From the NCBI GenBank assembly GCA_025454395.1, contig JALOOM010000088.1:1-40218 (forward strand): a stretch of 40,218 nt of DNA, given 5' to 3'. The stretch is from Elainella sp. Prado103. Lineage in GTDB: Bacteria; Cyanobacteriota; Cyanobacteriia; Elainellales; Elainellaceae. This document shows, piece by piece, positions 1-40,218 of the stretch. Position 1 is the first letter of the stretch. Each line of letters opens with the position of its first letter. The position numbers and the translations under genes were made by a program. The notes beneath the pieces are model-generated. The model had not been told where the DNA came from, did no database searches, and saw only the letters and a program-made list of their open reading frames with translations.

Positions 1-96
1 GAGGGGCTTTCGAACCAGGATTTGATTGCAAGTCCCTTCGCCCCTAGTGGGAGAAGGGATTTAGGGATGAGGGGAAAAGATTTGTCAGTCAATCAG
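1..96. mobile_element. right part of a MITE-like element (copy 1, cut by window edge)
   Basis: These bases match 5888-5983 almost base for base (same length, about five differences). The copy ends in the same terminal sequence tcagtcaatcag at 85-96. Inside is a strong hairpin at 34-58 (cccttc/gaaggg with an inner ccc/ggg). Its left half lies outside the window. No open reading frame is carried, so this is a non-autonomous repeat. Calling it a MITE is inferred from the complete copy at 5810-5983. Confidence 0.7.
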
Positions 97-550
97 CTCC
101 CATTCTCAAAACTGCCCATTTCAAATTAGCCAATTCCCATGACAAAGCTCCATAATCAGCATTTATAGGCGGAAATTAAGCATATTCCAGTTAGAAACTG
201 CTGATTTTTTTGCTTGATCTGGCGATAATTTGTTTTCGATTTGCTCGAAAAATTTACCTTGTGAGCTGTTGTATTAAGAATCAAATCACAATATTGACCG
301 TGAAAACACTAAATTGAGCCAATAGTCATCTGACGAAGGTGATAATTTTAGTGATGCTGAAGCCACCTCAGTCATTATCCGTTCTTGCCCAAATAAGCGG
401 AAAATTGCTCATTTCAGCCGATCGAGTCCGCAAATCCACCTCCTCTAGCAGCGTACCCATAAAAGTTAAATGATTCAGGAATATCAGGTGATCACGACCA
501 TTTCTTTTCTAAGATATAAACAACCTTAATTTAGAGAAATAGAGCGTCAA
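97..550. other. non-coding stretch, nothing firm
   Basis: AT-rich spacer with no convincing reading frame on either strand. A small perfect hairpin lies at 233-251 (ttttcga, 5-nt loop, tcgaaaa). Its function is unknown. The promoter of the gene at 551 must lie here, but no clear box can be named. Confidence 0.5.
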
Positions 551-946
551 ATGGAAGTCATCCATGATCAAGTTTCCGCATTAAATGTAAAAGTTGACGC
601 ACTGTATCAGATGATTGAGCAGTTAGGACTTCAAACTGCTGAAATGATGTCGGTTTTGAAACGATCGAGTGGAGAACACAGCCTTAGCTCAACTGTTGAA
701 CACCTCTCGGAGCATTTTACTGGCAGATCCTCCTATCATGCCTATCAAAGCCGCTATCTGCTCGAACAAGAGATGGATCATAAAGACATCCTGTCAGATA
801 CGACCTATCCTGAAACCGAGTCCCATGGCAACGATCGCGTCCTGACTCCAGAAGTGCAAATTCAACGCCTGACCGCTCAACTTACAGCCGCCTACAACCG
901 TATTGCAGCTCTCGAAGAACAACTGATTGCCAAACGGTTTTCCTAA
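551..946 (+). CDS. conserved hypothetical small coiled-coil protein
   Basis: 131 residues, soluble, with no signal peptide or membrane segment. The N-terminal 40 residues and the C-terminal 30 residues (LTPEVQIQRLTAQLTAAYNR then IAALEEQL) have heptad-like hydrophobic spacing, so coiled coils that mediate self-assembly or partner binding are likely. The middle (about 45-100) is polar and probably flexible. The C-terminal motif resembles the ends of small cyanobacterial proteins of unknown function, from memory. The ATG at 551 has only a weak purine stretch upstream. The gene stands alone, convergent with the leftward cobalamin group. No function can be assigned. Confidence 0.7.
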   Translation: MEVIHDQVSALNVKVDALYQMIEQLGLQTAEMMSVLKRSSGEHSLSSTVEHLSEHFTGRSSYHAYQSRYLLEQEMDHKDILSDTTYPETESHGNDRVLTPEVQIQRLTAQLTAAYNRIAALEEQLIAKRFS

Positions 947-1035
947 AACCTTTAAGCTCTGAACCCCAGTTTAATGAATGCTGTCCATTCAGGTTCTAGC
1001 AAATCAGTTATTTCGCCCCGATCGGTTTGTGTGGT

Positions 1036-1202
1036 CAGTTGAGGATTCGATCGGTTGAGGATTCGATCGGTGAATCTCCTAACAGGCTGATTGAACAGCT
1101 AATTGGTTCGCTAATTTAATTGGTTCGCTAGTTTGATCTACGCATCGATTGCTCATCATCGATTGCTTGTTATTGATTGCCCATTATCGATTGCTCATCA
1201 TC
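1036..1202. repeat. short tandem arrays between two convergent genes, the last running through the cobT-like stop codon
   Basis: Three arrays lie side by side. A 16-bp unit (gttgaggattcgat core) occurs twice at 1036-1067. A 17-bp unit (aattggttcgcta core) occurs twice around 1100-1134. A 14-bp unit (gattgctcatcatc) occurs four times at 1147-1202. The last copy contains the leftward stop codon at 1198-1200, so the array reads as serial copies of the 3' end of that gene. Confidence 0.85.
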
Positions 1203-2325
1203 TCGATATATTTTCTCCAGTGTAAATGGTTGCATATTCGTCAGTAACCTGTTCGATCGCTTCTAAGAGTTGAGTTTGCCCCCAACCTTGGTAGAGCGTT
1301 GCTGCAATCGCACTGCCACCCGCCCCAACCCCTTCTTTGACAAATCCTTGCTCATAGGCACGCAAAGCAGCATAGCGGGACTGGGTAAAGTTGAGCTGCG
1401 TCGCTAACAGCGGGGTATTCAGCATTTTAGCTAGCCCCACCGTGTCCCCAGTCGGATCTTCTGCCACCCAGCGGGTCGTACCAACCACGACGCGATCGGG
1501 TTGCCAATTTAGTCTTTCTGCTTGGGCAATCGCCTCAGCCAAAGCATACACTGTCAGCATTTGTGTGCCACCTGCGAGCAACACCGGGGTGGTTGAGCTG
1601 GCTGCGATCGTCATGCCTGCCACCACAATCTGCATCGGATCACCCACCGCCGCCACAATTTCCCAGGGGTGGAGCAGATTTGAGCGATGATTGTTTTGGC
1701 TGGTCAGTTGGGCTAACCCCGCCTGAACCACTTGCCATTTCTGCTCGTGATTGCAAGCCGGATGACTACTGTTCACCATGCCGCTAGCCGCCCAGCCGAG
1801 TGCCGTTAACACAGCAAGTGCTGTTGTGGTGCCCCCTACTACACATTCCGACAGGATCAGATAGCCGCAGGTTTGAGTAGCGAGTCGTTCTCCCCAAAGC
1901 AAGCCTTGCTGAAATAAATGACGCACTTGCCCGATCGGTAGAGATGCCCCAGTACTGACACAGCGAGCAGGCATTCCTTGCAGGTCGATCATGGGCACGG
2001 ATGCAGGATGGGGAAGTCCGGTGTTGAAAAGCTGTACCGGAATCTGTTGTGCCTGTACGATCGCTCGCGTAATCAAAACGGGCGAGGCACCGGCTTGGAG
2101 CGGGGGGAGGCGATAGGTAGGATGGGCTTGGGTTCCGCGCACCAAAAATTCTGCATCAGCCAGGGCCGTAAATTCTCGATCGGTCGGAGTTGCACCGGCT
2201 GCGGAAATGCCCGGAAGCAATCCCGTTTCTGTGAAGCCCAACACACAGACAAAACCCGGCAGCCGACCCCGACATTGAGCCAACCAAGCATGAGCCCGAT
2301 CGATTTGAGTATAAATCCGAATCAT
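1198..2325 (-). CDS. cobT: CobT-like nicotinate mononucleotide-dependent phosphoribosyltransferase
   Basis: 375 residues, matching the cyanobacterial/archaeal branch of the CobT family (TIGR00303 type). These proteins are thought to activate the lower-ligand base of cobalamin by transferring phosphoribosyl from nicotinate mononucleotide. Family features are a Gly-rich centre (ILSECVVGGTTTALAVLTAL, about 157-176), a second Gly-rich segment (VGDPMQIVVAGMTIAA, about 227-242) and a C-terminal EGVGAGGSAIAA. It follows the DUF2232 gene by 41 nt and probably shares its transcript. cobA lies in the same strand group, which fits a tetrapyrrole/cobalamin role. Cyanobacteria often make pseudocobalamin, so the true base substrate is uncertain. 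The stop codon lies inside a 14-bp tandem array. Confidence 0.85.
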   Translation of the reverse strand: MIRIYTQIDRAHAWLAQCRGRLPGFVCVLGFTETGLLPGISAAGATPTDREFTALADAEFLVRGTQAHPTYRLPPLQAGASPVLITRAIVQAQQIPVQLFNTGLPHPASVPMIDLQGMPARCVSTGASLPIGQVRHLFQQGLLWGERLATQTCGYLILSECVVGGTTTALAVLTALGWAASGMVNSSHPACNHEQKWQVVQAGLAQLTSQNNHRSNLLHPWEIVAAVGDPMQIVVAGMTIAASSTTPVLLAGGTQMLTVYALAEAIAQAERLNWQPDRVVVGTTRWVAEDPTGDTVGLAKMLNTPLLATQLNFTQSRYAALRAYEQGFVKEGVGAGGSAIAATLYQGWGQTQLLEAIEQVTDEYATIYTGENISR

Positions 2326-2366
2326 GGCAAATTATTACCGATCATGGCGCATCGCGCCGTCTGCGC

Positions 2367-3164
2367 CTATTTTTCCTCTTCCATGATCACCTGCACCCAC
2401 CGGGGTGGATCGGGAATTGGATTACCCAAGCGTTCCAGGAGCAACCAACCCGCCAAATGCACCGTGAACAGGTAGATGAAATCACTCAGCAGCACCACCC
2501 CAACGGTCACAATCTGCACTGTAGTGAGGTCAGTCTGTCCGAGTACTTCCAGTCCAACTAAGCCCCAATTCACCAGTTTTGTCAGGAACCACTGAATCAG
2601 ATCGGTAATTCGATTCGTCAGATAATTCCACAGATCTTCACCCAGAAAGATGGACAACAACCCCAGTCGCATGAAAAAGCCAAAGGTCGAAATTAAGGTG
2701 CCAATGCCGATCGAAGGCAGCCAAGGTGATCGGCGAGTCCACATTGCTCCCAACTGCACGCCCAAGAGCCCATAGGGAATGCAAAACAGCAAACTTAAGT
2801 AGGGGCCCATCAGTACCGACAGCAGCAATCCACAAACTACCGCTGACATCCAAGCCGCCCGATGCCCCCAGCGCAAATACACTAAGGCGATCGGGAGCGG
2901 AAACAAAATCCGCATCCAGGGGCCAATACTGAGATAGTAGCTGACTAACCACAACAAACTGGCCGTGCTAGCTAAAAACGCCGTCTCCACCATCTTCAGC
3001 GGCGGGGTCACCGTTCGCACCGGAGTGTCCACACCAGCCGATCCACCTGACGCAGCCGCCTGATCACTCAACTCAGACTCCACTGCCTCCAACTCTTGCA
3101 CCAACCGATCGCGCTCAGCAGGAGAAAGCGAAGAAGCAGAATTGGGATCGGGTGAATTGCTCAT
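2367..3164 (-). CDS. DUF2232 (YybS-like) multi-span membrane protein
   Basis: 265 residues. A polar N-terminal arm (about 1-55, Ser/Ala/Glu-rich) is followed by six or so hydrophobic helices, among them FLASTASLLWLVSYYL, WMRILFPLPIALVYL, AAWMSAVVCGLLLSVLMG, LPSIGIGTLISTFGFFM and VGVVLLSDFIYLFTVHLAG. The order resembles DUF2232 proteins, whose members look like transporter S-components but have no proven substrate here. It sits directly upstream of the cobT-like gene (41 nt), as I recall from other cyanobacteria. A role in uptake or membrane coupling of a cobalamin-pathway metabolite is inference only. Confidence 0.75.
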   Translation of the reverse strand: MSNSPDPNSASSLSPAERDRLVQELEAVESELSDQAAASGGSAGVDTPVRTVTPPLKMVETAFLASTASLLWLVSYYLSIGPWMRILFPLPIALVYLRWGHRAAWMSAVVCGLLLSVLMGPYLSLLFCIPYGLLGVQLGAMWTRRSPWLPSIGIGTLISTFGFFMRLGLLSIFLGEDLWNYLTNRITDLIQWFLTKLVNWGLVGLEVLGQTDLTTVQIVTVGVVLLSDFIYLFTVHLAGWLLLERLGNPIPDPPRWVQVIMEEEK

Positions 3165-3406
3165 ACTGACCGGAAGGGAACGTAGAAGGCGGCAGACGGT
3201 AGAAGCCTGGGTAGAAGCCTAGAACAATGAAAGTAGAGTTCGGGAGCAAGGCGGTAAGATATCCAATCACCCATCCACTACCGATCTACTAATGTATAGC
3301 AATCCGCTGACAGGTGCAGAAATCCCTTGGGGTTGCCAGCCAGTCAGGCTCAAAGCCCACTCACCCAATCTCACTCACCCAATCTCACTCATCCTAAAGA
3401 TGACGT
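3165..3406. repeat. spacer with a 14-bp direct repeat
   Basis: The 14-bp word cactcacccaatct occurs exactly twice at 3358-3385, followed by a decayed third copy. It lies about 15 bp past the stop of hemD-coaE (leftward, stop at 3407). The rest of the spacer shows nothing else. Confidence 0.8.
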
Positions 3407-4813
3407 TCATTCGTCCCTCCGCTCCTGCCCCAACGCCCGATCCACCTGAGCGAACAGAATTTCTGGGGTTGACGAGTTATCTAACACCACGGTAGCTTGG
3501 GCAATTTTCTTCTCGATCGGCATCTGGCTGCTGATCCGGGCGCGAATTTGGGCAAGATTGAGACGATCGCGCTGCTGGAGTCGTTCAACTTGCTGGGTTT
3601 CTGGAGAGCGCACCACCCAAATTTCCGTGACGAGATCAGTCATGCGGGCTTCAAACAAAAGAGGAATAACTAGCACAGCGGTCGGGTGGCCGGTGAGGGC
3701 AAGTTGCTTGAGATCGCGTTCCATGCAATCCCGCACATAGGGATGAATCTGTTGCTCCAGCCATTGCCGTTCTGGATCGCTGTTGAAGATCAGGTCTCCC
3801 AGTCGAGCGCGATCGAGTTCGCCAGTCGGTAGCAATATCGTTGCGCCATAGCGCCGCACCACTTCGGCTAGAACCTGTGAGCCTGGTTGCACCGCTTGTC
3901 GAGCATAGAGGTCAGCATCCAGTATCGGCAGGTGATGCACGGTGTGCAGATAGTTAGACACCATGGTTTTGCCCATGCCCACGCCTCCCGTGATGCCAAT
4001 AATTCGAGATAAAAACTGCTGGGGTGGAAGTGATCGACTGGGGTGGTGCTGGGCCCAGTTGACGATCGCTGCTGTTAATCCTTCTAAAGTGTATTCGGTC
4101 GCTTCAATATCGACTCGCCCAAACTGTTGCTGACAACTGACTGAAGTTTGGGGCCCGATCGAGGCAATCAGGGGCAGCTCGATCGCCAAGGGCTGCACCA
4201 GTTGAGCAAAGCAGTGGACGGTTTTGGAACTGGCAAAGGTTAGAATATCGATGATGCCGCGCTGGAGAGCAGTTTGGATGGTGGGCGGCAGGCTAGAGAC
4301 ACAGCCAGATTCATAGGCGGGTACTTCGGTGATGAGTGCCCCGGCTGCCGTTAGAGCTTTCACCAACACATCTCGCCCGCCTGATTCGACACGGGGAAAC
4401 AAAATCTTCAGCCCAGCCACAGGTTCCGGAAAATGTTCGACCAGGGCATCAGCCACAAATTGGGGCGGTATGAAATCGGGCGATCGGCCCTGTCTCTCTA
4501 AACTGGCGGCGGTTTTCTGCCCCACTACCGCAATTTTGAGATCGGTGAGGTCAGTCAGCGTTTTGGATTGGGCGGCACAACGCTCCAGGAAGTAGTCCAC
4601 TCCATTGGTGGAAGTTAAAATGAGCCAATCAAACTGCGACAGATGGGCAATTGCCTGATCCAATGGGATCCAACTGGAAGGCGGGGTGATTTCGATCGCC
4701 GGTACCTCCAGCACAATCGCACCCTGCTGCTGCAATAGTTGCGTAAACTGGCTGGATTGCCCAGCCGAACGAGTCACCAAAACCGTTCGATTCGTTAGCG
4801 GTGCAGCCGTCAC
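3407..4813 (-). CDS. hemD-coaE: fusion of uroporphyrinogen-III synthase (HemD) and dephospho-CoA kinase (CoaE)
   Basis: 468 residues in one uninterrupted frame with two complete enzymes. Residues 1-260 are HemD, which closes hydroxymethylbilane to uroporphyrinogen III. Visible features are NRTVLVTRSAGQSSQFTQLL, the FDWLILTSTNGVDYF segment, KILFPRVESGGRDVL and DILTFASSKTVHCF. Residues 268-468 are CoaE, the last step of coenzyme A synthesis. Visible features are the P-loop GITGGVGMGKT (273-283), ILDADLYAR, QIHPYVRD, VIPLLFEA and VVLDNSS. The linker (about 255-268) is short and no start codon sits at a usual CoaE start. Both domains have near-normal length, so nothing looks decayed. cobA lies 120 nt upstream on the same strand and uses the HemD product. 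A lost stop codon through sequencing error cannot be excluded. Confidence 0.9.
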   Translation of the reverse strand: MTAAPLTNRTVLVTRSAGQSSQFTQLLQQQGAIVLEVPAIEITPPSSWIPLDQAIAHLSQFDWLILTSTNGVDYFLERCAAQSKTLTDLTDLKIAVVGQKTAASLERQGRSPDFIPPQFVADALVEHFPEPVAGLKILFPRVESGGRDVLVKALTAAGALITEVPAYESGCVSSLPPTIQTALQRGIIDILTFASSKTVHCFAQLVQPLAIELPLIASIGPQTSVSCQQQFGRVDIEATEYTLEGLTAAIVNWAQHHPSRSLPPQQFLSRIIGITGGVGMGKTMVSNYLHTVHHLPILDADLYARQAVQPGSQVLAEVVRRYGATILLPTGELDRARLGDLIFNSDPERQWLEQQIHPYVRDCMERDLKQLALTGHPTAVLVIPLLFEARMTDLVTEIWVVRSPETQQVERLQQRDRLNLAQIRARISSQMPIEKKIAQATVVLDNSSTPEILFAQVDRALGQERRDE

Positions 4814-4933
4814 AGTTCCTCCTCAGTCGATCTGCTGATCTGGTCAGATTTTTTCAGATTTTATTGTGGATCGTTTCGATTGCGATCAAATGGCGGTTGG
4901 AGGGCGCTCATTCACTCTGATACCCTGTCATCC

Positions 4934-5722
4934 CTATTCCGGTGAATCGATCGCTCCATCAGCCTGCCTCAGGTAAGGGCGTAATCCCACCACCTCACCA
5001 ATCACAATCACAGCCGGTGAAAGGGTTTCCTGACGGGTTTGCCGCACCACTGCCCCCAGACTGCTGACCCAGATTTGCTGTTGGGGTTGGCCTGCCCAAC
5101 GAATAATGGCGATCGGCGTTTCCAAGGATCGACCGTGGCGGATTAGTTGTTCCACCACTTCAGCGAGTTGTCGGGTTCCCATTAAAATCACCAGGGTTTC
5201 TAACTGGGCGAGCGCTTCCCATTCCAGAGCATCGGGCTCATGGGCACTCATGACAGCAAAACAGCGGCTCTGAACCGGATCGGTGAGAGGAATACCCGCC
5301 AGCAAAGGGGCAGTGAGTGCAGAAGATAGACCAGGAACGACTTCAAAGGCACAACCTGCCTCAATGAGCGCCTGAATCTCGGCAGTTGATCGCCCAAAAA
5401 TAAACGGATCGCCACTCTTCAGTCGCACCACCCGCTTACCTTGCTGCCCATACTGCACAAGCAACTGGTTAATTTCAGCTTGGGGAGTGCTGGGGAAGCC
5501 ACCCCGTTTTCCCACTTCCAGCTTGAGACAATGGGTTGGTACCAGATCCAGCAGGGCATCTCCCACAAGTGCATCATAAATTAACACTTCTGCCTGTTTC
5601 AGCAGCTCATAGGCTTGCAGGGTCAGATGGGCTACGCTGCCTAATCCTGCTCCCACTAAATATACTTTTCCCAATGGTTGTTGCCGATCGTTTCCCAAAA
5701 CTCTGCGACTCCCCCAATCCAA
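4934..5722 (-). CDS. cobA: uroporphyrinogen-III C-methyltransferase (SUMT)
   Basis: 262 residues. It methylates uroporphyrinogen III at C2 and C7 with S-adenosylmethionine to give precorrin-2, the branch to siroheme and cobalamin. The SUMT signature is clear: GKVYLVGAGLGS near residue 18, YDALVG, RLKSGDPFIFGR (about 101-112), EVVPGLSSALTAP, and VILMGTRQLAEVV. The first glycine loop reads GAGLGSVAHLT instead of the usual GPGDPxLLT. The conserved part begins at residue 17 or so, and the upstream 16 residues may be over-extension. It heads the leftward cobA, hemD-coaE, DUF2232, cobT-like group. Confidence 0.92.
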   Translation of the reverse strand: MDWGSRRVLGNDRQQPLGKVYLVGAGLGSVAHLTLQAYELLKQAEVLIYDALVGDALLDLVPTHCLKLEVGKRGGFPSTPQAEINQLLVQYGQQGKRVVRLKSGDPFIFGRSTAEIQALIEAGCAFEVVPGLSSALTAPLLAGIPLTDPVQSRCFAVMSAHEPDALEWEALAQLETLVILMGTRQLAEVVEQLIRHGRSLETPIAIIRWAGQPQQQIWVSSLGAVVRQTRQETLSPAVIVIGEVVGLRPYLRQADGAIDSPE

Positions 5723-5809
5723 TTCCGATCAAACTGACGTATTCAAACGGATACCCATTCTTTGTGAAGCTGAGTAGAACCAGGGGCTTAAACTCCTGGT
5801 CTAGCCAGC

Positions 5810-5983
5810 CTGATTGACTGACAAAACTCAAACTGCCCACTGCTACGCAGAAGCAAGCTACACCCCAACCCCTTTCCCAGAGCGGGCGAGGGGCTTTCGA
5901 ACCAGGATTTGATTGGAAGTCCCTTCGCCCCTAGTGGGAGAAGGGATTTAGGGATGCGAGGAAAAGATTGATCAGTCAATCAG
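5810..5983. mobile_element. 174-bp MITE-like element, complete copy
   Basis: The ends are perfect 12-bp inverted repeats: ctgattgactga at 5810-5821 and tcagtcaatcag at 5972-5983. The flanks are near-identical 9-mers, ctagccagc (5801-5809) and ctagcaagc (5984-5992), 8 of 9 equal, which fits a 9-bp target duplication. The interior has a strong hairpin (5921-5945) and no coding frame. The right half matches copy 1 at 1-96. The probable empty site is 37681-37741. The element would need a transposase from elsewhere. The IS family is unknown; 9-bp duplications occur in several. Confidence 0.75.
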
Positions 5984-6029
5984 CTAGCAAGCATTGATTC
6001 TACGCAAACTCATATCAAATTGGTATGAG
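5984..6029. repeat. dispersed repeat B, copy 1
   Basis: 46 bp matching 37696-37741 with four differences; the core is ttctacgcaa(a/g)ctcata. The upstream extension 5786-5805 also resembles 37681-37700 (15 of 20), with the MITE between the two parts. No coding capacity. It may be a relic of an older mobile element. Confidence 0.75.
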
Positions 6030-6238
6030 GTATATGGTAGCAAGAACCTCGACAATTACCCGATGACCTGGAAAGACCGTGATGTGGATTGACAAGATCA
6101 CTAAAAATGGCGCTCAATTCCCATTCTTCAAAGAATAGGGATACTTTGTCTTCTTGCATATCTACTATCTATTTAGTTATTTAAGCTGTGAACAACTGCT
6201 TAATATAAGGTGTAAATAGCTGCTTGATATACTGAGGT

Positions 6239-6703
6239 GTGAATTATAATTATGAGAATATTGTAGAGCTTAAGAAGGTTGCATTTCGTATTCTTCGAAC
6301 TGTAAGTCAAGCTTCTTCGTCACTGTATACATCGCTATCTACTATGAGTCAATGTTCCTGTGGATCGGCAGGGTGTAGCTGCCCGAAAGTTAGTATTAAC
6401 GATTTACCTAAAGGTGAACAGGTCGTCACAACGATCAAGCGCGAAGATATTCCAAAACCAATCAAATGTCCGCCGCCACCACCAGTTGTGTTGATCGTTA
6501 CTATAACGGTTGCCCTAACTTGGACTATTAAATCAATCGTTGATCTCAAAATAGAGCTTCCTCCGATTGATCCTGCTCCTGACTATCCTGACCCTGCTTA
6601 TAAGAAGCCTTCCTGCCCCAAACCCCCTAAAGATCTGCCTCATTCGCCTGGCTATGCTGACCCTTATAATTCCTGCGATCTCACGCTAGAGTATCGCCCT
6701 TGA
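6239..6703 (+). CDS. unknown small protein, Cys-cluster then Pro-rich, one hydrophobic segment
   Basis: 154 residues from GTG at 6239, or 119 from ATG at 6344, which begins MSQCSCGSAGCSCP. I do not recognise a family. After the Cys cluster comes a proline run (KCPPPPP), a hydrophobic stretch (VVLIVTITVALTWTI, about 83-97) that could span a membrane, and a Pro/Tyr/Asp-rich tail with two further Cys. The GTG has gagg only one base upstream, which is poor spacing, and the ATG has no clear ribosome site. The DNA is more AT-rich than its neighbours and lies next to a mobile element, which hints at transfer. It precedes the FAD monooxygenase by 234 nt on the same strand. It may be a secreted or surface peptide, a metal-binding protein or a modified peptide precursor; none is shown. 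Confidence 0.45.
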   Translation: MNYNYENIVELKKVAFRILRTVSQASSSLYTSLSTMSQCSCGSAGCSCPKVSINDLPKGEQVVTTIKREDIPKPIKCPPPPPVVLIVTITVALTWTIKSIVDLKIELPPIDPAPDYPDPAYKKPSCPKPPKDLPHSPGYADPYNSCDLTLEYRP

Positions 6704-6937
6704 TTTTTTCCAATAGACCATTCATAGAACATAGGTCGAAGCATGAAACCCTACAACTCTTTGCTTGCTAACCTCTGTTGCTTGAGCATTGGCGCAGGCT
6801 CTCCTTTGAAGCATCACCCCATCTACAACTCAGCGTGAGATTTAGGGATAACGTTGAGACGAGGTCAAACCGATGGCAGTTCGGCAACCCCACTACAGCA
6901 AAATCGTCGTCAAAATTTATACTTCTCCGTCGTCCTG

Positions 6938-8383
6938 ATGATATCTTTTCCTGTGAATCAACATGCGATCGTTATCGGTGGTAGTATCACCGGACTGCTC
7001 ACTGCTCGTGTCTTGAGTCATCACTTTGAGCAAGTCACTTTAATTGAACGCGATCCATTACTCGATCGGCCTGAACCCCGTCGAGGACAGCCACAAACCC
7101 GCCATTTACATGGATTATTGACCAGTGGCAAACAGATTTTAGAACGTTACTTCCCTGATTTGATCGAATCTCTGGTAGCAGGTGGGGCTGTCTCTGTTGA
7201 CATGTCACAAGTAACACGCTGGTATATTTTGGGGGATTATCGGCTTCAGTATCCCAGTGGCATGATGGGCATTTTGGCAAGTCGGCCGTTTCTAGAGTGG
7301 CAGATTCGTCAGCGAGTGACAGCCCTTGCGAATGTCACCGTACTCGATCGCAGTAGGGTTGAAAGTTTGATTGCCTCAGCCGATCGATCGCAAATTATTG
7401 GGGTGAAAATCCGGCAACACTCAATAGAACAACGCTCAATAGAACAACGCTCAATAGAACAACCTCAAAATGATCTGGAGCCAAACTCGATCGAACCTTC
7501 CCCGCCTGCCCGTGCGGCTCAGAAAACCCTGATGGCCGATCTCGTCATTGATGCCAGTGGTCGCAACTCACCAGCTCCTGGCTGGCTGGCTGGCTTGGGC
7601 TATGCGAAGCCACCAGAAACTGTCGTCACAGTTGGGCTAGGTTATGCCACTCGCATTTATCGACGGCGACCGCACGACTTGGTCGGTGCGCTGAGTCTCA
7701 TTACTTCACCCGATCTGCCTCATCATCAGCGAGGTGGAATTGCTTTTCCGATCGAGGGAGATCGTTGGATCGTGACCTTAGCAGGTTGGGTGAACGATCA
7801 GCCTCCCTTAGATGAGGCAGGGTTTCTGGCATTTGCCCAAAGCTTACCAGTACCAGACATTTATCACTTGATCGCCCAAGCCGAGCCCTTATCAGAAGTC
7901 ATTGGTTATCAGTTTCCAGCCAGTCTGCGGCGGCATTATGAGCGGTTAAATGCTTTTCCGGCAGGCTATTTGGTCATGGGTGATGCGATCTGTAGCTTTG
8001 ATCCAATCTATGGGCAGGGCATGTCTTCTGCTGCTCTACAAGCCGCTCTATTAGATGATCTGCTCCATCAATCGATCGCTCCTACCCAACTGCCGCGATT
8101 GTTCTTCCGGCAAGCCGCCAAAATTATTGATACTCCCTGGCAGTTGACGATCAGTGAAGATTTTCGCATTCCCACTACCCAGGGCAAAAAGCCGCTCGGT
8201 ACCGATCTGATCAATGCTTATGGCAGCCTAGTGCAACAAGCGACCCACCATGATCCGATCGTCTATGGCGCATTTTTGCAGGTGATGAACTTGCTGGCAC
8301 CCCCCAGCCGTCTGTTCCATCCTAAGATTATCTGGCGAGTGCTAAAAGCCAAGTCTGAGGCTCGATTCCGCTCCCAAACATGA
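6938..8383 (+). CDS. FAD-dependent monooxygenase / epoxidase-like oxidoreductase
   Basis: About 481 residues from the ATG at 6938. An upstream start at 6854 would add 28 residues that do not look conserved. The N-terminus is a Rossmann FAD-binding fold, AIVIGGSITGLLTARVLSHH ending in the acidic LIERD. The second FAD motif is LVMGDAICSFDPIYGQGMSS, typical of group A flavoprotein monooxygenases, and LVIDASGRNSPAP is the middle DG-like motif. The tryptophan halogenase GWxWxIP motif is absent. Residues near 165-178 hold a threefold IEQxS repeat encoded by a 15-bp tandem array, in a loop that tolerates it. The substrate is unknown. No clear ribosome site was seen. The upstream Cys/Pro-rich gene may be a partner, but this is only positional. 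Confidence 0.8.
   Translation: MISFPVNQHAIVIGGSITGLLTARVLSHHFEQVTLIERDPLLDRPEPRRGQPQTRHLHGLLTSGKQILERYFPDLIESLVAGGAVSVDMSQVTRWYILGDYRLQYPSGMMGILASRPFLEWQIRQRVTALANVTVLDRSRVESLIASADRSQIIGVKIRQHSIEQRSIEQRSIEQPQNDLEPNSIEPSPPARAAQKTLMADLVIDASGRNSPAPGWLAGLGYAKPPETVVTVGLGYATRIYRRRPHDLVGALSLITSPDLPHHQRGGIAFPIEGDRWIVTLAGWVNDQPPLDEAGFLAFAQSLPVPDIYHLIAQAEPLSEVIGYQFPASLRRHYERLNAFPAGYLVMGDAICSFDPIYGQGMSSAALQAALLDDLLHQSIAPTQLPRLFFRQAAKIIDTPWQLTISEDFRIPTTQGKKPLGTDLINAYGSLVQQATHHDPIVYGAFLQVMNLLAPPSRLFHPKIIWRVLKAKSEARFRSQT
7421..7465 (+). repeat. 15-bp tandem array inside the FAD monooxygenase gene
   Basis: The unit tcaatagaacaacgc is present three times (7421-7435, 7436-7450, 7451-7465, the last with two changes). 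The period is a multiple of three, so the frame is kept and the protein gains SIEQR repeats in a variable loop. Confidence 0.9.
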
Positions 8384-8580
8384 TCAGCTTCCCCATCAGC
8401 GTCAGGTTGGGTCAACCCATCTTCAGCCAAAATTGGGAGCTGACTCAGACAATTCTCAGAGAGCTACTCCATAGTGGCCAGTATTGCCAACGAGATGACC
8501 GATCGGTTCAAGCCGGATCACAGGCGGTATGACCCGTCATTTGAGCAGTACAGCACCCTACAACTTGGAGGAATTCCATC

Positions 8581-9090
8581 ATGAAAATTCAGCATGGCTT
8601 CGCTTTAGCTCTCGTCGCTTTTTTGATGGTTGGTTGCGTGGGAGAAAATGCCAACACTCCCCCTGCATCTGCCACTCCTCCAACTCCAGAGTCAGCGGCT
8701 ATTCCAGCTTCACCTAGCCCTACTTCGATCGCCCAGGGAATCAACCCATCGGGCACTTTTGTGGCAGGCGAACATCCCACGCAAGGCACGGTACGTCTGA
8801 TTACTCGTGAAGGGCAATCGATGATCGAATTGGGTGAAGATTTTGCGACTTCAGAACTGGGCCCGGATCTCGTGGTGATTTTGCACCGATCGGATAATGT
8901 GATCGGCTCGACCCAACCACCGGCCTACCCTATCCAGGAAGGAGATTATGTGGTGATCGCGCCCCTCCAGCAATTTCAAGGCGCACAGCGCTATACCATT
9001 CCGGCAGACATCAATCTAGCTGACTATCGATCGGTGGGGATCTGGTGCCGTAAGTTTAATGCCATGTTTGGGGCAGCCACTCTCAGCTAA
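8581..9090 (+). CDS. DM13-domain lipoprotein
   Basis: 169 residues. The signal sequence ends in a lipobox FLMVGC, so the mature protein should start at Cys18 and be lipid-anchored outside the cytoplasm. A Pro/Ser/Ala-rich spacer (about 20-50) leads to a DM13 domain (about 58-169): GTFVAGEHPTQG, IELGEDFATSELGPDLVVIL, GDYVVIAPLQQF, YTIPADI and the diagnostic VGIWCRKFNAMFGAATL with its conserved Cys. DM13 domains are proposed to have a redox role through this Cys; this is unproven for the bacterial forms. The ATG at 8581 has a good ribosome site (ggagga, 8566-8571). No partner gene is obvious, though the FAD enzyme lies upstream on the same strand. Confidence 0.88.
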   Translation: MKIQHGFALALVAFLMVGCVGENANTPPASATPPTPESAAIPASPSPTSIAQGINPSGTFVAGEHPTQGTVRLITREGQSMIELGEDFATSELGPDLVVILHRSDNVIGSTQPPAYPIQEGDYVVIAPLQQFQGAQRYTIPADINLADYRSVGIWCRKFNAMFGAATLS

Positions 9091-9313
9091 AGCCGTTCCC
9101 GATCGATGAGTCAGGATGATCGCAGGAAGCTAGGGCAGACAAAATTTGACTGCCGCCGTTCATCGATCATCCGGTCGCGTCTGCCACCTTCGCCCGCTCG
9201 CAGCCGTTGATGCCGTTGATGCCGTTTATAATGAATCGGGGCGCATGAATTGGGACAGCAGCTTCTGCCAACTCCATTCCAAATTTTTCAGTAGGCAATT
9301 TTCAGTAGGCAAT

Positions 9314-9751
9314 ATGGCTGTGACTTACCGCAATCCGGCACCAACGGTTGATTTAATCATTGAACTGGTGGATCGTCCCCATCGGCCGATCGTCTTGATT
9401 GAGCGGCAAAATCCGCCTTACGGCTGGGCGTTACCCGGTGGATTTGTCGATTATGGCGAGTCGGTGGAGGCAGCGGCAGTGCGGGAAGCCCAAGAAGAAA
9501 CCAGTTTGCCGGTGCAGTTGATCGAACAATTCCAGGTCTATTCCGATCCGCAACGCGATCCTCGGAAACACACCCTCAGCGTTGTCTTTATTGCCACGGC
9601 GACAGGAAAGCCCCAAGCTCAAGATGATGCCAAAGCGATCGAGGTGTTCGAACTCTGGCAAATCCCCACTTCTCTCTGTTTTGACCACGATCGAATCTTG
9701 CAGGATTACCGCCATTATCGGGATTATGGGCTCCGCCCCCGGCTGGGATAG
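9314..9751 (+). CDS. Nudix hydrolase, ADP-ribose pyrophosphatase-like
   Basis: 145 residues from ATG 9314. The longer frame from 9146 adds residues without family likeness. The Nudix box is clear: [20 protein letters not shown] followed by TSL, matching GX5EX7REUXEEXGU except for the last positions. The preceding strand reads [18 protein letters not shown], the common substrate-entry motif. It should hydrolyse a nucleoside diphosphate linked to another group; ADP-ribose-like substrates are the usual guess for this form. RidA follows after 96 nt on the same strand, so both may be house-cleaning enzymes on one transcript. A 12-bp repeat (cgaaaactcgct twice) lies between them near 9777-9800. Confidence 0.85.
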
Positions 9752-9847
9752 GGTAGAATTTGCCGCGAAAATGCCCGAAAACTCGCTCGAAAACTCGCTA
9801 AAATCAAAGGCTGGAATTTCACCTTGCGATCGAGCATTGAAACAACT

Positions 9848-10237
9848 ATGGCACATGAAATTATTCAGACCCACCAGGCTCCTGCCCCAGTTGGGCCGTA
9901 CAACCAGGCGGTCAAGGCCACGGGGCAGTTGGTATTTGTTGCAGGGCAAATTCCGCTCGATCCTCAGACAGGAACGATCGTGGGAGAAGGGGATGTCGTC
10001 CTACAAACAGAGCAGGTGATCGCCAACCTCCAGGCGATTTTAGCGGCGGCTGGAGCCAGTTTTGAGCAGGTTGTCAAAACTACTGTCTTTTTGGCAGATA
10101 TGAATGACTTTGCCGCCATGAATGGAGTTTACGCCAAGTATTTTGCTGAGGAAACGGCACCCGCCAGAGCTTGCGTAGAAGTCGCACGGTTGCCTAAGGA
10201 TGTGCGAGTGGAAATTGAGTGTATTGCCGTGGTTTGA
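9848..10237 (+). CDS. ridA: RidA-family reactive enamine/imine deaminase
   Basis: 129 residues from ATG 9848, the normal family length; the alternative start at 9824 adds 8 residues. RidA hydrolyses 2-aminoacrylate and related imines made by PLP enzymes and so protects them. Motifs seen are [42 protein letters not shown] and the C-terminal [18 protein letters not shown], with the arginine that binds substrate carboxylate. It is expected to be a cytosolic trimer. The upstream gene is a Nudix hydrolase on the same strand. A terminator-like hairpin follows, but its T-tract faces the opposing sigma gene. Confidence 0.93.
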
Positions 10238-10280
10238 GCAGGCATCAATAAAACAGGAATCAAACCAGAAACCCAATAAA

Positions 10281-10304
10281 AAGAGATGGTATAAACCACC
10301 TCTT
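10281..10304 (-). terminator. intrinsic terminator of the sigma factor gene
   Basis: The inverted repeat aagagatggt-ataa-accacctctt (one G-T type mismatch) is followed on the minus strand by a T-rich run (tctttttatt). The hairpin with its U-tract lies 33 nt past the leftward sigma stop. It may also stop rightward ridA transcripts weakly. Confidence 0.7.
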
Positions 10305-10308
10305 CGCT

Positions 10309-10339
10309 GTTGTTGAAGTTAATGTTGTTGAAGTAATTA
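10309..10339 (-). repeat. 15-bp duplication starting at the sigma gene stop codon
   Basis: tgttgttgaagttaa (10309-10323) and tgttgttgaagtaat (10324-10338) are near-identical. On the minus strand the second begins inside the TAA stop at 10337-10339. The duplication therefore lies between the coding end and the terminator. Confidence 0.8.
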
Positions 10340-11581
10340 GGAGAGAGATTCTAGATAGTCACGCACTTGATTGCGTCGCTTGGGTTGCCGCAGCTTTTGT
10401 AGCGCTTTGGCTTCGATCTGACGCACCCGTTCCCGCGACAGATCCAGGGCTCGTCCAATTTCCGCCAGTGAGTAGGGTTGACCATCGCCCCCCAAACCAA
10501 ACCGCATCTGGATCACATCTCGCTCACGAGTCGTCAAATCGGTGAGCAGTTTTTGTAGATCGCGGTGTAGTGCTTCTCGCATCAGCATTTCTTCTGGCGA
10601 GATATCTTCGGTTTCCAGCAATTCACCCAACTCGGTGTCTCGCTCTTTACCAACTTTGGTTTCTAGCGACACGGCACGGGGCACCCGCAGCAACACTTCC
10701 CGCACTGCTGGAGCTGTCATATCCAGTTCGGCTGCAATATCCTCGATCGTGGCAGTCCGACCTTTCTCCTGGGAGATCTTACGCTGGGCTTTCTTAATTT
10801 TGTTCAGCTTTTCGGTGATGTGAACCGGCAGACGAATGGCGCGGCTCTGGGTCGCAATCGCTCGCGTAATCCCCTGCCGAATCCACCAGTAGGCATAGGT
10901 ACTAAACCGATAGCCCTTGGTGGGATCAAATTTCTCGACCGCCCGTTCTAGCCCCAGCGTGCCCTCTTGAATCAGATCTAGCAGTTCCAGACCACGATTC
11001 TGGTATTTCTTAGCGACTGAAACCACCAGCCGCAGGTTAGCCTTGATCATGTGATCTTTGGCTTTCGTGCCTTCTTCGATGATTTGTTCCAGTTCTGGTA
11101 AGCTTAGCTCTGAGAGTTCAGCCCAACGTCGTTTTCCGGCTGCCTGAATGGGCTTCAGATCGGTCACTTCGACTGCCGCTTCTCTAGCCCACCGTTCCCA
11201 AGAGGGCCGATGGCCCAGCATGGAGGTCAGTCGATCGTGCGCTTCCCACAACCGCACATATTGACCGATCACTGCATCCTGTTCAGCCGCCGCATTCCTC
11301 AATTCCACCAGCCGCATATAGCGCTGCACTTTCTGGGCTTCTGAGACTTCTTCATCGCGCCCTAGTAAGCGAACTCGCCCAATTTCCTGGAGATAGAGTC
11401 TGACCAGATCTGTGGTTCGTCTGGCACCAGAGCGAGTAGCCGCTTCGGCATAATCCGCCTCCAACTCTTCCATACCCTCTTGACCCAGCCCGATCTGACT
11501 GGACTCATCGTTGAACTGGAAGGGCATCGAATGGGATGACTCGTCGTATTCTGGATCAGCGTAAAAAGATTTTGCTGGCAT
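10337..11581 (-). CDS. sigC: group 2 sigma-70 factor, SigC-like
   Basis: 414 residues. All core regions are present: 1.2 (DLVRLYLQEIGRVRLLGRDE), 2.1-2.4 (DLIQEGTLGLERAVEKFDP then YRFSTYAYWWIRQGITRAIA), region 3 (KISQEKGRTATIEDIAAELD) and region 4 (TTRERDVIQMRFGLG, LSRERVRQIEAKALQKLR). There is no long acidic region 1.1 as in the primary SigA; a short acidic arm (1-50) takes its place. The spacer between 1.2 and 2.1 is enlarged (about 85-175, with SMLGHRPSWERWARE), as I recall for cyanobacterial SigC, a sigma linked to heat, carbon and stationary-phase responses. The SigC label is moderate; group 2 membership is firm. It is followed by an intrinsic terminator. Confidence 0.88.
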   Translation of the reverse strand: MPAKSFYADPEYDESSHSMPFQFNDESSQIGLGQEGMEELEADYAEAATRSGARRTTDLVRLYLQEIGRVRLLGRDEEVSEAQKVQRYMRLVELRNAAAEQDAVIGQYVRLWEAHDRLTSMLGHRPSWERWAREAAVEVTDLKPIQAAGKRRWAELSELSLPELEQIIEEGTKAKDHMIKANLRLVVSVAKKYQNRGLELLDLIQEGTLGLERAVEKFDPTKGYRFSTYAYWWIRQGITRAIATQSRAIRLPVHITEKLNKIKKAQRKISQEKGRTATIEDIAAELDMTAPAVREVLLRVPRAVSLETKVGKERDTELGELLETEDISPEEMLMREALHRDLQKLLTDLTTRERDVIQMRFGLGGDGQPYSLAEIGRALDLSRERVRQIEAKALQKLRQPKRRNQVRDYLESLS

Positions 11582-12070
11582 AGGATTATCTCAATTGCTC
11601 CAGGTAACAAGGGGGAAGGGGGCTATTGGCTTGCCTGCTATTAGTGTTCCCACGGTCGAGGCGCGATCACCAGGACAGACAAAAGGACTGAAGAAACCGG
11701 CGAAATGTTTCGGTTAAACCTCGATCGACCAGTAGCCAGTCGGTTGAAACAGTCGTCAACAGGGCAGAGAAGAGGGAAAAGTGAGTTAGAGCGAATTGCC
11801 TCCCAATTCCTGCGTCGAACCGTCTTGAACCAGTAAACTTACAAGACTCGTTTAGCCAGGTTCGTTTAGTCAGGTTCATTTAGTCAGGTTCGTTTAGTCA
11901 GGTTTGCTTAGGTTTGGTCAGGATGGATGAAAGCTTCATCTCATTAAACTGATATATTCCTCTACATCACTTCTACTGCGTTTTCCTGATATATTTCTTG
12001 AATTCTTGATAGGGTTTGCATCAAGTTGCAGTGAAAGTTTTCTGAAGTAGAGATGAAGGCTGAAAACGCT
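11582..12070. other. spacer upstream of the sigma gene, with a 14-bp array
   Basis: No gene. A 14-bp unit (tcgtttagtcaggt) is repeated four times at 11848-11903 and then decays. A hairpin cttgat-9 nt-atcaag at 12005-12025 lies 46 nt beyond the DUF4168 stop and could be a weak terminator, but it lacks a U-tract. The promoter of the sigma gene must be here; no box can be named with confidence. Confidence 0.6.
11848..11903. repeat. 14-bp tandem array, four copies
   Basis: Units at 11848-11861, 11862-11875, 11876-11889 and 11890-11903 differ by one base at most. It lies in the spacer upstream of the sigma gene. Confidence 0.9.
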
Positions 12071-12781
12071 TTAGTTGACGGCTTCCTGGAGTTGAGCCGC
12101 GACTCGTTCACCAAACTCTGGGTCTAAATTGGTCAGGCTCAAAATTTGCAAATATTCTTGCAAGGTTAAACCCGTGGTGCGAATCAGTTCGATCGCCTGC
12201 GCTTCAATTTCGCGTTCAATTTGCTGCGATTCTGACTCCAATTCTACACTACGTAGTTCGGTTTCTCGTTGCTCAATCAGTGACAAAACTTGCAGATAAG
12301 CTTGAATAAATTGGCTGATTTTTTCAGTGGAAATATTGTCAATTTCTAGTGATTGATTACTGTCCAAATTTCGTTGATCGATCGCCGGATCGGCAGGCTT
12401 TAAATCAGCATTGAGGCGATCGGTATTTTGGCTGATGAAAATAGATGGTTCTATGGGATTTGGGGTTAGATTCCAGCGCATAAGATAGGCTTGATCCAGG
12501 TTGGATCGGCTGTTAATGATCTGATCTAGCCCAGTCAGATGACTAGCCCATGCATAATTAGCCCACGTACAATTAGCCCATGTACAATTTGTAGCGCTCC
12601 ATCCGCCGCTGCAACCCAGCAGTAATAAGCTGGTTAAAACTACTTTCCATCCCGTTCGCATCCAGCAATAGCACAGACCTCGAATCAGATCTCGAATTAG
12701 ATCTTGAATCAGACTTTGAATCAGACCTTGAATCTGGCTTCGAAGCCCAGATTGCCAGAAATTCATGGCTTTGGGACTCAT
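12071..12781 (-). CDS. DUF4168-domain exported protein
   Basis: 236 residues. A hydrophobic segment near 45-62 ([17 protein letters not shown]) is a signal or lipobox-like sequence (LLLGC). The real start may therefore be later than 12781 (for example an internal Met near residue 41), but the ATG at 12781 overlaps the proB stop as ATGA, which supports translational coupling. The C-terminal 90 residues are DUF4168: [20 protein letters not shown], a charged helix, and [20 protein letters not shown]. The function of DUF4168 is unknown; members are extracytoplasmic in many proteobacteria and cyanobacteria. Two stretches are tandem-repeat derived: LIQ/LIR repeats (about 15-34, 12-bp units) and NCTWA repeats (about 65-79, 15-bp units). 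Both lie outside the domain. Confidence 0.78.
12545..12589 (-). repeat. 15-bp tandem array in the DUF4168 gene
   Basis: Units agcccatgcataatt, agcccacgtacaatt and agcccatgtacaatt at 12545-12559, 12560-12574 and 12575-12589. They encode threefold N-C/Y-T/A-W-A repeats just after the signal segment. Confidence 0.88.
12681..12740 (-). repeat. 12-bp tandem array in the DUF4168 gene
   Basis: Five 12-bp units (cgaatcagatct type) cover 12681-12740 with a few changes each. They keep the frame and encode the repeated LIQ-D/S/G and LIR-D stretch near the N-terminus. Confidence 0.88.
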
Positions 12782-13899
12782 ATGCTCAACACCAAATTGT
12801 CACGATGTACGACGGTTTCCGCTCCGTCATATCCTAAAATTTGCAAAATTTCTTCGGAGTGATGGCCGCGAATTTTTTGTAATTCGAGGCTGCTGTAGTT
12901 GACAATGCCGCGGGCGATTTCTTGCCCGATCGGATCGCAAAGCTGTACCGCATCCTGGCTCTGGAACTCTCCTTCCACCTCAGTAATTCCGGCTGCCAAC
13001 AACGACTTTCCCGACTGTTGGATCGCTTTTACTGCTCCCGCGTCTAAATACAGCTTGCCCGCAGGCACCAAACCATGGGCGATCCAGCGTTGACGAGCAT
13101 TGAAGGAAGAAGGCTGCGGCTCAAACCGGGTGCCGATCGATTCACCTTGCAAAATCTTTTCAATGTTATGCGGCGATTTGCCTTCCATAATCACCGTGCG
13201 TACCCCAGCGGCGGTGGCAATCCGGGCGGCCGAGATCTTCGTCACCATGCCACCCGTGCCCCAACTCGTGCCCCGATCGCCCACTTCAACATTGAGCGCA
13301 GTTAATTCATCAATCTGGTTCACCCGTTCGATCGGCTGGGCATTGGGATCGTAGCGAGGATCGGCTGAATAGAGGCGATCGACATCGGTGAGCAAAAATA
13401 GCCAATCGGCCTCCACTAAGCTCGCTACCAATGCCGAAAGGGTATCGTTATCGCCAAATTTCAGTTCTTCGACCGCTAAGGTATCATTTTCATTCACGAT
13501 CGGGATGACCCCTAGCTTGAGAAGTTGGCGAAAGGTTCGGTAAGCATTGACATAACGACTACGCTGCACCAGATCACTGCGGGTGAGCAACACTTGAGCG
13601 ATCGGCTGTTGCAAGGCTGTAAACAAATCGTCGTAGATTCGCATTAATCGCCCCTGACCTACGGCGGCAACGGCCTGCTTCATCGAAATCGTGCGGGGAC
13701 GTTCCGTTAACCCTAACCGCATACAGCCCACCCCAACCGCACCTGATGAGACCAAAATCACCTGATGACCCTGCCGCTGCAACCGACTCAAGGCATCCAC
13801 GACTTGGGCGATCGTCGCGAGGGCTAAATAGCCAGTATCGGGCTGGGTCAGGCTAGAGGTACCAATCTTGACAACGATCGTCTGGGACATGGGAGGCAA
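12778..13899 (-). CDS. proB: glutamate 5-kinase with PUA domain
   Basis: 373 residues, the full ProB length. It phosphorylates glutamate to glutamyl 5-phosphate, the first and feedback-inhibited step of proline synthesis. The amino acid kinase domain (1-260) shows [59 protein letters not shown] and [16 protein letters not shown]. The C-terminal PUA domain (about 280-365) starts at [18 protein letters not shown]. The stop overlaps the start of the DUF4168 gene by four bases, so both are likely co-translated; the link between them is unexplained. A gggagg ribosome site lies just upstream of the ATG at 13899. Confidence 0.95.
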
Positions 13900-13950
13900 A
13901 CGGCTGAATCAATAAGGGAAGCAATGCAGAAAAGGTTGTAGTAGAAAAGG

Positions 13951-14011
13951 CAGTGGCAGAAGAGGTCAGTGGCAAAAGGGTCAGTGGCAGAAGAGTCAGT
14001 GGCAGAAGAGT
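13951..14011. repeat. 15/16-bp tandem array, four copies
   Basis: Units at 13951-13966 (16 bp), 13967-13981, 13982-13996 and 13997-14011 (15 bp each). The last two are identical (cagtggcagaagagt). It lies about 50 bp upstream of the proB start. Confidence 0.9.
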
Positions 14012-14178
14012 CAGGCGCAGGAAATCGGTCGGATATCTTGCATCTATCTTGCCTCCTTCAGGAGCGTTGTCAGGGTAGGGCTGTGGGGAGTTTCTGCATC
14101 AGCGATTTCTCAATCAGCAGATTTCTGCATCAAAAAATATTGTAGAGCCTCAATTCCGCTTCGATCGGGCTGAGTTGC

Positions 14179-14238
14179 TGACTGAATCGCTGACTGAATC
14201 GCTGACTGAGTTGCTGACTGAGTTGCTGACTGAATCGC
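14179..14238. repeat. 12-bp tandem array, five copies
   Basis: tgactgaatcgc and tgactgagttgc variants alternate in five exact-length units from 14179 to 14238. The serine-rich leftward frame across this region is a by-product of the repeat. Confidence 0.9.
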
Positions 14239-14384
14239 TTGACGGTGGTCGCACGATCACGTTCAATCGAAGCGTGATAGAGTAAGTGGCTTGAATGATA
14301 GCAGTAGCTTGAGTCTTCTCAGTGACCTCAGTCATTCAATGGCTTGAGTCGTGTCAGTGGCTTGAATTGCAAGGGTAAGATACA

Positions 14385-16082
14385 ATGACAAGTTTTCCGA
14401 ACGGGTTCAAGGGGATCGTTCAGGGGATCGGGCAATCTATCATCGAGCAATCCATGCGTCGATCGCGCCGTCGGTTTCTCAAGAACCTGGGGCTATTTAG
14501 TTTGTGTCTCAGCCTCACGGTGAGTTGTGGCGGTGGCTCTACGAGCAATACTACTCCTGCCAGTCCGGCAGCGAATACGGGTGGACGGGTGACGATCGGC
14601 ACCACCCTGGAAGCCCGCACCCTCGATCCGGCCGATGCCTATGAGCTATTTCCCGGCATTTTGTTGACCAACTTGGGCGATCGACTCTACACCTATCAGC
14701 CTGGTTCAACCGAGTTGGTGCCGCAGCTCGCAACCGAGCTACCCACCATCAGCGAGGATGGACTGACCTATACCATCCCCCTGCGGCAGGGCGTGAAGTT
14801 TCATGATGGCGAGCCGTTTAATGCGGCAGCGATGGCGTTTTCGTTGCAGCGGTTTATGGAGAACGATGGCCGACCGGCGTTTTTGTTGTCCGATCGGATC
14901 GATACCGTAGAGGCGACTGGCGATTATGAGCTAACGATCAAGCTAAAAGAACCGTTTGCCGCGTTTCCCTCACTGCTGGCCTTTTCGGGAGCCACGCCCG
15001 TATCGCCTAAAGCCTACGAAATTGGCGCAGGCAAGTTCAAACCCGATACGATGATTGGCACCGGGCCTTACAAAGTAGCAAGCTTTGCCCCCGATGCGAT
15101 CCGGCTCGATCCCAATCCCGACTATTGGGGTGACAAACCGGCGAATGAAGGCATTGATATTCAGATCATTACCAGTTCAGCCAACCTCTATAACACCTTC
15201 CGCACGGGTGGTTTAGATATCGCCTATCAAACCCTCGATCCTGATCAGATTCGTAGCCTGGAAAAGGAAGCCTCGCAAAATAACTGGCAGGTGGTGGAAG
15301 CAGGCACAAATGTGATCAATTATCTGGTGCTGAATCAGAAAATTAAGCCCCTGGATGATGTGAAAGTCCGGCAGGCGATCGCGGCTCTAACCGATCGAGA
15401 ACTCCTGAATGAGCGCGTCTTCCAGGGACAAGCCGAGCCGCTGTATAGTTTGCTACCAACCAGCTCGCCCGACTATCAGCCCGTGTTTAAGGAGGCTTAT
15501 GGAGATGGCAATGTGGAGAAGGCCAAGTCTCTCCTCCAAGCAGCGGGTATCTCGGAAGCCAACCCCCTGACCCTAGAAATCTGGTATTCCGGCAGTTCCG
15601 CCAAGCGCAATTTGGTTGCGACGACGATGAAAGCAGCCGTGGAGCGCGATCTGGGTGGCTTAGTGCAGATCGAACCCAAAACGGTGGAAGCTGCGACCTT
15701 GTTTGACAATCTGGATCAGGGCACCTATCCCTCAGTATTGCTGGACTGGTATCCCGACTACTACGATCCCGATACGTTTATCGAGCCGTTTATGTCCTGC
15801 ACCAAGGGATCGGTGACCGGCGGTTGTGAAGAGGGACAAAGCCAGACGGGGGGATCGTTTTACTACAGCGAAAAAGCCAACGAACTGGTGAAACAACAGC
15901 GAGCCGAGCAGGATCCAGCCGCTCGCAAGCAGCAGTTTGCCGAGATTCAGGACTTACTGGCTGCCGATGTGCCCTATATTCCGCTCTGGCAGGATAAAGA
16001 CTATGTGTTTGCCCAAAATGGCATTCAAGGGGTAGAAATTCAGCCCAGCCAGCAGTTTTTGCTATGGCAAATTCAGAAGTAA
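14385..16082 (+). CDS. peptide/nickel-type ABC transporter substrate-binding lipoprotein, Tat signal
   Basis: 565 residues. A twin-arginine motif SRRRFLK (about 27-33) is followed by a hydrophobic core and a lipobox LTVSCG, so it is probably exported folded by Tat and lipid-anchored. The body is a family 5 solute-binding protein: TIGTTLEARTLDPADAY, LATELPTISEDGLTYTIPLR, VKFHDGEPFNAAAMAFSLQR, MIGTGPYKVASF and DVKVRQAIAALTDRELLNE. Such proteins capture oligopeptides, or sometimes metals or sugars; the ligand here is unknown. The ATG at 14385 has aaggg at a fair distance; ATG 14454 would give a more usual Tat signal length. The permease gene follows after 31 nt. The second permease and the ATPases are not in the window. 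Confidence 0.9.
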   Translation: MTSFPNGFKGIVQGIGQSIIEQSMRRSRRRFLKNLGLFSLCLSLTVSCGGGSTSNTTPASPAANTGGRVTIGTTLEARTLDPADAYELFPGILLTNLGDRLYTYQPGSTELVPQLATELPTISEDGLTYTIPLRQGVKFHDGEPFNAAAMAFSLQRFMENDGRPAFLLSDRIDTVEATGDYELTIKLKEPFAAFPSLLAFSGATPVSPKAYEIGAGKFKPDTMIGTGPYKVASFAPDAIRLDPNPDYWGDKPANEGIDIQIITSSANLYNTFRTGGLDIAYQTLDPDQIRSLEKEASQNNWQVVEAGTNVINYLVLNQKIKPLDDVKVRQAIAALTDRELLNERVFQGQAEPLYSLLPTSSPDYQPVFKEAYGDGNVEKAKSLLQAAGISEANPLTLEIWYSGSSAKRNLVATTMKAAVERDLGGLVQIEPKTVEAATLFDNLDQGTYPSVLLDWYPDYYDPDTFIEPFMSCTKGSVTGGCEEGQSQTGGSFYYSEKANELVKQQRAEQDPAARKQQFAEIQDLLAADVPYIPLWQDKDYVFAQNGIQGVEIQPSQQFLLWQIQK

Positions 16083-16113
16083 GTTTAGTGCATCCTCGGC
16101 TGAGAACCCCGAT

Positions 16114-17139
16114 ATGTCGCGATCGAAGGCTTTACAGTATTACGTGTTATCTCGGCTGCTGCTGGCTCCACTGATGATCTGGGTGATCACCACCTTGATT
16201 TTTCTGCTGCTACGTGCCACGCCCGGCGATCCGATCGATTCATTGTTGGGGCCACGGGCTCCCGAAAGCGCTAAGGCAGAGATGCGGGCCAGTTTAGGCT
16301 TAGATGCACCCCTATGGTTACAGTATGTCCGCTATCTGGGTAGCCTGCTGCGGCTGGATCTGGGCACTTCGCTGCAAAGCCAAGGGCAAACCGTCTGGCA
16401 AATTATCGGGCAGCATTTTCCGGCCACGGTAGAGCTGGCGGTGTGCAGTTTGCTAATAGCGGCGATCGTCGGCATGGGGGTGGGGGCACTGGCAGCGGCT
16501 AAACCCAATACTCCGATCGATGTGGGCGGCCGCCTGTTTGGTATTTTTACTTACGCAGTGCCGATGTACTGGTTTGGCATGTTGCTACAGCTCATTTTTG
16601 CGGTGCAGTTGCGCTGGTTCCCGATCGGATCGCGCTTTCCGCTCACCCAGCCTGCCCCAACGGGCTTCACCGGACTCTATTTGTTCGATAGCTTGCTCAG
16701 CTTCAACCTGGGACAGTTCTTCACCAGCCTGTACTACCTGACCCTGCCCAGCCTGACCCTGGGAATCTTACTCAGCGGCATTTTTGAACGCATGGTGCGG
16801 GTGAATTTGAAGCAAACCCTGAAAGCTGACTATGTGGAGGCTGCTCGGGCTCGTGGCATCCCGGAGCGACGAATTGTTACGGCCCATGCGCTAAAAAATG
16901 CCCTGATTCCGGTGATCACGGTACTCGGGCTTACTTTTGCTTCCTTGCTGGGGGGGGCGATCCTAACGGAAGTGACCTTTTCCTGGCCCGGCCTGGCCAA
17001 TCGGCTTTATTCTGCGATCTCCCTACGCGACTACCCGGTGGTGCAGGGCATTATGGTGTTCTTTGCGGTGATTGTGGCTCTCACCAGTATTGCGATCGAT
17101 ATTTTGAATGCCTACGTTGATCCCAGGATTCGCTACTAG
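16114..17139 (+). CDS. ABC transporter permease, DppB/OppB type
   Basis: 341 residues with six predicted membrane helices. The N-terminus YYVLSRLLLAPLMIWVITTL followed by LLLRATPGDP is typical of DppB-like subunits, as is the early extracytoplasmic loop ending LDLGTSLQSQG. The EAA loop that docks the ATPase is YVEAARARGIPERRIVTAHA followed by LKNALIPVIT (about 240-270). It pairs with the binding protein 31 nt upstream. It needs a DppC-type partner and DppD/F ATPases, which must be encoded elsewhere, as is common in cyanobacteria. A short hairpin (ggtgc/gcacc, 17176-17187) follows, without a T-run. Confidence 0.92.
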   Translation: MSRSKALQYYVLSRLLLAPLMIWVITTLIFLLLRATPGDPIDSLLGPRAPESAKAEMRASLGLDAPLWLQYVRYLGSLLRLDLGTSLQSQGQTVWQIIGQHFPATVELAVCSLLIAAIVGMGVGALAAAKPNTPIDVGGRLFGIFTYAVPMYWFGMLLQLIFAVQLRWFPIGSRFPLTQPAPTGFTGLYLFDSLLSFNLGQFFTSLYYLTLPSLTLGILLSGIFERMVRVNLKQTLKADYVEAARARGIPERRIVTAHALKNALIPVITVLGLTFASLLGGAILTEVTFSWPGLANRLYSAISLRDYPVVQGIMVFFAVIVALTSIAIDILNAYVDPRIRY

Positions 17140-17224
17140 CTCCAGGCTGGTCTGGGTGACATCCCTCGTCTAGGGGGTGCTGGCACCTGAATGTAATTCC
17201 TGAACTCGATTATAGTGAATTCGG

Positions 17225-17803
17225 CTAATTGGGATCGATCGCCTCAGCCGGTGCAGCACTCCGCAGCGAGCTGGGTAAGGTTTGTGTCCCCGATCCGGGC
17301 AGGCTACCGTTTGCTTCACTGGTGACCTGCTTCACCTGCCGCATTAAGGTGGCCATTTCGATCGCGCCCATGGCAAATTCCCAGCCCTTGTTGCTCTTGA
17401 TGCCGGCCCGTTCTAGGGCTTGCTGCATTGTATCGGTTGTGAGGATGCCAAACACCACCGGCACTCCGGTCTGCAAATTGATGGCGGCGATCCCTTTGGA
17501 AACTTCTCCGGCCACAAAATCAAAATGCGGTGTTGAACCCCGAATCACAGCGCCCAAGCAAATAATGGCATCATAACGGTTGGTTAGGGCGAGTTGCCGC
17601 GCCAGTAGAGGAATTTCAAAGCTGCCTGGCACCCAAGCATAATCGACCTGCGTTCCGTGGGGATCGGGATCGATGCCATGGCGTTTCAGACAATCCTGAC
17701 ACCCTTCCAGCAGTTTGCCCGTCACCAAGTCGTTGAATCGACCGATCACGATCGCAAACCGGAGGGAGCCGGTGTCAGTAAATGTACCTTCAAAAACAGT
17801 CAT
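17225..17803 (-). CDS. ribH: 6,7-dimethyl-8-ribityllumazine synthase
   Basis: 192 residues. It condenses 5-amino-6-ribitylaminouracil with 3,4-dihydroxybutanone phosphate, the penultimate step of riboflavin synthesis, in a large cytosolic shell-like oligomer. Conserved parts are [49 protein letters not shown] (with the catalytic His) and [18 protein letters not shown]. About 25 residues beyond the usual end (Ser/Gly/Pro/Ala-rich, ending EAIDPN) are extra and look disordered. It is a single gene; the permease at 17139 is convergent with it. Confidence 0.95.
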
Positions 17804-18185
17804 ATTAAATCTCTACTGCCGGAGCGCTGCTACGGGGTTATCTGATCTCAGGGAGATCCAATCATTCATTGCCTAGACCTGATTGCCCAGATCTTACTTG
17901 CCTAGATCTGACCTGCCCAGATCTTTAATCTACCTTAGGCTCGACTCGATCGATTGGCGACTGATCAATTGGCGACTGATCGATTGGTGAGCTATCAATT
18001 AGTGATCTGGTGATCTACGATCTACTGGCGATCTACTACCTACCGCCAAGCAGCCGATGGAAGGCGGTGCATTGAGCTTGCGTTAAGCTTAGGTTAGGCG
18101 GCCCCAGCAACGAGGCTGCCCAAAACGCCTGCAAGCCCCCTCCAGTCCGCCCGGCTGAAGCGATCCAGGGTTGGGCGATCCAGGG
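17804..18185. other. spacer between ribH and psbZ with decayed 15-bp arrays
   Basis: Two 14-15-bp arrays are visible: tgcc(t/c)agatct type at 17870-17928 (four units) and (c)gattggcgactgat type at 17951-18010 (four units, increasingly diverged). A further 15-bp duplication ends on the psbZ stop. No gene is supported; the leftward 134-residue frame over psbZ is a shadow. Confidence 0.65.
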
Positions 18186-18190
18186 TTAGG
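18161..18190 (-). repeat. 15-bp duplication running through the psbZ stop codon
   Basis: cgatccagggttggg (18161-18175) and cgatccagggttagg (18176-18190) differ at one base. The second contains the psbZ stop TAA (complement of 18186-18188); in the downstream copy the stop has become CAA. Confidence 0.85.
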
Positions 18191-18374
18191 CCACAAAATA
18201 GTTGAGCCCGCCCACCAACAGCACCAGCAGCAGCCAAACGCCAGAGCCGAGCAGAATCAGCCGCTTGGATTGTTCCCAGTTGCGGGGCGACGCATAGGCG
18301 ACCGGCACACCCACCACCATGGCGAACGACATGAATACTAAAGCGGCAAGGGCCAGTTGAAACAGAATGGTCAT
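18186..18374 (-). CDS. psbZ: photosystem II protein PsbZ (Ycf9)
   Basis: 62 residues, the exact family length. PsbZ has two membrane helices and sits at the photosystem II periphery, where it stabilises CP43-side contacts and supercomplexes. The sequence is clearly recognisable: [17 protein letters not shown], then [19 protein letters not shown], then [20 protein letters not shown]. The start at 18374 is fixed by a good ribosome site (ggagg at 18380-18384, read on the minus strand). A longer frame starting at 18500 is not real. The gene is divergent from the tRNA nucleotidyltransferase, only 103 bp apart, so promoters must overlap or be back to back. Confidence 0.96.
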
Positions 18375-18477
18375 CGTTATCCTCCCAGTACAGCAGTGAG
18401 CACAGCATCGAGCGACACAGCGCCCATGGTAGTAAGCTATCAGAAATTGGTTCCGTCTGGAAGAGAGGACAAGCAGC

Positions 18478-21207
18478 ATGGATCTCATCCTCTGCCACAT
18501 GACCGCCGACTTCGATACCTTAGGGGCAGCCGTGGGCTTAACGCGGCTCTATCCGGGGGCGCGGATTGTCTTATCCGGCGGGGCTCATCCGACCGTACGA
18601 GACTTTTTGGCGCTGCATCGAGATGAATATGCGCTGATTGAACGCCGATCGGTCACGCCCGACCAGATCCGGAGCCTGATCGTGGTTGATACTCAGCAGC
18701 GCGATCGGCTTGGTAAAACCGCAGAGTGGCTGGATTTACCGGATGTGGAAGTGGTGGTTTACGATCATCACCTGGAAACCAATCCCGATTTGAAGGCAAA
18801 CCAACAATATGTAGAACCGATCGGAGCTGCTACCACTTTAGTCGTCGAACAGTTGCAGTCCAAGGGCATCGAGGTCACTCCGATCGAGGCCACCGCCATG
18901 GCCTTGGGCATTCATGTCGATACAGGTTCGCTCACCTTTGATCACACCACCGTGCGGGATGCGGCTGCTTTAACCTGGCTGATGCAGCAGGGAGCTAGCC
19001 TGACGGCGATCGGCGAATATGTGGAGCCGGGGTTATCACCCCAACTGCAAGACCTGCTGTCGATCGCGCTGGAAACCCTCCAAACCGAAACCATCCGCAG
19101 TTACGAAATCACCTGGGTGCTGCTGCCTGTCGAAACCTACGTGGCCGGGCTATCCAGTTTAGCCTCGCGGTTGATTACCCTCACCGAAACGGATGTGCTG
19201 CTGCTGGCAGCTCGCTACCGGGCAAGTGATACGGAAGAACGGCTGACGGTGATCGGCCGATCGCGGGGGAGTCGGGGCATTCAGCAGGTGAATTTGCACC
19301 AGTTGTTTCAACCTTGGGGCGGGGGCGGTCATCCCAGAGCCGCAGCCCTCACCTTGCGCGCCGCCGATCCCGATCAGGTGTTAGCCGCCTTACTGGTAGC
19401 CTTACGGCAGCAGATTCCCCAGCCCCCTGTGGCCCGCGAACTGATGTCTTCGCCGGTGCGCACCATCCGCCCAGAAACCACGATCGCCGAAGCTCAACGT
19501 ATTTTATTGCGCTACGGCCATTCTGGGCTATCGGTGGTGGATGAAACCGATCGCCTCGTGGGAATTATTTCGCGGCGCGACCTGGATATTGCCCTGCACC
19601 ATGGGTTTAGCCATGCCCCGGTGAAAGGCTACATGACCACCAACCTGAAAACGATCACCCCAGAAACTGCCCTGCCAGAAATCGAATCGCTGATGATGAC
19701 CTTTGATATCGGGCGCTTACCCGTGTTGGCAGCCGATCAGCTCGTGGGCATCGTCACTCGCACCGATGTGTTGCGTCAGATCCATCAAGACGGGTTACGA
19801 GAGCGGGGATTCCCAGAATCAGAGGTATTGCCTGCTCTGAAAGGCTGTTTGTTACCGGAAGTGGTGCAGCAATTATTGCGCGATCGGTTGATTCCACCCC
19901 TTTGGGAAGTGCTGTTGCAAACGGCGGCTGAGGCAGAACGACGAGGCTGGCAGCTTTATCTAGTCGGTGGGGCAGTGCGAGATTTACTGTTGACCCAGCC
20001 CGATCGCCCCGTTTTGATCGAAGACATTGATCTGGTCGTGGATGGCTTTCATCGAGCGGCGGATCAGGCGGCCGGGGTAGAAATGGCGCAGGCACTTCAG
20101 CAAGTTTATCCGGCGGCGCGGCTACAGGTGCATGGGCGGTTTCAAACGGCGGCTTTATTGTGGCACAACGATCCAGTTTTAGGATCGCTGTGGATCGATA
20201 TTGCCACTGCCCGCACTGAGTTTTACCCCTATCCGGCAGCCAATCCAGAGGTGGAGGCTAGCTCGATCCGGCAAGATCTTTACCGGCGCGACTTCACAAT
20301 CAATGCGCTGGCGATCCGGCTATCTGTGCCGCGTCAGGGCGAACTACTCGACTTTTTTGGCGGCTTACTCGATTTGGAAGCCCAGCAAATTCGCGTCCTC
20401 CATGCCAATAGCTTCATTGAAGATCCCACCCGCATCTATCGGGCGGTGCGGTTTGCCGTGCGGCTAGGGTTTCAGATCGACCCTCAAACCGAGGGCTACA
20501 TTCGCACAGCGATCGCCAGTGGCATCTATCACCGGATTCGAGCTGAAATGGAACGCACCCCAGCCCTACAAACCCGGTTGCGCCGAGAGTTGCACTTCAT
20601 CCTGGCAGCAGACTACTGGAAAGCAGCTCTGCAATTGCTGGATGACTTGGGCGCGATCTGCTGCATCCATCCCGATCTGGTGCTGACCGATCGCCTCTGG
20701 CGAGAATTGCGTCTGATCGATCGGGGGCTCCGCCGTTTTGATGCAACCCGGACGATCGATCATTGGCTTTTGTTGCTGGAACGCATGTTGATGCAGCTTA
20801 CAACTTCAGAACGGGTGAAAGTGGCAGAGAATTTTTGTTTGCCTGCCGAGTCAATCCAGCGGCTTCAGCAGATCGACTCGGCGGCAGCAACCATTCAAAC
20901 CCAACTGCCACTTTGCCAATCTCCCAGCCAGATCACCCAATGTCTCGACCAGTATGATCACCCAACCCTGATTTTGATCGCGGTTGCTGCGCCTCGATCG
21001 ATCCGATCGACCCTCTGGCGGTATCTCACCCACTGGTCACAAATTAAAGCCCCGATCGATGGCAATGACCTGAAAGCATTGGGCTATAAACCAGGAAGAC
21101 ACTATAAACCCATGCTTGAGAAATTGCTGGCAGCGACTTTAGATGAAGTGATTCGCGATCGGACGGAGGCAGAAGCTTTTTTGCAAGCTCATTTTCCGCT
21201 GGCTTGA
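18478..21207 (+). CDS. DHH/DHHA1-CBS-CBS-tRNA nucleotidyltransferase fusion
   Basis: 909 residues with four parts. Residues 1-310 are a DHH phosphoesterase with DHHA1: [49 protein letters not shown] and [13 protein letters not shown]. Residues 322-440 are a CBS pair ([40 protein letters not shown]). Residues 490-640 are a class II nucleotidyltransferase head with [13 protein letters not shown], the catalytic EDIDLVVDG and [13 protein letters not shown]. The rest is the tRNA-binding body. Such enzymes maintain the tRNA 3' CCA end. Synechocystis is known to split CC- and A-adding between two proteins, so this is one of the two; which one cannot be read here. The CBS pair may sense adenine nucleotides, by analogy. 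The start has a gagagga site upstream. Confidence 0.92.
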
Positions 21208-21540
21208 GTAATCGGAAATGATCAACGGTCAATGGTGTATATCAACCCGTCGGCAAGAATTTAAACTAACTGAGAAGATCCGATAAAGCGCCAATCCAGA
21301 GGCTTAAATTCTCAAATCTCTCTCCGTAGAATGAGGACAGCACAGCAGATTTGCAACATTCAGTTCACTGATCTGTCTTTTTTTGCCAATGGCTGTTCCA
21401 TCAGGCGCATTTAACTTCTATTTTCTCAATTGCATTAATCACTATTCCGAGAGACGGATTCCCTCCATTTCTCATGAGAGACTTTGAACTAAGGCGAAAT
21501 CCTGGCTGTCTCATGGCTGTCCCATGACTAATGCTTGAGT

Positions 21541-21630
21541 CACAGTTGCTTGAGTCACAGTTGCTTGAGTCACAGTTGCTTGAGTCACAGTTGCTTGAGT
21601 CACAGTTGCTTGAGTCACAGTTGCTTGAGT
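21541..21630. repeat. 15-bp tandem array, six identical copies
   Basis: cacagttgcttgagt is repeated six times without a change from 21541 to 21630, with part copies at both edges. The lack of differences suggests recent expansion. Confidence 0.95.
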
Positions 21631-21960
21631 AGCAGGATGGGCTGAATGTGGATACGATAGTCGATCAGAGCAAAGGAGCACCACCACTTTAGATTTCGCA
21701 GATTCTTCATGCTGTGAATTGTTTAATCCCCCTCTCATCCCCTTGCTAACTGCTGTTTGATGCCAGTTGATGCCAGCGGTGGAGTCGATCCAGCCAGCAT
21801 TGACTTCCCCGAGTGCGGAAGTGGGTCATGGTGCTGCCATGCGGTCAGTCTGCGTGATCAGTGGGCAGTTTACGCCATCCTCAATCAGTGATCTAACCTC
21901 TACCGATGCAAATTCATCGATGCAACAGATTCAACCTCGACAGATTTCACCTTTATAGGG

Positions 21961-21999
21961 TTGAACTATAGAGTTGAACTATAGAGTTGAACTCCATAG
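21961..21999. repeat. 13-bp tandem array, three copies
   Basis: ttgaactatagag at 21961-21973 and 21974-21986, then ttgaactccatag at 21987-21999. It lies about 190 bp before the trehalose synthase start. Confidence 0.85.
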
Positions 22000-22187
22000 T
22001 GCCAAAATTGGCAGGTTACAGAGCGATCCAACCAAGAATAGCAAACCATGGGAATGGGGTGGGATCGGTCAACGATTCAACAGCCCGCTGGGTGTGAATA
22101 CACAGTCAACAAAACTGACGAAATAACTGATTCGTCAGGAACTGACTGGATTGAATTAGACTTACTTGGACTTAAGGGAACTGGACT

Positions 22188-25100
22188 GTGGAGCATATGT
22201 ACCGATCGACTTTAAGCGACGACCCCCTCTGGTTTAAAGATGCCATTATTTATGAAGTGCCGGTCAAAGCCTTTGCCGATAGCGATAGCGATGGCATTGG
22301 TGATTTCCGTGGCTTGACCGATCGACTAGACTACATTCAAGATCTGGGGGTCACTGCAATTTGGCTCTTGCCGTTTTTCCCTTCACCGCTGCGGGATGAT
22401 GGCTATGATATTGCCGACTACAACACGGTGAATCCAATCTACGGCAACACCGAAGACTTTAAGGAATTTTTGGATGCAGCCCACCAGCGTAATATTCGGG
22501 TGATCGTAGAACTGATCGTCAACCACACTTCCGATCAGCATCCCTGGTTTCAGCGGGCCCGCAAAGCACCGCCGGGCAGCAGTGAACGCAATTTTTATGT
22601 CTGGAGTGACTCGCCAGAAAAATACCGGGGCGTGCGGATTATTTTCAAAGATTTTGAAACCTCTAACTGGACTTGGGATCCGGTGGCTAAAGCCTACTTC
22701 TGGCACCGGTTTTATTCCCATCAGCCCGATCTCAACTATGAGAATCCAGAACTGCAAAAAGCCATCTTTGATGTGGTGGATCACTGGCTGGGCATGGGGG
22801 TGGATGGATTACGCATGGATGCCGTGCCCTACCTGTATGAAGAGGAAGGCACTATCTGCGAAAACCTGCCCCGCACTCACGCCTTCTTGAAAGCGCTCCG
22901 CGCTCATGTGGATGCCAAGTTTCCCAACCGGATGCTGCTGGCAGAAGCGAACCAGTGGCCCGAAGATGCGGCTGCCTACTACGGGGAAGGTGATGAATGC
23001 CACATGAATTTCCACTTTCCGCTCATGCCCCGCCTATTTATGGCCTTGCGGATGGAGGATAGCTTCCCGATCATCGATATTTTGCAGCAGACTCCCCACA
23101 TTCCCACCAATTGCCAATGGGCCTTGTTCTTGCGCAACCACGATGAGCTGACGCTGGAAATGGTCAGTGATGAGGATCGGGATTACATGTATCGGGTCTA
23201 TGCCGAAGATCCGCAAGCCCGCATCAACCTGGGGATTCGTCGCCGGTTGGCTCCCCTGCTCAGCAATAATCGCCGCCGCATTGAGCTGATGAATAGCTTA
23301 CTGCTGTCGTTGCCAGGCACCCCCGTGCTCTACTATGGCGACGAGATTGGCATGGGCGACAATATCTATCTGGGCGATCGCAACGGGGTGAGAACGCCGA
23401 TGCAGTGGAGTGGAGATCGTAACGCCGGATTTAGCCGCGCTAACCCTCAAAAGCTATTTTTGCCCACGATCGTCGATCCGGAATATCACTACGAAACTGT
23501 GAATGTGGAGGCCCAACGCGCCAACCCCAACTCCCTCTGGTGGTGGATGAAGCGCTTGATCGCAATCCGCAGTCGTTATCAAGCCTTTGGGCGCGGCACA
23601 TTCGAGTTTCTCTATCCAGAAAATCGCAAAGTTCTCGCCTTTACTCGCACCTACCAAGGCGAGCATATTATGGTGGTGGCTAACCTGTCGCGGTTTGTCC
23701 AAGCGGTGGAGTTGGATCTGTCGCCCTTCCAGGGCATGGTGCCAGTCGAGATTTTCGGTCGTAGTGAGTTTCCCCGCATCAGCGATCAACCTTACTTCCT
23801 CAGCCTTGGACCTCACGCCTTCTTCTGGTTTACGCTGCAATTCCAGCCAGCCAATGCCCAGTTGCCCCAAGCTCCAGCTACCTTGCCCACCTTGAAAGTC
23901 AATGGCAGTTGGCGGGATATTTACACTCGCGCAGAAGCTCGCAAAGGCTTTGAAGCTCTGCTACCTGCCTATTTACAAAGCTGCGCCTGGTTTGAGAAGG
24001 GAGCCACTTTGCAAAATGTGCAGTTAGTGGATGCCATTCCCCTGGAATTGCCAAAAGCAGGTCATGTGCATCCAGGGATTCGCCATGCGGTTGGCTATGA
24101 CATTGTCTTGGTGCGAGCCGAATATACCGAAGGCATTCCGGAAACCTTTGTGTTACCCCTGGCCTACCTGCCTGACAAAACGGAAGATGCAGCAGCGATC
24201 GTTCAACTGCTGGGTTCACAGGAATCAGGCTTACTGGTCGATGCTTTGTCGCAGCGAGAGTTCCTAGAAATTCCCCTGCAAGCGATCGTGCATCGATCTC
24301 GTTATCCAGGGAGCGGGGGTGAAATTGTCACGGCAATCACCGAGCCGTTTCCTGAAAATTGGCAGACCGGACAAGCCCAGTCTGAACCGATCGAACCACA
24401 TCTTGTGCGAGGTGCCCATACTAATGCTCTGATTAGCTATGGTGCCTCAGCGGAAGGCGGTTCTACCCATAACCGCTATATGTTTAAGCTCTATCGCCAA
24501 GTCGATGAATGCATTAATTCCGATTGGGAAGTCACGCGGTTTCTCACCCAAAAGCTCGGTCGCCCCGATAGCTGCTCCGAAAGCCTATTCAGCCCCGCCT
24601 ACGGTGCCTTAGAGTATCGCCGTAAAAATGCTGCTCCCATGACGATCGGCATGTTACAACATTGTGTCCCCGAAGTACGGGATGCTTGGTCTTATGCGCT
24701 AGATAGCCTGCGGGATTGCTTTGAGCGGGTGATGGTAGAACAGCGAGAAATCAACGAAATCATCATGCCATCGAATGTGCTGTCCAAGGCATTGGCAACC
24801 GAAATTCCCGATATGGCCCTGGCGTTGATGAATCCCCAACTTCGGGCAGCCGAACTGTTGGGACAACGCACTGCGGAGCTGCATCTCGTCCTTGCAGCCG
24901 ATGCAGATGACCCGGATTTTGCGCCGGAAGCTTTCACCAGTTTCTATCAGCGATCGATCTACCAATACATGCGCAATCAAGCCGGTCGAGTGTTGCTCCA
25001 ATTGCGTAAACAATCCAAACATCTACCGAGCGAAATGCAGCCTGCCGCTCGTACCATTTTGGGCCATTGGGAAGAACTGTTGGGTCGATTCAAAATTCTA

Positions 25101-25610
25101 TTGAATCAGCAGATTCATACGATGCGGATTCGCTGCCACGGCAATTATCACCTCGAAGAAGTCCTCTACACTGGCAAAGACTTTGTGATGATTGACTTTG
25201 AAGGCGAGCCCAATCGGCCGCTCAGCGAACGTCGTATGAAGCGATCGCCCCTACGGGATATTGCAGGCATGGTGCAGTCGTTCTACTACGCTTCCCAAGT
25301 GGCGCTGCGGAACGAGATCCAAACCGGCATGATCCGCCCGGAAACTCGTCCTCTTATGCAACAGTGGGCTCAGTTTTTCCATGCTTGGGCTAGTGTCACC
25401 TTTTTGAAGCAATATGTGCAGACGGTGGGAGAGGCCCCCTTTATCCCCCAATCCCATCAAGAGTTGCAAGTATTGCTGGATGCCTACCTGTTGGAAAAAG
25501 CAGTCTACGAACTGGGCTATGAAATGAACCATCGCCCCGATCGCATCGATATTCCGCTCTATCGGTTGATCGAACTGCTGGAACCCCCGGCGATCGGAGA
25601 CTGGCGGTAG
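22188..25610 (+). CDS. treS: trehalose synthase (TreS) fused to maltokinase
   Basis: 1140 residues. Residues 1-560 are a GH13 enzyme that interconverts maltose and trehalose. Motifs are YEVPVKAFADSDSDGIGDF, ELIVNHTSDQHPWFQ, GLRMDAVPYL (nucleophile Asp211), LLAEANQWP (acid/base Glu253) and LRNHDELTL (Asp319). Residues about 590-1140 are a maltokinase that makes maltose 1-phosphate with ATP: a kinase-like N-lobe, HGNYHLEEVLY (about 984-994) and VMIDFEGEPNRPLSERRMKR. The fusion is known in other bacteria, where it channels trehalose into alpha-glucan through GlgE; no glgE is in the window. The GTG at 22188 is preferred because aaggga lies 8 nt upstream; ATG 22197 is the alternative. A role in osmotic or desiccation tolerance is likely, but inferred. 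Confidence 0.95.
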   Translation: MEHMYRSTLSDDPLWFKDAIIYEVPVKAFADSDSDGIGDFRGLTDRLDYIQDLGVTAIWLLPFFPSPLRDDGYDIADYNTVNPIYGNTEDFKEFLDAAHQRNIRVIVELIVNHTSDQHPWFQRARKAPPGSSERNFYVWSDSPEKYRGVRIIFKDFETSNWTWDPVAKAYFWHRFYSHQPDLNYENPELQKAIFDVVDHWLGMGVDGLRMDAVPYLYEEEGTICENLPRTHAFLKALRAHVDAKFPNRMLLAEANQWPEDAAAYYGEGDECHMNFHFPLMPRLFMALRMEDSFPIIDILQQTPHIPTNCQWALFLRNHDELTLEMVSDEDRDYMYRVYAEDPQARINLGIRRRLAPLLSNNRRRIELMNSLLLSLPGTPVLYYGDEIGMGDNIYLGDRNGVRTPMQWSGDRNAGFSRANPQKLFLPTIVDPEYHYETVNVEAQRANPNSLWWWMKRLIAIRSRYQAFGRGTFEFLYPENRKVLAFTRTYQGEHIMVVANLSRFVQAVELDLSPFQGMVPVEIFGRSEFPRISDQPYFLSLGPHAFFWFTLQFQPANAQLPQAPATLPTLKVNGSWRDIYTRAEARKGFEALLPAYLQSCAWFEKGATLQNVQLVDAIPLELPKAGHVHPGIRHAVGYDIVLVRAEYTEGIPETFVLPLAYLPDKTEDAAAIVQLLGSQESGLLVDALSQREFLEIPLQAIVHRSRYPGSGGEIVTAITEPFPENWQTGQAQSEPIEPHLVRGAHTNALISYGASAEGGSTHNRYMFKLYRQVDECINSDWEVTRFLTQKLGRPDSCSESLFSPAYGALEYRRKNAAPMTIGMLQHCVPEVRDAWSYALDSLRDCFERVMVEQREINEIIMPSNVLSKALATEIPDMALALMNPQLRAAELLGQRTAELHLVLAADADDPDFAPEAFTSFYQRSIYQYMRNQAGRVLLQLRKQSKHLPSEMQPAARTILGHWEELLGRFKILLNQQIHTMRIRCHGNYHLEEVLYTGKDFVMIDFEGEPNRPLSERRMKRSPLRDIAGMVQSFYYASQVALRNEIQTGMIRPETRPLMQQWAQFFHAWASVTFLKQYVQTVGEAPFIPQSHQELQVLLDAYLLEKAVYELGYEMNHRPDRIDIPLYRLIELLEPPAIGDWR

Positions 25611-25633
25611 AGAACGCGGTCAAGCCACGCGGC

Positions 25634-25669
25634 AGGGAGGCCATCCATTCAGTTGAGATTCGCCTCCCT
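25634..25669. terminator. possible bidirectional hairpin between convergent genes
   Basis: agggaggc (25634-25641) and gcctccct (25662-25669) form an 8-bp stem with a 20-nt loop, midway between treS and the leftward sugar transferase gene. There is no strong T-run, so function as a terminator is uncertain. Confidence 0.35.
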
Positions 25670-25703
25670 TGCTCTGATTCACTCCGTCCTTCTGCCTGGG
25701 CGC

Positions 25704-27161
25704 TCAATAGGCACCTTCACCGGTTAAAACAACCCAGACCGTGCGCATTAAGATGTAAACATCCAGCCAGACTGACCAGTTGCGAACGTAGTAGGCATCA
25801 AGGCTGACCCGTTCTTCATAGGTAATATTGTTCCGTCCAGACACTTGCCATAACCCGGTCAGTCCGGGAATCACTTTGCTGTAGAGCGGAAATTTGTCCC
25901 CATAGCGAGCAATTTCTTCATCAACGATCGGGCGGGGCCCCACCAAACTCATCTCGCCTCGCAGAATATTCCAGAGTTGGGGTAACTCATCCAGGCTGGT
26001 ACGGCGCAGAAATCGACCAATCCGAGTAACCCGCGGGTCATAGCGCAACTTTTGATCGCGCTCCCAGGCTTCTCGTAAATCGGGATGCTGTTCCAGATAA
26101 TCTTTGAGGGCATACTCCGCATTTTGTACCATGGTGCGAAATTTCCAGGCTTTGAAGGTCTGCCCGCCTTGCCCAATTCGCAATTGACTGTAGAAGATCG
26201 GCCCGCGAGAATCCAATTTGATCAGCAGAGCAATCAGCCCGATCAGCGGCAGCAGGAGCAATCCACCCATCAGCGTTGCTGCCAAGTCGATCAAAAACTT
26301 AGCCAGACGGGGACCAGGCAACAACAGGCGTTGGCGAATCTCCAACCCCAAAATGCCGCCCATATCCTTGGCTTCTACCCAGAGGCTGGAAAACTCAAAT
26401 AGATCTGGGATGACAAGAAGATGGGCGAAACTGCTGCCATAGCGTTCCAATAAACTCAGGAGCCGATCGCGCGGCACCCCTGGCATGGCCACGATCGCAT
26501 AGGGAATCTTCCGAGTGCGGGCTAGGGCCGGAGCCAACTCGACCCCACCCACCACCGGCACCCCATGCAGCGATCCATGCTTCTCCGGGTTGTCGTCTAA
26601 GATTAAGACCGGCTTTAAGCCAATGCTAGGACGGCGTTTTAGCGTTCTCAGCACCATATCGCCCGTTTTGCCAGCGCCCAAAATCATCGTGGGATAGCCC
26701 CACCAGCGCTTGCGGGCAAATAGCAGCCGGGTGATGGCTCGATACACAATCACCAGGAGCACCGAGAGGATCCAGGCCATGACAAACACGCCACGAGAGT
26801 AAATTTCACCTTCTCGCCGCATGAATACCATCGCTGCCAGCACCAGGTACATCAGGGTGGTGGTGAGAGAAATCCGGCGAATTTCATCAACCGGGCTCAC
26901 GGCCACACCAGGATAAAGCCCAACCATAGCGTAGGCTGCCAGGAACAAGCCCAGTATGGGCAAAAGCTGCCAGTAGAGCGATGGATGAAACTGTCCTTCC
27001 AGCGCCAAGCGACTGTAGACTGCCACAGCCCCCGCCACAACAAGGGCTAGCAGGTCAGAAGCCAGCATCAAGACATAGGTCGGCCACGATCGTGTCGAAA
27101 GGGTTAACGCCACGATCGTTGGGGATAGGGTACGGTTAAGTTGCATTGCAACATTGCTCAC
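25704..27161 (-). CDS. polyprenyl glycosylphosphotransferase (exopolysaccharide initiating sugar transferase)
   Basis: 485 residues. Four or so N-terminal membrane helices (about 28-150) and a nucleotide-sugar-binding-like middle ([20 protein letters not shown]) precede a fifth membrane segment ([20 protein letters not shown]) and the catalytic sugar transferase domain. Catalytic domain motifs are [59 protein letters not shown] and [11 protein letters not shown]. Such WbaP/WcaJ-type enzymes load the first sugar phosphate on undecaprenyl phosphate. The start at 27161 has a strong gaggag site and lies 8 nt after the stop of the glycosyltransferase gene, so the two are an operon for a surface polysaccharide. 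The sugar is unknown. Confidence 0.92.
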
Positions 27162-27169
27162 TCCTCACG

Positions 27170-28297
27170 CTAATACTGTAGGGCATCCTTTCGCTGAAAT
27201 TCTGTCCATTTGCGATCGATATAGCCAGAAAATTCTTGCTGGAACCGATCGGGCGAGAACTGAACCGCGTGCTGACGGAGCTTTTCAGGGTGAAATTGCT
27301 GGGATCGCGACTCAAAAAATTGGACGGCTTCGATCAGACTCTGCACCGTCTGGTCAGCAAACAGAATACCCGTTTGATGGGGAATCACAGTTTCGGTTGC
27401 GCCTCCCTTGCCATAGGCAATCACGGGGGCTCCCGCTGCTTGGGCTTCGACAATGGAAATGCCAAAATCCTCAGCCGCTGCAAACACAAATGCCTTACAG
27501 CGCTGCATCAGGTCAATCACTGTGGCTTCAGGCTGATGACTGAGAATCGTCACATTTGTACCAGCGATCGACTTCAGGTAGGCTCGATCGCCCCCATCTC
27601 CCACCACCACCAGCGGCAACCCCATCTCCGTGAAGGCCGCCACAATCAGATCGACCCGTTTGTAAGGTACAAATCGTGACAGAACAAAGTAGAATTCATC
27701 CCGTTGCATCGCGGGAACAAACCGATCGACTGCTACAGGCGGATAGATCACTTGGGCAGAGCGCCGGTAGGTTTTGCGAATTCGCCGCGCCACATAGCGA
27801 GAATTGGCAATGAAGTGATCCACACGATGGGCACTGGCCAGATCCCAGAGCCGCAGGTAGTGCAAAATCAACTGGGTTAAACCGGCCTTCAGCCCCCGAT
27901 CGAGCCGTGCTCCTTTCAAATACTGCTGCTGCAAATCCCAGGCATAGCGGACAGGTGTATGGACATAAGAAATATGAAGTTGATCAGCTCGCGTGATCAC
28001 TCCCTTGGCAACGGCGTGATGACTGGACAGAACCAAGTCATAGTCTGATAAATCGAACTGCTCGATCGCCAACGGCATCAAAGGGAGATAATTACGGAAA
28101 TGGGGGTTGGCAAACGGGAAGCGCTGCAAAAATGAAGTTTTAACCGGCTTGTGTTGAATAAAAAATTTCAGATCCGCAGGCAAAAACTCCACCAGGCTAA
28201 AGAGATCGGCATCCGGATACAACCGCAGCATTTGTTCTGCTACTCGCTCCGATCCGGCGTAGGTGACCAGCCATTCGTGAACTATAGCAGTTCGCAT
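27170..28297 (-). CDS. GT4-family glycosyltransferase
   Basis: 375 residues with the GT-B two-domain plan. The N-terminal domain begins MRTAIVHEWLVTYAGSERVA, with the Gly-rich acceptor loop, then YDLVLSSHHAVAKGV and HTPVRYAWDLQQQYL. The C-terminal domain carries DGGDRAYLKSIAG and the EX7E motif in AAEDFGISIVEAQAAGAPVI followed by GKGGATETVIP. It is cytosolic or membrane-associated and adds a sugar from an NDP donor, often mannose in related polysaccharide loci. It is the first gene of a two-gene operon with the initiating transferase 8 nt downstream. A gctcctgag/ctcaggagc-type ribosome site lies before the ATG. Confidence 0.9.
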   Translation of the reverse strand: MRTAIVHEWLVTYAGSERVAEQMLRLYPDADLFSLVEFLPADLKFFIQHKPVKTSFLQRFPFANPHFRNYLPLMPLAIEQFDLSDYDLVLSSHHAVAKGVITRADQLHISYVHTPVRYAWDLQQQYLKGARLDRGLKAGLTQLILHYLRLWDLASAHRVDHFIANSRYVARRIRKTYRRSAQVIYPPVAVDRFVPAMQRDEFYFVLSRFVPYKRVDLIVAAFTEMGLPLVVVGDGGDRAYLKSIAGTNVTILSHQPEATVIDLMQRCKAFVFAAAEDFGISIVEAQAAGAPVIAYGKGGATETVIPHQTGILFADQTVQSLIEAVQFFESRSQQFHPEKLRQHAVQFSPDRFQQEFSGYIDRKWTEFQRKDALQY

Positions 28298-28499
28298 TCT
28301 CGCTCCTGAGGTTCAGCAACACCTTAAATACTGCATCAAACACTGCATCTAGCTGAAGTTGTATTCTACACCCTAGCCATGTTCTGCAAAAATCGTCCCT
28401 GGTATCTTCTCAAAACCCCCTTCCTAATCAACAATGAGGATGTTGTCTTTCAGTAGACCGTCAACTTCCCCCATTTGGATGCAATCAGGAACAAATACC

Positions 28500-30581
28500 A
28501 TGGCGCAGCTTTGGCAAACGCTGACGGAAGGATGGAATTTCATCATGCAGTGGTTCACCCCTTCCATTTTTACTGGGCCGATCACCGATCCAGTCCCGGT
28601 TTTTCTGACCATTATCGCCATCATGCTGATTGCACCGTTGATCTTTGAACGGATCAAGCTACCGGGCGTGGTGGGTTTAATTCTGGCAGGTGTGATTGTT
28701 GGCCCCAATGGGTTCGGGTTGCTGGAGCGAGATAGCACGATCGTTCTGTTGGGCACAGTTGGCTTGTTGTTTCTAATGTTCATGGCTGGGCTGGAAACCA
28801 GTCTGGATGATTTGAAACATAATGCTAATAAAGCCATTACGTTCGGGTTGGCAACGTTTGCAGTCCCGATGGTGCTAGGGATAGCGGCAATGATGCTGCT
28901 CGATTATTCCTGGTTAGCTGCCATCCTGGTGGCTTCTTGCTTTGCCTCTCACACATTGTTGGCTTTGCCAGTCGCGAGTAAATTAGGGCTCATGCGATCA
29001 CAGGCAGTCACGATAACATTAGGGGGTACATTAATTACTAATGTATTGGCCTTATTAGTGTTAGCGATCGTTGTCAAAGCCCATCAAGGTAATTTAACGC
29101 TTAGCTTCTGGCTATTTTTAATTCCATCGCTTGGCTTTTACACCTTCGCAACCCTTTGGGGAGTACCCAAACTAGGGCGTTGGTTTTTCCGTCAATTTGG
29201 ACATGATGAAGGAGCAGAATTTACCTTTGTGGTGGCAACGCTGTTGGTCGTCTCCTATGCAGCAGAGCTGATCGACATCGAACCCATTATTGGGGCATTT
29301 CTAGCCGGGATTGCCATTACCCAACTGATTCCGCAACTCAGCCCCTTGATGAATCGGATCCAGTTTATTGGCAATACTCTCTTTGTGCCGTTTTTCCTGA
29401 TCTCGGTTGGAATGTTGGTCAACCCTGCGGTGTTGCTGCAAGAACCCCGATCGTTGATTGTCTCTGGAGTGATGGTTACCATTGCGCTGATAGCCAAATG
29501 GATCGCCGCTTCCGGTTCGGGAGCCCTCTTCAAATGGGATCGATCGAGCACTATGGTTGTGTTTGGGCTATCGGTGGCTCAGGCTGCTTCGACCCTGGCC
29601 GCCATTACTGTCGCCTACCAGATCGAACTGGTGGATCAACTGACCGTCAATGGTACGATCGCCATGATTTTGGTGACTTGCATTGCATCGCCTTGGATCA
29701 CCCAACGTTGGGGGCAGTCGATGAGCAGTGAACCCAGTCCGCAGCAAGAGCCCAATGATCTAGCCGCTGGGTCAGTCGCCCCAACTCATTACCGCATTCT
29801 GGTGCCCGTCTCTAACCCCAACACCGAAGATAACCTGTTGCAGGTCGCGCTCTTATTGGCCAAAAGCACTCAAGGCACGCTCATTCCCCTGCATATTTTG
29901 CTAGACCATGACGGTGCCGTGACTCCTGCGGCTAAAACGCGACAATCTCAACTGCTAGCTGCGGCCGAAACCGCTGCCCATGCGGCAGTTACAGAAGTTG
30001 AACCGATCGGGCGCATTGATGATGCCATTGACAAAGGAATTCTGCGCACTGCCCAAGAGCAGCAAGCGAATCTGATAGTTTGTGGCTGGAAGGGATATTC
30101 TACCTATCGAGATAACTTCTTCGGGGGCGCGATCGATAATGTGATCCGACGCACTACAGTTCCCGTATTTATTACCCGCTTTACCCACCCTATCAAAACG
30201 ACGCAGCGGGTATTCTTGGCGATCGACGAAACCGACTTGCTGGCCCCCAGTTTTGCCCAGCTATTGTCGTTATCTAGACTGCTGGCAGCCGAGCTGAAAG
30301 CCTCGTTTAGTATCTTGCATGTAGCTGGAGTTTCACGCCGCTTTTCTGCCAAATCAGATGGATTGACCCTACCGGCCGACCTATCGGTTGAACGGGTGCG
30401 GGGCAACTTTAACAGCTATGTGGCTCACCATCTCATATCTGACGATCTCTTAATTCTTACGGCTAAGGTCAACACTGATCTCTTGGGATTATCTACCTTG
30501 GGAGTCGGCTCAGAAACGATCGCTCACCAAAATCCATCCCTTTCTCTGATGGTGATGCATATTCCCCTCTCGTCATCCTGA
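28500..30581 (+). CDS. CPA2-type cation:proton antiporter with C-terminal universal stress domains
   Basis: About 693 residues from ATG 28500, chosen because agga lies 9 nt upstream; an earlier ATG at 28434 has no site. Residues about 25-420 form 11-13 membrane helices of the Na+/H+ exchanger fold, with FERIKLPGVVGLILAGVIVG, LLGTVGLLFLMFMAGLETSL, the GAFLAGIAITQLIP segment and IGNTLFVPFFLISVGMLVNP. The C-terminal 260 residues are two UspA-like domains (ILVPVSNPNTEDNLLQVALL; LIVCGWKGYS and VPVFITRF; then VFLAIDETDLLAPSFAQLLS). The domains probably bind nucleotide and gate transport. The ion (Na+ or K+) is not known. The gene is single and divergent from the polysaccharide operon. Confidence 0.9.
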   Translation: MAQLWQTLTEGWNFIMQWFTPSIFTGPITDPVPVFLTIIAIMLIAPLIFERIKLPGVVGLILAGVIVGPNGFGLLERDSTIVLLGTVGLLFLMFMAGLETSLDDLKHNANKAITFGLATFAVPMVLGIAAMMLLDYSWLAAILVASCFASHTLLALPVASKLGLMRSQAVTITLGGTLITNVLALLVLAIVVKAHQGNLTLSFWLFLIPSLGFYTFATLWGVPKLGRWFFRQFGHDEGAEFTFVVATLLVVSYAAELIDIEPIIGAFLAGIAITQLIPQLSPLMNRIQFIGNTLFVPFFLISVGMLVNPAVLLQEPRSLIVSGVMVTIALIAKWIAASGSGALFKWDRSSTMVVFGLSVAQAASTLAAITVAYQIELVDQLTVNGTIAMILVTCIASPWITQRWGQSMSSEPSPQQEPNDLAAGSVAPTHYRILVPVSNPNTEDNLLQVALLLAKSTQGTLIPLHILLDHDGAVTPAAKTRQSQLLAAAETAAHAAVTEVEPIGRIDDAIDKGILRTAQEQQANLIVCGWKGYSTYRDNFFGGAIDNVIRRTTVPVFITRFTHPIKTTQRVFLAIDETDLLAPSFAQLLSLSRLLAAELKASFSILHVAGVSRRFSAKSDGLTLPADLSVERVRGNFNSYVAHHLISDDLLILTAKVNTDLLGLSTLGVGSETIAHQNPSLSLMVMHIPLSSS

Positions 30582-30636
30582 AAACCCGCAATTGGAATTT
30601 TGGGCTGGATCGTCAAAGTCTGAATGACTCACGCAT

Positions 30637-30681
30637 CTTGAATTCCTGAAGTCTGAATTCCCGAAGCCGGAGTGGCCAAAG
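30637..30681. repeat. degenerate 15-bp array after the antiporter gene
   Basis: cttgaattcctgaag, tctgaattcccgaag and ccggagtggccaaag follow each other in 15-bp steps. The first two are 12 of 15 equal; the third is weak. Confidence 0.5.
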
Positions 30682-30746
30682 CCTAGGTAGTTCAGACTTT
30701 ATCGTTACTCATTCCTGATCTACCATATAAATCCACTTATTTAGGC

Positions 30747-30806
30747 GTTTACTTACGTGTTTACTTACGTGTTTACTTACGATTTATTTACGTATTTATC
30801 TATGCA
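30747..30806 (-). repeat. 12-bp tandem array beginning at the DUF2470 stop codon
   Basis: gtttacttacgt at 30747-30758 and 30759-30770, then diverging copies to 30806. Read on the minus strand, the gene's stop TAG starts the series, and nearly every following unit begins with TAA (taagtaaacacg and similar). One 11-bp unit breaks the frame. Confidence 0.8.
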
Positions 30807-31087
30807 TTTGCGTTCTGCCTTGCCTGTTTCATCATTTCGACCAACACATGATGAGCCTCTTTGGCATCTTGCAGTTCATGATCAAAGGTAACACGCACAG
30901 GAATTTCAGAGGTTTCATTGCGAGCCAGGAGATCCATCCCCTGAGCATCGATCTTGAGCATTGCAGCAGAGATGGCAGTTGCTGTGTTTCCATAAACCTG
31001 GGCGTAGAGCAGCACCGCATCTGCATGATCTTCATTCATATGTTTACAGATGCGATCGCTAATTTCGGGGGAGAATGGGTTTGTCAT
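30800..31087 (-). CDS. DUF2470-domain protein
   Basis: 95 residues forming one DUF2470 domain. Motifs are ISDRICKHMNEDHADAVLLY, the Met/Asp-rich MLKIDAQGMDLLAR and VRVTFDHELQDAKEAHHVLV. This domain is found at the end of heme-utilisation (HugZ-like) and pyridoxamine-oxidase-like split-barrel proteins, and alone in cyanobacteria. Its HMNxDH motif suggests heme or flavin handling, but the stand-alone form has no proven role. A 15-bp array lies just upstream (31121-31165) and a 12-bp array starts on its stop codon. Confidence 0.88.
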   Translation of the reverse strand: MTNPFSPEISDRICKHMNEDHADAVLLYAQVYGNTATAISAAMLKIDAQGMDLLARNETSEIPVRVTFDHELQDAKEAHHVLVEMMKQARQNANA

Positions 31088-31120
31088 AACAGAATAGAAA
31101 GAGGATCGATAGAAAAGTTG

Positions 31121-31165
31121 GCGAAAGTATTAGCAGCAGAAGTATTGGCAGCAGAAGTATTGGCA
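31121..31165. repeat. 15-bp tandem array upstream of the DUF2470 gene
   Basis: gcgaaagtattagca, gcagaagtattggca and gcagaagtattggca at 31121-31135, 31136-31150 and 31151-31165. The last two are identical. It lies in the leader region of the DUF2470 gene. Confidence 0.9.
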
Positions 31166-31240
31166 GGGATAACTGAAAAATGACGACAAAGGGAGTATTT
31201 AGATTGGATGCATGGATATGATCTAGATGCGAACCCATTC

Positions 31241-31360
31241 TCAATTGGCAGGAGTACCTTGTAAAAAGAAGATGCCCAACCGATAAAGATTAGCCCCAAT
31301 AAATGCCACAATCAAAATCAAAAACGCTACATTGACAATATTCCAAAGTTTTTGCAGCAC
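31241..31360 (-). CDS. possible 39-residue single-span membrane protein
   Basis: The frame from GTG at 31360 encodes 39 residues: a polar start (LQKLWNIVN), one hydrophobic helix (VAFLILIVAFIGANLYRLGI) and a short tail ending GTPAN. A purine-rich ribosome site (aaaggtgg) lies about 9 nt before the GTG. An earlier TTG at 31384 is also possible. The size and one-helix plan resemble the small subunits of photosynthetic complexes, but I do not recognise it as any known one. It lies upstream of DUF2470 on the same strand and may share a transcript. Confidence 0.4.
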   Translation of the reverse strand: MLQKLWNIVNVAFLILIVAFIGANLYRLGIFFLQGTPAN

Positions 31361-31609
31361 GATCGACGACCACCTTTGTTGCAAGTCTCCTTTTCCACTT
31401 TACCACTCCCCTGGACTCCTCTGCGGGAGTTCATGCCTGGACGGGAGCAGTCAAGACTGCATGATAAAAATTATCAAACTGCCAAAATTTCAGCTCTTTA
31501 TGATTAGCTCCTTTGATTAGCTCCTTTAAGGGCAATTCAATCGCGGTCACGAGAACTCTCATCCTCAGCGTCCTAGTCATAAGAACCCTAATGGTGCGTC
31601 ATGAGAGCA

Positions 31610-32023
31610 CTAATGATGCACTGATTCTGTAGTGGCCATACTCCAATCTGGACGCAGGTGCTTCGCCTGCCGCAAATAGGGGTGATGGATCTTGACATAG
31701 GGATCGGGCGTATTGACATGAATCAGACAGCGAATACAGCGTTCCAAGCTCCCTTCCACATGCATTTGTTGGACATCCAACAGGGGGACATTTTGCCAGT
31801 GAGGTCGTTCGCGAGCGATCGCGGCAGGAAAAATCGCATCCAGATCGCGAGTTGCTGAGAAAGTAGCGCTGACAATATCATCCGGGTCAATCGAGTTATG
31901 GGTTTCTAACTCATCTAATAATTCCGCTACCGCCTCTCGGATCGCCTCCACAGAGTTTTCTGAAGCGGTCGTCGCTCCCCGAATTGCCTTCACTTTCCAA
32001 CCCACAGACCAATCCTCCTGCAA
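31610..32023 (-). CDS. aroH: AroH-type chorismate mutase
   Basis: 137 residues, the normal AroH length. It converts chorismate to prephenate for phenylalanine and tyrosine, as a cytosolic trimer. Motifs are VKAIRGATTASENS with the active-site Arg, DIVSATFSATRDLDAIFPA, and HVEGSLERCIRCLIHVNT with the conserved Glu, Cys and Arg. The end YLRQAKHLRPD is also conserved. It follows sppA by 43 nt on the same strand; from memory the sppA-aroH pair is conserved in cyanobacteria. The true start may be a few codons later, since the core begins at GWKVKAIRG. A decayed repeat crosses its stop (31583-31624). Confidence 0.93.
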   Translation of the reverse strand: MQEDWSVGWKVKAIRGATTASENSVEAIREAVAELLDELETHNSIDPDDIVSATFSATRDLDAIFPAAIARERPHWQNVPLLDVQQMHVEGSLERCIRCLIHVNTPDPYVKIHHPYLRQAKHLRPDWSMATTESVHH

Positions 32024-32066
32024 AATGAATCACTCCCACTCATAGCTCAAATTTTGCCGATTGCCA

Positions 32067-32903
32067 TCAGGGACGGTAAAGCCAGAGCGGTAGCCCACTC
32101 ATGTTCAGCTCAAACTCCATCCATTCGAGCCCACTCGCAACTAAACCAGTCGCGAAATCAGAGGACATCTGCCCCCGCCCTGGAATCACTCGGCTCAGCA
32201 ACCCTTTTCGCTCTTCCAGGGTGTAACACTGAGTTTTATCCGGATCCAGTCCCACCAGTTCGGCCGCCCAACGGCGAGCATCTTCTTCTGTGCCTAGTCG
32301 ATCGACCACACCTAAAGCCAATGCCTGTTGCCCTGTAAAAATCCGGCCATCTGCAAAGCTGCGTACCGTTTCCACGGAGAGCTGGCGCGCCTCGGCCACT
32401 GTTTGCACAAACTGCTGATAGCTGGTATCGATCAACTCTTGCAAAATCGACTGTTCAGCATCAGTCAAGTCGCGATCGAAAGCCAAAATATCTTTATAAG
32501 GGCCAGACTTAATCACCTTAAAGGAGACTCCCACTTTATCCAGCAGGCGCTCCAAATTATTACCCCGCAAGATTACCCCAATACTGCCGGTGATGGTTCC
32601 CGGATTCGCCACAATATGATCCGCCCCCATACCAATATAGACCCCCCCTGATGCCGAAATATTGCCAAAACTGGCGACGATCTTGACTTTCTCTCGTAAC
32701 CGTTTGAGGGCACTATAAATTTCTTGAGAATCACCCACTGTGCCACCTGGACTATCAATCCGTAGCAGCAGGGCCGGAAACTTCCGTTCTTCGACTGTTT
32801 TGAGTGCTTCCAACAGGTGTTTACGGGTCGCACCTGCGATCACACCTGAGACTTCAATACGAGCAATTTGTTTGCGAAACCGGGGAGGAAAAGGCCAAAC
32901 CAT
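32067..32903 (-). CDS. sppA: signal peptide peptidase SppA, short form (S49)
   Basis: 278 residues, one S49 protease domain. These enzymes cut remnant signal peptides or thylakoid/plasma-membrane proteins; the cyanobacterial forms are linked to light acclimation. Motifs are LLLRIDSPGGTVGDSQEIYS, FGNISASGGVYIGMGADHIV (catalytic Ser), PGTITGSIGVI and KSGPYKDIL (general-base Lys). It lacks a clear N-terminal membrane helix, having MVWPFPPRFRKQIARIEVSG, so membrane association may be peripheral. The aroH gene follows after 43 nt. A nine-unit 16-bp array lies 30 bp upstream of the ATG. Confidence 0.93.
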   Translation of the reverse strand: MVWPFPPRFRKQIARIEVSGVIAGATRKHLLEALKTVEERKFPALLLRIDSPGGTVGDSQEIYSALKRLREKVKIVASFGNISASGGVYIGMGADHIVANPGTITGSIGVILRGNNLERLLDKVGVSFKVIKSGPYKDILAFDRDLTDAEQSILQELIDTSYQQFVQTVAEARQLSVETVRSFADGRIFTGQQALALGVVDRLGTEEDARRWAAELVGLDPDKTQCYTLEERKGLLSRVIPGRGQMSSDFATGLVASGLEWMEFELNMSGLPLWLYRP

Positions 32904-33251
32904 GCGTTGTTCTCTTTTGGGTCAACTGTGGGGCAACGGGTCGTGAAATCAACGGGTCGTGAAATCAACGGGTCGTAAAGTCAACTAATGAGTTGCGAAA
33001 TCGACGGGTCGTGAAATTAACAGGTCGTGAAATTAACAGGTTGTAAAGCCAACAGGTTGTAAAGCCAACAGGTTGTAAAGCCAACTAGAATCCACAGCCA
33101 ACAGGATACGGTCGTAGTATCTTAGTTTACTGAATTCAGAGGATTTCTGGCGTTCTTACTGTCCTGGAATCGGCAGACGATCTCAAAATTAAGCTTTACA
33201 CCAAGTTCAAAACAAAACTTAACTCAGAAAACTTAACTCAGAAAACTTAAC
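32904..33251. other. spacer with a long 16-bp array and a 14-bp array
   Basis: The leader of sppA (32904-32934) is followed by the 16-bp array at 32935-33082 and by the 14-bp array at 33214-33255. The 130 bp between show no gene or clear promoter. Confidence 0.7.
32935..33082. repeat. 16-bp tandem array, about nine units in two sub-types
   Basis: Units of aacgggtcgtgaaatc type (32935-32982), a diverged 20-bp unit, two intermediate units (33003-33034) and three identical aacaggttgtaaagcc units (33035-33082). The change from one sub-type to the other runs in order along the array, as expected for stepwise duplication. Confidence 0.92.
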
Positions 33252-33255
33252 TCAG
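33214..33255 (-). repeat. 14-bp tandem array running through the AEC gene stop codon
   Basis: aaaacttaactcag occurs three times without change at 33214-33227, 33228-33241 and 33242-33255. The leftward stop TGA is 33252-33254, inside the last unit. Confidence 0.92.
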
Positions 33256-34292
33256 AAGACCAATAACCAGAGGGGGAGCGTGAGGATGAGCAGTGCGGAG
33301 CTTAAGACAATGCTACTGGCAATCAGTTCACGATCCAGCTCATATTCCTCCGCTAAAATTAATCCAGCGAAAGCAGTTGGCATACCCGCCATCAACACTA
33401 GCGCCAGCCTTGCCTCCGGCAGCAAATGCAGTAGAGTCGCTGCTACCCCCACCACCCCTGGCAGCACCAACCCTTTGATCAAGCTCGGGGCAATTCCCAG
33501 CCTTAAACTTTGCCAACCTTGCAATTGGCTCAGCCGCATTCCCATCAACACCAAAGCCGTTGGAATCACTACCCAAACCGATCCTTGCAAACTGTTCTCC
33601 AAAGGCATCGGCAGTTCGATTGACTGGGTGAAGGAACCCACCATAAAAGCCCAAAGTGAAGGCACAGTTAACACATCTCGGAGCTGGATCCAACCGGGAG
33701 CTTGGCTAGCCCGGCCAAAATAGCTCGCTAGAAACACGCCAATCCCGTAAGTACCCAACACATTTTGGGTGATACTGTAGAGCACTAGCCAACCGAGATA
33801 GGAATCATTCACCAAGGTCGGGACGATTGCCAACCCGACAAAGCCTGTATTGCCAAAAATAGAGGCGAGCAAAAAACTACCTTGCCGGGGTCGATCCTCC
33901 CAATGCGGTGGAGAAGACACAGCCGGTATAGACTTCCCTAGTTCGCTCCAACTCAATGAAGGATCCTGAAGGGTTTGATCTAGATGAACGACCTCACTTG
34001 AGCACAACCCAGGCGGCAACTGAGGATAGCCACGCCGTAGACCCTGGAGGATGATCGCCGCTGCCAATAATCCCATTCCGATCGCAAAAACCGTGATGGG
34101 AGGAACCCAGGCAATTGCAGCAGACCAATGGGCTTGACGGGTGAGGGCAAAAATTTCTAAAGGCACCCCCAACCAGTACAGACTACGCCCAAGAAACTGG
34201 GGGAATCGATCGGGCAGCCAACGACACAGTAGCATCCCTGCCCCCACCCAAAAGAACAGCGGAAGGTAGGCACCAACAAGAGAATCGGTCAT
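33252..34292 (-). CDS. AEC (auxin efflux carrier) family transporter
   Basis: 346 residues with about ten membrane helices in two groups of five, split by a polar loop (about 92-135). Helices include YLPLFFWVGAGMLLCRWL, FLLASIFGNTGFVGLAIVPT (the AEC FGNTGF motif), SLWAFMVGSFTQSIELPMPL, GLVLPGVVGVAATLLHLLPE and VLMAGMPTAFAGLILAEEY. AEC proteins export organic anions such as malate or auxin-like molecules; the substrate cannot be told. It is 78 nt downstream of zipN/ftn2 on the same strand and may be read through from it. Confidence 0.9.
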   Translation of the reverse strand: MTDSLVGAYLPLFFWVGAGMLLCRWLPDRFPQFLGRSLYWLGVPLEIFALTRQAHWSAAIAWVPPITVFAIGMGLLAAAIILQGLRRGYPQLPPGLCSSEVVHLDQTLQDPSLSWSELGKSIPAVSSPPHWEDRPRQGSFLLASIFGNTGFVGLAIVPTLVNDSYLGWLVLYSITQNVLGTYGIGVFLASYFGRASQAPGWIQLRDVLTVPSLWAFMVGSFTQSIELPMPLENSLQGSVWVVIPTALVLMGMRLSQLQGWQSLRLGIAPSLIKGLVLPGVVGVAATLLHLLPEARLALVLMAGMPTAFAGLILAEEYELDRELIASSIVLSSALLILTLPLWLLVF

Positions 34293-34370
34293 TCAACCTA
34301 GGCTTGGGCTGGGACAGAACCCTCTCAGAGGGTCTTAAAAAACTCTGAAAAAGCCTGTTGAGAACAAATA

Positions 34371-36764
34371 TTATTCTAAGACTTCCATGCCTTGGATGTG
34401 CCACTTTCCTTGCTGGCGGACTAAGTCATAGCGAACCCGCACTGAGGAATCATAGGAGGAAGCTGGATCAAGCTGTCCATCACTATACAGATCTGCTTTT
34501 TCACGGACGATCGCTTCAATCGAGGCAGTCTCACCATCAGCAGGAGTGGCGAGAGAGCTGCTATCCGAGCGGTCACGATTGGGGGACTCGGAGTTAGTAG
34601 CCTGCTCATCAGAATTCTCCGATTCTTCAGCCTCCGACTGATCATCGACCTGATCATCGACCTGATCAGGTGTGCTGTCCTCGCTACTCTCGACCGAAAC
34701 AACCTCAATTTGATCGTGCTCATACTGCCAATAAATGCCGCTCGTCTTAGCATCTTCAGCTCTGACACGCTGCTCTGACAAAACTGGATCCACCAGAATC
34801 GTTTCTAACTGATCCACCTCATGGTTTTCACCCATCGCTGCGGCTTTGGCAGTCAGCCAGGTGCGGACAATCTCAGGTGCATTTTCTTCCGTCAGAGGGG
34901 CACTCGCGACCATCGACTGGGATCGGCTAATCAGGGCATTGGCGAACCCGACCTCAACCGGAACCACCTGACCATTGGAGCTAGAGCGATCGACCGAACT
35001 ACTCGTATTGCTGCCAGCGGTTTGAACTTGCGGGCGATTCAACAGCCGCCCAAACAGGAAACCCAGCAGCATGATGCCCAACAAGCCCAAAGCTGCCAGC
35101 AACATGATTCGATCCAATCGCAAATTGGCATAGCTGAGGGAACGAGAACCAGAACTGGTCGGACGGGCACCATTGTTGGCGGTCGATCGCCCCGAATCTG
35201 CCGGTGGTGTGGCTCCCCGTCCCCGTGCTGCCGGTTCTGCAGTTTGTACCGCTACAGTCATGGGGGGATTAGCCGTTGTCGCACTGCCAGGGGTGGATTC
35301 GGTGCCCCCATAGGAGGGTGGATCGATCGTGGCTGTTCCCCGCACCGGATATGTCGCAGGAACATCTTGCGCTGTGGTTCGCATCCGGTCGTCTGTCGGC
35401 AGATGCACCGTGCGCCGAGGAGCTTGAGAAGCAGTAGCAGTAGCCGTCCAGGTTGGGGCTGTTGCGCTATCACTCGGCAACTCTTCTAGATAAAGCTGGA
35501 CATCCTCATCCGCAAAATATTCTGTCAGAGAGGCTTGCTTGTTTTGCAAATCCCGGAAATGGGGAAACACTTCATTTTGAAACCAGCGCTCACTATACAG
35601 GCAAAGCCCGGGCAGCAGATCGGGCGAACCCTGAGAGTGATCGCGGATAAAGGCCAGCGACTCAAATTCTTGACTCAGTTCCAGGGCTCGACTGGCTTCA
35701 TCCGTCTGCCCTAAGAGCAATGAACAAACCGCCTGTTCCAGATGCACATCTTGTTGGCTACCCAACCGCAACAGCATCATTTTGGCCCGTCGAATCAGAG
35801 CCGGTTGACGCTGGGCAAATCCACGGGCCATCAGAGCATACACCGCCAGGTAAACAGCTACGGCAGAGGGACGACGTGCTTCTGCCTCAAACAAAACCTG
35901 CTGTTCGGTAGCCGTCAAATAGCCGCGCAACTGCTGAATAAATCGGAGGAAATCATCGACTCCCAGCCCCGAAAGATCATCACCACTGCCATCAATTCCG
36001 CTGCGATCGTGCAACATATCTTCTAGCAAGCTAATCCCTTGGCGGCGAGCTTCTTCTTGCCCATCAGGTAGAGAAACCAGTTCCAGGATGCGATAGGGGC
36101 GCAGTTTAAAGAGATCAGACTGCATCTCTCCCCGAATATTGGCAAAAATACCTTCTCGCAGCAGCAACTCTTGCCCATGCTCGAGGGAAGCAGCCGCATT
36201 TTCATATTGACCCTGTTGCCACTGCTCCCGCCCCAGTTCCAGATAGGCTAGAGCAATGGTCAAAACAATATCAGCCGAGACAGTTTGCAGGTCACCAAAT
36301 TCACCTTCTCGCAAAATTTGGAAACTATTGCTCAAGTAGGGGCGACCCAGCCGCAGCACCAGCTCATACTCTCCTAGCTCCAACAGTAAGAGCAGTGCCC
36401 CGACCAACTGATCATTTTCAACTTCGATGCTGGGCGTGTAAGGATCAATCTCTAGCTCTGGATCAAAGCCATCCCGCCCCAGTGCTTCCTGGGCTGCCTC
36501 AACTTCATTCCGCCCCATCTCCATCAAGTCATAGGACTTCGCTAAAAAGCTCGTGTCATACTCTTGCCGACTGGCTGGATCGGAAAGCAGCGTGTAGGCT
36601 TGATCGATCAATTGTCTACGGGCAGCGATCGCCACATCCGAGAATTCGCGACGGGGAAGCTGTTGGATCCGATCACGATGAGCCTGTTGCAACTGCTCGG
36701 TAGTTGCCTGAGTCGGTAAGCCGAGAATCCGGTAGTAGTCCAACGGAATTCGCACAATCCCCAT
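34371..36764 (-). CDS. ftn2: ARC6/ZipN/Ftn2-type cell division protein
   Basis: 797 residues. ZipN/Ftn2 anchors FtsZ at the membrane and is the ancestor of plastid ARC6. Residues 6-70 are a J-like domain (LDYYRILGLPTQATTEQLQQ; LIDQAYTLLSDPASRQEYD), but the HPD motif for DnaK is absent. A long helical region (about 75-430) is followed by a Pro/Ser/Thr linker, a membrane helix (IMLLAALGLLGIMLLGFLFG, about 553-572) and the IMS domain (about 612-797) that reaches the periplasmic side. Within IMS an acidic, low-complexity insert of about 50 residues (near 692-742, with QVDDQVDDQ) sits between strands. Transcription is leftward with the AEC gene after it. No usual ribosome site was clear. Confidence 0.93.
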   Translation of the reverse strand: MGIVRIPLDYYRILGLPTQATTEQLQQAHRDRIQQLPRREFSDVAIAARRQLIDQAYTLLSDPASRQEYDTSFLAKSYDLMEMGRNEVEAAQEALGRDGFDPELEIDPYTPSIEVENDQLVGALLLLLELGEYELVLRLGRPYLSNSFQILREGEFGDLQTVSADIVLTIALAYLELGREQWQQGQYENAAASLEHGQELLLREGIFANIRGEMQSDLFKLRPYRILELVSLPDGQEEARRQGISLLEDMLHDRSGIDGSGDDLSGLGVDDFLRFIQQLRGYLTATEQQVLFEAEARRPSAVAVYLAVYALMARGFAQRQPALIRRAKMMLLRLGSQQDVHLEQAVCSLLLGQTDEASRALELSQEFESLAFIRDHSQGSPDLLPGLCLYSERWFQNEVFPHFRDLQNKQASLTEYFADEDVQLYLEELPSDSATAPTWTATATASQAPRRTVHLPTDDRMRTTAQDVPATYPVRGTATIDPPSYGGTESTPGSATTANPPMTVAVQTAEPAARGRGATPPADSGRSTANNGARPTSSGSRSLSYANLRLDRIMLLAALGLLGIMLLGFLFGRLLNRPQVQTAGSNTSSSVDRSSSNGQVVPVEVGFANALISRSQSMVASAPLTEENAPEIVRTWLTAKAAAMGENHEVDQLETILVDPVLSEQRVRAEDAKTSGIYWQYEHDQIEVVSVESSEDSTPDQVDDQVDDQSEAEESENSDEQATNSESPNRDRSDSSSLATPADGETASIEAIVREKADLYSDGQLDPASSYDSSVRVRYDLVRQQGKWHIQGMEVLE

Positions 36765-37120
36765 CCCCTACAAACGATACTGACACTAGAAGCACCCTGG
36801 TCTCTCAGTTCCCCTATACCTCACTTGAGTGGGGTAATGGCAGGAGATTGGCAATTTTATCCCCAGACAGAGTATAAAGATTATCAACCTGACCATTCGC
36901 CAATTGAGAGCTTATCGCAAAATTTATCCTGCTTTATACGTCGGAGCTTGGAGAAGTGCAACCCCTTTGTTACGTGCAGTAAAAAAAGAAGACTCCACTC
37001 ACTGCCAGGGGCAGACAACTACCCTGCACCAATAGACGATTACAAAACTGGTTAATTTTAGCTGATCCCGTCAATTCCATCACGCTACCTTCGATCGAGT
37101 TGTCCTGTTACGCCTGCTGA

Positions 37121-37184
37121 TACTGATCTTTTTCGAGACTGGTCTTTTTCGGGACTGGTCTTTTTCGAGACTGGTCTTTTTCGA
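37121..37184. repeat. 16-bp tandem array, four copies
   Basis: tactgatctttttcga followed by three gactggtctttttcg(a/g) units at 37137-37152, 37153-37168 and 37169-37184. Confidence 0.9.
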
Positions 37185-37349
37185 ACTCAGTCACCATCAA
37201 ATTGCTGATGCAGGCAGAAAAATTGCTAATTTAGGCGGACTGAGATCTAGTTAGGGCGATCGGAACCCTACTCCAAAGCCCTGATTAGCCTGCCCCTCTG
37301 CCAAGACTGCCATTTACGCCAAGACCGCTTTCAGACCAGAGCCTGGGAG

Positions 37350-37556
37350 CTACAGATTTTCCACAGTGCCGCAGAATAAGCAGATAAAGTGAAAAATTCG
37401 GGGAGAATCGACATATTCACCCTTAACGGCTGTTTTGCAATTCATGCAGCCTATCGCAACCCATCCAGAGCTGCCCAAATTTTCCTTCAAAAGAGGAATT
37501 CTTGAGCCTAACGCTCTCCGGTTGAAAGAGAGGCTAGAGGATCTCTCAGTCCTCAA
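37350..37556 (-). CDS. possible zinc-ribbon micro-protein
   Basis: A 68-residue leftward frame from a TTG start, or 42 residues from an inner TTG with aagg upstream. It ends in two CxxC pairs: GCMNCKTAVKGEY, then 14 residues later ICLFCGTVENL. The 18-residue spacing between pairs is compatible with a zinc ribbon. The start is weak and no neighbour supports it, so chance is possible. Unknown function. Confidence 0.28.
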   Translation of the reverse strand: MRTERSSSLSFNRRALGSRIPLLKENLGSSGWVAIGCMNCKTAVKGEYVDSPRIFHFICLFCGTVENL

Positions 37557-37695
37557 TGCGTCCTCAACACCATAGTTCTGACCTTAGTTCCAACCTTAGT
37601 TCTGATCTTTGCAAACACCCTCTTAACCTGGAGCACTGGCGGTAAAATTCGCCCTGACCCGCTCTGCTCGGCAACTCTACGCTTAAGCCCCCTGC

Positions 37696-37741
37696 CTAGC
37701 AAGAATTGATTCTACGCAAGCTCATAGCAAATTGGTATCAG
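37696..37741. repeat. dispersed repeat B, copy 2 (probable empty MITE site)
   Basis: 46 bp matching 5984-6029 with four differences. The 20 bp before it (37681-37700) match 5786-5805 at 15 positions. In this copy the two parts are continuous, whereas at 5810-5983 the MITE lies between them. Confidence 0.72.
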
Positions 37742-38167
37742 TCAGATCATCGATCCAAAATCCTCGGCTAGAACCAGTCAGAACTAACCTAAAATCAAGC
37801 TCACAGCCAGTAAGGAGTAGATGCGGATCGTCTAAGCACGAAACAACCCTTCGATGAACATTTCCTGGGCAGCCTTCAGGAATTTATCCGATCGGGCACT
37901 GAGGTACAGCAATCTCAGACTTGGGTGATGTCAGCGCCTAATAGCCCTAAAAATTTGCCACCAAACACAAATACACAATCAGCAAAACCAAGCGGCCGAT
38001 TGAACAAGGTCAGATTTAAGGTCACGATTTTAAGTCGCGATTTTAAGCACGATCATACTCTGATCATACAAGCCTTTTGGGGTGACTATCACTCACAGCA
38101 CACAATTTGCCGCCTAGCGGATAGCCCTGCACTGTGTCTATTGAAATCTATATCTATTGAAATCTAT

Positions 38168-38231
38168 CGAGATCAGCACCTACCGAGATCAGCACCTACC
38201 GAGATCAGCACCTACCGAGATCAGTACCTAC
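38168..38231. repeat. 16-bp tandem array, four copies
   Basis: cgagatcagcacctac is repeated at 38168-38183, 38184-38199, 38200-38215 and, with one change, 38216-38231. A shorter direct repeat of atctattgaaatct lies just before it (38135-38167). Confidence 0.93.
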
Positions 38232-38513
38232 CGAAGTTACTTGCACTTATGCTCCTAGCTGCTCCCCTTCGTTACCCCTCAGCGCAGGAAGTAGGTCGGT
38301 GTCACTCATTTGAAGCTTGGCAATCGGAGCTTGTAGTATCACCAAAAGGGCTGTATTAGCAGGCGAAATCATCCGATCCTCTAGATTCGCTGTCCCAAAA
38401 CTTGATACTATCTAGAACTGCACTGTTGCAAGTGCTTGGTTCAAATTCAGCTCCCACTCAGAGTGATCTCAGTGATTTTTGCCTATTTTTGCCGTTAAGG
38501 ATATTGCCGATTC

Positions 38514-39545
38514 ATGATTCAGGAACGAACCATCCCCTCATTACCTTCGATCGCTCCGGTTTCCCGTGAGGAAGGATTGAAGCTCTACGAAGATATGGTG
38601 CTGGGCCGCTACTTCGAAGACAAATGCGCAGAGATGTATTATCGCGGCAAGATGTTTGGATTCGTTCATCTTTATAACGGGCAAGAAGCAGTCTCCACAG
38701 GTGTCATTCAATCAATGCGACCAGGAGAAGACTATGTTTGCAGCACCTATCGCGATCACGTTCACGCCTTGAGTGCCGGGGTGCCTGCTCGCAATGTCAT
38801 GGCAGAGTTATTTGGTAAAGCAACTGGATGCAGCCGGGGTCGCGGCGGCTCGATGCATTTATTCTCCGCAGAGCATCGGCTGTTGGGTGGCTATGCGTTC
38901 ATTGGTGAGGGGATTCCGGTCGCCCTGGGAGCAGCATTTCAGTCTAAATATCGGCGGGAAGCCTTGGGAGATGCCTCTGCCGATCAGGTCACAGCGGCAT
39001 TTTTTGGGGATGGCACCACCAACAACGGTCAGTTTTTTGAATGCCTCAATATGGCTGCACTCTGGAATTTGCCCATCCTGTTTGTCGTGGAAAACAACAA
39101 ATGGGCGATCGGTATGGCCCATGAGCGAGCCACTTCGCAGCCCGAAATCTACAAAAAAGCCAGTGTGTTTGGTATGCCAGGGATTGAAGTCGATGGCATG
39201 GATGTTTTAGCTGTTCGCACGGTCGCTCAAGAAGCTGTGGCGCGGGCGCGGGCAGGTGAAGGTCCAACCCTGATCGAATGCCTCACCTATCGCTTCCGCG
39301 GCCATTCCCTAGCTGACCCGGATGAGCTGCGATCGAAAACTGAAAAAGAAACCTGGCTTGCTCGCGATCCACTCAAGAAACTGGCAAACCATCTGGTCGC
39401 AGAACGGCTTGTGGAAGAATCGGAACTGGAAGCCATTCGTAAACGCATCCAGGCTGAGATTGAAGAGGCAGTGAAGTTTGCCCAAGAGAGCCCAGAACCC
39501 GATGCTAGCGAACTCTATCGGTTTGTCTTTGCTGAAGATGCGTAA
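38514..39545 (+). CDS. pdhA: pyruvate dehydrogenase E1 component, alpha subunit
   Basis: 343 residues, normal length. With PdhB it decarboxylates pyruvate using thiamine diphosphate and passes acetyl to the E2 lipoyl arm. Motifs are [59 protein letters not shown] and the thiamine-binding [20 protein letters not shown] followed by [11 protein letters not shown] (GDG-X-NN). The phosphorylation-loop region [15 protein letters not shown] is also typical. The ATG at 38514 has aagga about 11 nt upstream. pdhB is not adjacent; the next gene is the CRR7-type gene, 127 nt downstream. Confidence 0.96.
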
Positions 39546-39672
39546 AGCCGGTTGAGCATCCAGTGGAGTCCCATCCCAGCGGTGCAAGCCCCTGGATCAT
39601 CCCCTAGCCCCAGCCCGCCAAGGCGCTGATTGACATAGAACCGATCAATCTCAACCGGGAGGAGTCAGCCCC

Positions 39673-39930
39673 ATGCCCGATTCGATCATGTATCAGGAAG
39701 ATGCTTATGTCGTACTGGAGCCTGACCAGCCGGAACAGTTCCTCACTGCCGACGAGCTGTTAGCCAAACTGCAAGGGATTTTAACCACCCGACAGGATGA
39801 TCTACCGATCGATCTGCAACGATTTGACCAACCCGCAGCCCAAGCGCGTTATCTGATGGAAACCGCCTGTGAATTAGCCATGGAGCCGGGCTCTTACCTG
39901 CAATGGTTTGTAGTGCGGCTAGAGAAATAA
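39673..39930 (+). CDS. chlororespiratory reduction 7 (CRR7) family protein
   Basis: 85 residues matching the CRR7 family, from memory of its conserved blocks: MYQEDAYVVLEPDQPEQFLT, DELLAKLQGIL, LPIDLQRFDQ, QARYLMETACELAMEPGSYL and QWFVVRLEK. Plant CRR7 is needed to build or hold the chloroplast NDH complex; the cyanobacterial protein is less studied and its link to NDH-1 is inferred. Soluble, with no signal. A gggagg site (39658-39663) before the ATG at 39673 fixes the start. It may be co-transcribed with pdhA. Confidence 0.82.
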   Translation: MPDSIMYQEDAYVVLEPDQPEQFLTADELLAKLQGILTTRQDDLPIDLQRFDQPAAQARYLMETACELAMEPGSYLQWFVVRLEK

Positions 39931-39957
39931 CTGCTTTTCCACGGGCTGTTACCTGCT

Positions 39958-40085
39958 GTCCGGGAAAGTTACTGTCCAGAAAGTTACTGTCCAGAAAGTT
40001 ACTATCTGGAAAACTTAACTATCTGGAAAACTTAACTGTCTGGAAAACTTAACTATCCGGAAAGCTACTGTCCGGGAAACTGCTG
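39958..40085 (-). repeat. 15-17-bp tandem array, eight units, beginning in the end of a coding frame
   Basis: On the minus strand the first unit carries the last codons and stop of the gene at 40065 (tttcccggacagtagc). Seven more copies follow downstream, with lengths of 15, 16 and 17 bp and most with TAG or TAA at the same place. Boundaries are approximate. Confidence 0.9.
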
Positions 40086-40217
40086 TTGGTAGGCTAAATA
40101 GATCGCCTCCAAAAATTGATCGGAGGTCAACCCTGCCGGTATCGTTTGGAGCTGGACGATCGCCCGAATCTCACGGGCCAGTTTAAGACTGAGATCATGT
40201 CGGGCGGTAGATGTCAT
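40065..40217 (-). CDS. small protein of 50 residues, or the end of a longer one cut by the window edge
   Basis: The frame reads from ATG at 40217 (minus) to TAG at 40065-40067 and encodes 50 residues, starting MTSTARHDLSLKLAREIRAI and ending AYQQQFPGQ. It is rich in charged residues with helix-like spacing and has no signal or membrane segment. I do not recognise it. The window ends one base before the ATG, so it may extend further. Its stop codon lies in the first unit of a tandem array. Confidence 0.5.
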   Translation of the reverse strand: MTSTARHDLSLKLAREIRAIVQLQTIPAGLTSDQFLEAIYLAYQQQFPGQ

Positions 40218-40218
40218 G

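Follow-up and report, generated by a model that had tools for sequence, protein, structure and literature searches.

A probable lineage-private fusion of the operon neighbours hemD and coaE in Elainella sp. Prado103

In the cyanobacterium Elainella sp. Prado103, the genes for uroporphyrinogen-III synthase (HemD) and dephospho-CoA kinase (CoaE) are joined in a single uninterrupted open reading frame of 468 codons, on the minus strand at 3407-4813 of the window (the whole stretch of 40,218 nucleotides that was analysed). With a probability of roughly 0.8, this frame is a real fusion of operon neighbours, private to its lineage and encoding one protein of ~51.5 kDa in which two independent enzymes are tethered. 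The initial annotation had described two full enzymes sharing one frame through a short linker, which agrees with the length of the frame, its two nearly full-length Pfam domains and a flexible linker of ~13 residues. The features of the region are:

4934..5722, minus strand: cobA, uroporphyrinogen-III C-methyltransferase (TIGR01469, 268.4 bits, cut-off 185)
4818..4823, minus strand: AGGAGG, a ribosome-binding-like site in front of the GTG start at 4813-4811, read from the sequence
3407..4813, minus strand: joint hemD-coaE frame of 468 aa, running from a GTG start to the stop at 3407-3409
4073..4750, minus strand: HemD (HEM4) domain, residues 22-247 (Pfam; fold match to uroporphyrinogen-III synthase structures)
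4007..4045, minus strand: linker, residues 257-269, free of stops and of in-frame ATG, GTG or TTG codons, model confidence below 50 at residues 260-264
3467..4003, minus strand: CoaE (dephospho-CoA kinase) domain, residues 271-449, P-loop GGVGMGKTM (Pfam, TIGR00152, PDB and fold matches)
2367..3164, minus strand: DUF2232 protein (Pfam), downstream of hemD-coaE, order the same in G001 and G003
1198..2325, minus strand: TIGR00303 CobT-type phosphoribosyltransferase, downstream, order the same in G001 and G003

Both halves of the predicted protein (51.5 kDa, pI 5.6) are recognized far above the Pfam cut-offs of 27.5 bits for HEM4 and 27 bits for CoaE. The HEM4 domain scores 189.6 bits (E 6.1e-56) and covers profile positions 2-230 of 231, and CoaE scores 194 bits (E 2.4e-57) over almost the whole profile; the dephospho-CoA kinase equivalog TIGR00152 also matches, at 187.5 bits against a cut-off of 65.55. 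Chance cannot account for two full domains that exceed their cut-offs within one frame. None of the NCBIfam HemD equivalog models reaches its cut-off in the fused protein (the best, NF004593, gives 115.6 bits against 275); these models presumably describe narrow subgroups, so that such scores lower membership of those subgroups alone. The fused gene is the sole CoaE and the sole HEM4 match over cut-off in the genome (5.84 Mb in 157 contigs, 99.29% complete), where three other CoaE matches and one other HEM4 match all fall below 16 bits.

The AlphaFold2 model of the fused protein (alignment A2) has a mean pLDDT of 90.4 and a pTM of 0.56, with residues 260-264 below 50, and predicts two well-formed domains without a fixed mutual arrangement. 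Dephospho-CoA kinase and uroporphyrinogen-III synthase structures are among the best Foldseek matches of this model in the PDB, and a sequence search of the PDB with the fused protein returned 15 sequences, CoaE-type chains only. Conservation was assessed at columns at least 95% identical in relatives, using 83 HemD and 63 CoaE rows from which short or interrupted sequences had been dropped. The window keeps 81 of the 82 conserved HemD columns, the exception being L79C (Leu in 78 of 82 relatives), and 45 of the 46 columns conserved in the other 62 CoaE rows, the exception being T284M. The latter, the more notable of the two, lies at codon 284 (3962-3964) and turns the GKTT of the P-loop into GKTM at a position that is Thr in 62 of 62 relatives. 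Sequence and model together give both domains the appearance of functional enzymes held by a flexible linker; because T284 is replaced by Met in the P-loop and L79 by Cys in HemD, full CoaE activity is not assured.

Ratios of non-synonymous to synonymous differences (pN/pS) between the window and its sister genome Elainella saxicola E1 (G001) are 0.27 for HemD and 0.25 for CoaE, those between the window and G003 are 0.35 and 0.23, and three unfused pairs range from 0.17 to 0.27; with dS high or saturated, these values give neither the age of the fusion nor the share of selection that followed it. In a joint tree of 32 genomes, where the window genome is sister to G001 with support 100/99, the CoaE tip branch is 0.18 in both the window and its unfused sister, while that of HemD is 0.37 in the window vs 0.20 in G001. 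HemD evolves somewhat faster in the window, by this branch and by its pN/pS of 0.35 against G003.

At the junction, the conserved LEGLT of HemD is followed by AAIVNWAQHHPSRSLPPQQFLS and then by RIIGITGG of CoaE. All three forward frames are free of stops from LEGLT to the P-loop. No in-frame ATG, GTG or TTG occurs from LEGLT up to codon 278, which already lies within the P-loop; the sole such codon in this stretch is the TTG at 3999, which is out of frame, and the first in-frame standard starts (GTG at codon 278 and ATG at codon 280) are both inside the P-loop. Of the 65 relatives in which coaE follows hemD, 41 were taken into a comparison of leaders, and 39 could be read, the motif not being found in G019 and G050. 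All 39 have an ATG, GTG or TTG no further than 45 codons upstream of the CoaE domain, a stretch in which the window has none. In the window, SLPPQQFLSRIIG is similar to the CoaE leaders MANWLPPNLLQRVIG (G031) and MVNRFPPDPLRRIIG (G023), although only 8 of 40 leaders (window counted in) have PP at that place, and the HemD tail NWAQHH is similar to the QWAQHK-stop of G071. The three-frame reading rules out a single sequencing error as the cause of the fusion: the hemD stop and the coaE start are both missing, so one wrong base cannot explain the junction, and one short deletion can. The congeners G001, G003 and G004 have a longer spacer than the window; since the spacer of G002 is close to the window's in length, a deletion is the most economical route and not the sole one. 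A single in-frame deletion is accordingly proposed as the simplest fusion event, and other combinations of changes may have led to the same junction. The suggestion of an accident through a lost stop codon between neighbours holds as to an accident at their boundary (the two genes occupy separate frames in all 65 others) and falls short in that the coaE start was lost too.

In the other genomes examined, hemD and coaE are separate genes that often lie next to each other, in the order cobA-hemD-coaE. This was assessed in a census of hemD-bearing loci from 89 genomes or records, a non-random sample of best-scoring and hand-picked loci from which those without HemD were excluded; many of the loci cover only about 1.5 kb on either side. 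In 66 of the 89, a coaE gene lies no more than 1.5 kb behind hemD on the same strand; the two occupy separate frames in 65 of these, G001 included, and one frame in the window alone. Upstream, cobA is present in 80 of the 89; cobA and hemD form a CobA-HemD one-frame fusion in 51 of these 80 and are separate in 29. In the window they lie in the same frame with five stop codons in between, and there is no uninterrupted frame shared by the two. The boundaries of genes in this operon are readily lost, usually at the cobA-hemD junction and not at that of hemD and coaE, as follows from the 51 of 80 CobA-HemD fusions on the one hand and the fused hemD-coaE of the window on the other. With cobA upstream and a CobT-type TIGR00303 enzyme downstream, the description of the locus as a cobalamin group is partly right; a DUF2232 protein lies downstream as well.

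Several smaller observations were made at these loci. Fused and unfused states of CobA-HemD are mixed even within the family of the window (fused loci include L087, L016 and L027). At the Elainella saxicola E1 locus (L031, 1-4000), no cobA is found within 4 kb upstream of hemD. In L024 (G030, 2437-3005), CoaE is divided over two frames of 118 and 121 aa by a frameshift in the gene or in the assembly. A scan of 3100-6300 in the window gave four promoter-like sites against 2.5 (sd 1.5) expected from shuffles and one terminator-like site against 3.1 (sd 2.0) expected, neither above chance.

Further HemD-CoaE fusions were sought with the fused protein in 98 relatives, 36 genomes of the order, 388 of the class and 386 of the phylum (the window genome being in each), as well as in 291 genomes of the order of G335; these five sets overlap and carry the handles G000-G830. 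Genomes without any match numbered 1, 1, 4, 9 and 0, respectively. Among the matches listed, the window genome (G000) is the only one with a stop-free match over both domains, and no second uninterrupted full-length HemD-CoaE occurs. Single matches over both domains in G009, G004, G075, G335, G362, G596, G646, G670, G692, G722 and G729 each contain at least one internal stop, and the partial both-domain matches in G031, G061 and G092 contain stops too. A fusion with a long linker could appear among the matches listed as two matches, so that rarer fusions may have escaped notice. Outside the phylum, coverage came from a pattern-based contig scan alone, in which 8 of 48 loci match both domains, all 8 with stops or a change of frame between them.

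Apparent further fusions with equal open-frame lengths for the two genes (e.g. 731 in G023 and 490 in G001) were rejected as read-through counts, the stop-to-stop frames being 515 and 215 aa in G023 and 267 and 222 aa in G001. Retrieval of the larger frames of G133, G171, G159, G298, G218, G325, G333, G207, G265, G371 and G158 showed no HemD-CoaE fusion among them. A conserved HemD-CoaE family therefore has no second member in the material covered (one of 89 in the census, none more among the matches listed for G000-G830). Separate genes in all relatives, which that annotation would have held against a fusion, are indeed what the relatives examined have; the fusion is thereby private to its lineage, and not false. 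Among the papers listed from the open literature searched, a part of the whole, none describes a HemD-CoaE fusion or a hemD-coaE gene pair; in the accessible parts of PMC8073705, both gene names are present in unrelated places.

That the two genes are separate in the relatives examined, and that the fusion is supported by one draft assembly of one strain, are what an artefact of assembly or sequencing would also produce, in which a hemD stop and a coaE start exist and the bases between were dropped; the spacer, shorter than in three congeners though not than in G002, is compatible with such a loss. This reading is nevertheless unlikely, as a single-base error is insufficient where no forward frame has a stop and no usable start exists, a short stretch would have to have dropped out cleanly and in frame, and the linker has a GC content (0.57) close to that of its flanks (0.54 and 0.55). 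It is more improbable still that CoaE is also made separately, either through initiation at an unusual codon (such as ATT at 4003 or 4000) or through cleavage of the fused chain. In some relatives, CoaE may have a leader of just a few residues ahead of the domain (MRIIGLTGG in G002, for example), and the low-confidence linker could be cut; yet the 20 bases before either ATT hold no AGGAGG-like site, ATT start codons are rare, and starts at codons 278 or 280 would destroy the P-loop. Under the preferred reading of a private fusion, a short in-frame deletion in this Elainella species would have removed the hemD stop and the coaE start together, and the cell would make one protein of ~51.5 kDa. 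Its N-terminal domain would close hydroxymethylbilane to uroporphyrinogen III and its C-terminal domain would phosphorylate dephospho-CoA to CoA, the two presumably working independently on the flexible linker, and the cell would probably depend on this protein for both steps.

A real fusion could in turn have been selected as a link between tetrapyrrole and CoA synthesis, through a fixed ratio, shared regulation or co-localisation. One polypeptide does fix the ratio, and joint expression may be old, given coaE behind hemD in 66 of 89 census genomes. Against such a link, which is very improbable, stand the lack of a second genome with the fusion among the matches listed or in the census, a model (pTM 0.56, low-confidence linker) with no sign of a docked pair, and the lack of a common metabolite. 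To our knowledge, HemD and CoaE have no substrate in common, and cyanobacteria derive 5-aminolevulinate from glutamate by the C5 pathway and not from succinyl-CoA, so that CoA does not feed tetrapyrrole synthesis there. The fixed ratio proposed in the initial annotation is trivially true of one polypeptide, and none of the tests indicates selection for it or a use of it. Least probable of all is a bifunctional HemD-CoaE whose tether tunes CoA supply to tetrapyrrole flux by fixed stoichiometry or mutual regulation, selected in this lineage and with T284M as part of a retuned kinase. Since adjacency is widespread, the fusion is seen in one lineage only and no docking is predicted, the joining of these operon neighbours was more probably neutral, or nearly so, than selected as a link.

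Each domain has precedents in other fused proteins. The CobA-HemD (uroporphyrinogen-III methyltransferase/synthase) fusion, which the consulted part of PMC11237513 describes for other groups, likewise joins HemD to an operon neighbour from the same gene cluster. It is recurrent, unites consecutive enzymes of one tetrapyrrole branch and places HemD C-terminally, whereas the window has cobA apart from hemD, and HemD there is N-terminal, with a partner from another pathway. According to the accessible text of PMC2765170, the mycobacterial dephospho-CoA kinase Rv1631 (CoaE-UPF0157) is also a two-domain bacterial CoaE protein; unlike in the window, CoaE is N-terminal there and is followed by a UPF0157/GrpB partner with a folding role, and not by a second biosynthetic enzyme. 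Mammalian CoA synthase (CoaD-CoaE), as described in PMC2765170, is likewise a bifunctional enzyme with CoaE at its C-terminus, and the mouse structure 2f6r matches the window model. Its partner is the preceding enzyme of the CoA pathway, for which channelling is sensible, in contrast to the partner from another pathway in the window. The HemD/HemX fusion (NF005411) shares HemD as an N-terminal domain; its model gives a weak partial match to the fused protein (74.5 bits over residues 8-168, cut-off 414), over HemD only and with no HemX part matched.

The mechanism is modest, as two known enzymes lost one gene boundary. The window offers a natural case of operon neighbours fused without an evident pathway link, and a caution for functional links drawn from fusions by Rosetta-stone logic: adjacency may suffice, and the boundary between cobA and hemD is often lost. 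If the fusion is confirmed, two housekeeping steps of this species also rely on a single protein.

Elsewhere in the window, a frame of 1140 aa at 22188-25610 resembles what we take to be a trehalose synthase joined to a maltokinase domain.
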